A stretch of DNA of 64,000 nt, from assembly GCA_009773165.1 (NCBI GenBank), contig WOUZ01000013.1, forward strand, positions 1-64,000, read 5' to 3'. The position numbers and the translations under genes are program-made. Numbering within the stretch: the stretch's first letter is position 1; every line of letters starts with the position of its first letter. This DNA comes from Bacteroidota bacterium. GTDB taxonomy: Bacteria; Bacteroidota; Bacteroidia; Bacteroidales; F082. This document shows positions 1 through 64,000 of this stretch, one piece after another. The notes under the pieces are model-generated. The model did not search any database. It was not told the origin of the DNA and was given only the letters and a program-made list of their open reading frames with translations.

Positions 1-299
1 ACCTTTAGTGATGCTTATTGCCGGTATAGCCCATCCGGATAGATGTGAATCTTAGTAACCGAAGTTATTCATCAGTATCATTTTGCAGTGGTAGCAAGCC
101 ATGTGTGCCCACCACCATCAAATTCATTCCACAATTTAACAAGAAGTCTGCGGAATCACTGCATCAGCGAAAAACCGAAGTGAAAAGCCTCAAGCAGCCA
201 TTCTTTATCATGGTTGAGGCTTGCGTCACCGAGATCGGTGGCACAAAAGCTTTAACACACTAAATGTCATTTCGTTACAAACAAATCATTTTTTAATTT

Positions 300-500
300 T
301 CGAAGTCAGGAATACACCTCCGCTCTTGTTAATGACTATCACACTTGTAGTCCCTGAGCGGTTTTTCTTTTTGCGCACAAACATACTCAAAGGTATGATT
401 ATTTTTTCTTTGCGTCACCCTAACAGAAAAAATGAAATATATAACACTCTAATATATAAACGATTATGTTTATATTGGGTGACGCGTGTCGAAGTCAGGA
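300..500 (+). repeat. Direct 12-mer repeat in two tandem units
   Basis: TCGAAGTCAGGA occurs exactly at 300-311 and 489-500, 189 bases apart. In both places an inverted repeat of the GTCACC/GGTGAC type lies upstream and a hairpin with a T-rich tail lies downstream. A shared box in a shared setting suggests duplication of one unit of about 150-190 bases. The sequence between the shared elements differs. Confidence 0.6.
320..371 (+). terminator. Terminator-like hairpin, first unit
   Basis: CCGCTC (320-325) pairs with GAGCGG (356-361) and is followed directly by a T-rich tract (362-371). The loop of 30 bases is long for an intrinsic terminator, so the call is moderate. Confidence 0.45.
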
Positions 501-521
501 GAATTGAAATTCCCTCAAATG

Positions 522-556
522 AAAACCATCGCGAAAGTGATGGTTTTCGTTTTTAT
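522..556 (+). terminator. Rho-independent terminator with GAAA tetraloop
   Basis: An 11-base-pair stem (522-532 with 537-547, one G-U pair) closes on a GAAA tetraloop (533-536) and is followed by CGTTTTTATT. This is a strong plus-strand terminator, yet no plus-strand gene lies upstream. That is a main reason for suspecting an RNA gene here. It could also act weakly on the minus strand. Confidence 0.75.
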
Positions 557-672
557 TAAATACCCTTAGCTGCTTTTATCTTTTAATTGCTGAGTTGTTT
601 AACTTTTGACCTATAGTTTTATTTGTATTCATTACTCAAGACAACCTCTGTCTATGTCAAAAGCCTTTTCAA

Positions 673-1350
673 TCAAAAGCCCATAACCTTCATAATATGC
701 TGAAATGAATCCTGGTAAGACGCTGTGATTTTCAGTTTTTCGCCACTCACAGGATGCGTAAATTCAAGCGAAACAGCATGTAGTAGCATGTCGTTGTGAT
801 TCCAGTGTTCAAGAAAAAGCCGGTTTTGCTTATTGCATCCATGCGGACGATCACCTATAATTGGATGAAAAACATGTGCCAAATGTTTCCTGATTTGGTG
901 CATACGGCCTGTGAGCGGACGAACCTCCACCAACGAAAACCTTGAAGTGTTGAAACCTGAGGAAGGAATTTCCAGTTCGGCGGTTTTTAACCGACGGTAA
1001 TGTGTTACAGCCTCCTGACTCTGACCTTTTTCATTCACTAATGGATAATCGATGACGCCTTCTTCATCCATGAAACCACGAACGATTGCATGATACACCT
1101 TTACAGTTTCATGCCGCATAAATTGCTGTTGCATCAGGCTGTCGGTTTCATGATCGAGGGCAAAGAGGAGTACGCCGGCAGTCTTACGGTCGAGGCGGTG
1201 TGCAGGATATACACGCCGGCCCAGCTGATCACGCAGCAGCTGAATGGCAAACTCCGAAGCATCGGCAGCAATCATGCTTTTATGCACCAGCAGACCATGC
1301 GGTTTGTTAATGGCTACAAGATGGTCGTCGGAATGGAGGATGTGAAGCAT
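673..1350 (-). CDS. truC: tRNA pseudouridine synthase C (TruC)
   Basis: This 225-residue protein belongs to the RluA superfamily and matches TruC, which converts a uridine of the tRNA acceptor/T region (U65 in E. coli) to pseudouridine. The catalytic aspartate is D54 in HRLDR (residues 51-55). The opening residues (ILHSDDHLVAINKPHGLLVH) and the later TGRMHQIRKHLAH and HPIIGDRPHG blocks are the ones typical of TruC. It has no S4 domain, unlike RluB/RluC, and its length fits TruC. It is transcribed alone: the neighbour upstream ends in its own terminator at 1472-1500 and a TATTTTTG element lies at 1395-1402 (minus). TruC is more likely than RluA by length and N-terminus. Confidence 0.88.
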   Translation of the reverse strand: MLHILHSDDHLVAINKPHGLLVHKSMIAADASEFAIQLLRDQLGRRVYPAHRLDRKTAGVLLFALDHETDSLMQQQFMRHETVKVYHAIVRGFMDEEGVIDYPLVNEKGQSQEAVTHYRRLKTAELEIPSSGFNTSRFSLVEVRPLTGRMHQIRKHLAHVFHPIIGDRPHGCNKQNRLFLEHWNHNDMLLHAVSLEFTHPVSGEKLKITASYQDSFQHIMKVMGF

Positions 1351-1394
1351 GGAAATGTGTTTTGAATCTTCAGTTCATGCATTGAACTGATCTT

Positions 1395-1402
1395 CAAAAA
1401 TA
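1395..1402 (-). promoter_or_regulatory. Bacteroidota -7 element before truC
   Basis: On the minus strand the sequence reads TATTTTTG, matching TAnnTTTG. Transcription would start near 1388, giving a leader of about 38 bases. I see no good -33 TTTG at the usual spacing, so only half the promoter is supported. Confidence 0.5.
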
Positions 1403-1471
1403 GACAAATGGATGCAATGAATCGTTTTGCTTTTATACCATATTGTTTAAGCCACATACCGTCTCAATAGA

Positions 1472-1500
1472 ATTAAAAAAAAGAGGCTCTAAGGCCTCTT
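1472..1500 (-). terminator. Terminator after the lipoprotein gene
   Basis: AAGAGGC (1481-1487) and GCCTCTT (1494-1500) form a stem with a 6-base loop. On the minus strand the stem is followed by TTTTTTAATT. It lies 27 bases beyond the stop of the gene at 1527-2069. Confidence 0.85.
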
Positions 1501-1526
1501 CTGAAATATATTTTAAGCATAATTCT

Positions 1527-2069
1527 CTATAAAGGATTAGCCGTCACGCGCGTTTTGAAAGTCATTAACAGGGAGAAAGTGGCTTCGTTCACATCGGTTT
1601 GGCCTTGCAATGTTACGGTGAAAACATTTTTGCTTGTTAGAATTTTCTGAAGGTTATCAAATTGTCCGGCATCGTTGCTAAGCGTCAACACCTTTCCAAC
1701 GGTGAGTGTTTCGTTGGCAAAGCTCCAGCTGGCATCCGTGAAGCCTGTGGATGATGCGTTCAGCGTAGCACTAATGAGTTGCACCGGTGTGCTGAGAGAG
1801 ATTACCTCGGCTGATACTTCCACAACATCAATATCTTTTATCAGGTTGGCATAGGTGGCCATGTCGCTGTTCGAAAGCGGATCGATAGTAACAGTTTCAA
1901 AAAAAGTGCCATTGGTAGCCTTCAGCGCGCTTGGCACCACATCCACATCGATGGTTGATTCGTAGTTGGCATCAAAAGTGACATCAGCAAGGGATTTGAT
2001 TTTTTCACAGCCGGTGTTTCCAAATCCTATTAAGAGCAGGATAAAACTCAATTTTAAAAGTGTTTTCAT
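1527..2069 (-). CDS. Predicted lipoprotein of unknown function
   Basis: The protein has 180 residues. It opens with a lipoprotein signal: a charged start, the hydrophobic LLKLSFILLLIGFG and a lipobox-like NTGC with the acylated cysteine at residue 21. The mature part is rich in Ser, Thr, Val and alternating hydrophobic residues, so mostly beta-strand, with no recognisable enzyme motif. It has its own promoter (2094-2124) and terminator (1472-1500) but also lies 62 bases after the transporter-like gene and may be partly co-transcribed. I do not recognise a family. An envelope-anchored, periplasm- or surface-facing protein is all I can support. Confidence 0.75.
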   Translation of the reverse strand: MKTLLKLSFILLLIGFGNTGCEKIKSLADVTFDANYESTIDVDVVPSALKATNGTFFETVTIDPLSNSDMATYANLIKDIDVVEVSAEVISLSTPVQLISATLNASSTGFTDASWSFANETLTVGKVLTLSNDAGQFDNLQKILTSKNVFTVTLQGQTDVNEATFSLLMTFKTRVTANPL

Positions 2070-2093
2070 ATAAGTTGTTTATTGGTGAAGCCC

Positions 2094-2124
2094 CAAAAGT
2101 AGTATAAAATGAATCATTTGTAAA
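2094..2124 (-). promoter_or_regulatory. Promoter of the lipoprotein gene
   Basis: The minus strand reads TACTTTTG at 2101-2094, with TTTA 19 bases upstream (2124-2121). Spacing and -7 sequence fit the Bacteroidota consensus; the -33 box has one mismatch. The leader would be about 20 bases. Confidence 0.6.
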
Positions 2125-2131
2125 TATTTAA

Positions 2132-3847
2132 CTAAAAATTAGCATTAATGCCTATCTTTTTTATTGCCTGTTCCGGACTTAAATCATTGATATCTATAAA
2201 AATAGGTTGATTTATCTTGAACTTCTCTACCACTTGTTCAACAATACCTTGTCGGACAACCCAAAGTTGTTTTGGATGTGAAATGCCAGCAAGATGTGTC
2301 ATCGCCTGCGACCAGCCTCCTCCTTCGAGTTCCATCGGTCCAACCTCATCAATGATGATCCACTGTTCGGGGTCATTGCCTGCCTGAATCAGAAATTCAT
2401 TCCCTTGCTTTAGTGCCTCCGGATTGAACCAAAACCTCTTAAAGGGTTGCCAGTTTTCAATGTGTGTTGTTCCGGCAAGTGGTAATTCATTGCCCTCTGT
2501 TAAAAACTTCAGGGTGTAAGCCGACCGTTTTCCATCTTCGAAAGTCCCCGGTGAAATGATTCCTGACAGTTTGATGTTTTCTTTCAGCATGAGTTCGGTA
2601 AGCCGGATCAAAAAAGTAGTTTTCCCCTGATGAATTTCTCCTTTAAGGATCACAATCAGCGGCCGTTGAGCGCTGGTTGTAAACTGTTTGAGCAGTTGTT
2701 CGGAACGCTCCAGCATCTGAAATACGATCGTCCTTCGACCCTGATAAAATGATCGTGGCTGTGGCAGATGTGCAATAAGTGCTGGTAACGCTGAAAAAGC
2801 AAGGCCTGTGGCTTTATAGAGCTGACTAAAACCATGGCGGTACAATACAGCTTTTATCACCGGATTGCGCAATTCCACACTAATGGCTGCAAAAGCAACA
2901 ATAACCAGCAATGCTCTGAAGTTCATTTCGAGGCCTATCCATAAACCTTTGTAGGAAAATGATTCTCCGCTTGCCACCCAATCCCATAAAAAGGCAGCCA
3001 CAAGGGTGATCAGTAAAAACTGAAGCCAAACCACCGGTTTTGTCAGGCGGCGTAATGCTGTCCTATACCTGAAAAGCACCAAAACAATAAATACGAATCC
3101 AGTGGAGACGGCCGCAAAAACCAACTGTTTGTTGAGCATTATCAGAATACTGACGAGACTTGCCATGATCACAAAAAGGTACAAAGGATTATATTTTTCA
3201 GGTTTTTCTTCAGAAAGAAAGCCGTCGGTCTGCCGAAGCTCCACCCTTTCAACACCTGAGGGTGCACATTTCAGGTAGTTTCTTCCCATCCAACTGCCAA
3301 GAGCTGCCGCCCCCATGCCTAACAGTACATAGCCAAAGCCGATTAACAACACAAGTTCACTGAGGCTTAATTCGTTGAGACCACTCAGTTTCTGTAGATA
3401 TGCATAAAATGATTCAACAATATGCAATAGATTGAAGCCATAAAGGACAAGTAAATTCAAGATTTTTTGAAACAACGACCAAATTACTGCAAGCCCTCCG
3501 GCAAGTAAAAAACCCAGGATGTTTCTTCCTAATATCAATGTAACACCTTCGATTATAAGTGCTTCCATTGTTATTCCAATCATCGGCCCAAAGATCAGGG
3601 CACTGGGGGAGATGGATTTCATCAGGGCACAGATAAGTCCGGCCCGAATGATGATTCCTTTTTCGTTCCAAAGTTGCAGGTATGCTATAAGCAAAAAAAC
3701 ACTCGCTGCTGAAAGGATCATCCCGGCAAAAGGAACTCTTAGGTTGTGAAGAAAACTACCTGCGATGATCTCAAAAGCTGCCCATGAACTTCCGATCACA
3801 GCCGCTTTGAGCCATTTTTGATGTGGAAGTTGTGCCTCGCTGTACAT
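2132..3847 (-). CDS. Membrane protein fused to THEP1-like NTPase
   Basis: This 571-residue protein has three parts. Residues 12-190 hold about five or six membrane helices in a layout resembling an ECF-transporter S component (substrate-binding subunit). Residues 221-360 hold several more helices followed by an amphipathic stretch (SVELRNPVIKAVLYRHGF and on), which recalls EcfT/CbiQ coupling proteins. Residues 396-571 are a soluble P-loop NTPase of the THEP1 type: Walker A GEIHQGKTT (403-411) and Walker B IIIDEVGPMEL (497-507), the latter very like bacterial and archaeal THEP1. There is no ABC signature motif. I infer a single-chain uptake system powered or regulated by a THEP1-like NTPase. 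The substrate is unknown. The gene starts 25 bases after the lamin-tail gene, so the two are probably co-transcribed. The NTPase call is firm; the ECF analogy is tentative. Confidence 0.7.
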   Translation of the reverse strand: MYSEAQLPHQKWLKAAVIGSSWAAFEIIAGSFLHNLRVPFAGMILSAASVFLLIAYLQLWNEKGIIIRAGLICALMKSISPSALIFGPMIGITMEALIIEGVTLILGRNILGFLLAGGLAVIWSLFQKILNLLVLYGFNLLHIVESFYAYLQKLSGLNELSLSELVLLIGFGYVLLGMGAAALGSWMGRNYLKCAPSGVERVELRQTDGFLSEEKPEKYNPLYLFVIMASLVSILIMLNKQLVFAAVSTGFVFIVLVLFRYRTALRRLTKPVVWLQFLLITLVAAFLWDWVASGESFSYKGLWIGLEMNFRALLVIVAFAAISVELRNPVIKAVLYRHGFSQLYKATGLAFSALPALIAHLPQPRSFYQGRRTIVFQMLERSEQLLKQFTTSAQRPLIVILKGEIHQGKTTFLIRLTELMLKENIKLSGIISPGTFEDGKRSAYTLKFLTEGNELPLAGTTHIENWQPFKRFWFNPEALKQGNEFLIQAGNDPEQWIIIDEVGPMELEGGGWSQAMTHLAGISHPKQLWVVRQGIVEQVVEKFKINQPIFIDINDLSPEQAIKKIGINANF

Positions 3848-3872
3848 TTGGATCTATGTAAGATGAAGATTT

Positions 3873-6464
3873 TTAGCGTGTTCCGACTACGACGGCTTTT
3901 TTGTATCCTTTCACCGTACCATCAATAGCAAACACCTCTGCAAAAACGACATAAATACCAGTCGGGACTTTATTTCCTGATTCATCCAAACCATCCCAGC
4001 TTACAGCTCCGTTGTCAGCTATCAGACGACTTTTCACAAGGTGACGAACATGTTGTCCTGAGGCACTGTAGATCTGTACATTAAGAGTATAACCTGCTTC
4101 AGCAAATGTATATCGTACAGATGTAACATCGTTATAGCCATCCCCATCGGGCGAAAAGGTTTCCGGATCAATGACAATAGGAGAATCAATTACAACATTG
4201 TCGTCCACCTGCACAGAATTACGGTAACCCGGTGTGGCAAAACCTGCACTTTGAGCTGCCGAATGCCAGTTAGCAAGATCATCAGAAGGTCTGTCAACAG
4301 CAATACGTTCCAGAGAAACACCATCAACATAGTTCAATAACGGATAGTGCATCGATTCGTTGTAAGTCATCACATCAATCAATTTATTGTCTTTCGACAT
4401 CAGAATTACTGTTCCATACTCGTTGGAGTAAGTTGGAAAAGACGTCATTGTGACGAAATTGAAATCTTGTGGTATTTCATAAAAGGCGGCTACAGACGGT
4501 GCTGATGTTGAGAGAAGCACATAATCACCCGGCATCATTAGTTTTGTGGTAACTGAAATAACTTTCAGGGTAGTGTCAGCAGGGTTGGGAATTGTTTGTC
4601 TTACATCGCCCAGTCGCAGATCTTCGAGGTTGAGAATTTTGGTGGAACGGTTAACGAGTTCAACAAAATCAACACCATCATTGAATGGATTAAACAACAC
4701 TTCGTTGATAACAATATCATTCTTCTCAACTGCCTGAGGGATGCCAAATTCAATAAAAATACCTTCCTCCACATGACGACCAGCGCAGTTAAGAATTTGT
4801 GTATCGAGGTTTAATTTGTAAAGAACGCCTGTTTCAAAATCCTGACCGAAAACCAGTTCTACAAAAGCAGGATCAGCGTTATTGGTAAAAGCCGACTGCG
4901 GGTGGATGTTTCCGGGTTCAAGTGTATAGTAGTCTGTATTGCTGAAACTCAACGCATCCATCTGCTGATCGAACCATATCTGAATGACATTACCTGAAAC
5001 AAGTTTCATCAAAGCAGGTTTTGGACCGGCATCTCCAATGTCGTGATAGCTGTTTTGCCTGCCGGGAGTCCCACCCGAAAGGTCGCCTGAAGCAATCCAG
5101 TTGTTCTGGCCTCCGCATGGGTTGGTGGGATCAATTTGCTCGAGCGTCCAACCCCCTTCTTTTTTGTTTGTATCCTTATACCATGTGTCGTCGTAGGTAA
5201 GTTTCGATATTTCAACACCTTGCTTACTAACAAGTGACAATGCAGCAGTGGTGTTAGCCAGCTGAAAACTGCTAAATCCATAAAAACTGCCAAAAACTTC
5301 GAGTGAAGCACGGGCGTCTTCATGTGCAAGTAGGAGAAAACCACCTGGCTCGATCTGTATGTTGCTGATGAGTTTTTCGGTTGAGCCGATGAGGAACACA
5401 AAATTATCGAGGTTTATCAGCACCTCTGTCGGGTTGTAAAGCTCCACAAACTCCCATTCGGGTAATCCCACAACAGGACTTGGATCGGCCATAATCTCAT
5501 TGATGACCACATCGTTACGCATCGTTTCATAGTAACTCAATTCAACCGATAATTCAGGCATTTCATTGCCGGCAATATCTTTAATACCACTTATGGTGAG
5601 GGTATAAGGTTTTCCATTTTCGAGTGCGGCCGGCAGTTGCAAAACAGCTTGTGCAGCCGTAACTCCCTGTGTTACCTGTTGTGGTGCGCCAATTCCTTCA
5701 TTGATTGTATAATTTCCTGTTTGGGTAAGTTGCTCTGGTGCAATGGCTTCATCAAAGGTTACCGTTATGCTTAATGGGTCGGTAGCAGCAGCACTCAAAA
5801 GATTGGGAGCCTGTGTATCGACCACTTCTTCACCTATAAAAACACTGTCGTAATACATTTTGGTGCTGTTACTCACCGTGAAATTCCCTGTAAAACCGAA
5901 ATAGCCACCCGGACTTAAGGTGTTGTTGTTTCCACTGGCATCCAGGTTATAAATACCTGATCCATTGGGATCTACAAAAATATTCCAGTCGCCGTTTTGT
6001 TTTCTTACAACTTTCACATCAAGGGCAAAAGAAGTTGCAAGCAAGGCATTTGTACCTCTGCATACGCTGGTGATGGTACTGCCTTGTTTCAGAAAAAGCT
6101 CTATGGCATCATTGCTTCCTGCCTCGCCAAACCGTAGGAAATATCCATTCAAAGTGCCACTCAGGTCTGCCTGATCGCTCGAAAGGTACACATCGCTGTA
6201 GTTACTTCCCGAAGGTGAGAAAGCCAGTTTGATCCAAAACCTCCATTCGGTAGGACCTGCAGTAGCGGTATAAGGTGTACTCAGCCATGCCTGGCCGGCT
6301 TCAGTTGCACTAAGCTGTAGCTGCTTTTCTGCGTTAACAATGTATTTTTCCACAGTGCCACTCCATGCAGGATCAGAGGTGAAATCGCCGTCAGTGAAAT
6401 TTTCGGTAAGCTGTGCACTCAGCCAAAAAGGAATAAAAAGCAAAAGAAAAATGGAGCGCTTCAT
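3873..6464 (-). CDS. Secreted lamin-tail surface protein
   Basis: I place the start at the ATG at 6464, which begins MKRSIFLLLFIPFWLSAQ, a clear signal peptide; the open frame extends 63 bases further upstream without signal-like sequence. The product has 863 residues. In order: a lectin-like beta region (about 20-215), an Ig-like SbsA/Big_5-type domain (about 218-305), a lamin-tail domain starting VVINEIMADPSP, a second Ig-like domain, a second lamin-tail domain starting IVINEVLFNP, and a FlgD-like/gliding-associated C-terminal module (TFSPDGDGYNDV to the end). Such proteins are exported, often through type IX secretion, and displayed or released. Function is probably adhesion or extracellular matrix, possibly carrying nuclease- or phosphatase-type partners. 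It is the first gene of a probable operon with the transporter-like gene. Confidence 0.82.
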   Translation of the reverse strand: MKRSIFLLLFIPFWLSAQLTENFTDGDFTSDPAWSGTVEKYIVNAEKQLQLSATEAGQAWLSTPYTATAGPTEWRFWIKLAFSPSGSNYSDVYLSSDQADLSGTLNGYFLRFGEAGSNDAIELFLKQGSTITSVCRGTNALLATSFALDVKVVRKQNGDWNIFVDPNGSGIYNLDASGNNNTLSPGGYFGFTGNFTVSNSTKMYYDSVFIGEEVVDTQAPNLLSAAATDPLSITVTFDEAIAPEQLTQTGNYTINEGIGAPQQVTQGVTAAQAVLQLPAALENGKPYTLTISGIKDIAGNEMPELSVELSYYETMRNDVVINEIMADPSPVVGLPEWEFVELYNPTEVLINLDNFVFLIGSTEKLISNIQIEPGGFLLLAHEDARASLEVFGSFYGFSSFQLANTTAALSLVSKQGVEISKLTYDDTWYKDTNKKEGGWTLEQIDPTNPCGGQNNWIASGDLSGGTPGRQNSYHDIGDAGPKPALMKLVSGNVIQIWFDQQMDALSFSNTDYYTLEPGNIHPQSAFTNNADPAFVELVFGQDFETGVLYKLNLDTQILNCAGRHVEEGIFIEFGIPQAVEKNDIVINEVLFNPFNDGVDFVELVNRSTKILNLEDLRLGDVRQTIPNPADTTLKVISVTTKLMMPGDYVLLSTSAPSVAAFYEIPQDFNFVTMTSFPTYSNEYGTVILMSKDNKLIDVMTYNESMHYPLLNYVDGVSLERIAVDRPSDDLANWHSAAQSAGFATPGYRNSVQVDDNVVIDSPIVIDPETFSPDGDGYNDVTSVRYTFAEAGYTLNVQIYSASGQHVRHLVKSRLIADNGAVSWDGLDESGNKVPTGIYVVFAEVFAIDGTVKGYKKAVVVGTR

Positions 6465-6471
6465 TATTTTA

Positions 6472-6479
6472 TATTTTTG
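6472..6479 (+). promoter_or_regulatory. -7 element before asd
   Basis: TATTTTTG matches TAnnTTTG. Transcription would start near 6486, 47 bases before the asd ATG. The -33 position falls inside the start of the divergent surface-protein gene and is a poor match. Confidence 0.5.
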
Positions 6480-6532
6480 CAACCTTGTTGAGAATGTAAA
6501 TGTAGATAAAAAATCCACAAGCAACATATACC

Positions 6533-7525
6533 ATGAAAATTGCCATTGTAGGTGCCACCGGACTGGTGGGAAGGATGATGTTAAAAGTTTTGGAGGAGCA
6601 GCAATTTCCTGTCACTGAACTTATTCCAGTAGCTTCGGCACATTCTGTCGGAAAAAAAATTCTCTTTCAGGGAAAGGAGTACACCATTGTTTCAGCTGAA
6701 GAGGCCATCACCAGGAAGCCAGCTCTGGCGCTGTTTTCAGCTGGTGGAGCAGCATCACTCAGCCTTGCACCTGCCTTTGCAGCGGCTGGCATCACTGTAA
6801 TAGATAATAGTTCGGCCTGGCGGAAAGACCCATCAGTGCCTCTTGTAGTGCCTGAAATAAACGGATCGGCTATCACAACTCAAAACAAAATCATTGCTAA
6901 TCCCAACTGCTCTACCATTCAGATGGTAGCTGCTCTTGCACCTTTGCACGAGCGTTATGACATCCGGCGTATTGTAGTTTCAACGTATCAGTCGGTTACA
7001 GGTAGCGGTATCAAAGGTGTCAATCAGCTTGAAGCAGAGCAGCATGGTGAGGTTGCCGAAAACCCTGCCTATCCTCATACCATTCATATGAATCTTATCC
7101 CTCACGGAGGCGATTTCGATAGTAGTGGCTACACTTCAGAAGAACAAAAGCTGGTGTTTGAGACCCGCAAAATCATGTCAGCACCCCATATAGCTATCAC
7201 TGCTACAGTAGTGCGTGTGCCCGTAACAGGAGGACACAGTATGGCAGTGAATATCGAATTTGAGAAAGCTTTCGAGCTTGCTGAAGCAAAAAACATCCTC
7301 GAAAACACTCCGGGTCTTATTGTTCAGGACGATCCGGCTACATTCCTTTATCCAATGCCAAAAAACGCACAGGATAAAGACGAGGTATTTGTTGGCCGCA
7401 TCCGAAGAGATGAAAGTATCGCTAACGGACTCAATATATGGGTAGTAGCCGATAACCTGCGTAAAGGTGCTGCCACCAACGCAGTGCAGATAGCCAGCTA
7501 TTTGATGAAAAATCAATTGTTGTAA
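6533..7525 (+). CDS. asd: Aspartate-semialdehyde dehydrogenase
   Basis: The enzyme reduces aspartyl-4-phosphate with NADPH to aspartate-4-semialdehyde, the branch point to lysine, diaminopimelate, threonine and methionine. The 330 residues carry the nucleotide-binding GATGLVGR (7-14), the NSSAWR block (92-97) and the catalytic cysteine C126 in PNCSTIQ. The active-site histidine is in VTGGHSMAV near residue 235. The length is normal. It is divergent from the surface-protein gene (start codons 68 bases apart) and followed after five bases by ribF, so the two are co-transcribed. I see no lysine riboswitch in the short leader. Confidence 0.95.
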   Translation: MKIAIVGATGLVGRMMLKVLEEQQFPVTELIPVASAHSVGKKILFQGKEYTIVSAEEAITRKPALALFSAGGAASLSLAPAFAAAGITVIDNSSAWRKDPSVPLVVPEINGSAITTQNKIIANPNCSTIQMVAALAPLHERYDIRRIVVSTYQSVTGSGIKGVNQLEAEQHGEVAENPAYPHTIHMNLIPHGGDFDSSGYTSEEQKLVFETRKIMSAPHIAITATVVRVPVTGGHSMAVNIEFEKAFELAEAKNILENTPGLIVQDDPATFLYPMPKNAQDKDEVFVGRIRRDESIANGLNIWVVADNLRKGAATNAVQIASYLMKNQLL

Positions 7526-7530
7526 ACCGC

Positions 7531-8460
7531 GTGAAAATTTACCATAACATCAACGACTTTAAGCCGGTTAAAAACGCAATTGTCACAATTGGCACTTTCG
7601 ATGGCGTGCACCTTGGTCATCAAGCCATCTTTAAAAAGATGACAGCAGATGCGCGTGAAACAGGAGGTGAAACTGTTGTTGTCACCTTCCATCCTCATCC
7701 CCGGCTGGTACTTAATATCGACAGCAGCAACCTTCGCTTTATCACCACTCAGGAGAAAAAGATGGAGATCCTTGAAAAGACTGGCATTGACAACGTGATC
7801 ATCATTGAATTTACACGGGAGTTTTCGCGTACAAGCAGCGAACAGTTTATCAAAAACTATATCGTCGAGAAGATAAAACCTGCCCGTCTGGTGATTGGAT
7901 ATGACCATCATTTTGGCAAAAACAGGATGGGCGATTTCAAACTGCTTTACGATCTTAGTGTGAGATACAATTTCAAAGTAGAACGTGTAGCAGCGCAAGA
8001 TGTGGAAAATATTGCCGTGAGCTCCACAAAAATTCGTAAAGCCCTCGAAAGTGGCGATGTGAAAAAAGCTAACAGGCTATTGGGCTACGAATATACCATC
8101 TGTGGCGAAGTGGTGCATGGCAACGAAATAGGCCGGACAATAGGCTTTCCTACTGCCAACCTCAACACCCCTGAAGCTTTCAAGGTGATTTCAGTTTGCG
8201 GTGTTTATGCCTGTTATATAATACATAAAGGATTGACCTACAAAGGTATGGGTAACATTGGGTTTCGTCCTACCGTTGAAGGCACCAAAGACCTTACTGT
8301 TGAGGTGCATTTGTTCGAATTCGATGAAATGATTTACGGAGATATGCTCTGCATCCGTTTTGTCGACAAGATCAGGAATGAGATAAAATTTGACAACCTG
8401 CAAGCGTTGCAACAACAACTCTACCTCGACCGCGAAAAAGCCATCGAAATACTTCAATAG
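7531..8460 (+). CDS. ribF: Bifunctional riboflavin kinase/FAD synthetase
   Basis: RibF phosphorylates riboflavin to FMN and adenylylates FMN to FAD. The N-terminal nucleotidyltransferase domain shows GTFDGVHLGH (21-30); the C-terminal kinase domain shows GRTIGFPTANL (about 197-207). The length of 309 residues is typical. The start is GTG, chosen because it lies five bases after the asd stop and gives the expected N-terminus (KIYHNINDFKPVKNAIVTIG). Translational coupling to asd is likely. No FMN riboswitch is visible, as expected inside an operon. Confidence 0.95.
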   Translation: MKIYHNINDFKPVKNAIVTIGTFDGVHLGHQAIFKKMTADARETGGETVVVTFHPHPRLVLNIDSSNLRFITTQEKKMEILEKTGIDNVIIIEFTREFSRTSSEQFIKNYIVEKIKPARLVIGYDHHFGKNRMGDFKLLYDLSVRYNFKVERVAAQDVENIAVSSTKIRKALESGDVKKANRLLGYEYTICGEVVHGNEIGRTIGFPTANLNTPEAFKVISVCGVYACYIIHKGLTYKGMGNIGFRPTVEGTKDLTVEVHLFEFDEMIYGDMLCIRFVDKIRNEIKFDNLQALQQQLYLDREKAIEILQ

Positions 8461-8480
8461 TTCGCTTTTCGTCCAATCCG

Positions 8481-8512
8481 TTTCTTCAGGATAAAAAAAT
8501 CCGCTATTTTTG
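8481..8512 (+). promoter_or_regulatory. Promoter of the C69 dipeptidase
   Basis: TATTTTTG at 8505-8512 with TTTC at 8481-8484, 20 bases upstream. This separates the dipeptidase from the asd-ribF operon. The leader is about 35 bases. Confidence 0.6.
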
Positions 8513-8552
8513 TGACGGAATCATATTATTTTATTTTTATAAATTAATGCTT

Positions 8553-10322
8553 ATGAATAAGAAACTATTGGTTGTGCTGGCATTTTTTCTGGCCGCTATG
8601 ACCCCCCTTACCTCGAAAGCCTGTACCAATTACCTTGTAACAAAAGGCGCTTCGGTTGATGGCTCAACTATGATAACTTATGCTGCCGACTCACATGTGT
8701 TGTATGGCGAATTGTATCACTGGGGAGCCGGCGAACATCCCGCAGGCACCTTAATGGATGTTTACGAATGGGATACAGGGAAATATCTTGGAAAAATAAG
8801 CCAGGCTCCCCGAACCTACAACGTTGTTGGAAACATGAATGAGTTTCAGGTGTCAATTGGTGAAACCACGTTTGGTGGCCGTCCTGAGTTAGTTGATACA
8901 ACAGGTATCGTAGACTATGGCAGCCTTATCTACCTCACCTTACAGCGTGCAACATCGGCCCGCTATGCCATCAAAATAATGTCGGAACTGGTGAACGAGT
9001 ATGGCTATTACAGCTCAGGAGAGTCGTTTAGTATTGCCGATAAAAATGAAGTATGGATTCTGGAGATGATTGGTAAAGGCACTCAGATGAAAACTGACAA
9101 GAAAACCAAGAAATCTTTTAACGCCAACAAAGGCGCTGTTTGGGTAGCTTTACGCATTCCCGATGGTTATGTGAGCGGTCATGCCAATCAGGCCCGTATC
9201 ATGAATTTCCCTGTCGCCGATGGCAAAAGATCCATTACTTCTGCTGAGATGCAGAAAATTTATGACACCAATGTGGAAGTTGTTTATGCTGCCGATGTAA
9301 TCAGTTTTGCACGCAGTAAAGGATGGTTTGTTGGCGACGACAGCGAGTTCAGTTTCTCCGACACCTATGCACCGGTTGATTTCGGTGGCGCACGCTTCTG
9401 CGACATCCGTGTTTGGACGATGTTCAATAAGGTGACTCCGGGTATGGATAAGTATTGGGACTATGTGAAAGGTAACATCCGCCACGAAGATAAATTTGAA
9501 GATGGCCGTCCAAACCCCAATAAATACGCTACTAACCGCATGCCGTTGTGGGTGAAACCCGAAAAGAAAACCTCGGTTAATGATATGATGATGTATATGC
9601 GCGATTACCTTCAGGGTACCGAGCTCGATATGAGTCAGGATTTTGGTGCCGGCCCTCATCAGATGCCTTACCGCTGGCGTCCGCTCACCTGGAAAGTGGA
9701 TGGTGTGAGTTACGTTAACGAACGTGCCACAGCTACACAGCAAACAGGATTTTCTTTTGTATCCCAGGCCCGCTCATGGCTTCCCGATGCTGTTGGTGGA
9801 ATCATCTGGTGGGGTGTTGATGATGCCAATGCTACCGTGTACATGCCACTTTATTCAAGCATGACCACAAGTCCGGAACATATCGAACGTGGAAACGGTG
9901 CAATGATGGAATGGTCGGAAACCTCACTTTTCTGGATTACCAATATGATTTCCAACCTAAGCTACACCCGTTACAACATGATTCAGCCCGAAGTGACAAA
10001 CGTACGCGACGGCCTCGAAAAAATGTTTATCGAACGCACCTCTTCTGTTGACGATGCTGCCATGAAACTTTACAATCAGGATAAAAGTGCAGCCATTGCC
10101 TTTTTGACCGACTACAGCACCGATCAGGTAACACGTACCTTCAACACCTACAAGGTGTTGTATCAGGAAATGTTTATGAAATATATGGATGGCAATATGA
10201 AAACCCGTAATCCGGGCCATCAAAACCCAATCGTGAAACACCCGGGATACAGCGATCAATTCCTGCGGAAAGTTGCCGAAGAAACAGGTGATAAACTAAA
10301 AATGAGTGGCGAAGGACACTGA
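8553..10322 (+). CDS. C69-family secreted dipeptidase
   Basis: The protein is an Ntn-hydrolase of peptidase family C69 (PepD/dipeptidase A type), which cleaves dipeptides using an N-terminal cysteine exposed by processing. I prefer the ATG at 8553 (MNKKLLVVLAFFLAA) to the one six bases upstream because it opens the signal peptide cleanly. Cleavage would leave C24 (TSKA then CTNYLVTKGAS) as the new N-terminus and nucleophile, as in the family. Internal features typical of it include the DGSTMITYAADSH block and the ARSWLP/GGIIWWGVDDA region. The length of 589 residues is normal for Bacteroidota members. A periplasmic role in peptide nutrition is likely. It is monocistronic, with a terminator at 10349. 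Confidence 0.88.
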   Translation: MNKKLLVVLAFFLAAMTPLTSKACTNYLVTKGASVDGSTMITYAADSHVLYGELYHWGAGEHPAGTLMDVYEWDTGKYLGKISQAPRTYNVVGNMNEFQVSIGETTFGGRPELVDTTGIVDYGSLIYLTLQRATSARYAIKIMSELVNEYGYYSSGESFSIADKNEVWILEMIGKGTQMKTDKKTKKSFNANKGAVWVALRIPDGYVSGHANQARIMNFPVADGKRSITSAEMQKIYDTNVEVVYAADVISFARSKGWFVGDDSEFSFSDTYAPVDFGGARFCDIRVWTMFNKVTPGMDKYWDYVKGNIRHEDKFEDGRPNPNKYATNRMPLWVKPEKKTSVNDMMMYMRDYLQGTELDMSQDFGAGPHQMPYRWRPLTWKVDGVSYVNERATATQQTGFSFVSQARSWLPDAVGGIIWWGVDDANATVYMPLYSSMTTSPEHIERGNGAMMEWSETSLFWITNMISNLSYTRYNMIQPEVTNVRDGLEKMFIERTSSVDDAAMKLYNQDKSAAIAFLTDYSTDQVTRTFNTYKVLYQEMFMKYMDGNMKTRNPGHQNPIVKHPGYSDQFLRKVAEETGDKLKMSGEGH

Positions 10323-10348
10323 TTTGTAACAAAAAACTTTTAAGCAAG

Positions 10349-10384
10349 AAAGGCCGGATGCAATGAAGTATCCGGCCTTTTATA
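10349..10384 (+). terminator. Terminator after the dipeptidase gene
   Basis: An 11-base-pair perfect stem (AAAGGCCGGAT at 10349-10359 with 10370-10380) and a 10-base loop, followed by a short T/A tract. It lies 27 bases after the dipeptidase stop. Confidence 0.75.
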
Positions 10385-10470
10385 TTACTATTAAAAAAGT
10401 CCTGTATTCGCAAACCTTGAACCCTGTTAAACCTTGAACCCTTTTGAACTCCCCAACCTCTCACATACAA
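10385..10470. repeat. Copy of dispersed low-complexity repeat
   Basis: Words such as AACCTTGAACCCTGTTAAACC recur here. They belong to the window-wide family of CCTAAAC/CTTGAAC-rich intergenic sequence described at 13205-13561 and 34140-34456. This is a short, degenerate copy. Confidence 0.45.
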
Positions 10471-10521
10471 ACTCTTCAAAAAAGCAACCACTTTTGTTGT
10501 CGGATGCTGGTTCATTTGGGC

Positions 10522-10529
10522 TACTTTTG
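10522..10529 (+). promoter_or_regulatory. -7 element before DinB-like gene
   Basis: TACTTTTG fits the consensus. A TTG occurs 22 bases upstream, slightly further than usual. The start codon is 26 bases downstream. Confidence 0.5.
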
Positions 10530-10555
10530 TAGCTGCAAAGCAAACGCCATTACCT

Positions 10556-11389
10556 ATGAGAGCTGTTGAGACCCTCCACCTTTTTGAAGATTTGAATCAG
10601 GAGCTGATTTATTTTCTTGCCGATCTGCGCCCTGATGAATGGACGTTGCCAACAGCCTTACCGGGCCGCACTGTGAAAGACCTCGCGGCACATCTGGTGG
10701 ATGGCTCCATTCGCCGTATATCGATGCAACGCGATCACTATTTTGTGGAGCATGGCCGCGACCTGAGTCAACTCAACAGCTTGATTGATTACATTCAGTT
10801 ACTTAATAAGGAGTGGATACTGGCTATGCGCAGGGTAAGTACGCGCGTGCTGGTGGATATGATAAAACGCTATGACAAAGAAGTTTTCGAACTTTTTTCA
10901 CGCCTGAAATCAGATGATGAGGCATTGCATCCTGTTGCCTGGGCGTTTCAGTCAAGCTCGCCCAACTGGTTCGATATCGCCCGTGAATATACCGAGAAAT
11001 GGCATCATCAAATGCAGATGCGTATGGCTACTGGCAGGCCACTGCTGATGAGCGAGCGTTTCCTGCAGCCTGTTTATGAAACTTTTCTGCTGGCATTACC
11101 TGCCCATCTCGATCGTTGCACCCGCCTCGAAGGAAAACATTTGCTCGAACTCGATATCGTGGGTGAAATACGACTTCGCAACCGTTTGCAGTTTATAAAC
11201 GGTAACTGGAGTTTTGTTCCAACCGACGCTACAATACCCCATACCCGCCTTCAATTACCTGCAAGTATTGGTTGGATTCTCTTTACCAATACCGACAGAA
11301 ATGTTGCTAACTATCTCGATAACATAAAGATAGAAGGAGATAAGGATCTGGCTATGCAGGTGCTTAACATGAAAACAGTTTTATCGTAG
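10556..11389 (+). CDS. DinB/maleylpyruvate-isomerase-like protein
   Basis: The 277-residue protein has the DinB four-helix fold in the variant called mycothiol-dependent maleylpyruvate isomerase N-terminal domain. The telling segment is LPGRTVKDLAAHLVDG with H46, matched by EKWHHQ with H150/H151; with a nearby glutamate these would form the usual metal-binding triad. Residues 165-277 form a second, less clear domain. Members act as metal-dependent, thiol-linked transferases, but Bacteroidota lack mycothiol, so the substrate is unknown. The gene is monocistronic and lies between two amidohydrolase-type enzymes without clear functional link. Confidence 0.72.
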   Translation: MRAVETLHLFEDLNQELIYFLADLRPDEWTLPTALPGRTVKDLAAHLVDGSIRRISMQRDHYFVEHGRDLSQLNSLIDYIQLLNKEWILAMRRVSTRVLVDMIKRYDKEVFELFSRLKSDDEALHPVAWAFQSSSPNWFDIAREYTEKWHHQMQMRMATGRPLLMSERFLQPVYETFLLALPAHLDRCTRLEGKHLLELDIVGEIRLRNRLQFINGNWSFVPTDATIPHTRLQLPASIGWILFTNTDRNVANYLDNIKIEGDKDLAMQVLNMKTVLS

Positions 11390-11437
11390 CAAGTTCATCC
11401 TGCTGCAATTACGTATGCGTGTATTGGATTGAAAGCT

Positions 11438-11445
11438 TATTTTTG
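11438..11445 (+). promoter_or_regulatory. -7 element before asnB
   Basis: TATTTTTG fits the consensus. It would give a leader of about 88 bases. I see no convincing -33 box. Confidence 0.4.
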
Positions 11446-11539
11446 CTTTTTCCGAACCTTTTCCTAAATTGTCTTTCATAAGGCAGCGGGATAAAATGGT
11501 TTGTCCGAACAATTGAATAACAATAAAAAATAGAATACT

Positions 11540-13204
11540 ATGTGTGGAATCGTAGGTGTTTTTGACTTGAAATCTGATCCGCAGCAGATCAGACCACAGC
11601 TGCTCGATATGTCAAAGAAGGTGCGTCATCGCGGGCCCGACTGGTCGGGGATATTTTATGGCGAGAAGGCCATTATGGCTCATGAGCGTTTGGCAATCGT
11701 CGATCCGATCTCGGGCGGTCAGCCACTCTACAGCGACGACCGTAACCTTGTTCTGGCTGTAAACGGTGAGATTTATAATCACCTCAGCCTGCGCGAAAAA
11801 CTCACTCAACCATATACCTTCCAGACACAGTCGGACTGTGAGATCATACTTGCGCTCTACCGCGAGAAAGGTGTTGATTTTCTGGAAGACCTCAACGGAA
11901 TTTTTGCCTTCGCACTCTATGATAAAAATGCGAATACCTACCTCATTGGAAGGGATCATATCGGTATCATCCCGTTGTATATGGGTTGGGATACCTTGGG
12001 GAATTTTTATGTAGCCTCAGAGCTGAAAGCCCTCGAAGGGGTATGCCCTAAAATTGAGGAGTTTCCTCCCGGACATTATCTCCATAGCTCCGATGGACAG
12101 CTTCGCAAATGGTACAGCCGCGAATGGACCTCTTTTGAACATGTGAAAGACAACACAAGCGATATCGAAGTGCTGCGAAAAGCCCTCGAAGATGCGGTTC
12201 ACCGTCAGCTGATGTCGGACGTTCCTTACGGCGTGTTGCTCTCCGGAGGACTTGATTCCTCGATCATCTCGGCTGTAGCAAGTCGTTTTGCCGAGAAAAG
12301 GGTGGAGTCGAACGATGAGCAGAAAGCCTGGTGGCCTCGTCTTCATAGCTTTGCTATCGGTCTGGATGGCTCGCCCGACCTTGCCGCTGCCCGCAAAGTG
12401 GCCGATCACCTCGGTACCGTTCATCACGAGGTGAACTTCACCGTTCAGGAAGGCCTCGATGCTTTACGTGATGTGATTTATCATATCGAGACGTATGATG
12501 TAACCACAGTGAGGGCCTCAACACCAATGTATCTGCTGGCCAGAGTGATCAAGTCGATGGGAATCAAAATGGTACTTTCGGGTGAAGGTGCTGATGAGGT
12601 TTTCGGTGGTTACCTATATTTTCATAAAGCTCCCAATGCTTCAGCCTTTCACGAAGAGACAGTTCGTAAGCTGAGCAAGTTGCACCTTTACGATTGCCTC
12701 CGTGCGAATAAGTCGCTGGCCTCGTGGGGTGTTGAAGGACGCGTTCCATTCCTTGACAAGGAGTTTCTGGATGTGGCCATGCGTCTCAACCCACAGGATA
12801 AGATGCCAGGTAAAGGTAAAATCGAGAAGTGGATCTTACGTAAGGCTTTCGAAGATTATTTGCCTGCAAGTGTGGCATGGCGTCAGAAGGAGCAGTTTTC
12901 TGATGGCGTAGGCTACAACTGGATCGACAGTCTTAAAAAGCTTGTCAATGAGCTTGTTACTGATCAGGAAATGGCACAGGCCCGTTTCCGTTTCCCGATA
13001 CACACACCACAGAGCAAGGAGGAATACTATTACCGCAGCATCTACAGTGAACATTTCCCCTCGGATGCAGCAGCGAGTTGTGTGCCATCGGTACCTTCTG
13101 TTGCGTGCAGCACACCCGAAGCGCTTGCATGGGATGCCTCGTTCAGCAAACTCAACGACCCCTCAGGAAGAGCAGTTGCAGGAGTGCACGAACAATCGTA
13201 TTAG
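11540..13204 (+). CDS. asnB: Glutamine-hydrolysing asparagine synthetase
   Basis: AsnB makes asparagine from aspartate, ATP and glutamine. The N-terminal glutaminase domain begins MCGIVGVFDL with the nucleophile C2, followed by RHRGPD (29-34) and NGEIYNH (75-81). The synthetase domain has the pyrophosphate-binding SGGLDSS (235-241) and LSGEGADEVFGGY further on. The length of 554 residues matches E. coli AsnB. The C-terminal tail after YYYRSIYSEHFP is low in conservation, as usual. It stands alone and is followed by a long repetitive intergenic stretch. Confidence 0.95.
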   Translation: MCGIVGVFDLKSDPQQIRPQLLDMSKKVRHRGPDWSGIFYGEKAIMAHERLAIVDPISGGQPLYSDDRNLVLAVNGEIYNHLSLREKLTQPYTFQTQSDCEIILALYREKGVDFLEDLNGIFAFALYDKNANTYLIGRDHIGIIPLYMGWDTLGNFYVASELKALEGVCPKIEEFPPGHYLHSSDGQLRKWYSREWTSFEHVKDNTSDIEVLRKALEDAVHRQLMSDVPYGVLLSGGLDSSIISAVASRFAEKRVESNDEQKAWWPRLHSFAIGLDGSPDLAAARKVADHLGTVHHEVNFTVQEGLDALRDVIYHIETYDVTTVRASTPMYLLARVIKSMGIKMVLSGEGADEVFGGYLYFHKAPNASAFHEETVRKLSKLHLYDCLRANKSLASWGVEGRVPFLDKEFLDVAMRLNPQDKMPGKGKIEKWILRKAFEDYLPASVAWRQKEQFSDGVGYNWIDSLKKLVNELVTDQEMAQARFRFPIHTPQSKEEYYYRSIYSEHFPSDAAASCVPSVPSVACSTPEALAWDASFSKLNDPSGRAVAGVHEQSY

Positions 13205-13561
13205 GGATTTAAATTGAAGGATTCTAAGTTTGGCTTTTAGCTTTTGGCTTGATTATGCTTCGGGGGTTTGGTCTTTAGTATTTGGCAGATAAACATTTGA
13301 AAGTTAATATATTACGTGTCAACCCTAAACTCTAAACCAATCCTCAACAAATAAATAGATCAACGAATCAACTTTTGTCTTTAGTCTTTTGTCTTTAGTC
13401 TTTGGCTTGATTATGCTCCGGGGTTTGGTATTTAGTCTTGTACAGCCGATATATACGTATCAACCCTAAACTCTATACCAGTCCTCAACAAATAAACAAA
13501 TAAACAAATCAACAAATCAACAAATCAACCCCTCAGCCTCCTATGTTTTTTTTACCAATTA
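13205..13561. repeat. Tandemly duplicated intergenic repeat
   Basis: No gene is present. A unit of about 155 bases occurs twice. Each copy has TTGGCTTGATTATGCT (13246 and 13401 areas), then a GTTTGGT/CTTTAGT stretch, then CAACCCTAAACTCTA (13319 and 13460 areas), then runs of AACAAATAAACAAATCAAC. Closely related sequence lies at 34140-34456 and degenerate copies lie in other gaps. The composition is low-complexity and unlike the flanking genes. Confidence 0.75.
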
Positions 13562-13592
13562 TTTGGACTTAATCTAAATAGTCATAGTTTTG
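13562..13592 (+). promoter_or_regulatory. Consensus Bacteroidota promoter
   Basis: TTTG (13562-13565), a 19-base spacer and TAGTTTTG (13585-13592) match the phylum consensus exactly. It serves the small secreted protein that starts 29 bases downstream. Confidence 0.85.
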
Positions 13593-13620
13593 CCGCATAT
13601 CTTTAAATAACAATTTTACT

Positions 13621-13971
13621 ATGAGAACTTTTATTTTAACGCTTATCATCGTTTTGGCTGCTTCAACTTTTACGATGGCTCAGACAACGCTTACCATTAC
13701 CAATAAAACGAGTTCGGATCTGTACGGACTCTATACCAGTGGTACAAAAGGCGATTTATTGCCGGAAGATCTGCTCGAAGTAGGGAGTGAAGCTTATATT
13801 ACCTACCCTGAGGGTTATGACTGTGAGGTCGTTTTACAGATTACTCACGACAATGCAGGGGAAGAGGAAGTGGCTTTTGAATTTGAATTGGATATTTGCG
13901 AGGCTAAGACCCTGGTCATTTACGAAACTTATTACCTCCTCAATGGGGTGAAGTTTAGGTATGATGAGTAA
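13621..13971 (+). CDS. Small secreted protein, function unknown
   Basis: The 116-residue product starts with a signal peptide (RTFILTLIIVLAASTFTMA, cleavage before QTTLTI). The mature part is acidic (many Glu and Asp) and predicted to be beta-rich; TLTITNKTSSDLYGLYTSG is reminiscent of small beta-sandwich proteins. It has two cysteines (DCEV and DICE), which could form a disulfide in the periplasm. There is no recognisable family. The strong consensus promoter and lack of partner genes suggest a well-expressed, independent envelope or secreted protein. Confidence 0.78.
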   Translation: MRTFILTLIIVLAASTFTMAQTTLTITNKTSSDLYGLYTSGTKGDLLPEDLLEVGSEAYITYPEGYDCEVVLQITHDNAGEEEVAFEFELDICEAKTLVIYETYYLLNGVKFRYDE

Positions 13972-14024
13972 CAAGTAAATCAGAAAATGATTTAATTAGC
14001 TGAATGCGTACCCTTCGATGGTAG

Positions 14025-14666
14025 CTAAGCAGTTACATTAGGTACTATTGCCCAGGGTGGGATAATAGTATTGTCCAAAACATTAATGGGTTTCGAAATT
14101 ATGGCAGCGGTGCCGATCAGGACATTATTTCCTATCACAGCACCGCTGCTTATATGTACCCCCGGCATCAAGGTGCAGAAATCGCCTGTGGTAGTGTCGT
14201 GACTGATGCTAAGCGCCGGAAGTAAGAGGTTGGATCTTCCTATGTTGATATTTGTGGTGAGGATACAACCTGCTGCAATGTAAGTGCCTTCTCCAATAAT
14301 GATGTCCTTTATACTATCAAGATGAGCAGCCGGATGAATAATGGTGGGAAAGACTATACCTGCCTGATTCAGTTTTTCATACAATTGTTTCCTGATCTGA
14401 GGGTTTCCAACAGCAATTACAGCCATAGCGGGTGCTTGCTGCATCAGCCATTCCTGATTTCCTGCAACTTCTATGCTATTAACAACTGTTCCTTTTGGCA
14501 GGGGATCATCAATGAATCCTCCCAGACGGTAGTGTTTATTCAGCATCTCTTGAGGCATGATAACCGCAATTTCTCTTCCCAGTCCATCAGGTGCTAATGT
14601 TATTTTTTTGTTTTTCTTATGTTCAACTTCGATAGTAAACCAAATGCAAATAGTGGCTTGTATCAA
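14025..14666 (-). CDS. NeuD-like sugar O-acyltransferase, degenerate N-terminus
   Basis: The 213-residue frame matches the NeuD/PglD family, hexapeptide-repeat (left-handed beta-helix) enzymes that acetylate sugars or amino sugars. Residues about 100-205 show the hexapeptide rungs (IIIGEGTYIAAG, INIGRSNLLLP, GAVIGNNVLIGT) and an internal H in SISHD suited to catalysis. The N-terminal part, which normally begins with a GAGGxGRE dinucleotide-fold motif, here reads ITLAPDGLGRE, so the first glycines are lost. There is also no ATG: the frame opens with TTG, and a run of seven A lies just upstream of ITLAP. It may be divergent or decaying. It lies at the end of the sugar region, 124 bases after the mutarotase. 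Confidence 0.7.
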   Translation of the reverse strand: MIQATICIWFTIEVEHKKNKKITLAPDGLGREIAVIMPQEMLNKHYRLGGFIDDPLPKGTVVNSIEVAGNQEWLMQQAPAMAVIAVGNPQIRKQLYEKLNQAGIVFPTIIHPAAHLDSIKDIIIGEGTYIAAGCILTTNINIGRSNLLLPALSISHDTTTGDFCTLMPGVHISSGAVIGNNVLIGTAAIISKPINVLDNTIIPPWAIVPNVTA

Positions 14667-14790
14667 CGAACCAGAGGTTAAGTGTTCTCCCTAACAGTAA
14701 TTTTCAAATTTTCAAATTGACTTCTCAGAGCCTGATTTTTACACCAGTGGCTCCCTAATCTCCTAAACCTCTCAACCCCTAAACCACTTC

Positions 14791-15111
14791 TCACGCATGA
14801 AAAACCTCCTCAAGATTAACCCACCAGCTTTTACCTTCGGGGTCGGGCGACTCCTGACACGGATCAGTTTCGGCCCACCAGCGCTGGGTTTCAGCATCGG
14901 CAGCCATCTTCTGCATATCGGCCTCAAAATCACTTCCAACATACTCGAAATAAGCAAACAACTGCCTGTCGTTTAACAGAAAGATTGAGTAGTTCCGGAT
15001 GTTACATTCATAAATTTTGTCAATGACAGCAGGCCACGGATTGGCATGAAGCTCGAGATAGTAGGCGCGTTTCTCGGGTCTTAGGAGGATGGTTTGAGCA
15101 TATCGTTTCAT
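14791..15111 (-). CDS. L-rhamnose mutarotase family protein
   Basis: The 106-residue protein is a RhaM-type dimeric alpha/beta-barrel epimerase that interconverts sugar anomers. The family blocks are visible: MKRYAQTILLRPEKRAYYLELHANPWPAV, with the histidine of ELHANPWP, the NIRNYSIFL strand, and RWWAETDPCQ near residue 80. The length matches RhaM (104 residues). The neighbours are a FucP-type permease and a sugar kinase, so the natural substrate may be L-fucose, L-rhamnose or another 6-deoxy sugar. It lies 51 bases after the kinase fusion and is probably co-transcribed with it. Confidence 0.85.
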   Translation of the reverse strand: MKRYAQTILLRPEKRAYYLELHANPWPAVIDKIYECNIRNYSIFLLNDRQLFAYFEYVGSDFEADMQKMAADAETQRWWAETDPCQESPDPEGKSWWVNLEEVFHA

Positions 15112-15162
15112 AAAATCAGGATGTTATGGTTTCAATTGTGAATATCTTTGAGGAATAGGCGA

Positions 15163-16296
15163 CTAATTTCTGATGCGGATCCGAAGCGTATCGGCAACTG
15201 CTGTCTCCGAGAAAAGGACAAGATAACCACCCCCTCCTGCGCCGCTCAGCTTATAACCCAAAACACTTTCGGGCAGACTGCTGATCACTTTTTCAATCAT
15301 AGGGTTAGTCATGTTGGGGAACATCGCGGTCTGTGCCTTGAAAGAGTCAGTCATCGCCTGTCCGAAAGCAGCTGCATCCTTGCGCAGAAGACTCTCCCAA
15401 AGCAAGGTTGCCGCCCGTGCCAGTTCAGCAGCTTTAGGAGTGCTGATATCAACCTGATCGGTCACATTGAAGCCCGATTCCCTGGGCTTTAGCGCCAGCA
15501 GGTATATGCGGTCCTCGAGCCATTGCAGAAGATGTGGATCGCGGATGCTTTCCGTTTTCGATGGCCAATACTTACCTGGCATATAGTGAAGACAGTTAGC
15601 CCCCGGAAAAACGATCCCAATCGCATCTTGCGATCCACTCACATAATCAGAACCAGGAGGATTCTCATAACTAAACAATATTTTGGCATATTTCTCATAA
15701 TCACCATCGGGGATCTGAACCGGCCAAAGCTCTATCGCCTTCTTACGCGTGGAGGTCGACATACCGCTACGGTCATTGAATTCATAGTCGGGTTCGATGG
15801 AAATCGTGATCACCGACCCGGGATGATAAATGCTCACATAAGGTTGGTCGAGCCAGCCACCGGCGAGGTCGATCCGGTAAGGAATCCTTGCTTCTCTGCG
15901 CAATGCCGTCGTGCTGCGTCCCGGAAGCCCCTGCTTTGGAACACGCTTACTGATGATGTATTCAATATTTCGGTCCCTGCAAAAGCTTTCTTTGTCGGGA
16001 GAATGACCATCTTCGTTAACAAACAGCGCATCAGGACCAACGCGTTCAAAATCATCAAGAAAATCAAGGATGCCGGAACCCGTATTGATCCAGGCATGCT
16101 TAACAGCCTTAAGCGATCTGATCATATAAAGCCGTTCATCCTCAGGGTTGATGGTCGCCCGCCCCTTCAACTCAAATACCGTCCGGTCCGAACCAAGACC
16201 CACATACACATCACCATGAAGAGCAGCCTCTTCCAAAAAAGCCACATGCCCCGAATGGAGCATATCAAAACAACCTGAAACAAAGATTTTTTTCAT
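15163..16296 (-). CDS. Nucleotidyltransferase-GHMP sugar kinase fusion
   Basis: This 377-residue protein joins two enzymes. Residues 1-120 are a cytidylyltransferase-like domain with the HxGH motif (HSGH, 14-17, in GCFDMLHSGHVAFL), similar to the second domain of HldE/RfaE. Residues 135-377 are a GHMP kinase, with RIDLAGGWLDQP (141-152) for sugar binding, a divergent ATP loop SGSQDAIG (220-227) and the C-terminal SGAGGGG (351-357). It resembles HddA-type sugar kinases more than Fkp. I infer phosphorylation of a sugar at C1 followed by nucleotide activation. The product is unknown; neighbours suggest a 6-deoxy sugar such as fucose. It has a good promoter (16344-16373) and is followed by the mutarotase. 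Confidence 0.78.
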   Translation of the reverse strand: MKKIFVSGCFDMLHSGHVAFLEEAALHGDVYVGLGSDRTVFELKGRATINPEDERLYMIRSLKAVKHAWINTGSGILDFLDDFERVGPDALFVNEDGHSPDKESFCRDRNIEYIISKRVPKQGLPGRSTTALRREARIPYRIDLAGGWLDQPYVSIYHPGSVITISIEPDYEFNDRSGMSTSTRKKAIELWPVQIPDGDYEKYAKILFSYENPPGSDYVSGSQDAIGIVFPGANCLHYMPGKYWPSKTESIRDPHLLQWLEDRIYLLALKPRESGFNVTDQVDISTPKAAELARAATLLWESLLRKDAAAFGQAMTDSFKAQTAMFPNMTNPMIEKVISSLPESVLGYKLSGAGGGGYLVLFSETAVADTLRIRIRN

Positions 16297-16343
16297 AGAA
16301 GTTTGTTTATCCTTTAATAATCACAGAAATATCCCGTAACCCG

Positions 16344-16373
16344 CAAAGCTACAATGGTGTTAAAGTTATCAAG
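16344..16373 (-). promoter_or_regulatory. Promoter of the kinase fusion operon
   Basis: The minus strand reads TAGCTTTG at 16351-16344, with CTTG 18 bases upstream (16373-16370). It shows that the kinase gene can be expressed separately from the permease gene upstream. The leader is about 45 bases. Confidence 0.65.
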
Positions 16374-16519
16374 AACTCAAAATTTCATTACAAAACGTCA
16401 TCATGCCATTAAAGTGTTTATATTCAATACTTTACGTCTTATCCTCTTAGCGTGATGAAATATTTAGTTTATGGGTAAAGAATTAATTTGTTCCTTTTTT
16501 ATGGTTTCCGATTAATCGG

Positions 16520-17716
16520 TTATGACACCACTGCCACCACCGATTTTTTGGAAAAATACCTGCTAAACAGAAAAATAATCACAAAAGAAACCATTGGCAC
16601 AAAAAACCCGAGTGACATATTGGTTTCTCCAATCCATCCCATTAGTACCGGGGCAATAGCACCACCAACAATCGACATAATCAGGAAAGAAGATCCTTTC
16701 TTGGTTTGATCTCCAAGTCCACTTATCGAAAGTGCAAAAATTGTCGGGAACATTATGGATTCAAACAAGTAAGTTGTTATCAAAGCCGCTAATGACAGGT
16801 TTGGAATAGCAGCCACAACAATTAACATACAGAGAAATGCCCCGGCTGCAGCGATAGTCAGCAGTTTAGGAGCAGGGTAGCGGTTCATAAGCCAGCTGCC
16901 AAGGAACCTGCCTGTCATAAACAACCCCATCCCGGCAAAAGAAAGAATAAATGCCGCGTTCCGTGAATTGATGCCTGGATTAAGCTCCGTAACGTAATTT
17001 ATAAAGAAGCTGTTTATACCTGTTTGAGCACCCACATAAAAAAACTGAGCAATGACTCCAAATACAAAAAGTTTATTTTTCCACAGCGAGGCAGAAACAA
17101 CCTGCTGAGTGGCATTGGTCTCATAGCTGATTACAGGTAGTTTGATCCGCATAAAAATGAAAGCTACAGCAAGCACCACAAAGCCAATCATGGTGTAAGG
17201 CAAGGCAATGTTGCCATGCGATCCATCTGCTTGAAAAATAAGCATCCCTCCAACCAACGGTCCAATGATCCAACCAAGGCCATTGAAGGATTGTGCTAAA
17301 TTGAGCCGTCCTGAGGCAGTATCTTTATCTCCTAATTCGGTGACATAAGGGTTGGCGGCCGTTTCAAGAAAAGTAAGACCGCAGCCGATTACAAATAATG
17401 AGAAAAGGAAAAAATTGAACGACATAATTTTCCCGGCAGGGATAAAGAGTAAAGCTCCAATTCCATAAAGCAACAGCCCAAAGACCACCCCTCCCCGGTA
17501 TCCAAATCGTTTGATGAATAGCCCGGCAGGCAATGCCATAAGGAAGTATCCTCCATATACAACGGTTTGAACAAGAGCTGATCTTGTTTTTGAGATCACA
17601 AGTACTTCCTGAAAGTGTTTGTTAAGGACATCAAGAATGCTGTGAGCAAATCCCCACAAGAAGAAAAGTGATGTCAGTAAGATGAATGGGATGAGGTAAG
17701 GGTTTTTGTTTTTCAA
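16520..17716 (-). CDS. fucP: FucP-type sugar:proton symporter
   Basis: The 398-residue protein is a major facilitator of the FHS family with 12 predicted membrane helices. Two acidic residues needed by E. coli FucP have counterparts: the aspartate in FAHSILDVLNKHFQ in helix 1 and the glutamate in GLTFLETAANPYVTELG in helix 4. The GLGWIIGPLVGG and FESIMFPTIFALSISGLG blocks are also typical. It would import L-fucose or a related sugar with protons. The gene stands upstream of the kinase fusion and mutarotase on the same strand, 223 bases away, which supports a shared sugar pathway. Glucose/galactose transport (GluP) is the alternative. Confidence 0.85.
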   Translation of the reverse strand: MKNKNPYLIPFILLTSLFFLWGFAHSILDVLNKHFQEVLVISKTRSALVQTVVYGGYFLMALPAGLFIKRFGYRGGVVFGLLLYGIGALLFIPAGKIMSFNFFLFSLFVIGCGLTFLETAANPYVTELGDKDTASGRLNLAQSFNGLGWIIGPLVGGMLIFQADGSHGNIALPYTMIGFVVLAVAFIFMRIKLPVISYETNATQQVVSASLWKNKLFVFGVIAQFFYVGAQTGINSFFINYVTELNPGINSRNAAFILSFAGMGLFMTGRFLGSWLMNRYPAPKLLTIAAAGAFLCMLIVVAAIPNLSLAALITTYLFESIMFPTIFALSISGLGDQTKKGSSFLIMSIVGGAIAPVLMGWIGETNMSLGFFVPMVSFVIIFLFSRYFSKKSVVAVVS

Positions 17717-17898
17717 TGTGAAAGATTTAAAATCAATTATTTATTGCTTCGAACTCATTCATGTGATTGAAGCTAAAGTATAGAATTTAGTTTTCTTTCA
17801 TAAGCTCAATCGTTTCCCAAAATTAAGCAATGATATCAGATTACCAAATAGTTTGATTTTATGACGAACTCTTTCAATTGAAGCAGAACTGAGGTTTA

Positions 17899-17939
17899 GG
17901 TTGAGGGACTCCGGAGCATGCTTAACCTTAACCTCAACC
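17899..17939. repeat. Inverted GGTTGAGG repeat in intergenic gap
   Basis: GGTTGAGG (17899-17906) faces CCTCAACC (17932-17939), surrounded by more CCTTAACC-like words. It lies beyond the stop of the dehydrogenase gene but has no T tract, so it is not a standard terminator. It looks like a degenerate member of the dispersed repeat family. Confidence 0.5.
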
Positions 17940-17971
17940 ATACCATTTTTCAAATCAGAAATCTCCAAATC

Positions 17972-19261
17972 TTACAATCTGGCGCTAACAATTTCTTTAG
18001 GAAGTATTCCTTTGACATCGTAGATTATCACTCCGTCATTTTTGTGTGCTGTCATGTCAATTTTTTGAAATTCATTATGTGCGACAGCTAAAATGATTGC
18101 TGAATAGCCATTTTGGTGCGGATATTTGTTAAGGATTTCAAGGCCGTATTCATGCCTTACCTCTTCAGGACTGGCCCATGGGTCGTAGATGTCGACATCC
18201 ATGCCGTATGTTTTGAGTTCATGATAGATGTCGAGGGCACGGGTGTTGCGGATATCGGGACAGTTTTCCTTGAAGGTGATACCGAGCATAAGTGCCTTAA
18301 CGTTTTTGACCGGCTTGCCTGCTTTGAGCATCAGCTTTACTACTTCACCTGCCACGTATGCTCCCATGCCATCGTTGAGGCGGCGTCCGGCAAGGATAAT
18401 TTCGGGGTGGTAACCGACTTCCTGGGCTTTCTGTGCAAGGTAGTAGGGATCAACGCCAATGCAATGCCCTCCTACCAAACCCGGACGGAAGGGAAGGAAG
18501 TTCCATTTAGTACCTGCAGCTTCAAGCACCTCAAGCGTATCGATACCCAGGCGGTTGAATATTTTACTTAGCTCGTTAACGAAGGCGATGTTAATGTCGC
18601 GCTGTGAGTTCTCGATAACTTTGGCTGCTTCGGCCACTTTGATGCTTGTAGCAAGAAAAGTTCCTGCAGTGATGATCTCTTTGTAAAGGGCATCAACCTC
18701 CAGTCCAATGGCTGGGGTGCTGCCACTTGTCACTTTCTTTATAGTGGTAAGGGTGTGTACTTTATCACCCGGATTGATACGTTCAGGTGAATAACCAACA
18801 AAAAACTGTTCGTTCATCTTCTTCCCTGAAACGCGCTCGAGCACAGGAACACAATCTTCTTCGGTAGCACCAGGATAAACGGTAGACTCGTAAATGACAA
18901 TGTCGCCATCTTTGAGTACCTTACCAACAGTTTCTGAGGCTTTAATCAGGGGAGTGAGATCGGGTCGGTTGTTCTTGTCGGTGGGAGTGGGCACAGCAAC
19001 AATATAGATTTCACAGTCAGCAATCGCATTTAGCTGATTGGTAATATGAAGTCCGGTATTGGTATTTGATGAAGGGTGACCAGCCACAATGACAGCTTTA
19101 AGGTCATCATCCGAAACTTCCAGGGTTGGGTCGTGGCCTTCGTTGAGTTCTTTGATACGTTCGGGTTTGATATCGAAACCGACGACAGCACGTTTTTTAG
19201 CGAATTCGACGGCGAGGGGGAGGCCTACGTAGCCAAGACCTATGATTGCGATTTTTTTCAT
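17972..19261 (-). CDS. tviB: UDP-N-acetylhexosamine 6-dehydrogenase (TviB/WbpO type)
   Basis: The enzyme oxidises a UDP-N-acetylhexosamine (GlcNAc or GalNAc) at C6 to the uronic acid, using two NAD+. The 429 residues align closely with Salmonella TviB over their whole length: [13 protein letters not shown] (8-20), [16 protein letters not shown] (90-105), VYESTVYPG-like block near 122-131, SPERINPGD (158-166) and the catalytic cysteine C267 in [12 protein letters not shown]. The C-terminal [12 protein letters not shown] block is also that of TviB/WbpO rather than UDP-glucose dehydrogenase. The product would feed capsule or O-antigen. No glycosyltransferase cluster adjoins; the gene has its own promoter and may serve a cluster elsewhere. 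Confidence 0.9.
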
Positions 19262-19618
19262 CTGTTAAGGGGTTTTGTTTTTCAAGTTTCGGACAACTTG
19301 AAGCATTAATTCATGCTGTTGATATTTAGTTGTTTACTTCCTTTTTTTGCCAATTGGTAACGAAAAACAGGTTCATATGAGTAGCAAAATTACTCGAAGT
19401 GTACAGAAAAGCAATTTTTTTAGGGTATTTTTTAAAAGTTTTTTTAAGATCAGTCAATGCAGTGTTGAAAGGTGCTAAGTCTTTGTTGTAAAATATTTTT
19501 TCAGGTTAATATACCAAGATGCAGGTCATTCAGGCGTTCGGCTGATGTTTTATCCGATTTGCACAGCTTTTATTTCATCACAATCCCGAAAATATTTTAA
19601 CCTGCGAAAGTTTATTTT
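19262..19618. other. Intergenic gap with promoter
   Basis: No gene is seen in either direction. The only recognisable element is the minus-strand promoter at 19385-19415. The rest is AT-rich with T tracts and no clear hairpin. Confidence 0.6.
19385..19414 (-). promoter_or_regulatory. Promoter of the dehydrogenase gene
   Basis: The minus strand reads TAATTTTG (19392-19385), with TTG 19 bases upstream (19414-19412). The leader would be about 115 bases. Confidence 0.7.
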
Positions 19619-20119
19619 TTACTGTTTCTCGTATTGTTGTATTTCTTCGCTGGCGAAACAAAGTTGAATGCCTGCTTCAGCAAACATAGCTTCGGATTCT
19701 GCCCCGGCATGGTATTTCTTTTCACAAACCACGCGCACGATGCCGCAGTTGATGATGAGCATGGCGCAGGTGCGACAGGGAGTCATACGGCAGTAAAGGG
19801 TGCTGCCATCGAGGGCAATGCCGCGTCGGGCAGCCTGAGTGATAGCGTTTTGTTCGGCATGTACGGTACGAACACAATGCTGGGTTACGCTGCCATCTTC
19901 ATGAATGACTTTTTTGAAAAGGTGACCGACATCATCGCAGTGAGCCAGTCCGCGTGGTGAACCAACGTAGCCTGACACAAGGATTTGACGGTCTTTGACT
20001 ATCACACAGCCACTACGGCCACGGTCGCAGGTGGCGCGGCTTGCAACAGTATCGGCAAGACGAAGAAAGTATTCATCCCAGCTGGGACGCAGGTGATGAG
20101 GGTTTGGAGCGTTTGACAT
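19619..20119 (-). CDS. Deoxycytidylate deaminase
   Basis: The enzyme converts dCMP to dUMP for thymidylate synthesis. The zinc site is complete: HAE at 87-89 (VHAEQNAI) and PCRTC at 114-118. The protein also has the extra zinc-binding segment common in dCMP deaminases (SGCVIVKDRQ and HCVRTVHAE). Its 166 residues are a normal length, and it resembles ComEB and phage T4 enzymes. It follows the NMP-kinase-like gene by one base on the same strand, so the two are translationally coupled. Confidence 0.9.
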   Translation of the reverse strand: MSNAPNPHHLRPSWDEYFLRLADTVASRATCDRGRSGCVIVKDRQILVSGYVGSPRGLAHCDDVGHLFKKVIHEDGSVTQHCVRTVHAEQNAITQAARRGIALDGSTLYCRMTPCRTCAMLIINCGIVRVVCEKKYHAGAESEAMFAEAGIQLCFASEEIQQYEKQ

Positions 20120-20120
20120 A

Positions 20121-20711
20121 TCACTGAATTTGTTGGAGGATTTCTTCTATTTGTGCATGTAAATCATTCATGTTGCCATTGTTTTGCAGAACAAAATCTG
20201 CTTCTCTGATGCAGGCAGCAAGGTTTTGGTGATTAGGATCGGTGCTGTGCATCTCGCGCGCTTCATTGGATTGAAAGGTGGCAAAGTCGACGGCATCGGT
20301 CTCCGACTTTCGGGATGTAATACGCTCGTAACGCAAGTGCTGGTCTGCATCAACAGCCAAAAGCAGGAATCCCTGTCTGTTACGAAGTGAGGCAATCTCG
20401 CCGGGTGTACGTATGCTTTCGATGATACACGACTGCTGGTTTTCGGCAGCCTGAAGGTACAGCTGATCGGTGATGTAGCTGGGTGAGTGGCTGGCGCGTA
20501 ATTCATTAGCAACAGAGGTCATGCTGTCGCGATTGACTGTTAGTCCTCTGCGACTTATCTCTTCAACGAGGAAAGAACGCACAGAGTAATGTGAAAATCC
20601 CTTTTGCTGTACCAGATAATCAACAATGGTACCTTTTCCTGCGCCGAGAGTGCCTGTGATACCGATTATTTTTCGTTTACCTGAGGCCTGAGTTTTGGGG
20701 GTGTTATTCAT
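20121..20711 (-). CDS. P-loop nucleotide kinase-like protein
   Basis: The 196-residue protein is a small P-loop kinase with Walker A GTLGAGKGT (20-28), a SVRSFLVEEISRRG block like the NMP-binding region of dephospho-CoA and nucleoside-monophosphate kinases, and a late LQNNGNMNDLHAQIEE helix. The RITSRKSETDAV segment may be the lid. The coupled dCMP deaminase downstream suggests that it phosphorylates a deoxynucleotide such as dTMP or dCMP, or regulates that step. It is not a standard Tmk, Cmk or CoaE. Confidence is good in the fold and low in the substrate. Confidence 0.7.
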   Translation of the reverse strand: MNNTPKTQASGKRKIIGITGTLGAGKGTIVDYLVQQKGFSHYSVRSFLVEEISRRGLTVNRDSMTSVANELRASHSPSYITDQLYLQAAENQQSCIIESIRTPGEIASLRNRQGFLLLAVDADQHLRYERITSRKSETDAVDFATFQSNEAREMHSTDPNHQNLAACIREADFVLQNNGNMNDLHAQIEEILQQIQ

Positions 20712-20771
20712 GCATATGTTAAGTTTATTATCCTGTTTACAAGGATTATAAAGTCAGTATGGTTTTCTGTT

Positions 20772-21365
20772 TCAGATTTGGCTCTCCTGACGGATATCGG
20801 CGATCCATTTGGTTGTCTCGACCGGTTTCCAGTTGTTGAGAAGAGTGAGCATTTCCTCATTATTATGGGTGACAATAAGGTTCTGCCTGTGTTCTTTGCG
20901 TACGAAGCCGTCTTCTACTCCGCGATCGAAAAAGCGAAGCAGCAGATCGAAATAACCTTCGATGTTAAGTAATCCCAGCGGTTTATCTGAGATACGCAGT
21001 TGGTTGAAGGTAAGAATTTCCGACAATTCATCAAGTGTTCCATAGCCTCCAGGGAGTGCAATAAAAGCATCTGAAAGGCTGACCATCAAATCCTTTCGTT
21101 CGGCCATACTTGTTACGGCATGAAGCTGATGGATGTCGGGATGGGCTATCTCTTTACTGATGAGCTGATGGGGCATAACACCAATTACCTTACCTCCGGC
21201 GGCGAGGGTAGCATCGGCTAATTCCTTCATGAGGCCTACATTTGCTCCTCCATAAACAAGACCAATACCCTTTTCGGCAAGCAGACGACCCAATGAGGCG
21301 GCGGCCTCACGGTAGACTGGAGACTGCCCCATACTGCTTCCGCAAAAAACACAAATACGCTTCAT
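20772..21365 (-). CDS. LOG-family phosphoribohydrolase
   Basis: LOG proteins release the base from (cytokinin) nucleoside 5'-monophosphates. The 197 residues contain the family signature PGGYGTLDE (105-113) and the earlier MAERKD (87-92), plus a GGANVGLM phosphate loop (39-46). The open frame runs 60 bases further upstream, but that part overlaps the terminator of the S9 peptidase gene, so I start at the ATG at 21365 (MKRICVFCGS). A TATCTTTG element lies just upstream at 21378-21385. The physiological role in bacteria is nucleotide salvage or unclear. Confidence 0.88.
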   Translation of the reverse strand: MKRICVFCGSSMGQSPVYREAAASLGRLLAEKGIGLVYGGANVGLMKELADATLAAGGKVIGVMPHQLISKEIAHPDIHQLHAVTSMAERKDLMVSLSDAFIALPGGYGTLDELSEILTFNQLRISDKPLGLLNIEGYFDLLLRFFDRGVEDGFVRKEHRQNLIVTHNNEEMLTLLNNWKPVETTKWIADIRQESQI

Positions 21366-21377
21366 AGCTTTTTTTAG

Positions 21378-21385
21378 CAAAGATA
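21378..21385 (-). promoter_or_regulatory. -7 element before the LOG gene
   Basis: The minus strand reads TATCTTTG. The transcript would start only about 6 bases before the ATG at 21365, giving a nearly leaderless message. It lies immediately after the S9 gene's terminator, which makes sense for independent transcription. Confidence 0.55.
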
Positions 21386-21395
21386 CACGAATGGC

Positions 21396-21429
21396 ATAAA
21401 AAAAGGCTGCCCTTTTAAAGGACAACCTT
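21396..21429 (-). terminator. Terminator of the S9 peptidase gene
   Basis: A 12-base-pair stem (21403-21414 with 21418-21429, two G-U pairs) and a 3-base loop are followed on the minus strand by seven T. It lies 24 bases after the peptidase stop. Confidence 0.9.
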
Positions 21430-21452
21430 TTGTATCAGTTATAACACTTCAA

Positions 21453-23357
21453 TTATTTAGTTAACAGGTGTTTGGCAAGGAATTTCTCCATTGCACGATA
21501 AAAATCGAAGCGGTTTTCTTCGTTATAGAAACCATGACCTTCGTTGTCTTTGACCATATATTCCACTTCGATACCTCTTTTTTTCATGGCAGCCACCACC
21601 TGATCCGACTCCGCAATATTTACGCGAGGGTCTTTAGCTCCCTGAGCCACAAAGAGTGGGGCCATGATTCGGTCAGCATTTAGGGCAGGGGATGTTGCCT
21701 CGAACTGCACTTTGTCGGTTTCGGGATTACCAACCATTTCATACATCATATCGAGCAGAGGTTTCCAGTAAGGGGGGATGGTCTGCATGAAAGTGAAGAG
21801 GTTCGACACTCCAACATAATCAACGCCGGCAGCATAAAGAGTAGGTGTTACGACGAGGCCCTGAAGCGTAGCATAACCTCCATAGCTGGCACCATAAATG
21901 GCAATATTATCTTTGTCGGCAATACCTTCCTGAATGAGCCAGTACACGCCATCGGTGATATCATTCTGCATGTTGAGACCCCATTGTTTAAAGCTTGATT
22001 GCCAGAAATCTTTACCATAACCGGTTGAGCCACGGAAGTTCATCTGTAAAACTGCATATCCGCGGTTGGCCAGGAACTGAACCTCAGGGTTGAAACCCCA
22101 GTTGTCTCGGGCCCATGGACCTCCGTGAGGATTAACAACTACAGGAAGATTTTTGGCTTCGACACCTTTTGGGAGTGTGAGGTAGCCATGGATGATTTTA
22201 CCGTCGCGGGCACGGTAGCTGATGGGTTTGATATCGGCCATTTGCGTTTCATCAATCCATGGACTAACTTCCTGAATTTTCGTCAGACTGTTTTTGCCGA
22301 GGTTATAAAAATAATAAGCTCCGAGTGATTTGTCGCTGTATGTGCGTACAATGAAATTTTCTTCGGCTTTATCGGACGATGAAACAGAGATTTCATAGCC
22401 CGGGAGCTTTTGTTCAAGTTGAGAAAACATGTTTTTTGTTTGATCATCAAAGAAATGACGTTCTCTTTTCCATGAGACATAGCTTGCAGCAGTCAGCACT
22501 TTGCGCTTGCGGGAGTAGCTCATACCTGAGAGGTCGTATTCGTCATTTGCAAAAAGCACTTCTGTTTCGGTAGCGGTAGCAGGATCGAAGATGACGGCTA
22601 CTGATTTATCGCGGCCGAGGTTGGAGGTGGCATAGAGTTTTTTGTTATCGAAGGTAAAAAACTCAGGGCTGAGAGATTCTTTGAAGCTGGTGGTAAGGAT
22701 AGGACGAAACTCCTCTTCTTCGCTGTCGCGGTATTGAATCTGTGTGTTCACACCGTCGACAATGGCAATTGCCACGCGCAGTTTACCTTCGTGATCGGTC
22801 ATCCAGCCCTGAATGTTACCCGGGTTTTCGGCCAGCATTACCAGCTCACCAGTGTTTATATTGAGGCGATATGGATCGAAGACCATGGCGTTACGTTTGT
22901 TAAGTCCTACGATAACGAAATCAGGCTGATCTTCGAGGTCGTCGATAATCTGTGTGCGCACACCTTCGAAGCAGGTGAGACATTTAGCGTTTTTGCCGTT
23001 CATGTCAACACCGTAAAGCGCAAAATTTTCATCACCGCCACTATCTTTCAGGAACAGTATACGACTATTGTTGGCCCAGTAGTAGCCGGCGATATCGCGG
23101 TCGGTTTCCGAAGTGATGCGGGTAGCTTTGTCGCTTCCTGCTTTCTGAACGAAAATGTTCATACGGCTTTCGTATGGAGCCATGTAGGAAATATATTTTC
23201 CGTCGGGGCTGATGTTGAAGGAAGATTTTTCAGGATTTTTAAAAAAGTCTTCCATTGGAATGGTAGGTGGCTTTTGAGCCATAAGGGTAGCTGTCATCAT
23301 AATACCTAATAAAATAAGGTGTAAATGTTTAACACCGGTCATTGATACATGTTTCAT
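21453..23357 (-). CDS. Secreted S9 prolyl oligopeptidase-family peptidase
   Basis: The product is an S9-family serine peptidase (dipeptidyl/acylaminoacyl peptidase type). I choose the ATG at 23357 (MKHVSMTGVKHLHLILLGIMM), which gives a signal peptide ending TLMAQ; the longer frame adds 13 unlikely residues. Residues 35-370 form the beta-propeller; residues 380-634 form the alpha/beta hydrolase. The catalytic triad is S491 (GASYGG), D576 (GAKDPRVN) and H608 (NEGHGF). The oxyanion block NPHGGPWARD (409-418) is intact. It is preceded by a consensus promoter and ends in a terminator, so it is monocistronic. It probably digests oligopeptides in the periplasm. Confidence 0.92.
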   Translation of the reverse strand: MKHVSMTGVKHLHLILLGIMMTATLMAQKPPTIPMEDFFKNPEKSSFNISPDGKYISYMAPYESRMNIFVQKAGSDKATRITSETDRDIAGYYWANNSRILFLKDSGGDENFALYGVDMNGKNAKCLTCFEGVRTQIIDDLEDQPDFVIVGLNKRNAMVFDPYRLNINTGELVMLAENPGNIQGWMTDHEGKLRVAIAIVDGVNTQIQYRDSEEEEFRPILTTSFKESLSPEFFTFDNKKLYATSNLGRDKSVAVIFDPATATETEVLFANDEYDLSGMSYSRKRKVLTAASYVSWKRERHFFDDQTKNMFSQLEQKLPGYEISVSSSDKAEENFIVRTYSDKSLGAYYFYNLGKNSLTKIQEVSPWIDETQMADIKPISYRARDGKIIHGYLTLPKGVEAKNLPVVVNPHGGPWARDNWGFNPEVQFLANRGYAVLQMNFRGSTGYGKDFWQSSFKQWGLNMQNDITDGVYWLIQEGIADKDNIAIYGASYGGYATLQGLVVTPTLYAAGVDYVGVSNLFTFMQTIPPYWKPLLDMMYEMVGNPETDKVQFEATSPALNADRIMAPLFVAQGAKDPRVNIAESDQVVAAMKKRGIEVEYMVKDNEGHGFYNEENRFDFYRAMEKFLAKHLLTK

Positions 23358-23412
23358 ATAAAATGGAATTGAATTGATACCGGCCCGATTGGGCACTTTT
23401 TAGCTTTAACTG

Positions 23413-23443
23413 CAAAGATAGTTTTTTTGAAAAAACAGCCAAA
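23413..23443 (-). promoter_or_regulatory. Consensus promoter of the S9 peptidase
   Basis: The minus strand has TTTG (23443-23440), 19 bases, then TATCTTTG (23420-23413). This is a full match to the phylum consensus. The leader is about 50 bases. Confidence 0.88.
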
Positions 23444-23619
23444 AGTAAGGCCTTCATTTGAAGGTTAAACCACAAAAAGGATGTTAATAATTTATAAATA
23501 CCGCATTTTTACGAATGAAAACACTTGTAATAAGGTAGTAGTTTGCAGGATATGGCCAATTTAAGGAATAGTTATACTTTTACGGCTTAAGATCCGTTGT
23601 GTAAAAAAATGCCGCTAGA

Positions 23620-25125
23620 GTGAATCTTTACAGCCGAAAAAAACGTTGGAAAATTGTGTTGGCCACAATCGCACTGATCATCATCAGCGCATCGATCTAT
23701 TATACCAACGATCTTGTGAATCAGTTTGCCAACGAAGAACGCAATCAGGTGCGTACTTGGGCCGATGCAGTTGAGCGTCGGGCGAGTTTGATGAAGTATC
23801 AGGAAGAGTTTTTTGTTGCCCTTCGTAAACAGGAGCGTGACAGGGTGGAACTGTTGGCCAAGACTTACCAAAAGGTGTTGTATGGTTCGCTGGAAGAAGA
23901 GTTTACCTTTTACCTCGAAATCATCAGCAACAACACCAGCATCCCGGTGCTTATCGTTGATCAGAACGGAAACATTCTCGAAAGACAGAATGTAGATAAG
24001 CGGTATGAGAGTCAGACTGTGTTTGATGGTGAGCTGAAAGAGTCGTTTTCGGCTTATAGCCCTATCCCTATCAGCGACACACGTCAGCTGCTTTATTACA
24101 GAGAGTCGATCATTTTCAGTGAGTTGAAGCGCGTACTTGACGATTTGGTGAGTTCTTTCCTGATCGATATTGCCTCCAACGCCTCCAGCGTTCCGGTAAT
24201 CATTACCGATAGTACCGGTAGTAATGTGCTTCAGTTTGGCAATCTGAATGTTGCAGGAGATGAAGACAGCCTTTTCTGGCAAGAGCAGATTGCTCTGATG
24301 CGCTCTGAAAATACACCTATAGAAATTACCTTTCTTGATCAGGGTAAGACACTGATCTTTTATAAAAGTTCGCCTTTGTTGCTCAAGATGCAGTTTTTCC
24401 CGTTGATGCAAATTCTTATCATCGCACTTTTTCTGCTTATTGCCTACCTGCTTTTCAGCTATGCACGCAAGGCAGAACAGAATCAGGTGTGGGCTGGAAT
24501 GGCCAAGGAGACAGCTCACCAGATTGGCACACCCTTATCGAGTCTTATTGCCTGGATCGAATTGCTGAAGATGGAAGACAGCAACTTCGAAGGCATCAGG
24601 GAGATGGAAAAAGATGTGGAACGACTGGAGACTATCACGGAACGATTCTCCAAAATTGGATCGACACCAGTGCTTGAAAATGCTGATTTAATAAAACTGC
24701 TCGAAGAAACGGTGGAGTACCTGCGGCCTCGTACATCAAAAAAGATCAGTTATACCTTACAGGCACCACTCCAGGAGCGCATCATCCTACCCATGAACGA
24801 GGCCCTCTTTCAGTGGGTGATCGAGAACCTGTGCAAGAATGCCATCGATGCCATGAATGGTCAGGGTAAGATTGTGATTGCGGTGAAAACAGAAGGCAAT
24901 CAGGTGATTATCGATATTTCGGATACCGGCAAAGGTATTGCAAAGTCGGAGCTTACGGCTGTGTTCAAGCCAGGTTATACGAGTAAGAAACGTGGGTGGG
25001 GACTAGGACTCACACTGGCGAAACGCATCATCAACGACTATCACAAAGGAAAGATATTTGTGAGAAGTTCGGTCCTTAACGAAGGCACAACTTTTCGAAT
25101 CGTGCTGAAGAAAAAAGGGGGATAA
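23620..25125 (+). CDS. Membrane sensor histidine kinase
   Basis: The 501-residue kinase has a membrane helix at 11-29, a periplasmic sensor of about 230 residues with mostly helical start, a second helix at 262-281 and a cytoplasmic kinase core. The phospho-accepting histidine is H300 in ETAHQIGTPLSSL; the ATPase has NLCKNAIDAM, DTGKGI and GWGLGLTLAKRI. The start is GTG, because the nearby ATG leads to an immediate stop. HQIGTPLSS instead of the usual HELRTPL is a recurring Bacteroidota variant. No response regulator adjoins, so its partner is unknown. A long open frame on the other strand (23587-24519) is a shadow. Confidence 0.9.
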   Translation: MNLYSRKKRWKIVLATIALIIISASIYYTNDLVNQFANEERNQVRTWADAVERRASLMKYQEEFFVALRKQERDRVELLAKTYQKVLYGSLEEEFTFYLEIISNNTSIPVLIVDQNGNILERQNVDKRYESQTVFDGELKESFSAYSPIPISDTRQLLYYRESIIFSELKRVLDDLVSSFLIDIASNASSVPVIITDSTGSNVLQFGNLNVAGDEDSLFWQEQIALMRSENTPIEITFLDQGKTLIFYKSSPLLLKMQFFPLMQILIIALFLLIAYLLFSYARKAEQNQVWAGMAKETAHQIGTPLSSLIAWIELLKMEDSNFEGIREMEKDVERLETITERFSKIGSTPVLENADLIKLLEETVEYLRPRTSKKISYTLQAPLQERIILPMNEALFQWVIENLCKNAIDAMNGQGKIVIAVKTEGNQVIIDISDTGKGIAKSELTAVFKPGYTSKKRGWGLGLTLAKRIINDYHKGKIFVRSSVLNEGTTFRIVLKKKGG

Positions 25126-25127
25126 AG

Positions 25128-25226
25128 GTTAGGTGTAAGGTGGTGGGGGTTAGGTGTTTGAATTTTGTGGTATGATAAAATGTATGAAACGTTCAATTTT
25201 GAATTCAGCACCTTAACACCTAAACA
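25128..25226. repeat. Imperfect inverted repeat, dispersed family member
   Basis: GGTTAGGTGTAAGGTG (25128-25143) faces CACCTTAACACCTAA (25211-25225) with one insertion, around an AT-rich centre, followed by ACAAATCAAC. It sits between the kinase and EEP genes. The words match the dispersed intergenic family; the pairing could also give an RNA hairpin. Confidence 0.55.
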
Positions 25227-25294
25227 AATCAACTTAAAAATCGGGCTCATTAGAAAAAAAACTATTTTTATGCGCACATTTTAATCAATGCCGT

Positions 25295-26362
25295 ATGAAA
25301 ATCCTTAAACGTATGCTTCAAATAATACTGGGTAGTGTTGTCACCGTAATATTCATCCTGGGGGTCTTTCTTTTTTATATCAATTCGAAAGACTATCTGC
25401 CTGAGGCAGTTGAGGAACTGCAGGTGATTCATAAAACAAACCGTCCGATTAACGGCAACTCATTTGAGCTCATCAGCTGGAACATTGGCTATGCAGGACT
25501 TGGAAAAGAGATGGACTTCTTTTACGACGGAGGAAAGAAAAGTCGCAGCACTTTGCCTGAGATGCAACGCTATCTCGAAGGTATCAAAGCATTCATCAGC
25601 AGTGAGAAAACAGCCGACTTCTGGCTTTTTCAGGAAGTAGATTTCAAAGCCAACCGCACTTATGGACTGGATCAAAGCTCCGAGCTGGCGCACACGCTGT
25701 CTGATTTCAATTATGTAACAGCTATCAACTATGAAGTGCCCTTTGTGCCGGTGCCTGTCACATCGCCTATGGGTCAGGTGCGGGCAGGGATGATGAGTTT
25801 ATCTGCTTTTTCACCACGGCTGAGCCGCCGTTATGCATATCCTTTGATAGCGGGTTGGCCCGACAGGATGTTCTTGCTCGACCGCTGCTTCATTGAGTTG
25901 CGGTTTACCATCGCACCAGGACGCGAACTTATTGTACTCAATACCCATAACTCAGCTTTTGTAGATAATCAGCGTCTTATGGATCAGGAACTTGCAGTGA
26001 TTCGTGACAAAATGCAACGGGAATATGAGTTGGGAAATTATGTGATAGCCGGTGGCGACTGGAATATGAATCCTCCTGTTTTTATCCCTTCAGATAATTA
26101 CAATGGTCATCGCCACGAGGCAGCTGCTGTAAAGTTTGATGCTTCTTTCCTGCCCGAAGGCTGGAAGTTTAATTTCGACAGGTCAGTACCAACGAACCGC
26201 GCACTCCATCAATCATATATTAAAGGAGATAACGCAACGGCTACCATTGATTTTTTCATTACATCACCCAATATAAGTGTGGTAGATATGGAAGCCATCG
26301 ACCTGGGTTTTGTTCACAGCGATCATAATCCTGTACGCATTAAAATTCTTTTGCAGGAATGA
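25295..26362 (+). CDS. Membrane-anchored EEP-family hydrolase
   Basis: The protein is an endonuclease/exonuclease/phosphatase-fold enzyme of 355 residues held by one N-terminal helix (residues 7-27), so the catalytic domain faces the periplasm. The metal and catalytic motifs appear in order: SWNIGY, LFQEVD, VLNTHNSAF, GGDWNMNP, TIDFFI and SDHNPVRI. Members cleave phosphodiesters or phosphomonoesters of nucleic acids, inositols or lipids; the substrate here is unknown. The stop overlaps the start of the YceI-like gene by four bases (ATGA), so the two are coupled. Confidence 0.85.
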   Translation: MKILKRMLQIILGSVVTVIFILGVFLFYINSKDYLPEAVEELQVIHKTNRPINGNSFELISWNIGYAGLGKEMDFFYDGGKKSRSTLPEMQRYLEGIKAFISSEKTADFWLFQEVDFKANRTYGLDQSSELAHTLSDFNYVTAINYEVPFVPVPVTSPMGQVRAGMMSLSAFSPRLSRRYAYPLIAGWPDRMFLLDRCFIELRFTIAPGRELIVLNTHNSAFVDNQRLMDQELAVIRDKMQREYELGNYVIAGGDWNMNPPVFIPSDNYNGHRHEAAAVKFDASFLPEGWKFNFDRSVPTNRALHQSYIKGDNATATIDFFITSPNISVVDMEAIDLGFVHSDHNPVRIKILLQE

Positions 26363-26937
26363 GCGGAAAGAAAGGCAGGTTGATCGTTTTTTTGTGGCTT
26401 ATTGCGCTGCTTTATTGGCCGGCAAGTGATCTTATTGCTCAACAAAAAACAACCTTTGTGACTGAGAAAGGCAGTATCCGTTTTGTTTCCGAAGCACCGC
26501 TGGAAATCATCCGGGCATCGTCAGCCTCCCTCAAAGGGGCTATTGACCTCGAACAGCGCAGTTTTCTTTTCGTTCTCGACAACGTCAGTTTCAAAGGATT
26601 TAACAGTCCATTGCAGCAAGAACATTTTCACGAGAACTATATGGAAACTAAAACCTTTCCTCAGACAACTTTCAAAGGGAAAATTATTGAACAGCCTTTG
26701 CCGGTGAATGGAACAACGCAGACGGTTAGAGCAAAGGGCATCCTCGATCTGCATGGAGTAAAAACAGAACGTATTATCAAGGCTGTACTCACATATGAAG
26801 AAGGACAGTTGAGCGTAAAAGCCGATTTCAGTGTCTTTCTGGAAGATCATGCCATACGGATTCCTAAGGTCGTTTCAAAAAAGATCGCGCCTGAAATACA
26901 GGTGACAGTTGATGCTGTGATGCGCGCCAATAACTGA
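26359..26937 (+). CDS. YceI-like periplasmic protein
   Basis: The 192-residue protein has a signal peptide (LIVFLWLIALLYWPASDLIAQ) and a YceI-type lipocalin-like beta-barrel. Visible family traits are FVTEKGSIRFVSEAPLE at the start, the central NYMETKTFPQTTFKG segment and GILDLHGVKTERII. YceI proteins bind polyisoprenoid lipids in a hydrophobic tunnel. It overlaps the EEP gene by four bases and is followed by the propeller kinase after 47 bases, so all three may form one transcript. Confidence 0.85.
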   Translation: MSGKKGRLIVFLWLIALLYWPASDLIAQQKTTFVTEKGSIRFVSEAPLEIIRASSASLKGAIDLEQRSFLFVLDNVSFKGFNSPLQQEHFHENYMETKTFPQTTFKGKIIEQPLPVNGTTQTVRAKGILDLHGVKTERIIKAVLTYEEGQLSVKADFSVFLEDHAIRIPKVVSKKIAPEIQVTVDAVMRANN

Positions 26938-26984
26938 ACGAACCCGATGAAACCAGCCACATCCCGAAAACAACTGCTCCGGTA

Positions 26985-29861
26985 ATGAAACGCACGGTAT
27001 TGTATATACTGCCGCTGATGCTGCTTTTACTTGCTCAACAAGTGATGGCTCATCAACTTTTTACGCGTAGTTTTTTTCCGGGTTATAAGATCGATGGAAA
27101 AAAAATCAGCTGCATGACCGAGAATCCAGAAGGCTTTGTTTTTATAGGGACACTAGGGGCGGTTTACCTGTTTGATGGCTTAAGTTATACAGCCTTGCCT
27201 TTCCCCGACAGCTTGCGTCATGCCGAAGTTACAGTGGTGCAAACCTGCAATATGAAACTATATGCAGGTCTGAACAATGGCAGTGTTCTTTGCTGGGAGG
27301 AACTGCGAACGATGAAACCGGCACGTTTTATTACCGACACTGAGGCGGCGGTTACCGATATCGAGCTTCAGGAGGATATCCTGTGGGTTTCGACCTACGG
27401 ACAGGGACTCTTTTCCATAATGGATTCACAAGAGCAAACTGGAAGCACAAAGCTATCTTCACTTCCGGATGACTTTATTTATGACCTTCAGAGAGACGAC
27501 GCCGGAAATTTGTGGGCTGGTACCGATGCAGGGTTGGTTAAAATAACACGGCAAAGCGATGGAATTAGGGTTCAGGTTATTGATCAGACCAATGGTCTAC
27601 CCGATCTGATTGTGACCCGCCTGCATCTCGATACTCAAAACATTCTTTGGCTTGGCTTTCACGACGGCGGCTTTTGTTCCTATGATATCGATCATGAAAA
27701 ACTTATTCAGTATGCTGCTGCCGATGGCTGGGATAAAGGACCTGTGACTGGTTTGCTGGAAATTGATGATTACCTGTGGATTAGCAGCGCAACGCATGGA
27801 ATCATTGCCTTCCAACTTTCAAATGAACAACTTATGTGTTGGCCTGCAACAGAAGATCAAGACCTTCCCGAGCGCAGCATCGCTCTGGTAAAAAGTCAGC
27901 TGAGGGGTTTTTGGGTTGCAGGAAACGACCGGCTGGTTTGGACCGCTGGCCGACAGATGGAGCTATTTGCCAGTATTGGAGGGTTTACAACTAAGGCCAC
28001 CACCGCTATACTTGTTGACAGGAAAGGCAGGTTGTGGTGGAGTACCGAAACGGGGGTGTTTATGACCGAAAACCTCATCGAAGGTCATAGTAAAGTTGTA
28101 CAACTGAAGCCGGGCGCTACTTCCGGAGGTTTTTTTGCCTCCTGCCTTTATGAGGATATTTATGGTGTTATCTGGATGGGAACACTTGATAAAGGAGTGT
28201 TCGCCTATGACCCCAATGCGAAGAGCTGGAAAAATTATACTGAAAACGATGGATTGATCAACAACAATATCCTCTCCATCAGCGGAAAAGGAAACGATAT
28301 CTGGTTTGCTACTCTGGGAGGGGCTTCACTCGCAAAGCTACAGCCCGACCATAGCCTTCGGTTTGAATCGCAGGAAGTAAAGATGCTGGGGAGTAATTAC
28401 ATTTACGCTATACTCACCGACAGTCGCGGAAGGGTTTGGTTTGCAACCGATGGTAATGGAATTCAGATGCTTGACAAAGGAAAACTCATCGAAGTACTTC
28501 CCGACAGCTTACATAATGAGGTTTTTTATACGCTGACAGAAGCAGCTGATAGTGCCATTTGGATGGCTTCGCCGGGGAAAGGTTTGCTACGATGGAGTAG
28601 CGATGGATTGCAGTCGTTTACTACTAATCAGGGACTTAGTTCAAATACGATCACCTCCTTACTTCAAACAAACACGCCTTATTTGCTGGCAGTGGGCTAC
28701 GATGGATTTGATCTCATCAAAGTCTGGGATCAGACAATTTTCCACGGCAGCAACCACTATGGATTGCCTGCTGCCCAGAGTGGGTTGGGCGTTATCACTT
28801 CCAATAATGAAGGTGTGGTTTTCATTGGTACCAACGAAGGTATCCTGCGTTTGGAATCTATCAGCGATCTGGCCAACAGGAAACCGCTGCTGCGCCTTCG
28901 TCTGTTAACAGCAAATCTGGAGGCACTCGATTTTGAAGCTCCCCTCCGATTGAAGCACGATCAGCGACAAATCAGCATTTCGTATGCAGGACTCTGGTAT
29001 CCACAACCGGAACAACTACGTTTTGAGGTGACCTTAACAGGACAAGAGTCTACACAGTTTGAAACACGCGATCAGACATTGCATTTCGGAAATCTGCAAC
29101 CTGGCAGCTATTCAGTGGAGATCCATGAAAAAGACAGCGTTACAGCCGATAAAGGCATCCTTCTGAAATTTTTTATTCAGATGCCCTGGTGGCAGCAATG
29201 GTGGGTCATTGCAATGGCGGTGCTTGGAATGCTTGCTTTTATCGTTGGCTGGATGCGGCAACGTGAGCGTAAAATCAATGCCCGTCAGCAAATATTACGT
29301 GAGAAATCGGAGTTCGAATACCGTAACCTTCGAAGTCAGGTAAACCCTCATTTCCTTTTCAACAGCTTCAGTACGCTAATCGCATTGATTGAAGAGCAGG
29401 GAGGCGAAGCAATAGGATATGTTGAAAAACTTAGTGACTTTTTCAGGCAAATTCTTGAATACCGTGATGCCACATTGATTACACTTGAAGAAGAAATGAA
29501 ATTGCTTGAAACCTATCTTTTTCTTCAGAAGAAACGTTATGGCTCCAGCTTCGTGACCGAGATACATAGCTGCGAAGCCATCCGTGACAGTAAAATTCCG
29601 CCCATGACCCTTCAGATGTTGGCCGAGAATGCCCTGAAACACAATGTAGCCTCAAAAAGCAAACCTTTGTTATTGAAGATCGATTGTACTGAAAATGAGA
29701 TCATAGTAACAAACAGAATACAGACAAAAACAACTACCGAAGCCTCCACAGGGCTGGGGTTACAAAACATAACGGAAAGGTATCGGTTGTTTGCGTGTAA
29801 GACACCTGTATTCGAAAAGACAAATGAAACTTTTAGAGTTGTTCTTCCGTTAATCCGTTAA
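26985..29861 (+). CDS. Regulator-propeller LytS-type histidine kinase
   Basis: The 958-residue sensor has a signal peptide, then a long set of two-component-regulator propeller repeats (about 30-630) with the recurring motif pattern DxxGxLWxGTxxGL (for example 171-184 and 480-491), a Y_Y_Y-like beta domain (about 640-730), a membrane helix (738-756) and a LytS-type kinase. The phospho-accepting histidine is in NPHFLFN (787-793); the ATPase has NALKHNV and GLGLQNI. Such kinases sense periplasmic carbohydrates or peptides and usually work with a LytTR regulator. None is adjacent, and there is no fused receiver, so the partner is elsewhere. It lies 47 bases after the YceI gene. Confidence 0.9.
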   Translation: MKRTVLYILPLMLLLLAQQVMAHQLFTRSFFPGYKIDGKKISCMTENPEGFVFIGTLGAVYLFDGLSYTALPFPDSLRHAEVTVVQTCNMKLYAGLNNGSVLCWEELRTMKPARFITDTEAAVTDIELQEDILWVSTYGQGLFSIMDSQEQTGSTKLSSLPDDFIYDLQRDDAGNLWAGTDAGLVKITRQSDGIRVQVIDQTNGLPDLIVTRLHLDTQNILWLGFHDGGFCSYDIDHEKLIQYAAADGWDKGPVTGLLEIDDYLWISSATHGIIAFQLSNEQLMCWPATEDQDLPERSIALVKSQLRGFWVAGNDRLVWTAGRQMELFASIGGFTTKATTAILVDRKGRLWWSTETGVFMTENLIEGHSKVVQLKPGATSGGFFASCLYEDIYGVIWMGTLDKGVFAYDPNAKSWKNYTENDGLINNNILSISGKGNDIWFATLGGASLAKLQPDHSLRFESQEVKMLGSNYIYAILTDSRGRVWFATDGNGIQMLDKGKLIEVLPDSLHNEVFYTLTEAADSAIWMASPGKGLLRWSSDGLQSFTTNQGLSSNTITSLLQTNTPYLLAVGYDGFDLIKVWDQTIFHGSNHYGLPAAQSGLGVITSNNEGVVFIGTNEGILRLESISDLANRKPLLRLRLLTANLEALDFEAPLRLKHDQRQISISYAGLWYPQPEQLRFEVTLTGQESTQFETRDQTLHFGNLQPGSYSVEIHEKDSVTADKGILLKFFIQMPWWQQWWVIAMAVLGMLAFIVGWMRQRERKINARQQILREKSEFEYRNLRSQVNPHFLFNSFSTLIALIEEQGGEAIGYVEKLSDFFRQILEYRDATLITLEEEMKLLETYLFLQKKRYGSSFVTEIHSCEAIRDSKIPPMTLQMLAENALKHNVASKSKPLLLKIDCTENEIIVTNRIQTKTTTEASTGLGLQNITERYRLFACKTPVFEKTNETFRVVLPLIR

Positions 29862-29880
29862 GCGGGTAAATCACCTTACA

Positions 29881-30765
29881 CTAAACAAAAAGCTTGTCAG
29901 TGCGCGTTCGCAGGTATTTCCGCAAGGCGAAAAAAGTAGAAAAACCAGTGAGAAGAACACCAAGAAGTAATATGCTTCCATACAGAAAAGCAATCATGGT
30001 GCTATCTTGTAACTGTTCAAGTTCGGGTATACTTTGAAGCGCCAGATACAACATCCCAGAAAGCAACAGCAGCGAAAATACAGCTCCAATGAAACCCTGA
30101 ATCATAGCGGTGATGATGAAGGGTTTACGGATGAAACCCTCAGTAGCTCCAACCAGTTGCATGCTTCGTATAAGAAACCTGCGGGCATAAACTGTCAGGC
30201 GGATTGTGTTGTTTATAAGCGCGATAGCAATTATGAGAAGCAGGAGTACAAACACAAACAGCACCAGTCCAATCCGTTGGATGTTTTGGTTAATCAAATC
30301 CACAAGCGATTTTTGATAATAAACCTCTTTAACATCTGAATTCTGAAGCAAACGTTGTTCGATCATCCGAAGACTATCCGAATTTGCCCAGTCGGCCCTG
30401 AATTTCACTTCAATGGAAGGGAGCAATGGATTTTCGTCGTTGCCAAGCCATTGGATGAAGTCTTCTCCCAAATCCTGCGCCAGGCGCTTTGTAGCTTCTT
30501 CGCGCGTTATGTAATACGTGGATTTGACATGGGGATTGGCATCAAGCATTTTTTGCATCTGAATGATTGTCGCTTCACGAACGCCCTCTTTCATGATGAT
30601 TTCAAAGCCGATATTCTCTTTAATGAGATCGGATAATTTGCTGGCATTGAGAACGATAATACCAAACATGCCCAGTGTGAAAAGCACAAGGGAAATACTT
30701 ACAACCGAAGTAATGTAAGAGCCTGTAAGCCGTCGTTTGGTATAAATTTCTTCGTTTTGTATCAT
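29881..30765 (-). CDS. ftsX: Cell-division protein FtsX
   Basis: FtsX is the membrane subunit of the FtsEX complex, which controls peptidoglycan hydrolases at the septum. The 294 residues have the family layout: a cytoplasmic start, helix 1 (about 17-40), a periplasmic domain of about 120 residues and three C-terminal helices (about 165-190, 215-240, 258-282). Motifs IRSMQLVGATEGFIRKPF and the NNTIRLTVYARRFLIRSM block are characteristic. No ftsE adjoins; in this phylum ftsX normally travels without it. It is convergent with the propeller kinase (19 bases apart). Confidence 0.9.
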   Translation of the reverse strand: MIQNEEIYTKRRLTGSYITSVVSISLVLFTLGMFGIIVLNASKLSDLIKENIGFEIIMKEGVREATIIQMQKMLDANPHVKSTYYITREEATKRLAQDLGEDFIQWLGNDENPLLPSIEVKFRADWANSDSLRMIEQRLLQNSDVKEVYYQKSLVDLINQNIQRIGLVLFVFVLLLLIIAIALINNTIRLTVYARRFLIRSMQLVGATEGFIRKPFIITAMIQGFIGAVFSLLLLSGMLYLALQSIPELEQLQDSTMIAFLYGSILLLGVLLTGFSTFFALRKYLRTRTDKLFV

Positions 30766-30924
30766 CAGAACTTTGAAAGGGCGAAGTTACAAAAAAGCAA
30801 TAAGAAACAATTGCTGATAAAAATCTTTCAAAGAAATTGATTTTAAACACTTTAACAATTTTTAAACAAGCAAATGAGGTGGTATTGACAAAGTCGTCTT
30901 ACTTTCGCCATTCAATTTAAATAT

Positions 30925-31554
30925 GTGCGTATACCTGTTATCATACTCTGTTTAATGCTGGCTTCGGTGAGTCTTGTTGCCCAGCAAGAGCGCATCTGGA
31001 TTGAAGGTCAGGTGATTTCAGCTGATAGTTTGCTGCCGTTGAAGAATGTACATATCATCAGCAGGATGGCACGCAGCGGCACAATCAGCGATAGTGACGG
31101 CAGTTTTATTCTTCGCGGAACAGCGATTGACACTGTTTATTTCAGTGTGATAGGCTATGGATACAGCATTAGGAAATATCGTGATACCGATCATGAAGAA
31201 GGAAAGCCATGGACTGTTTTGCTGCATAAAGATACAGTGATGATGGAGGAAGTAGTGGTTCGTTCGTTTTACGACTGGCCGACTTTCAAACACCTTTTTG
31301 TGCATATGAAACCCATTAAACCCGTGAATCTGACCGATGTCACGGATGAATTAAAAGATATATTGTTGTATGTGCGACCTGCGCCTATGACTTTCAAAGG
31401 ACCTATTCAAACCCTTTACGACCTTTTCAATGACATGGCACGACTGCAGCGAAGACTTGAGCGCAATCGCAAATATTACAACGATCAGCTGATGAGGGAA
31501 GGCAGGCTGGATGAGTTGATTCCTGAAGAGCCTGACCACACCGAAAAAAAATAG
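30925..31554 (+). CDS. Secreted CarboxypepD_reg-like protein
   Basis: The 209-residue product starts with GTG (the overlapping ATG is out of frame), giving the signal peptide MRIPVIILCLMLASVSLVAQ. Residues 25-105 are a carboxypeptidase-regulatory-like beta-sandwich (IEGQVISADSLLPLKNVHII, then SDSDGSFILRG and VYFSVIGYGY), the module found at the start of TonB-dependent receptors. Here no receptor barrel follows. The rest is basic and helical with a RLQRRLERNRKYYNDQL segment near 175. It may scaffold a surface complex. A weak TACTTTCG element lies just upstream. Confidence 0.8.
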   Translation: MRIPVIILCLMLASVSLVAQQERIWIEGQVISADSLLPLKNVHIISRMARSGTISDSDGSFILRGTAIDTVYFSVIGYGYSIRKYRDTDHEEGKPWTVLLHKDTVMMEEVVVRSFYDWPTFKHLFVHMKPIKPVNLTDVTDELKDILLYVRPAPMTFKGPIQTLYDLFNDMARLQRRLERNRKYYNDQLMREGRLDELIPEEPDHTEKK

Positions 31555-31637
31555 TGACCGGATTTCAGCAGATTACAAGAGGTTTTCATCCCAATTCTGC
31601 AATTTGGTGATATCTTTAAAACGAAGTTCTGCAGGAT

Positions 31638-32144
31638 TTATTCTTCCGGTCGGTCATCTTCCAGGGCAATAGTTTTCTGCAATACAATCGTGTTTGGAAT
31701 GGTTACCAATCCGTTATTTTCGGTTCGTATATACATGAAAAACAACGAGATGTTTTCAACTACACCTTCTATAGGGTAGTCTTTATCAAGGATTTTTATC
31801 CGACCACCAATATGTACAGGGTGGTTAAAAAACAAAATCATACTTGAAGTCAGGTTCGATAATATGGACCATTGGGCAAAAAACCCGACACCTAATATAG
31901 TTAGAGCAGAAGTGATGTACAGCGTCACCTGTTGGGAATCGACACCCCAAATGGCTGTTAAAAGAATGATACCAACCAGGAAGATTAACAGGTTGATAAT
32001 TTTTGAAATGATGCGTTTTCGTTCGGGTGCAAAATGAAATTTAAGCACAATATTATTGACAATGAAACGCAACAGCACCTTTATAATTAACAGGAAGGCA
32101 ATGACTGCCACGGTTTGAAGTAGTTGTAATTGGTATTGTTCCAT
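31638..32144 (-). CDS. Short MscS-like mechanosensitive channel
   Basis: The 168-residue protein has three membrane segments (about 10-30, 50-70, 73-102) and then the MscS beta domain (HPVHIGGRIKILDKDYPIEGVVENISLFFMYIRT and IPNTIVLQKTI). The pore-lining helix with LGVGFFAQWSILSNLTSSM and the beta block identify the family. It is much shorter than E. coli MscS (286 residues): the C-terminal alpha/beta cage domain is missing. It would act in osmotic release or small-ion conduction. A strong terminator separates it from the M56 gene upstream. Confidence 0.85.
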   Translation of the reverse strand: MEQYQLQLLQTVAVIAFLLIIKVLLRFIVNNIVLKFHFAPERKRIISKIINLLIFLVGIILLTAIWGVDSQQVTLYITSALTILGVGFFAQWSILSNLTSSMILFFNHPVHIGGRIKILDKDYPIEGVVENISLFFMYIRTENNGLVTIPNTIVLQKTIALEDDRPEE

Positions 32145-32231
32145 GTTTTTTGTCTCAAAATAAAATCAGGCTGCAAATTTCGCAAAAAATGACGGATAAA
32201 TGCTCCAAATTGCAGTGATTTGGCTCTACAT

Positions 32232-32265
32232 AAAAAAATTGACAGGCCATTCAAGCCTGTCAATT
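32232..32265 (-). terminator. Terminator of the blaI-M56 operon
   Basis: An 11-base-pair perfect stem (32237-32247 with 32255-32265) and a 7-base loop. The minus strand continues with a run of T (opposite 32232-32238). On the plus strand the T run starts five bases after the stem, so the hairpin could also work in that direction. Confidence 0.88.
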
Positions 32266-32288
32266 GAGCGTTTTTTGTTCTAATAATC

Positions 32289-32310
32289 AACTAAAAAATT
32301 AGTTATACAA
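32289..32310 (-). promoter_or_regulatory. Second BlaI-type operator, downstream of M56 gene
   Basis: AACTA-N6-TAGTT (32289-32304) followed by ATACAA. Read on the minus strand, the 22 bases match the operator before blaI (34054-34075) with three differences, all in the AT-rich spacer. It lies between the M56 stop and the terminator, where no promoter is expected. Confidence 0.55.
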
Positions 32311-32328
32311 AACAAAAAAATAATGTAA

Positions 32329-33648
32329 CTAATTAAGTTTAAAGGTAACCGGTAGATTAAAGCTGACATTTACGTTTTTGCCACGTTGCTGACCAGGAGT
32401 CCAGTCTGGCATCATAGCCACTACACGAGCAGCTTCTTCATCACACCCATGACCGATGCCGCGTATCACCTTGACATTGGACACTTTCCCGTTTTTGTCG
32501 ACAATGAAATTGACAAATACTTTTCCCTGAACAGTGTCTTTTCGGGCACTTTCCGGATATCGGATGTTGGAAACCATAAATTTTATCATTGCTTCTCCAC
32601 CTCCGGGAAACTCAGGCATTGTCTCAACCACGGTGAAAACCTCATCAGTAATGGAATCGGATGTAACAGTTGCTAATTCTTCTGTCTTAACCACATCGGC
32701 AACATACTCTGCAACAACAGCCTGACTCTCTTTTGCATCGGAGGAAGTCGTTTCTGTTGAATTCATCTGGCACGACTGTATTACCACAGCAGTCAGCACA
32801 AAAGGCATGAGAAACATGATTTTAAACCAGTTACGGGCCGGTTTCTGCCACTTTTGTTGATTCATCATAAGCATTCTTTTTTTTATCAGTGAAACATTAA
32901 AAGGATTTGTAACAGGTATCAAACCTCCGGAGAGGTGAATTGTAAGCAGACTTTGCTGATAAGCAGTTTTGTCGTGCTGAGCGAGAACGATGCTGTCAGC
33001 TTCAAATTCATGCATTGCACGAAGTTCATGCCGTAAATAATAAAAGGCAGGATGAAACCAGAACAAAATGCGCAGCAACTCGAAGAATATCACATCTACC
33101 GAATGCAGTCGCCGAAAATGAGCCTTTTCGTGAGCCAGTATGGTTTCAAATTCAGCAACATTTAAGGCTTTTTGAGGAACAAAAAACCAATGAAAAAACG
33201 AAAATGGTGGCGTTTCATAGGGTAGCTCGATGAGTGTCAGACCTTGATGTTTTCTACCTTTGAAACGGATGATGATCATAAGTAAACGACTTAACTGCCA
33301 CAATAACAGGGCCCCCATTCCAAAACTCAGAATCAGCAGCAGCCAGCGTGCAGGAGGTACAGCGCTAATACCTGTAGCAATATGACCCGCTGTTTGGCTG
33401 TAACCCGTTGTAGCTGTAATAATGATTTCGGGAAGTGTATAAGTTGTACTTAACGAATTTTCAGATGAATTCAGAGCCAATTCGATGTTGTGCGGCAGTG
33501 AAAGCACTAAGGAAAAAAAACCGGAACCCAGCAGAAAAAAGCGATTAAAAGAGGGGTTAACCTTACGACTCAGCATGATTTTATATGCCACTGCAAAGAG
33601 AAGCAAATAAACGGAAGCCCGCAGCATATAACCGACAAAGAGTTCCAT
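32329..33648 (-). CDS. BlaR1-like M56 metallopeptidase with TonB tail
   Basis: The 439-residue protein has about four membrane helices (7-25, 35-53, 100-125, 277-294). It carries the zinc-protease motif HEKAH (173-177) and the downstream HEFEADSIVLAQH block of family M56. After the last helix comes a periplasmic linker and a TonB-type C-terminal domain (about 345-439, with MPEFPGGGEAM, YPESARKDTVQGKVFVNFIV and CDEEAARVVAMMPDW). In this family the peptidase senses an envelope signal and destroys the BlaI repressor. The gene follows blaI by 12 bases. Confidence 0.9.
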   Translation of the reverse strand: MELFVGYMLRASVYLLLFAVAYKIMLSRKVNPSFNRFFLLGSGFFSLVLSLPHNIELALNSSENSLSTTYTLPEIIITATTGYSQTAGHIATGISAVPPARWLLLILSFGMGALLLWQLSRLLMIIIRFKGRKHQGLTLIELPYETPPFSFFHWFFVPQKALNVAEFETILAHEKAHFRRLHSVDVIFFELLRILFWFHPAFYYLRHELRAMHEFEADSIVLAQHDKTAYQQSLLTIHLSGGLIPVTNPFNVSLIKKRMLMMNQQKWQKPARNWFKIMFLMPFVLTAVVIQSCQMNSTETTSSDAKESQAVVAEYVADVVKTEELATVTSDSITDEVFTVVETMPEFPGGGEAMIKFMVSNIRYPESARKDTVQGKVFVNFIVDKNGKVSNVKVIRGIGHGCDEEAARVVAMMPDWTPGQQRGKNVNVSFNLPVTFKLN

Positions 33649-33660
33649 GATCTGATCGCT

Positions 33661-34038
33661 TTAGGTTGATTCTTTTTTACGGATTTCTTCTTCTATCATC
33701 AGTTTGATCTCTTCCAGCTCAGTTAGTGTAAGTGTTTTTTCATGCGAGAAAAACGAAACCAGCTGATGAAAAGAGTTGCTGAAATAATTGCTCATCAAGC
33801 CCTTGACAAGATGTTTGGAATACACTTTCTTTTCGATAAGTGGATGGTAGCGGTGTGTTTTGCCAAAAGCATCATGACCAACAAAGCCCTTTTTCTCAAG
33901 AATTCGTACAATTGTCGAAACGGTGTTGTAGGCAGGTTTAGGTTCGGGCAGGCGATCGATGATATCGTGCACAAAGGCCTGTTTCAGCTCCCACAGTTCC
34001 TGCATAATTTGCTCTTCGGCTTTTGTTAATTCTTTCAT
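33661..34038 (-). CDS. BlaI/MecI-type transcriptional repressor
   Basis: The 125-residue protein is a winged-helix repressor of the BlaI/MecI/CopY family. Its N-terminus (ELTKAEEQIMQELWEL) and the recognition region KPAYNTVSTIVRILEKKGFVGHD are typical, and it ends in the usual dimerisation region rich in Glu and Lys. The protease-cleavage region of MecI aligns around residues 95-105 but I cannot assign the site. It is the first gene of the operon with the M56 peptidase and is probably autoregulated through the palindromes at 34051-34075. Confidence 0.9.
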   Translation of the reverse strand: MKELTKAEEQIMQELWELKQAFVHDIIDRLPEPKPAYNTVSTIVRILEKKGFVGHDAFGKTHRYHPLIEKKVYSKHLVKGLMSNYFSNSFHQLVSFFSHEKTLTLTELEEIKLMIEEEIRKKEST

Positions 34039-34050
34039 AGACTATTGTTA

Positions 34051-34075
34051 TAGTTGTATAACTAAATAATTAGTT
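34051..34075 (-). promoter_or_regulatory. Palindromic BlaI-type operator
   Basis: Three alternating half-sites occur: TAGTT (34051-34055), AACTA (34060-34064) and TAGTT (34071-34075), forming TAGTT-N4-AACTA and AACTA-N6-TAGTT. They lie 13-37 bases before the blaI ATG, where a repressor would block the promoter. Confidence 0.7.
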
Positions 34076-34456
34076 AATTAAAATACAATGATACAACCAA
34101 AGAAAACATTTGTCAAGTTTTTTTTTAGGTTAAGGAAAATTTATAGATTCAAAGATTCGACCCGAAGGCTTTCTGGTTTGAGGATTCAAGGATTCAAAGC
34201 AAAAACTTCAGGACTTGCTTATGAGACTGAATTGTTAACGGCAGGATATTCTGTCAACAAATAAACAAATCAACGAATCAACAAATCAACTTTTGCTATT
34301 GTCTTTGGTATTTAAAGATTTATAAATTAGAATATTATGCACCAACCCTAAACTCTAAATCCTAAACTCTAAACCAACAAATCAACGAATCAACAAATCA
34401 ACTTTTGGACTTTGGTCTGGCAGATTCGGCTGTGTCAACTCTAACTTTTAAACCCC
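34076..34456. repeat. Intergenic dispersed repeat
   Basis: No gene is present. The stretch from about 34140 holds ATTCAAGGATTCAAAG, AACAAATAAACAAATCAACG, CCAACCCTAAACTCTAAAT with a second CTAAACTCTAAACC, and AAATCAACTTTTGGACTTTGG. It closely resembles 13205-13561 although the loci are 21 kb apart and in different gene settings. Confidence 0.7.
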
Positions 34457-35713
34457 TTAACCTCTCGTAAGCCATTTATACAAGGGTATTATCTCAATAT
34501 TTGCAGGTAATTCAATTGCGTAATTCTCCTGTTCAAAAGTGATTATGCTACCATGTGAAATATTAAACTGTTGCATTGCTTCTTTCAGTCCGTTTATTTC
34601 ACGTTTGATATTCACTTCTTTTAATTCATAAGTAACTTGTATGGCTTCCACAACAGTGAGGTTTTCTGTTACCAAAAAATCACATTCATATTTACCGGCA
34701 TGATAAAAAACATCTTTGTTACGGCGTTTTAACTCAATGAAAACGGCATTTTCCATCAGTCTGCCTGAATTTTCTGAAAATCGGAAACCTATTCTTATTG
34801 CAACAGCATTATCAATTGTATAGACCTTTCGTGAATTCATGATCTGTTTTTTAACCGAGTAATCAAATTTTCTCAGGTAAAAAAACAGATAGCTCGACTC
34901 GTAATAATGCAGATAGTCTTTCACAGAACTAACACTTTTTATACCCGATATGCTTTGTAAAGTAGCATACGAAAAAATTTTCCCGATATTTGAGGCTAAG
35001 TAAAGTGCAATCTGTCTGACTTCGGCTACTGAAGTGATCCGATAACGGGCCACAATATCCCGATAAAGAATATCCTGAAACCAGCTGTTTATCAGTTCAA
35101 TATCATTTTCTTTGAGTATAAGCGGAAAGCCGCCTTGTGAAAGATAGGTGTTCATATCGTTTTTCAGTAGCGACAACTGACGCACTGAAAGTTTCTGCAT
35201 GTCGTATGACCTACCCGAGAACCTCATAAACTCTGCAAACGAAAATGGAAATAATTCCAACACCTTTGTCCGGCCTGTAAGAGAAGTGGATATTTCGGAA
35301 CTCAGCAAGCGGGCGTTCGAACCGGTTACATAAACCTTTCGCCCCTGTTCGTACATCCTGTTTACAAACTTCTCCCAACCATCAACCAATTGAATTTCGT
35401 CAAAAAAGAAGACCGGTTCTTTACGATATAATTCTAAATGAATGGCATACAGATCGCTCAAAACGCCTATTTCAGCTGTAATTCGCTCGTCATCAAAATT
35501 TAAATAACAAAATTCACTCTCCTGCAATTCAAGGCGATTCTTAATGATGGAAAGTAAGGATGATTTACCACAGCGCCTTACACCAGATATTACGACCACC
35601 TGATTTGTTGTAAGAAATTTGTCTAACATAACATCTCGCTCAATCAGACCAGCCCTGCTGGAAAAGAGTTCCTTCTGATCAATGACAATGTTTTGTAATA
35701 CTTGTTTATCCAT
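34457..35713 (-). CDS. AAA_14/DUF4143 ATPase
   Basis: The 418-residue protein has a P-loop ATPase domain with GVRRCGKSS (44-52), Walker B FFFDEIQ (about 101-107) and the sensor VTGSNARLL, typical of AAA_14. Its C-terminal half is DUF4143, with a PD-(D/E)XK-like fold (ENAVFIELKRRN, KYECDFLV, VEAIQVTYEL). The family is common in accessory DNA of Bacteroidota and archaea; its function is unknown. It has its own promoter and lies next to a repeat-rich gap, which fits an acquired gene. Confidence 0.9.
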   Translation of the reverse strand: MDKQVLQNIVIDQKELFSSRAGLIERDVMLDKFLTTNQVVVISGVRRCGKSSLLSIIKNRLELQESEFCYLNFDDERITAEIGVLSDLYAIHLELYRKEPVFFFDEIQLVDGWEKFVNRMYEQGRKVYVTGSNARLLSSEISTSLTGRTKVLELFPFSFAEFMRFSGRSYDMQKLSVRQLSLLKNDMNTYLSQGGFPLILKENDIELINSWFQDILYRDIVARYRITSVAEVRQIALYLASNIGKIFSYATLQSISGIKSVSSVKDYLHYYESSYLFFYLRKFDYSVKKQIMNSRKVYTIDNAVAIRIGFRFSENSGRLMENAVFIELKRRNKDVFYHAGKYECDFLVTENLTVVEAIQVTYELKEVNIKREINGLKEAMQQFNISHGSIITFEQENYAIELPANIEIIPLYKWLTRG

Positions 35714-35729
35714 TAGATCTCGTTTATTG

Positions 35730-35759
35730 CAAAGATATAAAATGTTCTTTTATAACAAA
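35730..35759 (-). promoter_or_regulatory. Promoter of the AAA_14 ATPase
   Basis: The minus strand has TTTG (35759-35756), 18 bases, then TATCTTTG (35737-35730). The leader is short, about 10 bases. Two direct ATGTTCTTT words flank the -33 region (35742 and 35775 areas), of unknown meaning. Confidence 0.75.
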
Positions 35760-35851
35760 CAATAGTATACAAATATGTTCTTTCACAGAGAATAATAGTA
35801 GCTGATAGTGTTAGAAGAACACCACAACTACAAAAGCTGCTGTGATTTTTG

Positions 35852-35859
35852 TACTTTTG
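35852..35859 (+). promoter_or_regulatory. -7 element at the SMR start codon
   Basis: TACTTTTG ends only five bases before the ATG at 35864. If used, transcription would begin at or inside the start codon, giving a leaderless message. No guanidine (ykkC) riboswitch is visible upstream. Confidence 0.5.
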
Positions 35860-35863
35860 CGTT

Positions 35864-36190
35864 ATGAACTGGTTTTTACTCATTATTGCAGGTTTATTCG
35901 AGGTGGCTTTTGCCAGTTGCCTTGCTAAAGCGAGGGCGACTCAAGCTCCTGAATCTTATTGGTGGCTGGGAGGTTTTTTGCTCAGTCTCACCATCAGCAT
36001 GTTATTGCTTTACAAGGCCAGTCAGAGTCTTCCAATCGACACAGCTTATGCCGTTTGGACGGGAATAGGAGCTGTCGGCACGGTACTAATGGGGATTTTC
36101 TTTTTTCATGAACCCATGGGATTTTGGCGTTTGTTCTTTATCAGCACGCTCATTGCCTCCATTGTTGGTTTGAAGGTGGTAACAGGTTGA
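35864..36190 (+). CDS. gdx: SugE/Gdx-type SMR exporter
   Basis: The 108-residue protein has four membrane helices and the essential glutamate E13 (AGLFEVAFA). The TAYAVWTGIGAVGT segment (about 64-77) is the signature of the SugE/Gdx branch, which exports guanidinium in exchange for protons; EmrE-type multidrug pumps differ here. I use the ATG at 35864; the upstream TTG adds five residues only. It stands alone, with the lipoprotein gene following on the same strand after 74 bases. Confidence 0.88.
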   Translation: MNWFLLIIAGLFEVAFASCLAKARATQAPESYWWLGGFLLSLTISMLLLYKASQSLPIDTAYAVWTGIGAVGTVLMGIFFFHEPMGFWRLFFISTLIASIVGLKVVTG

Positions 36191-36264
36191 TTATTATCCC
36201 TTTCGTTTCTCTTTTTTCATGGCATAGAAATTGCAGTTTTTGTGTGAACATAAATTTTAAAGTG

Positions 36265-36657
36265 ATGAAAAAGTGGATCTTGTTAATAGCTGTAGCCAGC
36301 AGTTTAGTGGCCTGCGCTCCCCAAAAATCGCTGCAAAATGTACAGAAACAGGAGGCTATTGTCATTGCTGATGACAGCTTGCAGCATGAAATTATCATCA
36401 TCGATCCCGATTTCGAACGTTGGTACCTAAGCAGATACAATCAGGCGATGGATCGTAGTGATTCGTACTACCAATCGATGAACAGGATAGGGGCACTCAA
36501 ATGGAATCAGTATTACAACACTGGAAAATATTTCCGTATCATTTCCAACTACCTCGATTATCAGCCCGGAATTGATTATGGACTAGAGGTCAACCGCAAG
36601 CTTTACTGGTATTTCAAATATATCGAAGAGCAGTTCAGAGTTCCGCTGTTACGTTAG
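36265..36657 (+). CDS. DUF6146-like lipoprotein
   Basis: The 130-residue protein has a lipoprotein signal with the lipobox LVAC (cysteine at residue 17 or so) and a mature part rich in aromatic residues (RWYLSRYNQAMDRS, YYNTGKYFRIISNYLDY, LYWYFKYIEEQF). I recognise it as the conserved Bacteroidota lipoprotein family DUF6146, of unknown function. I start at ATG 36265; the longer frame has no signal. Its 3' end overlaps the convergent CPBP gene by 23 bases. Confidence 0.78.
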   Translation: MKKWILLIAVASSLVACAPQKSLQNVQKQEAIVIADDSLQHEIIIIDPDFERWYLSRYNQAMDRSDSYYQSMNRIGALKWNQYYNTGKYFRIISNYLDYQPGIDYGLEVNRKLYWYFKYIEEQFRVPLLR

Positions 36658-37426
36658 CTTTCATCCAAAACGTATGCCTAGAAACGGCAAGTTTTTCCTG
36701 TTTCTTTCTCTTATAATAGAGCGTCCCTATAATGATAAAAGCAATTGTTGAAGCCCTGAACACATTGGAAAGCAGTGGTCCAAAAGCATTATCACCTGCC
36801 TCAAAAAGCATCCAGTAAAGATTCATGAACAGGTGCAACCAAATTGAAACCCAGAGGTTAAAATCCCATTCGGCGTATGTCCAGGCAAATAATGCTGCAC
36901 CAAGCAAGGTTGTAATAAAAATTCCGGTCATTGTGGATGGGTCGTCGCTTTGATACAGGTGCAACGAAGCAAAAAGGGCAGCGCCGAGCAAAATTGAAGG
37001 TATGAAACCCAAACGGGTATAACGGAAAAGCAATCCAAAAAAGAACCCTCGGAAGAATAATTCTTCAAAAAATGCAGCGAACACAGCACCTTGTGCGATT
37101 TTTCCCGTTGTGATTTCGGTGTTGAAATAGTAAAGCAATGCATAGCCAACCAGCATGGGTAAGGTAAAAACGAAGGCTGTAATGAGGGCCTTTAAAAAGT
37201 TTCCATTCAGACCCAGGCTCTCAAAGAAATTTTTCCGGTGAAGCAACAACGTGCCCACATAAAGAGGGAGTCCCACAAGTATGTATGCCAGCAAATAAGC
37301 GCTGATACGTTCGTCCCACCAGGCTGCGAAGGTTTTAAAAAGAAAAGTGAAAGCCCATTTATTGAAGAAGTAATAGGCAATAAATGAAGCTGTTACGATA
37401 ATAATATTTTTCTTATCCTGATTCAT
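36635..37426 (-). CDS. CPBP-family intramembrane protease
   Basis: The 263-residue protein has about eight membrane segments and the CPBP/Rce1-like motifs: FEELFFRG (the EExxxR glutamates), then FASLHL and WLHLFMNLYW with the metal-binding histidines. Members are membrane glutamic proteases involved in processing or self-immunity; the substrate is unknown. It is preceded by TATATTTG at 37456-37463. The convergent overlap with the lipoprotein gene may cause transcriptional interference. Confidence 0.85.
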   Translation of the reverse strand: MNQDKKNIIIVTASFIAYYFFNKWAFTFLFKTFAAWWDERISAYLLAYILVGLPLYVGTLLLHRKNFFESLGLNGNFLKALITAFVFTLPMLVGYALLYYFNTEITTGKIAQGAVFAAFFEELFFRGFFFGLLFRYTRLGFIPSILLGAALFASLHLYQSDDPSTMTGIFITTLLGAALFAWTYAEWDFNLWVSIWLHLFMNLYWMLFEAGDNAFGPLLSNVFRASTIAFIIIGTLYYKRKKQEKLAVSRHTFWMKANVTAEL

Positions 37427-37455
37427 TACAGTTCTTTTCGTATGACATAATCAGG

Positions 37456-37463
37456 CAAATATA
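37456..37463 (-). promoter_or_regulatory. -7 element before the CPBP gene
   Basis: The minus strand reads TATATTTG. A CAAA box lies too far upstream to be a standard -33 element. The leader is about 25 bases. Confidence 0.5.
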
Positions 37464-37672
37464 AATGCATTTATTTTTTGATACCTTATAGCAAAGTAAA
37501 AATAATGGAAGAGATCCCTATAAAATCAGAGATCAGGTAAAATGGCAACTTATTTCAACAGGAACTATTTAATGATCCAAAACTTTTTTTTGTTTTATCA
37601 GGATTTGTAGCTGTACTTACGAAAATAGAAAAAGTAAAGAATTGGAATATTTTGAAAATGAATTGAGTATTC

Positions 37673-38932
37673 TTAAAGCACATTCAGGCGGTTAGCATCC
37701 AGCTTAAGAAACGCAAAAAGCATGATTGTAAAAGCCCATAGACTTGATCCTCCATAACTTACAAATGGCAAAGGAATTCCTATCACAGGGGCAAGACCTA
37801 TTGTCATGGCAATATTTATGGCAAAATGAAAGAATAAAACAGATACAACAGAATACCCATACACCCTTGAGAAGGTTGATCGTTGTCGTTCAGCCATACG
37901 AATGAGACGCATAAAAAGCATCATATAAAGGCCAATCAGGACGGTAGTACCCAGAAAGCCCCATTCTTCGCCCACGGTGCAGAAGATAAAATCGGTACTC
38001 TGTTCCGGCACGAAATTAAATTTTGTTTGCGTTCCCTGCAGGAATCCTTTTCCGGCAAAACCTCCCGACCCGATAGCTATTTTCGACTGATGCACATTGT
38101 AACCAGCACCTCTTAAATCCTCATCCAAACCAAGCAACACATTGATTCGGGAGCGCTGATGCGGCTCGAGAACGCTGTCGAAAACGAATCCGACACTTAC
38201 CACAAAGAGCGAAGCGACAGCAAAAACAGCCAATAAGCGCATGATCACCTGAATGTTTCTGCGGGTGAAAAAGAGTGACAAAGCCAGTAAAACTGCAATC
38301 CCTATAATAACATACAGCGGGCTAAAATAGAGGGTAAGAATAAATAAAACAACTGCAATTAATCCCAGGATTAGGGGGATAGGAGAAAGACCTTCGCGAA
38401 AAAGCACAAGGACAAAAGCACTGAAAACCAAAGCAGATCCTGTGTCGTACTGCATCAAAATCAATATTGCAGGCAATACGATGATGCCGATACTGATAAT
38501 TTTTGTGCGTGTTTGGCTGATATAAGTGTCCAGACGGTTCAAGAAGGCAGCAAGCGCCAGTCCGGTGCTGAATTTAGCAAACTCGGCAGGTTGCAGTTTA
38601 AAGTCTCCTATCTGAAACCATGATTTACTTCCGGCGATGGTACTTCCAAAAAGCAAGACAGCCACCAACATACCAATGGTAACAAGGTAAATGATGAAAG
38701 CGAAACCATTAAAGAAACGGGTATCCGTGAGCATCACAAACAGTCCGAGTACCAATGCCAGGCCTATCCACAAGAGCTGTTTCCCGTAGCGTTGCGAGAT
38801 ATCAAAAATACTCTTATGCTCCTCGTTATAGACTGCAGCATAGATGCTAAGCCATCCGATGAGTGTCAGGGCAAGGTACAGCAGCACTACCGGCAGTTCT
38901 ATCTGTGTAAATATGCTTTTGTTTTCTCTCAT
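37673..38932 (-). CDS. rodA: Rod-shape SEDS protein RodA
   Basis: RodA is the glycan polymerase of the elongation machinery. The 419 residues form about ten membrane helices; SEDS blocks include STGLALAAFLNR (about 126-137), QYDTGSALVF (about 160-169), GSGGFAGKGFLQGTQT and FVPEQSTDFIFCTVGEEWG, and the late VIGIPLPFVSYGGSS. It overlaps the end of mrdA by four bases, so the pair is coupled. A gap of 246 bases downstream holds no gene. Confidence 0.95.
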   Translation of the reverse strand: MRENKSIFTQIELPVVLLYLALTLIGWLSIYAAVYNEEHKSIFDISQRYGKQLLWIGLALVLGLFVMLTDTRFFNGFAFIIYLVTIGMLVAVLLFGSTIAGSKSWFQIGDFKLQPAEFAKFSTGLALAAFLNRLDTYISQTRTKIISIGIIVLPAILILMQYDTGSALVFSAFVLVLFREGLSPIPLILGLIAVVLFILTLYFSPLYVIIGIAVLLALSLFFTRRNIQVIMRLLAVFAVASLFVVSVGFVFDSVLEPHQRSRINVLLGLDEDLRGAGYNVHQSKIAIGSGGFAGKGFLQGTQTKFNFVPEQSTDFIFCTVGEEWGFLGTTVLIGLYMMLFMRLIRMAERQRSTFSRVYGYSVVSVLFFHFAINIAMTIGLAPVIGIPLPFVSYGGSSLWAFTIMLFAFLKLDANRLNVL

Positions 38933-40752
38933 TGTTCAACAGGATCAGGGAAATTTTCCAATAAGAACTGTTCCATTTCGGGGCGTTTTATCTCCCCTGT
39001 TATGTAAAGCTCCATCATAAGACTGGCAATTGGGGCAGCCCAGGTTGAACCGAAACCTGAATTTTCGACCACAACAGCGATAGCAATTTTTGGTTTGTCG
39101 TAGGGAGCAAAGGCCATGAAAAGTGAGTGATCTTTGCCATGAGGATTTTCGGCAGTGCCTGTTTTTCCTGCTGCCTGAAACTCTTTTATTTTGAAACGAC
39201 GGGCTGTACCGCCGCCACCTTCAAACACATCGAGCATCGCGCTTTTGACAAGGCGGTAGTAGCGTGCATCGATTCCTGTTTCCATTTTTTTTGTGAAATG
39301 CGGCGGCAAACTATCGTTTTCTTCGCCTATACGACGCGCGAGGTGTGGCGGATAATAGTAACCTTCATTACCTATAATAGCAGCCAGATTGGCAAGTTGA
39401 AGCGGGGTAACGAGAATTTCTCCTTGTCCGATACTGAGCGACCTTACTGTCATGGCATTCCAGCTGCCATTATAGACCTTGTCGTAGAAATCGCGTGAAG
39501 GAATATTTCCAGCAACCTCGAAAGGGATGTCGGTCTTAAAACGATGCCCCAGCCCGAAGTCAAGCATTTTCTGATGCCAGTATTCCAGCGCTTTTTTTTG
39601 ACCATGCAGTGATGGGTTGGTAAGAATACTACGAAACGTGTTCCAGAAGAAAGGGTTACAGGAATTTTCAATAGCAGGCTGTACCGAGAGGGGTGACACG
39701 TGGCTGTGGGTGCATTTTATGGGAGAACTGCCTTTTCCCTGACAGGAAAAACGGGTGCCCTCGTCGATTGAACCTGTTTGCAGTGCAACAAGAGCGTTTA
39801 TCATTTTAAAGGTAGAACCGGGGGGATAAGTCCCTCCGATAGCCCTGTTGATAAGAGGTTTCATCGGATTGTTAAGCAATTCATTGAAGTTTTTGCCACG
39901 TGCACGGCCAACCAGAAGGTTAGGATCGTAATTCGGACTGCTGATAAGCGCGAGTATCTCGCCTGTTTCGGGGTCAATAGCGACAACACTGCCTGTTTTG
40001 TTAACCATGAGTTTTTCGCCGTATTCCTGCAACCGGGCATCCATACCGAGATAAACGTTTTTGCCTGTAATCGGTAACGTGTCGTAAATACCGTCATGGT
40101 AGCTGCCCTTCTCGCGGTTATGCACGTCGACCATCATAATTTTCATGCCTTTATGACCGCGCAGTGTCTTTTCATAAAACTTCTCAAGGCCTGATTTTCC
40201 TATGTAATCACCCATTTTATATACAGGGTCACGCTCCATGTCGTTGTTGTTCACCTCTCCTACATCGCCTAACACATGGGCAGCGATCGGCCGGGGATAC
40301 TTACGAAGCGTACGGGCCTGGAAGAAAAATCCAGGGTAATTGTAGAGTTTTTCGATGATATAGCCGTAATCTTCTTTAGATATCTGCTCAAGAAAAACAG
40401 AAGGACGATAACGTGAATATTTTCGTGCCGCTTCAAAACGTGTCCTGAACGATTCGATGTCGATCTTAAGCAAACGGCAAAAAGCCAGCGTGTCGGCAAT
40501 GACAGCCTGACGTGGTATCACGAGCAAATCGTAAGCAGCTTCGTTGTAAACCATCAACTCTCCGTTACGGTCGAAAATAGTTCCCCGGGCAGGATATTGG
40601 GTTACAAAACGCAATACGTTATTTTGAGATGAGAGCTTATATGACTGATTGATAACCTGTAAGAAAAACAAGCGTACGATGAAAATGCCTCCAACAATCA
40701 AAATGATGAGGGTAATAATCTGCCGGCGTTCGTTGAATTTCTTTCCCTCCAT
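38929..40752 (-). CDS. mrdA: Penicillin-binding protein 2
   Basis: PBP2 is the transpeptidase for cell elongation, partner of RodA. The 607 residues have one membrane anchor (11-28), the pedestal domain and a transpeptidase domain with STFK (S313), SCN (364-366) and KTG (in AAGKTGTAEN). The length is normal. The usual mreBCD genes are not upstream: a divergent S9 peptidase gene occupies that place. A TACCTTTG element at 40775-40782 drives it. Confidence 0.95.
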   Translation of the reverse strand: MEGKKFNERRQIITLIILIVGGIFIVRLFFLQVINQSYKLSSQNNVLRFVTQYPARGTIFDRNGELMVYNEAAYDLLVIPRQAVIADTLAFCRLLKIDIESFRTRFEAARKYSRYRPSVFLEQISKEDYGYIIEKLYNYPGFFFQARTLRKYPRPIAAHVLGDVGEVNNNDMERDPVYKMGDYIGKSGLEKFYEKTLRGHKGMKIMMVDVHNREKGSYHDGIYDTLPITGKNVYLGMDARLQEYGEKLMVNKTGSVVAIDPETGEILALISSPNYDPNLLVGRARGKNFNELLNNPMKPLINRAIGGTYPPGSTFKMINALVALQTGSIDEGTRFSCQGKGSSPIKCTHSHVSPLSVQPAIENSCNPFFWNTFRSILTNPSLHGQKKALEYWHQKMLDFGLGHRFKTDIPFEVAGNIPSRDFYDKVYNGSWNAMTVRSLSIGQGEILVTPLQLANLAAIIGNEGYYYPPHLARRIGEENDSLPPHFTKKMETGIDARYYRLVKSAMLDVFEGGGGTARRFKIKEFQAAGKTGTAENPHGKDHSLFMAFAPYDKPKIAIAVVVENSGFGSTWAAPIASLMMELYITGEIKRPEMEQFLLENFPDPVEQ

Positions 40753-40774
40753 GGGTTGGGATTAATTTTGAGTG

Positions 40775-40782
40775 CAAAGGTA
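40775..40782 (-). promoter_or_regulatory. -7 element of mrdA-rodA
   Basis: The minus strand reads TACCTTTG, 23 bases before the mrdA start codon. The -33 region is a poor match. Confidence 0.55.
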
Positions 40783-40954
40783 TAGCTTCCTTGCTTTGAT
40801 GCACATCACCATTAAAAACATATTTCACAATAAAAAAATTGATGTCATTACAATTGTTCCATTAATTTTACGGCGGGACGAGTCAAATGTGCATTTGCTA
40901 TGTTGGCGTAGTGATCTTGTAAATTATTTTCATAACATCTATAAATACTCACAA

Positions 40955-43387
40955 ATGATAAGAAGAGCGGTTTTTTTAACTATTGCCTGTTTTTTGATAA
41001 GTTATGTGTCATTGGCACAAGATTTTAACTATCAGTTACCTCCTCAGGCCATCATCGATTTGGTTGACGCGCCTTCAACACCATCGGTATCAATTGGCAC
41101 AAAAGCAGGTAAAATACTTCTGATGCATAACAGCGAGTTACCTGACATCAGCGATCTTGCCGCGCCTGAGCTGCGTCTGGCCGGCATCAGGATTGACCCT
41201 TTAACTTCAGGACCATCACGTTCCTCCTATTCCATTGGTTTATCATTGATGAACCCTGATGGCACAAATGAGGTGAAGGTTAGTGGGTTACCAAAACAAG
41301 CGCGCATCCGTTCCATAAGCTGGTCACCCGATCAACAACACATTTCTTTTACACATACCGCCGGTAATACTATTGAATTGTGGGTGGTGGAAGTGGCAAC
41401 AGCAACAGCGCGACAACTAAGCGAAGTAGCTATGAATGAAGTGCTTGGAACTGCTTTTGGATGGATGCCTGATAGCCATTCGTTACTTGTTAAAGTTTGC
41501 CCTGATGACAGAGGAAAAGCCCCTTCAGCAAATGAAATACCCAAAGGCCCTTTAGTACAGGAGAATCTTGGCCGCAAAGCAGCTGTTCCAACCTTTCAGG
41601 ATCTGCTGAAAAGCCCTGCTGATGAAGCCTTGTTTGATTATTATGCCACCACAGAACTAAAGCTGATAAAACTCAATGGCAGCGTAAGCCCTGTTGGTAA
41701 AAAGGCTGTTTACGGAAGTTTCAGCGTTTCTCCCGATGGGCAGTATATTCTGGTAACACGTTATCAGAAACCGTATTCATACAATGTGCCATACAATCGT
41801 TTTCCTCAGGTGTTCGAGCTATTGAGCCCCGAAGGAAAGTTAGTTCGTTTGTTGGCCGAAATACCCTTGTCCGACAACCTGCCAAAGGGTTTTGATGCTG
41901 TCCGTACCGGTATGCGGGGAGTTGGATGGCGCTCAGATGCAGCATCCACACTCTTTTGGGTGGAAGCTATTGATGGGGGTGATCCGGCTGCTAAAGCCAC
42001 TTTTCGCGATCAGTTGTATTTTATGAAAGCTCCATTTCAGGGTGAGCCCATTCCTTCGGTTCAACTTAATCTGCGTTTCGGAGGCATTCAATGGGGCAAA
42101 GACGATTATGCCCTTATTACGGAGAATTGGCGCAAAGATCGTCAGACGCGGACATCCTCGTTTCATCCGGGGATTGAAAATGGAAGCCTGACAACAGTTT
42201 TTGAACGTTCGTCGGAAGACCAGTATAATAATCCGGGAAGGTTTCAAACAACCGACAATGCTTCAGGATTTCCTGTACTGCAGTTTGATGCAACTGAAAA
42301 ATCTCTTTTTCTTTTCGGACAAGGGGCATCACCCGAAGGAAATCGGCCTTTCGTGGATTTGTATGAGGTGAAAAGCGGAAAGATCAGCCGTTTATGGCAA
42401 AGTGAGGCCCCTTATTTCGAAAATCCGGTCAAACTTATTGATATAAAAAAGCTTACTGTAATTACACGTCGTGAATCCGTCGAGCAGCAGCCTAACTATT
42501 TTCTGAGAGGCCTGCGCAAGAAGCAGCTCAGCCAGCTCACCTTTTTCCCCGATCCGATGCCGGCACTTAAAGCCATGAAAAGAGAGCTGATTCACTATAA
42601 ACGCAGCGACAGCATCCCCCTTTCAGGAACTTTATACCTTCCCGAAGGTTATAAACCTGGTATGGATGCCCCGCTGCCTACTCTGCTCTGGGCTTATCCC
42701 AACGAATACAAAAGTGCCGATGCAGCAGGGCAGGTGAGTGGTTCACCCTATAGTTTTACCCGTGTTGGAGCAACCTCGCCCATCATGCTGGTAACGCAGG
42801 GATATGCGGTACTTAACGATGCAAGTTTTCCGATTGTTGGTGAAGGGAGCAACGAACCCAATGATAACTTTATTCCGCAATTGGTAGCAAATGCAGAGGC
42901 CGCTATCAATAAACTTGTTGAAATGGGTGTTACTGACAGGGAAAGAGTTGCTGTTTCAGGACATTCATACGGTGCGTTTATGACAGCCAACCTGCTTACG
43001 CATAGTAATTTGTTCGCTGCCGGAGTTGCCCGGAGCGGGGCCTATAACCGCAGTCTTACACCATTTGGGTTTCAGGGTGAAGAGCGTACCTACTGGGAAG
43101 CCTCCGATTTGTATCAAAACATATCACCTTTTATGCATGCTGATAAGATGAAGGGTCCTCTTTTGTTGATTCATGGTGCAGCTGATAATAATTCTGGAAC
43201 GTTCACTATGCAAACAGAGCGCTATTTCGATGCATTACGTGGTTTGGGAGCAACAGCGCGAATGGTGCTGCTGCCAAATGAAAGCCATGGTTACCGCGCC
43301 CGGGAATCGGTTTTGCACATGCATTGGGAGTGGATCAAATGGCTTGACAAGTATGTGAAGAACAAGGAGGTGCAAAAAAAGATGTGA
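40955..43387 (+). CDS. Secreted S9 peptidase, GEP-like
   Basis: I start at ATG 40955, which opens the signal peptide MIRRAVFLTIACFLISYVSLAQ; the frame runs 183 bases upstream without signal-like sequence. The product has 810 residues: propeller (about 100-530) and alpha/beta hydrolase (about 550-800). The triad is S671 (GHSYGAF), D744 (HGAADNNSG) and H778 (ESHGY). The long N-terminal part and NNSGT after the aspartate recall plant and bacterial glutamyl endopeptidases of family S9D. It is divergent from mrdA. It probably digests peptides in the periplasm. Confidence 0.9.
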   Translation: MIRRAVFLTIACFLISYVSLAQDFNYQLPPQAIIDLVDAPSTPSVSIGTKAGKILLMHNSELPDISDLAAPELRLAGIRIDPLTSGPSRSSYSIGLSLMNPDGTNEVKVSGLPKQARIRSISWSPDQQHISFTHTAGNTIELWVVEVATATARQLSEVAMNEVLGTAFGWMPDSHSLLVKVCPDDRGKAPSANEIPKGPLVQENLGRKAAVPTFQDLLKSPADEALFDYYATTELKLIKLNGSVSPVGKKAVYGSFSVSPDGQYILVTRYQKPYSYNVPYNRFPQVFELLSPEGKLVRLLAEIPLSDNLPKGFDAVRTGMRGVGWRSDAASTLFWVEAIDGGDPAAKATFRDQLYFMKAPFQGEPIPSVQLNLRFGGIQWGKDDYALITENWRKDRQTRTSSFHPGIENGSLTTVFERSSEDQYNNPGRFQTTDNASGFPVLQFDATEKSLFLFGQGASPEGNRPFVDLYEVKSGKISRLWQSEAPYFENPVKLIDIKKLTVITRRESVEQQPNYFLRGLRKKQLSQLTFFPDPMPALKAMKRELIHYKRSDSIPLSGTLYLPEGYKPGMDAPLPTLLWAYPNEYKSADAAGQVSGSPYSFTRVGATSPIMLVTQGYAVLNDASFPIVGEGSNEPNDNFIPQLVANAEAAINKLVEMGVTDRERVAVSGHSYGAFMTANLLTHSNLFAAGVARSGAYNRSLTPFGFQGEERTYWEASDLYQNISPFMHADKMKGPLLLIHGAADNNSGTFTMQTERYFDALRGLGATARMVLLPNESHGYRARESVLHMHWEWIKWLDKYVKNKEVQKKM

Positions 43388-43447
43388 GAAACACCTGTTA
43401 AGAACTACAAAGAAAACAACAATGTTCACTCATATTATAGAATTAGA

Positions 43448-43479
43448 TTGCAGCAAAGGTTCCATTTGTTGTAAATTTG
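43448..43479 (+). promoter_or_regulatory. Promoter of the M48 lipoprotein
   Basis: TTG (43448-43450), 21 bases, TAAATTTG (43472-43479). The leader is about 55 bases. Confidence 0.6.
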
Positions 43480-43541
43480 CCATTATATACTTAGGTTTTT
43501 AACTGTTAAAAACAGAAGTGCTAAACCATAATACAGTAAAA

Positions 43542-44357
43542 ATGAAAACGAAAACCATTCTTAAACCTGTCATATTAGTGGCTATATTTATGCTGACAAT
43601 GTTGATTTCGTGCAGCCGTGTGCCAATCACCGGTCGACAACAGCTCAACTTGCTACCATCGTCACAAATGTTAAGTATGAGTTTTCAGCAGTATGATGAT
43701 TTTTTAGAAACAAATAAAATATCAAATGACGCTACACAAACAGCAATGGTTAAGCGAGTTGGCTCAAAGATCCAGCGGGCTGTGGAAGATTACTTTGCTT
43801 CAAAAGGTATGGCACAAGAGCTGAAAGGCTACAGTTGGGAGTTTAATCTTATTGATAATAAAGAGGCCAATGCCTGGTGTATGCCCGGTGGAAAGGTTGT
43901 TTTTTATACCGGTATTTTGCCTATCACTAAAGATGAGACCGGAATGGCAGTTGTGATGGGACACGAAGTAGCCCATGCCATTGCAGAACATGGTAATGAA
44001 CGGATGAGTCAAGGGATGCTCACACAGTTGGGAGGAATGGCATTGGCTGTTGCCATTCAGGAAAAGCCGGAACAAACACAAGCCTTATGGATGACAGCCT
44101 TTGGAGTTGGTAGTCAGGTAGGTGTGATGCTTCCTTTCAGTCGCTTACACGAGAGCGAAGCCGACCGGCTTGGATTGATTTTTATGGCTATGGCCGGATA
44201 TAACCCTCAGCAGGCTGTCAGTTTTTGGCAGCGCATGGCCGAAATGAAGGGCGGTCAGGCGCCACCTGAATTTATCAGCACCCATCCGTCAGATGCCACA
44301 CGTATCGAGCAGATTAAAAAATGGTTGCCTGAAGCTATGACGTATTACTCGAAATAG
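43542..44357 (+). CDS. M48 metallopeptidase lipoprotein
   Basis: The 271-residue protein is a lipoprotein (lipobox LISC, C24) with the M48 zinc motif HEVAH (141-145) and the third ligand region SRLHESEADRLGL. It resembles E. coli LoiP/YcaL and BepA without TPR repeats. It probably degrades misfolded envelope proteins. I start at ATG 43542 because the longer frame adds eight residues before the signal. It is followed after 104 bases by a secreted protein of unknown function. Confidence 0.88.
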   Translation: MKTKTILKPVILVAIFMLTMLISCSRVPITGRQQLNLLPSSQMLSMSFQQYDDFLETNKISNDATQTAMVKRVGSKIQRAVEDYFASKGMAQELKGYSWEFNLIDNKEANAWCMPGGKVVFYTGILPITKDETGMAVVMGHEVAHAIAEHGNERMSQGMLTQLGGMALAVAIQEKPEQTQALWMTAFGVGSQVGVMLPFSRLHESEADRLGLIFMAMAGYNPQQAVSFWQRMAEMKGGQAPPEFISTHPSDATRIEQIKKWLPEAMTYYSK

Positions 44358-44461
44358 CAATAGAAAAGTGTAACCAGTGATGTAAATGAAAATGGGGGCA
44401 TAGTAATAGAGAGATTTTGTGGTTTTAATTAGTATTATACCTGTTTTTAACTAGTAGAACG

Positions 44462-45052
44462 TTGAAAAGAATAACAAACCTGGTAAGCTTATTGCTGCCA
44501 TTGATGATGGCTTTTCAAGGACTTTCTGCACAGGATGTGATTGAGTGGAATGGTGTTTATAAACTGGAGCTTAGCGATTTTCGTTCGAAAGGCACGCGCA
44601 TCGGAGGAACGGATATTTACAGTCTTCATGCTGCCTCAAACATCGATTTTGCTTATGCGATGAACAGCGCAGCTTTTATGTTTACAAAGAATTTCAATAG
44701 CAAAGTCAGCTGCAACTTTGATCAGGCTTCAGCATCGCTGATTGCTCCTGATACGCTGACGGCCAATAATTTACTTGCTTTTGCCCGTTATTCTTTTGAT
44801 TTATCGGAATTATATGCCCGTAAACTTCGTAAGAAGCTTTATGAGGCTAAGGGAGCTTTTTCACAACCAAATTTTTTCGAAAAGTTGTTTCAGGAAAATC
44901 AACGTGAGCTGACAGCACGGCATACGGATGCGGGCGAAAAAACAAATTTGGGTAGTGAAAGTACACTTCTGAAAATGCTTCATCAGGAGGTATTGGTTGA
45001 AATAGACGCATTATCAAATTTTTGCAAAAGCTGTAAGCCATCGCGAAAATAA
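44462..45052 (+). CDS. Secreted protein of unknown function
   Basis: The 196-residue product begins with TTG and a signal peptide (ITNLVSLLLPLMMAFQGLSA, cleavage before QDVIEW). The mature part has short conserved-looking stretches (WNGVYKLELSDFRSKGT, SNIDFAYAMNSAAF, LLAFARYSFDLSELYARKLRKKL) and a C-terminal CKSC. The shape, a beta region followed by helices, recalls the DUF922 group of predicted metal-dependent proteins, but no metal motif is visible, so I leave it unassigned. Confidence 0.7.
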   Translation: MKRITNLVSLLLPLMMAFQGLSAQDVIEWNGVYKLELSDFRSKGTRIGGTDIYSLHAASNIDFAYAMNSAAFMFTKNFNSKVSCNFDQASASLIAPDTLTANNLLAFARYSFDLSELYARKLRKKLYEAKGAFSQPNFFEKLFQENQRELTARHTDAGEKTNLGSESTLLKMLHQEVLVEIDALSNFCKSCKPSRK

Positions 45053-45892
45053 CTTTGTCAGCGCTTTTTTTTGTCAGTACCTTTTTTCAAAATCTGCAAG
45101 ATCATTCTTTTATTGTCGGTTATTATTTTTAGCCTTGGAATCGCTTTTCACTCGTAGAGCAACACCATTAATTAGCGTCTGCTGAAAAACTCCCTGATTC
45201 TTGAAAAATAGCTTCATTTCCATATACCAGCTAGTAACAGGTGTATGGATACAAGTAAACTGATGACCATATAGCAGAATGGAGCAGGGTATTAACTGTA
45301 AAGCATTGAAATTCAACGCAAAAAGTAATTAACCGCAAAGACCGCCAAGAAGGCGCATAGGAGTACGCAAAGGGTTTATACATTATTATAATTGTGACTT
45401 CTTAGTCGTCTGCCGTTAATCAACAGGTATGAAAAGCAGACCTGATGTAAAGATTCACTCCTAATAGTATGATTTCTCTGTGCTCTCTGCGCCTTCTTGG
45501 CGGCCTTTGCGTTTAAAATTAAAACCGAATTTTGATAGGACAGATAAGCTTTTCGATACAGATTTATGTAAATGCTTGCGTCAAAAGAATGTAAAACCAA
45601 TTTTATTAATTGATTTTCATGAACAGAAGTGTTTTTCAATAGCCCTAAATATTCATTTTTTGTCATCGTTTTGGTAAAGTTAAAATAAGTTTCCTCCTTT
45701 ATGTAAAGCTATCTTAAGGCAAAAACTCCACTTTTTATTAGTAAGTTATATCGTTTAAAGGTTTGTATCATACAGATATTGAATCATATATCATATTATT
45801 CTATGAGGTTCTTTGAGGGCTGCTTCGATTTTATTTGGCGATTCTTTTAAGATGATATTACTATGTTATCAAAAGAAATAAGATAATTTTAC
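45053..45892. other. Gene-poor gap with inverted repeats
   Basis: About 840 bases without a convincing gene. Two short minus-strand frames (45110-45316, 45376-45666) lack domains; the second runs through the repeat. Apart from the inverted repeat at 45331-45514, it is AT-rich, and a remnant of a lost gene is possible. Confidence 0.55.
45331..45514. repeat. Inverted pair of CGCAAAG-type repeats
   Basis: AACCGCAAAGACCGCCAAGA and on (45331-45373) is mirrored by GCGCCTTCTTGGCGGCCTTT and on (45475-45514), about 100 bases apart. The words belong to the CGCAAAGxCGC type seen between genes in many environmental bacteria. It could fold into a long hairpin or be a small non-coding element. Confidence 0.7.
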
Positions 45893-45931
45893 TACTATGT
45901 GTTGCATAGTACTAAAATTGTATTATCTTTG
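45893..45931 (+). promoter_or_regulatory. padR promoter with overlapping palindrome
   Basis: TTG (45902-45904), 19 bases, TATCTTTG (45924-45931). The perfect palindrome TACTATG-N5-CATAGTA (45893-45911) has its centre on the -33 box. That is the expected place for a repressor such as PadR to act. Confidence 0.72.
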
Positions 45932-45935
45932 CGGC

Positions 45936-46271
45936 ATGAATACAGAAAAAAATATCTCACAGATGCGGAAAGGGGTGCTGGAACTATGCATTCTGGCGAT
46001 CATATCCCGCAGTGGTGACGTATATGCATCCGACATCCTTGACCGGTTGAAGGAAGCAGAGCTCATCGTTGTAGAGGGTACCCTTTATCCTTTGCTGACA
46101 CGTCTGAAAAATGACGGCTTACTCAGCTACCGATGGGAGGAATCCAAATCAGGTCCTCCGCGTAAGTACTACCAAATCACCCCTGAGGGTGACGCCCTTT
46201 TTGCTGAGCTAACTACTGGTTGGAATGAACTGGTGGTGGCTGTAGATCAACTGATTAAAAAAGAAATTTAA
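45936..46271 (+). CDS. PadR-family transcriptional regulator
   Basis: The 111-residue protein is a winged-helix PadR regulator: MRKGVLELCILAIISRSGDVYASDILDRL, then VVEGTLYPLLTRLKNDGLLSYRW with the recognition helix, and the KYYQITPEGDALF wing. I start at the ATG at 45936, four bases after the -7 element's end. It is followed 11 bases later by the PspC gene and probably controls both through the palindrome in its promoter. Confidence 0.92.
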   Translation: MNTEKNISQMRKGVLELCILAIISRSGDVYASDILDRLKEAELIVVEGTLYPLLTRLKNDGLLSYRWEESKSGPPRKYYQITPEGDALFAELTTGWNELVVAVDQLIKKEI

Positions 46272-46282
46272 AAGAAAACGAC

Positions 46283-47884
46283 ATGAAAAAAACTATTTCC
46301 ATCAACATCAGCGGATTGATATTTAACATTGATGAAGATGCCTATCAACGCCTGAGTCAATACATGGAGAGCATCCGCCGGCATTTCAGTACCATTGAAG
46401 GGCATGAGGATATTATTGCTGATATTGAAAGTCGCATTGCTGAACTATTACAGCGCAAGATTACTGATCAGAAACAAGTGGCGAGTATTGCCGATGTCAA
46501 TGAAATTATTGCTGCCCTGGGACAGCCCTTTGAGATGGATGATGAGCAAGCTACTGATTCTAAGGATCAGACTGGAGGCAGGGCCGCACGTCCTAAAAGG
46601 CTTTTCCGTGATCCCGACAATAAAAAATTGGGTGGTGTCGCTGCCGGTATTGCTGCTTATTTTGCTATCGATGCTCTTTGGGTACGCATCATTTTTGTGA
46701 TTTTATTTTTAAGCTCAGGTGTCGGCTTTTTTATCTATATTGCTTTATGGATTTTCATTCCGGAAGCTTTTACCACGGCTGAGAAACTTGAAATGCGCGG
46801 TGAGCCTGTTAATGTGGCAACAATTGAACAATCGTTCAAACAAGAGTTTGAGTCGGTAAAAGGTAGTTTTAACACCTATGCCTCAAGTGCAAAAGAGGGT
46901 TTCAACCGAACCGGCCGAAAAGCAGGTCATGCTGCATCGCGGCTCAATGACCCCGTGATGCAAGTTATTCGTGGTATTGCCCGTTTCTTTGGTATTTTGT
47001 TTGGGATGCTATTCTTTTCTCTGGGAATCTTATTAATCCTTGTCATGGGTTCAGTTTTTCTGGGATGGGATGAATTTGGTATATTTTCCGATGTTGAACT
47101 GCCATTATTAGGAGGAGAGCAGTTGTATAATTTGCTGCTGGCTGGTCCGTTGTCGGTTGCGATAGCGCCACTTGCTATTGGAGCATTCATTGCCATACCT
47201 CTTGTGATGCTGGTATATGGCGGCTTACGACTGATGATTGGAGAACATTTTAAGATTCCGGGATTGGGTAACATTGCTACAGGATTGTGGATTGCCAGCG
47301 TAGTAGGGTTGTTTTATATAGGGATGACCCTTACTGTCGACATGAAAGAGCAATATTTTTCGGAAGAAGAACCAAAATATTTTGATAACGAAAAACATAA
47401 GGTTCTTTATTTCACTGCTACCAATGGGGAGAGAGAAAGGGATAATGAGAATCTCGCTTTCTTTGATCAGCGGTATTATCTCGCTGGCAAAGATGAAGAT
47501 ATGGAAATTTCAGGCAGACCTTATTTTTACTTTGAGCATACCAAAGGACAAAGAGCATATCTCGAAATAACACGCATGGCTCGTGGCAAAACCAATGAAA
47601 AAGCAAGGGAACGTGCGGCTGGGATTCAATACCCACTGATGATTTCAGACAGCAGTCTGATTGTGCCAAATTACTTCCGCTTCGATGCCCATACAAAAAT
47701 TCGTAATCAACGAATGACATTACGTGTGAATCTTCCTGAGGGTCAATTGGTTTCGCTAGATAAGAGTATGAGGTCAGTAGTTTCTGATGGAATGCGCTAT
47801 GATATGCTTGAACGCACCGACAATGGCAACTTATGGGTGATGACATCTGAAGGTCTGCAACCCTATTTATCTACTGACAAGTAA
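46283..47884 (+). CDS. PspC-domain membrane protein
   Basis: The 533-residue protein begins with a helical region (about 1-85) and a PspC domain (KRLFRDPDNKKLGGVAAGIAAYFAIDALWVRIIFVILFLSSG, about 106-160). Several further helices follow (about 235-260, 285-330), then a beta-rich periplasmic region (about 365-533) with a DUF-type layout. PspC senses and transmits envelope stress. The PadR-PspC pairing is common in Bacteroidota and predicts a stress-response circuit. It ends in a terminator. Confidence 0.88.
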   Translation: MKKTISINISGLIFNIDEDAYQRLSQYMESIRRHFSTIEGHEDIIADIESRIAELLQRKITDQKQVASIADVNEIIAALGQPFEMDDEQATDSKDQTGGRAARPKRLFRDPDNKKLGGVAAGIAAYFAIDALWVRIIFVILFLSSGVGFFIYIALWIFIPEAFTTAEKLEMRGEPVNVATIEQSFKQEFESVKGSFNTYASSAKEGFNRTGRKAGHAASRLNDPVMQVIRGIARFFGILFGMLFFSLGILLILVMGSVFLGWDEFGIFSDVELPLLGGEQLYNLLLAGPLSVAIAPLAIGAFIAIPLVMLVYGGLRLMIGEHFKIPGLGNIATGLWIASVVGLFYIGMTLTVDMKEQYFSEEEPKYFDNEKHKVLYFTATNGERERDNENLAFFDQRYYLAGKDEDMEISGRPYFYFEHTKGQRAYLEITRMARGKTNEKARERAAGIQYPLMISDSSLIVPNYFRFDAHTKIRNQRMTLRVNLPEGQLVSLDKSMRSVVSDGMRYDMLERTDNGNLWVMTSEGLQPYLSTDK

Positions 47885-47912
47885 CAGTTTTATTTTCACA
47901 ACTCTATTCCGC

Positions 47913-47952
47913 ACTTCCCGCTTAAATATTTTTAAGGCGGGAAGTTTTTTTT
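47913..47952 (+). terminator. Terminator of padR-pspC
   Basis: ACTTCCCGC (47913-47921) pairs with GCGGGAAGT (47937-47945), extended by CTTAA/TTAAG with a bulge, followed by eight T. Confidence 0.88.
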
Positions 47953-48279
47953 GATATTGAAAAACCTGTTTTACAGAAACAAAATTCCATCCTGAATAAA
48001 TTCTAACAGATAAATAAGCACGTCAACTCTTTACATCTTTGTACCTTTCTTCACATATGATTTTTAGAATTAAATCATTATGCCTGTATCCGAACTATTT
48101 TTACCTTTGAAGCATAAAAAATGAAAAATTTGAGGGCTCTTTTTCTTAACAACCTCTTAAGTATTTAATTGATTCTCTGCACAAGTTGCAGTACATGGAA
48201 TAAGTAATACAGCTAATTATTCAGTGAGTAGCTCTCAATTAGTTCAAGTTTAATAATCACTGTCGAAAACTGTCGGTTT
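47953..48279. other. Intergenic gap before isomerase-like gene
   Basis: No gene is evident. TACCTTTG at 48112-48119 may be a -7 element, with a possible 15-codon leader starting at ATG 48121. Both are weak. The rest is AT-rich. Confidence 0.4.
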
Positions 48280-49452
48280 ATGGCAATAAACAACAACCCG
48301 TCCATTGTAGCCTTTAGTGGTGCTGCCAATGAAATGATTGAAGAAGCACGCAGGCAATTACAGCAAAAGCTTAGTTTGGAAGGCTTTGGTCAAGAGCAGC
48401 AGACCGCCTCTGACTATATCTATTTTATAAGTGGAGGGTCGGAGCAGCAAGCAATCCGGCTTTTGAAACACGGCACACTGAATCTTTTAGTAGCAGGATC
48501 GGGTAATAACGCCTGGGCTGCCGCAACCGAGGTAAAAGCTTATGCAATGCAACATTCCTTTCAAGCTCAATTGATTGCTGTTTATGCAGATGATTTTGCT
48601 GAGCAGCTGCGTCAGTGGTTAAGTGTGAAAAGAGCGTTTGATAATTTAAGTGGTCAACGCGTGGGATTGATAGGAAAGGTTTCAGAATGGCTGGTAGCAT
48701 CTGCTCCTGAGTCATCACTTTTACGACAACGTTTTGGTATCGAGTTGGTAGAACTGGATTATGATGCCTTGCCGGATTATTTAGCATGCGAAGCCGATCT
48801 GCAGTTTAGCGAGGCATTTCCAAAGAACACTATACAACCGGATGCCCTTGCTTCTATCAGCGGGTTTTTAAAACAGACATTGAAAACCTATAAGCTGGAT
48901 GCGCTAACATTGCAATGTTTCAGAATGGTAAAGGAACGAGGTGTCACTGCTTGCCTTCCTGTTGCTTTGATGAATTACAATGGAGTTCCTGCGGGTTGTG
49001 AAGGCGATCTTGTAAGTATTGCAGGTATCATGTTTCTAAAAGCACTTACCGGACACATTGCATGGATGGCCAATATGGTGAAGGTTGACAAAGATCGTAT
49101 CCTGTTGGCACATTGTACTGCACCTCTTCAATATGCTGCCAGTCATACCATTACAAGTCATTATGAAACAGATATTTCAGCTGCACTTCAGGCTGAACTT
49201 TCATTTGAGACAGTAACCATTTTGCGCATGAATGAGCAGATGAACACAGCATTTCTGGCAATCGGTGAAGTGATACAACGGCCAAACAACAGAGATGCCT
49301 GCCGCACCCAGATAGAGGTAAGCATTTCGGAGGGCAGTAGCAAACATCTTATCAACAACCCACTGGGTAATCATCATTTGGTACTTCCCGGTGATTTTTA
49401 TGACATAATCCAAAAAGCATTGCAATCCAAGGGAATTGAAATCCTTTCATAA
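48280..49452 (+). CDS. L-fucose/arabinose isomerase-like protein
   Basis: The 390-residue protein resembles the L-fucose isomerase/L-arabinose isomerase superfamily in its C-terminal domain. Visible are GQRVGLIGKVSEWLVAS (about 125-141), LQCFRMVKERGVTACLPVAL, GVPAGCEGDLVSIAGIMFLKALTG and HCTAPLQYA, in the order seen in this fold. The metal ligands (Glu/Asp/His) cannot be pinned without alignment. It is shorter than FucI (about 590 residues), as in the short, archaeal-like branch. It could act on the sugar handled by the FucP/kinase region, though it lies 31 kb away. A sugar isomerase is probable; the substrate is open. Confidence 0.72.
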   Translation: MAINNNPSIVAFSGAANEMIEEARRQLQQKLSLEGFGQEQQTASDYIYFISGGSEQQAIRLLKHGTLNLLVAGSGNNAWAAATEVKAYAMQHSFQAQLIAVYADDFAEQLRQWLSVKRAFDNLSGQRVGLIGKVSEWLVASAPESSLLRQRFGIELVELDYDALPDYLACEADLQFSEAFPKNTIQPDALASISGFLKQTLKTYKLDALTLQCFRMVKERGVTACLPVALMNYNGVPAGCEGDLVSIAGIMFLKALTGHIAWMANMVKVDKDRILLAHCTAPLQYAASHTITSHYETDISAALQAELSFETVTILRMNEQMNTAFLAIGEVIQRPNNRDACRTQIEVSISEGSSKHLINNPLGNHHLVLPGDFYDIIQKALQSKGIEILS

Positions 49453-49632
49453 AATTGAAATTTGCCCGGATGAGGGTTGCTATTTTATAAGAATCAGGTA
49501 AAACAAATAAGCTGACCTGCTGACGTTTTTTATTTGTTTTCGAGCATTCCGGAACGGTATAATTTTTTTTATCAGAGAATTCGAAAAGGCATTTTTGTAC
49601 GTATATTTATCGGATCAAAAAATCACTGTTCT

Positions 49633-51498
49633 ATGAGTATCACTATCAACCGCAAACCTGTTCGCTTCTACAGCGATCCAAAAAGAGTAATTGTAAGGTT
49701 TTTCTATCCCGGACCAGAAACACGTGTTATCTCAATCATCCAAAAGGTACGAGATATGCCGGAAGAGGCTGCACGTATGAGTTTGAACCAAACGTTGCGT
49801 GATTTTTCGGGACGACACCGTAACATTTCCCGCATTTTTCAGCGGCATTTTGAAAGGGTGAATGAAATCCTTAATGGAAGAGCCAGCGATTTGAGGCTGT
49901 TAAGTCAACACAAACAACTGCTTGTTGGGGCTTATTTTACATCGGAATATTCCATTGAATCAGCAGCGTTTTTCAATCCATCGATGGTTGAAGATCCCGA
50001 TCAGACAGGGTTGACAGAAGGTCAAAAGCGCGTCATTATTAGTTTCAGGGCAACGGGCGAAGGTCATATTTCATCCATTGTTTTCAGAGGAGGCGTTTTG
50101 GATGCCAACAACAACCTGGAGTTAATAGCTACAGGAAGATTGATTGATGAAGCTGAAGCAGTTAAGAATTATATTTACCAGAAGGAAGCTTTCTGTGCAA
50201 AATTGTCCGAGATGCACGCCGACGATCCTGTTGTAAAACATACCATGGACAAACTACGCTTTGAGTTTGATTACAATGAGTTGCTCCGTGCCATAGACGA
50301 ATCAAAAAGGGAGTTGAGTTTGGATGATGCACAACGCAAAATGCTGCAGACTATTAGTTGGCTGGGAGATTCGCACTACGAAATTACCTTTTCGTTAGAC
50401 ACGGGGATCTCCGACAGAGTTGTTTTTCCAATAGCAGCTGCCGAGAGTAATGGTATTGAAGATGCGCGCTTTGTAAAGTTTACTGATGATGATGGTCGTG
50501 TTAGGTATTATGCCACATATACTGCTTACAATGGCTTCAGTATCATGCCTAAGCTGATAGAAACGAAGGATTTTTATAATTTTAAGATTATGCCCATACA
50601 TGGGGATAATGCTCAAAATAAAGGGATGGCAATCTTTCCTCGAAAGATAAAAGGAAAGTATGCCATGCTCGCCCGTATTGATGGCATCAACAATTACATC
50701 ATGTTTTCAGATGTTATCAACCGTTGGGATGAAACACGTATTTTGCAGATACCACAGTATCCCTGGGAGTTCATTCAGGTTGGTAATTGCGGTTCACCCA
50801 TCGAGACAGAGCATGGCTGGCTGGTAATCACTCATGGTGTTGGAACAATGCGTAAATATGTGATAAGCGCTATGCTTCTCGATCTCGATGATCCTACAAA
50901 GGTTATCGGTCAACTTACTGAACCTATTATCTCTCCAAATGAAGAAGAGCGCGAAGGCTATGTTCCTAACGTCGTTTACTCATGTGGTTCTATATTGAAC
51001 AACAACGAATTGGTGATACCTTATGCAATGTCTGACACGGCTTCAACTTTTGCAACTGTTCCACTCGATGAGCTGTTGCGAAGTCTGGTACCATCCGATT
51101 TCAACAAAAAGCACACGCAGGAGGAATTATCAAAAGGTCGTGTTTTAGTTGTTGAAGATGAGGTAATTAATCAGAAAGTGATTGCTGGAATCTTAAAATC
51201 TGAAGGTTATGAAGTTGAGGTAGCCCCTGATGGTATTATCGCCCTGATGAAGATCGCAAAAGGTAATTTTGATGTGATTCTTTCCGATATCGCTATGCCA
51301 AATTTTGATGGCTATCAGATGTTGGAATATCTTAAGGAGAATTCGATCGAAATCCCTGTTATCTTCCTTTCGGGTCATACAAGTCCGGAAGATGAAGCAA
51401 AAGGATTGCGTTTGGGAGCTGCCGATTACATCCGCAAGCCGATCGAAAGAAATCTGCTGTTAGCTCGCCTAAACAAATTGTTTGAAAGGGAAGGTTAG
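49633..51498 (+). CDS. GH130-like glycosidase fused to response-regulator receiver
   Basis: The product has 621 residues from the ATG at 49633; the frame extends 33 codons upstream without good sequence. Residues 1-100 are an extension of unknown fold. Residues 100-490 form a five-bladed propeller of the GH130 type, with the GIEDARFVKF motif (EDAR at 276-279), YNGFSIMPKL and NCGSPIETEHGWLVITHGVG (385-404). Residues 502-621 are a complete receiver domain: E508/D509, phosphoacceptor D552, S580 and K602. GH130 enzymes phosphorolyse or hydrolyse mannosides. I infer that phosphorylation controls the enzyme. The gene is tail-to-tail with the GT4 fusion, with a 4-base overlap. Confidence 0.82.
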   Translation: MSITINRKPVRFYSDPKRVIVRFFYPGPETRVISIIQKVRDMPEEAARMSLNQTLRDFSGRHRNISRIFQRHFERVNEILNGRASDLRLLSQHKQLLVGAYFTSEYSIESAAFFNPSMVEDPDQTGLTEGQKRVIISFRATGEGHISSIVFRGGVLDANNNLELIATGRLIDEAEAVKNYIYQKEAFCAKLSEMHADDPVVKHTMDKLRFEFDYNELLRAIDESKRELSLDDAQRKMLQTISWLGDSHYEITFSLDTGISDRVVFPIAAAESNGIEDARFVKFTDDDGRVRYYATYTAYNGFSIMPKLIETKDFYNFKIMPIHGDNAQNKGMAIFPRKIKGKYAMLARIDGINNYIMFSDVINRWDETRILQIPQYPWEFIQVGNCGSPIETEHGWLVITHGVGTMRKYVISAMLLDLDDPTKVIGQLTEPIISPNEEEREGYVPNVVYSCGSILNNNELVIPYAMSDTASTFATVPLDELLRSLVPSDFNKKHTQEELSKGRVLVVEDEVINQKVIAGILKSEGYEVEVAPDGIIALMKIAKGNFDVILSDIAMPNFDGYQMLEYLKENSIEIPVIFLSGHTSPEDEAKGLRLGAADYIRKPIERNLLLARLNKLFEREG

Positions 51499-53696
51499 CT
51501 CGTGTAGGGCTGGGCGATCAGCTGTGCCATCAACCATGCGATGGTACTTTCTGCACCCTGATTTCTGTTGATGCAATTGTTTTCGATTCCATCATTGCAG
51601 CCTTTTGTTTCACGATCGTAAAGACTGATATTGAGGTCGTTTTCGCCAAGAAACCAGTCATAACATTGCATCAGTTTCAAAGAATGGCTCTGGTTGCTGG
51701 TAGCGATTAATGCGCTTTTGTACATCATCATCATAGCCATAGCATCGATTGGCTGCTGTGCATATAATTCGTATTCTGTATCGAAGCGCAACCACCTTTT
51801 GTTTCCGATAAGGGATAACCAATTGTTTTTGAAACACTTACTCTCAAGGAAAATCCTACTTTTTTCGGCTACCTCCAGGTATTTTTCGTTTCCTGTTACG
51901 CTGTAAGCAACATATAAGGCAGCGGGAATGAGTCCGTTATCGTAAGTAAGCGCATCTTCAAACCAGTGCCAATTTTCACGTTTGTGACGTTCATAACGCT
52001 GACAAAGGGTTTCGGCCACCTGATTGATCATCCCAAGAAACTTCTCCTGATCGGGAAAGCGCTTGCTATAATGAAAGAGTCCGAACATGAAATTAGCATA
52101 ACCTCTGGCATAATTCAGCTTTTCCATAGCAGGAATCATGGAATGAAAAGTTTCCATCGCTGTTTGAAAAAGGGCATCATTTGGTGCATAGCGTATAAGG
52201 TATCCCAAAGCCCAGACAGCCCTTCCATAAGCATCATCAGAGAAATCATTATCAAACATTTGGCGGTCATATGACAGGTAGTTTTTAACCTGACCGTTTT
52301 TCTGCACCATTAACTTGAGGAATGATAAATACTTGGTGAGCAAGCCAAGGTAAACTTCTTTGGCTTCATGTTTATAGGCTGTAATGACTACAAGTATAGC
52401 GCGTGTGTTGTCGTCGAGGCTATAGCCGTGTTGATAGCTTGGGAGAATACCAGTGGCGTGTTGCAACAATCCTGTATCATCAGTAAGTCGTTGAAGGTGT
52501 GTGATATCAAAGTCGGGATATGATTTAGTTGAATGTAGTATCCTGTCCTTTTCTGACACTACTTTATCAAAAAGGTTCAGGTACTGTTTTCCAATCTGTG
52601 GCCAAGCAAGGGTTTTTCCATAATCCAGCGCACGTTGCTGACGCAGTTCCAATTCATCGGGATGATCGAGGGCATGACAGATTGATGATGCCAGTTGCTT
52701 ATGATTACAAAAATCAAAGAGCCATCCGCGTTCTTCGGCTAATAATGATTCAGCATGCCAGTAAGGTGTTGAGAACACGGCGCAGCCGCCGCTCACAGCG
52801 TAGCATAATGTGCCGCTGGTGATTTGTGCTTTATTCAGATACGGAGTCACGTAAATATCGGCTGCTTTAAGCAATGACATTAGTTCAAACTCGCTGACAT
52901 ATTGATTCATAAATACCACATGCTGTTCCAGTTTAAGCTGAATAACCAGGTTTTGAAGGTACTCACGGTATTCTTCGCCGGCATGCCGCAACACATGAGG
53001 GTGGGTTTTCCCCAGAACCACATAAAGCACTTCGGGATGGATGGAAACGATGGATGGCAGCGCCCTGATAACTGTTTCAATACCTTTGCTTCGGCCAATC
53101 AGCCCAAAAGTTATCATCACTTTTCGGTCATTCCAAATGGGAGGAGGAGGTTGTAGCTCATCTTCCATTGCATCAAAATCCGGAGTGCCATGTTCGATAA
53201 GAGCTATTTTCTCTAAAGGAATGTTATATACATTTTGTAAAAAGTCAATAGCTATTTTATTCATGATCACCACTTTGGACGCGTATTGACCTAAGCGTTC
53301 AAGTACTTCCAATTGGTGAAAACCTGGTTTTTCTAAAACAGTATGAAAGGTACAAACGATAGGGATGGTGACTTTGCGAAGCATCGAAAGCAGATAAAGT
53401 CCGCTATCACCCCCAAAAATGCCATATTCATGCTGAACCAGCAGGATATCAGCTCCTGAATCGTTGATTGTTGAAGCCATCCTGATGTAAGCAGCCTGAT
53501 CCTGATCGGGCAGGCTGTGCTTAACAATTGAAGGATAATCGAAGGTGTTCCCCAAATCGTTCATAGCAATCACTTCGATATCAACCGATCGATCGCACAG
53601 TTGAGCTGCAGTGAGGATTGCTCTTACGAGATTTTCGGTAAATGTTGCAATACCACATTGCCGGGGTGGGTAGTTTCCAATACAGATTACTTTCAT
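51495..53696 (-). CDS. GT4 glycosyltransferase with helical glycosidase-like domain
   Basis: The 733-residue protein has a GT4 (GT-B fold) glycosyltransferase (about 1-385) with GNYPPRQCGIATFTENL at the start, the LVQHEYGIFGG and FHTV blocks, GLIGRSKGIETVIRALP and the donor-binding PYLNKAQITSGTLCYAVSGG with WHAESLLAEERGW. Residues about 400-733 form a six-hairpin helical domain as in glycosidases and unsaturated-glycan hydrolases (DNTRAILVVITAYK, DDAYGRAVWALGYL, EDALTYDNGLIPAALYVAY, INRNQGAESTIAWLMAQL). The fusion may both build and trim a glycan. It faces the GH130-receiver gene. Confidence 0.85.
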   Translation of the reverse strand: MKVICIGNYPPRQCGIATFTENLVRAILTAAQLCDRSVDIEVIAMNDLGNTFDYPSIVKHSLPDQDQAAYIRMASTINDSGADILLVQHEYGIFGGDSGLYLLSMLRKVTIPIVCTFHTVLEKPGFHQLEVLERLGQYASKVVIMNKIAIDFLQNVYNIPLEKIALIEHGTPDFDAMEDELQPPPPIWNDRKVMITFGLIGRSKGIETVIRALPSIVSIHPEVLYVVLGKTHPHVLRHAGEEYREYLQNLVIQLKLEQHVVFMNQYVSEFELMSLLKAADIYVTPYLNKAQITSGTLCYAVSGGCAVFSTPYWHAESLLAEERGWLFDFCNHKQLASSICHALDHPDELELRQQRALDYGKTLAWPQIGKQYLNLFDKVVSEKDRILHSTKSYPDFDITHLQRLTDDTGLLQHATGILPSYQHGYSLDDNTRAILVVITAYKHEAKEVYLGLLTKYLSFLKLMVQKNGQVKNYLSYDRQMFDNDFSDDAYGRAVWALGYLIRYAPNDALFQTAMETFHSMIPAMEKLNYARGYANFMFGLFHYSKRFPDQEKFLGMINQVAETLCQRYERHKRENWHWFEDALTYDNGLIPAALYVAYSVTGNEKYLEVAEKSRIFLESKCFKNNWLSLIGNKRWLRFDTEYELYAQQPIDAMAMMMMYKSALIATSNQSHSLKLMQCYDWFLGENDLNISLYDRETKGCNDGIENNCINRNQGAESTIAWLMAQLIAQPYTS

Positions 53697-53917
53697 ACAC
53701 TCGAATTGTATTATTGGTTTTGTTCAAATTAGCTGCAAGTTAAGTGTACAACTACCCCTTTTCCAAATTTAATACGTATTTATTCGTATTCATCAGGTAA
53801 ATTTCTGAAAAAAGAATAACTATTCGCAATAAACCTGTTGGAAAGACTTTTTGATTTACGAGATTGTATAATATTTACGCAGCCTTTCCCAGAAACGACC
53901 AGCCAACAATGAATTTA

Positions 53918-53946
53918 TTGCCACATCATTTGAATGATTAATTTTG
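53918..53946 (+). promoter_or_regulatory. Promoter of corA
   Basis: TTG (53918-53920), 18 bases, TAATTTTG (53939-53946). The leader is about 23 bases. There is no M-box magnesium riboswitch. Confidence 0.68.
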
Positions 53947-53975
53947 CTTCACAACAATTGAAGTTTCATACGTTT

Positions 53976-55070
53976 ATGAGTACCAAAAAACCAAAGAAAA
54001 GCACCGGACGACTTGGAAAGCCTGGTTCATCAAAAAAGGCTGGTCTACCACCGGGAAGTCTAATACATATTGGGTCGATAAAAACGGAAAATACCACTAT
54101 CGATCTTATTAGCTATGATGCTGAGAACTTTGAAGTTTTCACACAGATGAACGGTACCGATGTGCTACAGAAAACACTGAAGGGTCGCAAGAACTGGATC
54201 AAAGTCACAGGTCTTCAGAATACTAAGGTTATTGGTGAACTGGCTGATGCATTGGGTTTACACCCTTTGCTTACCGAGGATATTCTCAATACAGGGCAGC
54301 GTCCGAAAGCTGAAATTGGCGAGGGATTCATCTTTTTTACCATGAAAGCGATCAGCCCTAGTGAGGAGGAAGGTGATTTCACAACCGATCAGGTGAGTTT
54401 TGTCTTACGTGAAGATGCTCTCATTACCTTTCATGAGCGTGACCTACCCATTTTTGATGTAGTGTACAATCGTATGCAAATTCCTGACGGCAGGTTCAGA
54501 TCAAGTGGATTAGATTATCTGATGTATGCTCTTACCGACATTATGGTCGATCATTATTTCAGGGTAATGGAAGACATGGCAGAACTAATTGATGCTTCGG
54601 AAGATGCCCTTATGAAACACAGCAGCGAGAACACACTTGTAGAAACGCAACAAATAAAAAAAGATTTATTACTGATACGTAAAACTGTTTTTCCCTTGCG
54701 TGAAGCCCTGAGCACACTTATTAAAACTGACAGTGTTTTGATAAACCCTTCACAGCGAACCTATTTCACTGATGTGTACGACCATGTGATGCACATTTAT
54801 GAAACAATTGAGAACTACCGCGATTTGGTCTCCGGTTTGAAAGACATCTATCATTCTTCTGTCAATTTGCGAATGAGCAAAGTGATGCAGACGCTGACTA
54901 TCATTTCGACCATCTTCATCCCACTCACTTTTATTGTTGGTGTTTATGGAATGAATTTCGATTTTATGCCTGAGCTACATTTCAGATTTGGTTATCTGGC
55001 TGTTTGGGTAGTGATGTTGCTTATTACAATTTATATGATCAGGGAATTCAGAAAAAATAACTGGCTGTAA
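53976..55070 (+). CDS. corA: CorA magnesium/cobalt transporter
   Basis: CorA imports Mg2+ and is a pentamer. The 364 residues have the large cytoplasmic domain and two C-terminal helices with YGMNFDFMPEL, the GMN signature at the pore mouth. I start at the ATG at 53976 (MSTKKPKKSTGRLGK); the longer frame precedes the promoter's -7 element. The basic, flexible N-terminus is unusual but not rare. Length is normal. It has its own promoter and no partner genes. Confidence 0.93.
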   Translation: MSTKKPKKSTGRLGKPGSSKKAGLPPGSLIHIGSIKTENTTIDLISYDAENFEVFTQMNGTDVLQKTLKGRKNWIKVTGLQNTKVIGELADALGLHPLLTEDILNTGQRPKAEIGEGFIFFTMKAISPSEEEGDFTTDQVSFVLREDALITFHERDLPIFDVVYNRMQIPDGRFRSSGLDYLMYALTDIMVDHYFRVMEDMAELIDASEDALMKHSSENTLVETQQIKKDLLLIRKTVFPLREALSTLIKTDSVLINPSQRTYFTDVYDHVMHIYETIENYRDLVSGLKDIYHSSVNLRMSKVMQTLTIISTIFIPLTFIVGVYGMNFDFMPELHFRFGYLAVWVVMLLITIYMIREFRKNNWL

Positions 55071-55389
55071 AGCAACAAGATACAGATTTTATTAAATAGC
55101 TGTGTCTCTGATTTTTCCTTTCTTTAATCATTTAGTGACAGAAAAAATTGTTGTTTGTAGATGTCGAAATATTAATGGATGAATCGATTTCTCAATCTGA
55201 ATAAAATCACCTTTAATATTGCTATTTCCAGCTGAACTTAGCCGTTTTATTCTAATATGGCCATTTCTTTTTTACATTTTCATGTTTAAAACTATTGTTT
55301 GTGCGATTTGGTTTTTAGCCATTTTGTGATTTCCAGTGGTATTAATAGCTTCTATTTCATTACTTTTGCCACAAACTAAATCATACACT
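55071..55389. other. Intergenic gap upstream of thioredoxin
   Basis: No gene is seen. The only recognisable element is TACTTTTG at 55361-55368, a plausible -7 element for the thioredoxin gene with a leader of about 15 bases and a weak -33 region. Confidence 0.5.
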
Positions 55390-55815
55390 ATGTCTACCGC
55401 TCTGATCATTATTGCCTCTTTGCTCTTGTTTTTATTCCTGTTCAACGGCTACAGGAGATATAAACTCATGAAAAACTACAATCCGGAAAGTGAAAGTGAT
55501 CATCTAATGAGGCTCACGGATGAAAATTTCAGCAAAAGCATCTCAAAAGGCATTGTATTGGTTGACTTTTGGGCCCCCTGGTGTACCCCTTGCAAGATGA
55601 TCGCTCCGGTAGTGATTGAGTTGGCAGAAGAGTTCAATGGTCGTATTAAAGTTGGTAAGCTAAATGTTGATGAGAACAGACAAGCCGCTACCAATCTGGG
55701 TATTCGCTCCATTCCTACATTGATATTGTTCAAAGACGGAAAGCCGGTTGAGCGTTTTACAGGTGTAAAACCCAAATCAACATTTCAAAAAGCTATCCTG
55801 AAGCAGCTTGAGTGA
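55390..55815 (+). CDS. Membrane-anchored thioredoxin
   Basis: The 141-residue protein has one N-terminal helix (4-19) and a thioredoxin domain with the WCTPC active site (64-68) and the cis-proline in [10 protein letters not shown] start at ATG 55390 ([18 protein letters not shown]). The sequence TPC instead of GPC between the active-site cysteines is an uncommon variant. With one helix and short positive stretch after it, the domain may face either side; a cytoplasmic or periplasmic disulfide role is possible. It is convergent with the sigma-factor operon. Confidence 0.88.
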
Positions 55816-55823
55816 GGGAGGAT

Positions 55824-56216
55824 TTAATCCTTTCTTTCAGATCTTTTCTTTTGTCTTTCCGACCTGATTTCATCACGGTGATCCATCAGTTTTTTGAACT
55901 GTTGCTTTTCAATTTTGGGTTCAATAGATTTGTACATCTCATCGTAAAACTCATTTTGAACCTCCCAGTTTTTGTTGATCATCTTCCAATGCAGGTCGCT
56001 GAATGAATCGAGCATTGGACGAAGCTTTTCTTGTTGGTCTTTTGTAGCTTCCATTATATCAAACAGATGCGTTCGAAAACCTTCGCGGGTATTCCACGAC
56101 TTAATCTTTTCAACTTTTTTCCGGGTGACTCTTCCAGTTGTGAGTGATCCGATTAAAACTCCTATCAAAAGGGCGAGTACAAGTAAAAGGATGTATTTTG
56201 TTTTCATAGCCTTCAT
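55824..56216 (-). CDS. Spy/CpxP-like membrane protein
   Basis: The 130-residue protein has one N-terminal helix (about 5-23) and a helical, charged domain resembling Spy/CpxP/CnrX periplasmic sensors (REGFRTHLFDIMEATKDQQEKLRPMLDSFSDLHWKM and KKLMDHRDEIRSERQKK). The start is ATG 56216 or, three codons later, ATG 56207; the upstream frame overlaps the anti-sigma gene. It is the third gene of the sigma/anti-sigma operon (gap 10 bases) and probably senses envelope stress or binds the anti-sigma factor. Confidence 0.78.
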   Translation of the reverse strand: MKAMKTKYILLLVLALLIGVLIGSLTTGRVTRKKVEKIKSWNTREGFRTHLFDIMEATKDQQEKLRPMLDSFSDLHWKMINKNWEVQNEFYDEMYKSIEPKIEKQQFKKLMDHRDEIRSERQKKRSERKD

Positions 56217-56226
56217 TTTTAAAACT

Positions 56227-56628
56227 TTAATAATCAGCAAGTAAACTGGAGAAATCATCTGATACCAGATTGTTGATACCCAAAAATCCATCAATGCTGA
56301 AGCTGTTTTCCTGCCAGATAACAAAAAGTAACAGCAAAACAGCGGCAGCAGCCATAGAGAAGCTGATTCGCACAAGGGAGCGATAGATTTGCTGATTTCT
56401 AACTTTTTGTAATTTTATTTGCTGGATGCTGTTCATAACATTACCTGCAAAAGAAGGACTAAAATCTGTTTCTTTTTGCTTGAAAAATGACACAATCTGT
56501 TTCCAGTCTTTCAATTTTTGATGGATTGGATCATTGTTCAAGTCAGGTTGGTTTAATGACTTGATTTCGTTTACATCCAGTTCGTGCAACAGGGCGCGAA
56601 TGAGAAAAGATTCATTTAATTTTTTCAT
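56227..56628 (-). CDS. Predicted anti-sigma factor
   Basis: The 133-residue protein overlaps the sigma-factor gene by four bases. It has a cytoplasmic N-terminus (1-87), one membrane helix (about 90-107) and a short periplasmic tail with SFSIDGFLGINNLVSDDFSS. No zinc-binding motif is visible, so it is not of the ZAS type. Position and layout make it the anti-sigma factor for the ECF sigma factor. Confidence 0.75.
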   Translation of the reverse strand: MKKLNESFLIRALLHELDVNEIKSLNQPDLNNDPIHQKLKDWKQIVSFFKQKETDFSPSFAGNVMNSIQQIKLQKVRNQQIYRSLVRISFSMAAAAVLLLLFVIWQENSFSIDGFLGINNLVSDDFSSLLADY

Positions 56629-57221
56629 ACTTCATCCAGTTTAAGTAGAATTATCTTCAGTTTGTCGAGTGCCCTTGAAAGGCGAGAGAGTACAGTGCCA
56701 GAAGGAATGCCTAGTAAGTCGGCTGTTTCCTTGGTTGAATAGCCGTGCAGCATGCGTAAAACTATTACAGCACGTTGATTGCTTTCGAGTTGTGAAAGAG
56801 CAGTCTGGAGATGTTCAGCATCATCTATTGAATGTGAGCCATTTTGTGATGTTGTTTGCGAATAGCCATTTGTTCGCTGGTCGAAAGGCCGTTCTATTTC
56901 GTAACGGCGTTTTTGCCGTCTACTTTCGTTAATAGCCAGATTGATAGCGATACGCGTGAGGTAAGTTGACACTTTGGCCTCATGGCGGTAAGCACCTATG
57001 TTGGACCAAAAGCGAATGAAGGTTTCCTGACCGACATCTTCCGCCTGAGGTGTATCGCCGAGCATAGCTTTAAGTACCCTCGCAACCGCCTGCTGATTCC
57101 TAATTACAAGTTCATACATTGCAGCATCATTGCCCTTCCTGATCTCATTTACCAGTTCCGACTCTTCCATGGTAGTGCATGGAGCAGTGATTCTGAAAGC
57201 ATTTTCATTCAAGTCAGGCAT
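56625..57221 (-). CDS. ECF RNA polymerase sigma factor
   Basis: The 198-residue protein has sigma region 2 (about 20-95, with QAEDVGQETFIRFWSNIGAYR) and region 4 (about 140-192, with YSTKETADLLGIPSGTVLSRLSRAL). There is no region 3. It heads an operon with an anti-sigma factor and a Spy-like protein and is preceded by TAATTTTG at 57259-57266. Its target genes are unknown. Confidence 0.93.
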   Translation of the reverse strand: MPDLNENAFRITAPCTTMEESELVNEIRKGNDAAMYELVIRNQQAVARVLKAMLGDTPQAEDVGQETFIRFWSNIGAYRHEAKVSTYLTRIAINLAINESRRQKRRYEIERPFDQRTNGYSQTTSQNGSHSIDDAEHLQTALSQLESNQRAVIVLRMLHGYSTKETADLLGIPSGTVLSRLSRALDKLKIILLKLDEV

Positions 57222-57258
57222 TTTTTTGGATCAACTGATAATCAGACAAACTCAGCGA

Positions 57259-57266
57259 CAAAATTA
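57259..57266 (-). promoter_or_regulatory. -7 element of the sigma operon
   Basis: The minus strand reads TAATTTTG. The leader would be about 30 bases. I see no good -33 box; an ECF-type promoter recognised by the factor itself cannot be excluded. Confidence 0.5.
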
Positions 57267-57323
57267 TTCCATTCAGACATTAATAATGCCTGTAACGGAA
57301 TTAAAAAAATGTAATTCTGAAAG

Positions 57324-59237
57324 CTATTTAATGCGCATCAGAAGCGAAACTTCACTTGGAGTCAAATGACGGTATTTACCCCTTGGCAAATCGAGCTTTG
57401 TCAGTCCGGCAATCATCACCCTGTCGAGTTTTACAACATTATAGCCCAATTGTTCAAAGATGCGGCGGACAATTCTGTTCTTACCTGAATGAATCTCAAT
57501 ACCAACTTCTTTCTTCGATTCATCTTTGCTGACGTAAGAAATGGCATCAATCTCAGCTTTACCGTCTTCCAGTTCAAGACCATCGGCAATGAGAAGCATA
57601 TCATGTTTTGTAATCGGCTTATCAAGCTCTACATGGTAAAGTTTCTTTACTCCATGACGCGGGTGCATCAGCCGTTTGGCCAAATCACCATCGTTGGTAA
57701 GTATTAACAGACCAAGGGTATTTCTGTCAAGTCGACCTACAGGATAAATGCGTTCGTCGCAGGCACTCTGTACAAGTTCCATAACTGTTTTACGGTCAAA
57801 TGGATCGTCGGAGGTGGTGATATAACCTTTTGGTTTATTGAGAAGTACATAACGCAATTTTTCGCGGCGTAATGTTTGTCCTCCATAATTCACCTTGTCA
57901 TTGATGCTGACTTTTGTGCCGAGTTCAGTAACGATGGTGCCATTAACGGTAACAGTTCCTGCCTGAATCAGCACATCTGCTTCACGACGGGAGCAAATAC
58001 CGGCATCAGCAAGGTATTTATTCAGACGGATAAAATCTTTCTTTTCCGGCATCCGTCCGGGGATTTGTTCTTTTTGCTCAAAGCGGCTTAGTCGCGCTGG
58101 CTTATGTTCGCGCGGATCATTGGAATCACGTCTTCCATATGACTTGCGTTCACGAGGAGCGTCGTTGTCACGGCTTCCGAAAGGTTTGCGTTCGCGCGGA
58201 GCATCATTGTCGCGGCTTCCGAAAGGTTTGCGTTCGCGCGGAGCGTCATTGTCACGACTTCCGAAAGGTTTACGTTCGCGCGGAGCGTCGTTGTCACGGC
58301 TTCCGAAAGGTTTGCGTTCGCGCGGAGTGTCGTTGTCACGGCTTCCGAAAGGTTTGCTTTCGCGCGGAGTGTCGTTGTCGCGGCTTCCGAAAGGTTTGCG
58401 TTCGCGCGGAGCATCGTTGTCGCGGCTTCCGAAAGGTTTGCGTTCGCGCGGAGCTTCGTTGTCGCGGCTTCCAAAAGGTTTCCGTTCACGCGGAGCGTCG
58501 TTGTCCTGATTTCCGTAAGGTTTACGTTCGCGCGGAGCATCGTTGTCGCGGCTTGCGAAAGGCTTGCGTTCGCGCGGAGCATCATTGTCACGACTTGCGT
58601 ATGGCTTGCGTTCACGTGGTGCATCGTTGTCACGGCTTGCGTATGGCTTGCGTTCGCGCGGAGCATCGTTGTCACGGCTTGCGTAAGGCTTGCGTTCACG
58701 TGGTGCATCATTGTCACGGCTTGCGTATGGTTTGCGTTCGCGTGGAGCATCGTTGTCCCGACTTGCATAAGGTTTACGTTCGCGCGGAGCATCGGTGTCC
58801 CGACTTGCGTATGGTTTGCGTTCGCGCGGAGCATCATTTTCGCGGCTTGCATAAGGTTTGCGTTCGCGTGGAGCATCGTTGTCACGGCTTCCGTAAGGCT
58901 TGCGTTCGCGAGGAGCATCGTTGTCACGGCTTGCATATGGTTTACGATCTCTCGGAGCATCATTGTCACGGCTTGCGTAAGGCTTGCGTTCGCGCGGAGC
59001 ATCGTTGTCACGGCTTGCGTATGGCTTGCGTTCACGAGGAGCATCGTTGTCACGGCTAGCGTAAGGCTTGCGTTCGCGCGGAGCGTCGTTATCACGACTT
59101 CCGTATGATTTTTTCCCGGCACCGGGTTTTGATCCTTGTGACCTGCCTATTGAGGGAGGTCTTCTGCTTGTATCTTTTTGTTCTGATGGAATTCGTTTGC
59201 GGGGCGGGCGCTTGCCATTTGGCTCTTTTTCGCTCAT
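57324..59237 (-). CDS. RluB-like pseudouridine synthase with repeat tail
   Basis: The 637-residue protein starts at ATG 59237 (MSEKEPNGKRPPRK). Residues 47-382 are 24 copies of a 14-residue repeat, consensus SRDNDAPRERKPYA, followed by an S4 RNA-binding domain (about 402-465) and an RsuA/RluB-type pseudouridine synthase with the catalytic aspartate D504 in GRLDRNT. The enzyme modifies 23S or 16S rRNA. The charged, disordered repeat (Arg, Asp, Glu, Lys) likely binds RNA or ribosomes. Normal members have about 240-300 residues plus, in Bacteroidota, a variable charged tail; this one is extreme. The long open frames on the other strand over the repeats are artefacts. Confidence 0.9.
   Translation of the reverse strand: MSEKEPNGKRPPRKRIPSEQKDTSRRPPSIGRSQGSKPGAGKKSYGSRDNDAPRERKPYASRDNDAPRERKPYASRDNDAPRERKPYASRDNDAPRDRKPYASRDNDAPRERKPYGSRDNDAPRERKPYASRENDAPRERKPYASRDTDAPRERKPYASRDNDAPRERKPYASRDNDAPRERKPYASRDNDAPRERKPYASRDNDAPRERKPYASRDNDAPRERKPFASRDNDAPRERKPYGNQDNDAPRERKPFGSRDNEAPRERKPFGSRDNDAPRERKPFGSRDNDTPRESKPFGSRDNDTPRERKPFGSRDNDAPRERKPFGSRDNDAPRERKPFGSRDNDAPRERKPFGSRDNDAPRERKSYGRRDSNDPREHKPARLSRFEQKEQIPGRMPEKKDFIRLNKYLADAGICSRREADVLIQAGTVTVNGTIVTELGTKVSINDKVNYGGQTLRREKLRYVLLNKPKGYITTSDDPFDRKTVMELVQSACDERIYPVGRLDRNTLGLLILTNDGDLAKRLMHPRHGVKKLYHVELDKPITKHDMLLIADGLELEDGKAEIDAISYVSKDESKKEVGIEIHSGKNRIVRRIFEQLGYNVVKLDRVMIAGLTKLDLPRGKYRHLTPSEVSLLMRIK
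58092..59099 (-). repeat. 24-copy 42-base coding minisatellite
   Basis: The unit is 42 bases (14 codons) repeated without interruption. Two types occur: copies 1-14 (gene 5' side) mostly end in KPYA and copies 15-22 in KPFG, with the changeover at copies 13-15. The last copy is degenerate. It is likely to vary in number between strains. Confidence 0.95.
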
Positions 59238-59550
59238 TGTCAATGAAATTGGGCGGCAAAGATAGCGCTAATTATCGGATTGGCAACTTATCAATACCAC
59301 TAAGTTTTGAAATAGGTTGTAGAACAAGTTGTTAAAGAATTGTTTATGACTTCAATTTCATAAATACTAAACTAAAGCTTGATTTTCTGAAATAATTAAA
59401 ACCTGTATAAATGCAGCAAGAGTTATGGTGATTTATTGAATTAGATACCAATCAGGCAATAACACTTAAAGATAATTACATATTGATTCAAAAATTAGGC
59501 TTGCTTTTTGGTCATGAATCTATTATTTTTATACATCCAAATGCTGATTT
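59238..59550. other. Intergenic gap with divergent start regions
   Basis: The gap separates the divergent rluB-like and usp genes. It contains the rluB-like promoter at 59257-59286. For usp I see no clear -7 element. No gene or hairpin is apparent. Confidence 0.55.
59257..59286 (-). promoter_or_regulatory. Promoter of the RluB-like gene
   Basis: The minus strand has TTG (59286-59284), 19 bases, TATCTTTG (59264-59257). The leader is about 15 bases. Confidence 0.75.
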
Positions 59551-60687
59551 ATGAATACAATACAGGAAAAGTTTATCACCTTACGTGATATATCCTATAG
59601 CAAAGCTTTAATTTTGAAGATGCAGTTAGAAATGAGAGGTGTTAACTGCTTCATAACCAATATTCAAGCAGGTGATTCAATAGTTGATATTCATTTAGAA
59701 GAAGCTTTCTCTGAGACAGCATTCAGGTTGCTTGAGGAGATGCAGCGAGGCCCGGCGACTGACAAAGAAGTTGTGGTGAAACAACTTCGAAGTGTGCGTC
59801 GTATCCTTGTTCCGGTTGATTTTTCGGATAGGAGCATCAAGGCAGCTCATTATGCCCTTGAGCTTGCCCGCACTCTAAAAGCTGAAATTAAACTTTTGCA
59901 TGTGTGGTTTAACAGCACAGGTGAGACCTTTATTTTCAATGAGATGTTTGCTTTTCAAACCAATCTTGAACCTGTTATGCGCGAGATGGAACATCAGGCA
60001 CTTCAGCAACTTACAGATTTAAGCGACAGCCTTATTCAACGGGTCCGGTCAGAAAGGATGCGTGGAGTTAGTGTGAAAATCGATTTGGTGAGAGGCAGTA
60101 CTGTTGATTCCATCCTTGATATAGCCCATGAATACCAACCAGGGCTAATTGTAATGGGAACACGTGGAAAAAACCGGGATACCCTGCACATTATGGGAAG
60201 TACCACGTCCAAACTAATCGCTAAAAGTAAAGTGCCCGTAATGGTTATTCCCGAAGGGTATGACATTAATCACTTTTATGCTCCACACCATCTTGCCTAT
60301 ATTACTCATTTTGACGACGATGATTTTTTTGCATTACATCGGCTGATGACTTTTATACGACCATTTAAACCTAAGGTATATTGTCTTCACATTCAATCAG
60401 ATATTGATCCCGTGTTTGATCGTTTACGCATGAGGCAGCTGCGTAATTATTTCCAGTCGTCTTATGCCACTGTAGACATTGAATGCGGATTAATTGAGAC
60501 AGCTGATCCTGTTGAAGGCCTAGAAGCATTTGTAAAGGAAATGAAGATTGATGTGATAGCCATAATGATGCGCCGAAGAAACCTGTTGGAAAAATTATTG
60601 GAGCCCAGTTTAACAAAGCAGCTTCTTTTTCAAAGCACCACGCCCTTACTTGTTTTTCGCGAGACCAACGAAGCAACCGGGAAATAG
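59551..60687 (+). CDS. Tandem universal stress protein
   Basis: The 378-residue protein has an N-terminal alpha/beta domain of about 75 residues (LRDISYSKALILKMQLEMRGVNCFITN), which resembles the DUF2007-type putative signal-transducing domain. Two UspA domains follow (about 82-230 and 240-372). The first has the ATP-binding signature (VMGTRGKN then MGSTTSKL); in the second the glycine loop is lost (IMMRRRNLLEKLLEP), so only one domain probably binds ATP. It is convergent with the acyltransferase gene. Confidence 0.88.
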   Translation: MNTIQEKFITLRDISYSKALILKMQLEMRGVNCFITNIQAGDSIVDIHLEEAFSETAFRLLEEMQRGPATDKEVVVKQLRSVRRILVPVDFSDRSIKAAHYALELARTLKAEIKLLHVWFNSTGETFIFNEMFAFQTNLEPVMREMEHQALQQLTDLSDSLIQRVRSERMRGVSVKIDLVRGSTVDSILDIAHEYQPGLIVMGTRGKNRDTLHIMGSTTSKLIAKSKVPVMVIPEGYDINHFYAPHHLAYITHFDDDDFFALHRLMTFIRPFKPKVYCLHIQSDIDPVFDRLRMRQLRNYFQSSYATVDIECGLIETADPVEGLEAFVKEMKIDVIAIMMRRRNLLEKLLEPSLTKQLLFQSTTPLLVFRETNEATGK

Positions 60688-60690
60688 CAA

Positions 60691-61809
60691 TTAAAAAACT
60701 TCTTCTTTTTTCCGGAGGCAACCAGCTCTGAAAGAGAGGCTTATGAAAGCAGTTATAGGCACAAGTAATGCAAAAATAAACAAGGCCAGCGGGCTATAAG
60801 TGATGAACCAAACCAATAATGCTTCAGCCACATAAAACAGGGGTGCCAAAAATATCATGGCGGCATATTTTATCGAATGTGACCAATGATCATCCTTCAC
60901 AACTTTTTTTACCAGCCAGTGTATGAGCCTTACAAAAAGGAAATGGGGGATATATGCAGGTAAAAAAAGTATCCAGCCTAAAGTACAAAACAATTTCTTC
61001 GAAGTTTTAGGTTGATTAGTAATTTGATCCTGATTCAAATCCAATTGTTCAATAAAGGAACGGTCGCTGATAAGCCGGTGGTATAAGTCTTTTTCACGAG
61101 CCGGCCGGTTTTTTACAGCCTGCGCTATCTGGTCATAGTTTTCGTTGGGGTCGATATGAATAATCAGGCGTTGCATCGCAATTTTAAGGTCAGCCACAAG
61201 GGTATTCATGGCAACGGCGGCTTGCTTTTCATATAGACTTTGGTAGTCTCTTATGTGAATAGGTTCGCCATAGTTTACGAGCAAATCGGTCCAGCTGCGA
61301 AAGTGATTTTCATATTGAAGCCCAACTGGAACGATCGTCAGTCCAGCCTGGAAGCCTGTCTCTTTTTCCAGATCAAATGCCATGCGGGCGATGCCTTTTT
61401 GAAGAGGACGAAGCGACCAGTGCCTGTCGTGGTTGCCTTCGGGGAAGATTAGAATTGTTTCGTTTTGCCTGAGCAGTTGCCGTGTGTGCTCCATGGCTTC
61501 GTCGTTTTTCTTCATATTTGCATGACCATCACGAAACCGATAGATGGGAAGCATCTGAAGTTTATTGAGCCAAAAACGAGCTATTGCACTGGCAAAAACA
61601 CTGGCTCTTGTGATAAACCAAGGGTTTCGTTTGGATGATACAGCTATAACCAGCGCATCCATAAAAGCATTCTGATGGTTGATAGCAAAAATAACAGGAC
61701 CTTGAAGCGGTACTTTCTCCTGATTGTGAATCTGAAAGCGTCGAAAGAAAAAATTGAAACCAAAAAGAACATACACTTTAAGGAAACGATATAAAAGTCC
61801 GGGTTTCAT
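60691..61809 (-). CDS. PlsC-like acyltransferase
   Basis: The 372-residue protein is a glycerolipid acyltransferase with the catalytic NHQNAFMD (H45, D51) and the FPEGNHDR motif that binds the glycerol-phosphate. The spacing H-X5-D differs from the HX4D of PlsC and recalls glycerol-3-phosphate/DHAP acyltransferases of the SCT1/GPT type. C-terminal residues (about 290-365) form two or three membrane helices. It likely acylates a glycerol- or lysophosphatidic-type substrate at the membrane. Confidence 0.85.
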   Translation of the reverse strand: MKPGLLYRFLKVYVLFGFNFFFRRFQIHNQEKVPLQGPVIFAINHQNAFMDALVIAVSSKRNPWFITRASVFASAIARFWLNKLQMLPIYRFRDGHANMKKNDEAMEHTRQLLRQNETILIFPEGNHDRHWSLRPLQKGIARMAFDLEKETGFQAGLTIVPVGLQYENHFRSWTDLLVNYGEPIHIRDYQSLYEKQAAVAMNTLVADLKIAMQRLIIHIDPNENYDQIAQAVKNRPAREKDLYHRLISDRSFIEQLDLNQDQITNQPKTSKKLFCTLGWILFLPAYIPHFLFVRLIHWLVKKVVKDDHWSHSIKYAAMIFLAPLFYVAEALLVWFITYSPLALFIFALLVPITAFISLSFRAGCLRKKEEVF

Positions 61810-61940
61810 AATTTTTAATTTGTTGTAACAATCAGTTTTGCATAGATAGAAAAAATCTTGCTTCGGTAAATAAACTTTTTACAAATGATCCACAATTTGG
61901 TGCAGCTTACAATCATGAATCAGCTCAGAACCCAAATAAA

Positions 61941-63119
61941 TCAGGCTTTTGGAAGGGTAAGAGTGAACGTACTTCCTTTGCCTTCTTCACTTTCAACACC
62001 CAGACTTCCATTCATGCGTTGAGTCATATCAAAGCTTAAAACCAGACCAAGACCGGTGCTTTGCTCACCTTCGGTTCCCGGTCGGGAAACTTTTTCGTTT
62101 ATGCGGAAGAGTTTGTTTTGCAGAGCTTTATTCATGCCAATTCCTGAATCTTTCACCGAAACAGCAATTTCATGGGCGGTTTCTTCAACTTGAATAACAA
62201 CTTTGCCACCGGCAGGAGTAAATTTAATGGCGTTGGAAATTAAGTTACGCAAAACCATATCCACCATACCTTGATCTGCTTTCGCTTTAGCCGGGCTGCC
62301 TATTTTTTGAGTGATGGTGATGTCTTTTTTCATGACTACACTTTTCTGTAGCTCAACAGCATTTGAGATAGCTATGGATAGGTCGACAGGCTGCAATTTT
62401 GTTTTGAGAGTCCCCATTTGAAGCTGAGCCCAATTAAGCAGGTTTTCAAGAAGTTTATTCATATTAGTGGCAGCATCATGAAGGGCAGCGATAAACGCAG
62501 ATATTTCCTCAGGGCTCAGTTCATTGAAGCGTGTAAACAATAGTTCTGTTGCCATCAGGCATCCATTGAAAGGATTACGCAAATCGTGCGAGATGATTGA
62601 GAAGAACCGGTCTTTTTCGGCGTTTAGTTTAGCAAGTTTCTCAGCATCTTTTTTAATAATCTCTTTTGATTCAGTTAGTTCCTGATTGAGTTTGAGAAGG
62701 GCATTGTTGTTTTCGGAAAGCTGATTTCGCATCCTTTTCAGTTCAATATGTGTTTCAACACGTGCCAAAAGCTCTTCACTTTTGAAAGGTTTGGTTATAT
62801 AGTCCACAGCACCCATTGCAAAGCCTTTGACAATATCCGAAAGTTCGGATTTTGCCGTAAGGAAAATTACCGGAAGATCAACAATATCAGGATTTTTCTT
62901 GATTGTTTCGAGCACTTCATATCCACTCAATCCGGGCATCATAATATCGAGCAGTAAAAGATCCGGCTGTTTGATACCAAGATATTTGAGGGCATTTTCT
63001 CCGGAGTTGGCCACAACAACTTTATATCCTTTTCCAGAAAGCAAGCTGGAAATTAACTGAAGGTTTCTGGGATTATCATCCACGGCCAGAATGGTAGGAG
63101 TAATTTCCATAATTTTCAT
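61941..63119 (-). CDS. Receiver-histidine kinase hybrid
   Basis: The 392-residue protein has an N-terminal receiver domain (about 9-125; acidic D14/D15, phosphoacceptor D58, K110), a coiled coil (about 128-170), a HisKA domain with H178 in SIISHDLRNPF and an ATPase domain (NAIKF, DSGIGM, GLGLVLSF). There is no membrane segment, so it acts in the cytoplasm. It lies 16 bases after the truncated hybrid kinase on the same strand, which suggests a phosphorelay pair. Confidence 0.92.
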   Translation of the reverse strand: MKIMEITPTILAVDDNPRNLQLISSLLSGKGYKVVVANSGENALKYLGIKQPDLLLLDIMMPGLSGYEVLETIKKNPDIVDLPVIFLTAKSELSDIVKGFAMGAVDYITKPFKSEELLARVETHIELKRMRNQLSENNNALLKLNQELTESKEIIKKDAEKLAKLNAEKDRFFSIISHDLRNPFNGCLMATELLFTRFNELSPEEISAFIAALHDAATNMNKLLENLLNWAQLQMGTLKTKLQPVDLSIAISNAVELQKSVVMKKDITITQKIGSPAKAKADQGMVDMVLRNLISNAIKFTPAGGKVVIQVEETAHEIAVSVKDSGIGMNKALQNKLFRINEKVSRPGTEGEQSTGLGLVLSFDMTQRMNGSLGVESEEGKGSTFTLTLPKA

Positions 63120-63135
63120 TTGTTAAATAGTTGAA

Positions 63136-63999
63136 TCACAATGATTTTGACTGCAGCTGAAGCTGTTGGATAAGGTCAGCGAGTTTGGATATGTGCATGT
63201 GATAGTTTTCAAAGTCAAATTTTGTTTTATCTTCTTTGAGTTTATCAAGAAGTTCAATAACCTGATTTAAAGCAAATTGACGGGCTATGAACTCCAATTC
63301 ACTGATAAAACTACTAAGCAGGTCGATATCCATAAAAATCTTTAACTGACTGAGCATTTGCATTAGATCACGCTCTTCGAAAGCAGCTATAAAACCATTG
63401 ATTTGTCCGATACTGATATTTATTCCATTTTCCTGTTTAGGCAGCGGATCGGTGGTTAGAGTAATTAATTCATGTGGCAGGTATTTGATCAGGATAGTCA
63501 CTAAATCATTTCTGCTAATAGGTTTTCGCACATAATCGCTGAATAATTTCCTGATCCGGCTTTCGTCGTGCTTCATCGAAGAAGCGGTAAAAGCAATAAT
63601 GGGAATGTGCATGGTTACTGGCTGTTGGCGCAAAATTTCGGTAGCGTCATACCCATTCATTTTTGGCATTCGAAGGTCCATCAACACCAGATCAGGTTGG
63701 TACAATGTACAAATGTCAACGCCTTCAATACCACTTTTGGCTTCCAGAACCTCCAGCTTATGTGCCTTGAGGAAGCTTTTAACTAACTCACGGTTGAATT
63801 CAACATCGTCAACCACCAAAATTTTAGAGCCAACAAATTTTACCTCACAGGCTGACCAATCGAATTCGTCTTTTGTTTCTTGCCTGGCCTCCGAAGGTTT
63901 CACAGCAAAAAGCTTCAAGGTAAACGTACTACCTACATCTTCAATACTTTGTACATTCAGTTGACCTCCCATTATCTGAACAAGTTTTTGGGAGATGGC
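63136..63999 (-). CDS. Hybrid sensor kinase, 5' end outside window
   Basis: Only the C-terminal part is in the window; the frame is open to base 63999. It contains the end of an ATPase domain (AISQKLVQIMGGQLNVQ, then GSTFTL) and a receiver domain with VVDDVEF, the phosphoacceptor in VLMDLRMPKMNG and K in VRKPIS. A helical tail of about 100 residues follows, without an Hpt-type phospho-histidine motif. The sensor and HisKA parts lie beyond the window. It is upstream of the receiver-kinase gene in the same operon. Confidence 0.9.
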   Translation of the reverse strand, partial: AISQKLVQIMGGQLNVQSIEDVGSTFTLKLFAVKPSEARQETKDEFDWSACEVKFVGSKILVVDDVEFNRELVKSFLKAHKLEVLEAKSGIEGVDICTLYQPDLVLMDLRMPKMNGYDATEILRQQPVTMHIPIIAFTASSMKHDESRIRKLFSDYVRKPISRNDLVTILIKYLPHELITLTTDPLPKQENGINISIGQINGFIAAFEERDLMQMLSQLKIFMDIDLLSSFISELEFIARQFALNQVIELLDKLKEDKTKFDFENYHMHISKLADLIQQLQLQSKSL

Positions 64000-64000
64000 A

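Follow-up and report, generated by a model that had tools for sequence, protein, structure and literature searches.

A GH130-type propeller enzyme with a conserved C-terminal receiver domain: a candidate link between phosphorylation and internal glycan turnover

The window, by which we mean the whole 64,000-nucleotide stretch of contig WOUZ01000013.1 analysed here, carries on its forward strand a gene (49633–51498) for a 621-aa protein in which two Pfam domains share one open reading frame. The frame opens at an ATG (49633) and its stop codon finishes at 51498; an in-frame TTG also lies further up, at 49534, but M1 is nearly invariant in alignments of relatives. A propeller region matching Glyco_hydro_130 (PF04041; aa 261–483, 50413–51081; E 5.4e-29, 101.6 bits vs a gathering score of 26), also recognised by its fold and by profile matches to solved phosphorylases, is followed by a Response_reg receiver (PF00072; aa 504–613, 51142–51471; E 1.1e-27, over its gathering score) whose phospho-acceptor is D552 (51286–51288). 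The initial annotation had proposed this arrangement, a GH130-like propeller with an EDAR motif at aa 276–279 (50458–50469) and, directly after it, a complete CheY-like receiver (E508/D509, D552, S580, K602), and had suggested a domain search: Pfam, motif position and Foldseek fold agree on the propeller, both domains exceed their gathering scores, and the receiver residues lie where they had been placed.

Ahead of the Glyco_hydro_130 match, aa 1–260 (49633–50412, forward strand) matched no Pfam family at E 1; AlphaFold2 secondary structure and invariant columns delimit in it an N-terminal helical part, a first propeller blade (N115, R139) and a helical insert. Residues 1 to ~245, on which the initial annotation is silent, are part of a distinct "long" GH130 form, with N-terminal helices and an insert (~aa 184–245) that stands before the EDAR blade and interrupts the beta-propeller of the AlphaFold2 model. 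That model, built from 60 aligned sequences (35 fused, 25 unfused), has a mean pLDDT of 87.1 and consists of the propeller and a (beta-alpha)5 domain, with a loose, poorly defined linker at aa 492–499. Structure prediction, also suggested at the outset, thus yielded both folds and left their interface unsure, since a pTM of just 0.71 makes the relative placing of propeller and receiver uncertain. In Foldseek searches, the propeller best matched the beta-1,2-oligomannan phosphorylase Teth514_1788 (E 3.6e-22, TM-score by target 0.75), and the C-terminal end matched receivers such as PmrA, YycF and PhoB (TM-score by target ~0.93). Inspection by eye revealed no evident signal peptide in aa 1–40.

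A convergent gene on the reverse strand (51495–53696), overlapping the fusion gene by four bases, encodes a 733-aa GT4 glycosyltransferase, assigned by Pfam, AlphaFold2 and Foldseek. In its model (pLDDT 90.5), a GT-B half that Foldseek placed closest to PimA with GDP-Man (E 3.3e-14) is joined to a helical C-terminal half, which gave weak profile matches to C5-epimerase, GH88 and GH127. Upstream on the forward strand lies a gene for a 390-aa protein (48280–49452) that had no Pfam match and weakly resembles the sulfoquinovose isomerase SftI (NCBIfam, 48 bits vs a cut-off of 700). A homologue precedes the fusion only in some of the closest relatives (L039, L041, L042, L044), so that its product is a possible partner in close relatives only.

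We compared the active site across 40 fused proteins and 74 unfused relatives. N115, R133, R139, H145, E276, D277, R279, K330, R348, N385, H401, R407, Y409 and D468 are identical in all 40 fused and all 74 unfused rows; E276-D277 align with the Glu-Asp motif of beta-1,2 enzymes, D277 (kept in 114/114 rows) with the catalytic Asp of that motif, and K330 with the NKD Lys of Teth514_1788, Teth514_1789, Lin0857 and Uhgb_MS. The GH130 catalytic residues on which the first assignment depended are therefore retained, and we find no support for a dead propeller retained for binding, the checked residues being unchanged in the fused rows. One ligand position departs from this pattern: residue 382 is Gln in 40/40 fused and 70/74 unfused rows and Lys in the other four unfused rows (L086, L088, L090, L098), whereas the column holds K/R (KIG/RVG motif) in five aligned GH130 enzymes, in TM1225 and in the short GH130 of the gene cassette described below (10/10). 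We take this column to be that of a phosphate ligand, Lys212 of UhgbMP. Compared by alignment, the fusion retains R348 among the basic residues of phosphorylases and carries Gln382 at one K/R column, and the assignment of these columns as phosphate ligands agrees with the BT3780 residue spacing. According to Cuskin et al. (PMC4599007), the catalytic Asp of GH130 is D142 in BT3780 and D104 in UhgbMP, the beta-1,2 determinant of BT3780 is K199, and the places of the basic phosphate ligands of phosphorylases are taken in BT3780 by Glu227 and Glu268. Alignment and spacing suggest that K330 corresponds to K199 and R348 to the Glu227 position.

Since Gln382 replaces K/R, phosphate may bind differently or not at all. 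Among the best 25 of 94 matching NCBIfam families, which were mostly receiver families, the top matches were the beta-1,2-mannobiose phosphorylase models NF052550 and NF050092, at 145 and 148 bits against cut-offs of 450 and 550; for the unfused relative L092 the mannobiose phosphorylase models gave 143 and 142 bits and the BT3780 hydrolase model 23. Because these cut-offs were missed and Gln382 is present, we class the protein as GH130 and not as a named phosphorylase. It is a GH130 enzyme, probably of the phosphorylase type and with a putative mannoside substrate, and looks competent but odd. The "mannoside breakdown" of the initial annotation fits the beta-1,2-mannoside phosphorylases that stand closest to it among characterised enzymes, but is weakened by the missed cut-offs (148 vs 550 bits) and by Gln382.

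That the propeller is instead a hydrolase or transferase under receiver control appears unlikely, though it is the alternative we take most seriously. The Gln at 382, where phosphorylases have K/R, points that way in every fused and nearly every unfused row, as does the ability of a GH130-like fold to use sugar nucleotides, the GT108 enzymes of Leishmania being described as transferase-phosphorylases (PMC8950772). Against it, R348 and H401 are retained, Lys382 persists in four of the 74 unfused rows, and the positions of the two BT3780 Glu (PMC4599007) appear, by our matching, to be Arg and Gln in the fusion family.

The fused receiver has the (beta-alpha)5 fold and the five-residue DD/D/T/K set according to alignment, AlphaFold2 and Foldseek; PMC12632262 names DD, D, T and K as the catalytic set of phosphorylatable receivers and adds a Y-T coupling position. 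Among 40 distinct full-length fused proteins, position 508 is E in 31 and D in 9, D509 and D552 are invariant (40/40 each), position 580 is S in 30 and T in 10, and K602 occurs in 39, with R in the remaining one; an aromatic residue at 599 (K-3) and a Pro at D+4 are present in all 40. With DD, D, S/T and K kept across the 40 proteins, the phosphorylation site is intact as originally read, the receiver looks functional by these residues, and a degenerate receiver is ruled out by the complete conserved set. Seven of 11 chosen pairs gave receiver dN/dS values (NG86) of 0.013, 0.058, 0.027, 0.055, 0.087, 0.051 and 0.03, of which some are rough since four of the seven dS values exceed 1.5; the other four pairs gave no dS. 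Judged from these ratios, the receiver is under purifying selection. In the propeller, T469 (codon 51037–51039), beside active-site D468, is found in 93% of the 40 fused rows, whereas unfused rows mostly have Y (55/74); it is possibly a trace of adaptation to the receiver.

We investigated the distribution of the fusion by scanning genome contigs with the GH130 part, which gave 253 confirmed relatives; we retained the 80 best loci, a choice that biases the sample towards close relatives. Half of them (40 of 80) encode an in-frame receiver after GH130, and L056, which stops inside the receiver at a contig end, was grouped with the other 40. One fused locus (L074), on a contig of 590,942 bases, belongs to the isolate Chitinophaga skermanii DSM 23857. 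The GH130 form is present at E 1e-40 in 44 of 100 genomes related to the source genome; of 30 loci examined in this comparison, the window's own included, 22 have the receiver (21 besides the window's own), 7 lack it, and one (L036) has unread bases after the GH130 match. This count and the contig scan share genomes; L010 and L039, for example, have identical tails. A broader sample of the phylum (395 genomes) contains 52 with the GH130 form at E 1e-90; in one, G225 (L119), the match spans the receiver. The fusion is thus common in and around the source family, and elsewhere in the phylum it is rare. The initial annotation had proposed looking for the same fusion in other genomes and had raised assembly error as a concern: its presence in 40/80 loci and 21 relatives' genomes answers the first point, and recurrence in many assemblies, including the isolate Chitinophaga skermanii DSM 23857, rules out an assembly chimera and indicates that the fusion is real. 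Viral contigs contained two relatives of the GH130 part, and 39 plasmid records, including Rhizobium, Sphingobium and related plasmids, matched it at E 1e-40; none of the 39 reached 80% query coverage.

A GH130 tree of 80 parts (35 fused, 45 unfused), computed by a quick method after leaving out 5 near-identical fused and 29 unfused sequences, placed 33 of the 35 fused rows in one clade (SH-aLRT 96). The other two, L080 (Neomarinimicrobiota) and L085 (KSB1), fell among unfused rows. The tree requires three changes of fused/unfused state, so the receiver was lost, gained again or transferred. In a receiver tree (n = 71, 132 columns), all 35 fused receivers formed one exclusive clade (support 87, not starred), a result that the sampling favours, as the collecting HMM was built from fused receivers and the others came mostly from the source genome. 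The simplest reading of both trees would be one receiver gain followed by losses or transfer.

The association with GT4 extends well beyond the window. A convergent GT4 is the next gene in 29/40 fused loci, and a GT4 lies somewhere in 34/40; the GT4-free loci L058, L072 and L073 end less than 600 bases from the fusion, and L061, L064 and L074 do not. Nine of the 40 other loci (L079, L087, L089, L091, L094, L096, L102, L109, L117) hold a cassette of GH130-long, GT4 (336-aa type), GH130-short (309-aa type) and long GT4, and the fused L080 and L085 keep the order of the GT4/GH130 cassette. Such proximity is one reason to consider that the receiver governs location or assembly rather than catalysis, with phosphorylation either recruiting GH130 to a partner, for instance a glycan granule or the GT4 synthase, or altering its oligomeric state. 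Receivers often dimerise when phosphorylated (PMC12632262), and the checked active-site residues are the same in fused and unfused rows, both of which suit this idea; since the GT4 pairing occurs also without a receiver, we think it rather unlikely.

The unfused long GH130 stands behind glgA-glgC in 11 of the 40 other loci, all Chitinophaga (e.g. L092 2251–6470), the glgA-glgC assignment resting on Pfam for L092 and on BLAST to the L092 genes for the other ten. A facing GT4 of the 336-aa type is found at all of these loci but L092, and the glgA-glgC neighbours tie the long GH130 to glycogen-type metabolism. On the Ilyobacter polytropus plasmid pILYOP02, typed as conjugative, GT4 (355 aa), short GH130, long GH130 and long GT4 form a tight operon of four genes (L173 5967–11693), and a Rhizobium daejeonense plasmid has the order GT4, GH130, AGE epimerase. 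In the source genome itself, a second GH130 match adjoins a second long GT4 match (L166 2679–5790, C1:219500–226500), and the 336-aa GT4 type ("GT336") gave no match at 1e-20 in a search run without a positive control. The GH130/GT4 gene group occurs in Bacteroidota, in candidate phyla including Aminicenantes and KSB1, and on plasmids of one Fusobacteriota member and one alphaproteobacterium. Together, GT4, the glgA-glgC neighbours, the plasmid operons and the lack of an evident secretion signal suggest that an internal glycan is turned over; the GT4 and Chitinophaga glgA-glgC neighbours favour this over digestion of an outside mannan and so weaken the "mannoside breakdown" first proposed.

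The same neighbourhoods raise the question of whether the long GH130 form serves glycogen, another glucan or a storage sugar rather than a mannoside. The glgA-glgC-GH130 arrangement in 11 Chitinophaga loci (within the best 80 of 253) argues for this, although that placing of the unfused form is compatible with either glycogen or mannan. K330, which aligns with the Lys of beta-1,2-mannoside enzymes, and the GT4-GH130-AGE epimerase order of the Rhizobium plasmid argue against it, the AGE epimerase family including mannose epimerases; we consider a non-mannoside substrate improbable.

No kinase is encoded in the genes adjoining the fusion in the window, in line with the initial annotation's "no adjacent kinase"; neither neighbour is one. 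Among 12 window proteins scanned with Pfam, the nearest histidine kinase is a 392-aa REC-HisKA-HATPase protein (61941–63119, reverse strand) 10.4 kb away, and we found no evidence linking it to the fusion as a partner. An HMM search of flanks, likely to miss kinases as its model was built on three seeds, found histidine kinases at 3/40 fused loci (L050, L060, L066) vs 4/40 others (L077, L099, L102, L109), hence no enrichment beside the fusion. L060 and L066 have one kinase each within the flank, and at L050 (416–4733) two hybrid histidine kinases of 447 and 980 aa lie directly upstream of the fusion on the same strand. Gene neighbourhood therefore names no general partner kinase, the directly upstream pair occurring only at L050; those two proteins are candidate cognate kinases and the best partner lead. 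That the receiver is a phosphate sink or passive remnant with no effect on GH130 might be read from the few kinase neighbours and the patchy distribution, yet it is highly improbable given the complete receiver active-site set, dN/dS far below 1 and the single clade of fused receivers.

The fusion places a receiver and an enzyme in one chain, both with known active-site residues (Gln382 excepted). Two-component systems are known mostly for the control of transcription, chemotaxis and second messengers. Our preferred reading, which we favour by a modest measure, is that the protein is an orphan response regulator with a cytoplasmic GH130 glycan-turnover output, in which phosphorylated D552 tunes the propeller, likely in beta-mannoside phosphorolysis. 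A kinase encoded elsewhere would phosphorylate D552, directly or via a phosphotransfer protein; the phosphorylated receiver would change shape on its alpha4-beta5-alpha5 side; and this change would turn the propeller's rate up or down, through the linker at aa 492–499 or an altered oligomeric state. The propeller would most likely form or cleave beta-mannosidic bonds, perhaps beta-1,2, through inverting phosphorolysis, and mannose 1-phosphate may be exchanged with an internal oligosaccharide built by the facing GT4 enzyme. The analysis shows the architecture, its conservation and selection, the intact sites and the gene partners; phosphorylation, whether and in which direction activity is controlled, phosphorolysis, the nature of the sugar and the cytoplasmic location are what we infer. 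Among rate, oligomeric state and partner binding, rate control is the simplest proposal. The GH130-receiver chain may thereby tie internal sugar-chain turnover directly to a signalling pathway. The kinase-driven on/off switch proposed in the initial annotation, perhaps run by one of the window's orphan kinases, is likewise plausible given a conserved and intact receiver. More tentatively, and with doubt prevailing, two-component signalling might act directly, by allostery, on the enzyme that draws on (or builds up) an internal beta-mannan reserve supplied by the facing GT4, a bacterial counterpart of kinase-controlled glycogen phosphorylase; if true, storage-sugar flux would be switched post-translationally.

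Several known systems resemble parts of the fusion. The beta-1,2-mannoside phosphorylases (Teth514_1788/Teth514_1789) are its best sequence and fold matches and have in common with it the Glu-Asp motif, the NK(D) Lys and an Arg, with an HG motif in Teth514_1789; unlike the fusion, they are ~300 aa long, have neither the receiver nor the N-terminal helices and the insert, and carry K/R at the Q382 position. In Thermoanaerobacter, the phosphorylase pair is clustered with a GT4 gene (PMC4264767), a link also seen with the fusion. The beta-1,2-mannosidases BT3780 and BACOVA_03624 (3qc2) have the fold, the catalytic Asp and the +1-site Lys in common with the fusion, but in them two Glu replace basic residues (PMC4599007), whereas the fusion keeps R348. 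The Leishmania mannogen enzymes (GT108), in which a GH130-like propeller makes and breaks a beta-1,2-mannan reserve, are a possible functional parallel; they form a separate CAZy family, and the available part of PMC8950772 mentions no receiver, which the fusion carries.

For receivers attached to metabolic enzymes, PMC5847659 describes a trend with narrow distributions, including a REC-BcsA-like glycosyltransferase of Methanobacteriaceae that likewise combines a receiver with a carbohydrate-active enzyme; the fusion differs in its GH130 output, its C-terminal receiver and its occurrence mostly in Bacteroidales-type genomes. Within a library of 5.39 million open-licence papers, no description of a GH130-receiver fusion was found among the titles, abstracts and passages covered (PMC1183210, PMC5847659 and PMC4312070 included), and one paper, PMC5320581, combines the terms GH130 and receiver domain. 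The term "very unusual" applied to the fusion in the initial annotation may stand for GH130, but joining receivers to metabolic enzymes is in itself a known trend.

A conserved receiver joined to a carbohydrate enzyme would let signals shift sugar flux fast, without new protein. Moreover, the fusion offers a testable object in one chain for studying receiver control of a propeller enzyme, and it highlights a GH130/GT4 gene group that is so far uncharacterised.

Elsewhere in the window, we observed a 42-base repeat (22.9 copies, 87% matches) at 58144–59105, within a reverse-strand ORF at 57324–59243. It encodes a 14-residue RDNDAPRERKPYAS-type array ahead of a part that, by eye, resembles an RsuA-type pseudouridine synthase.
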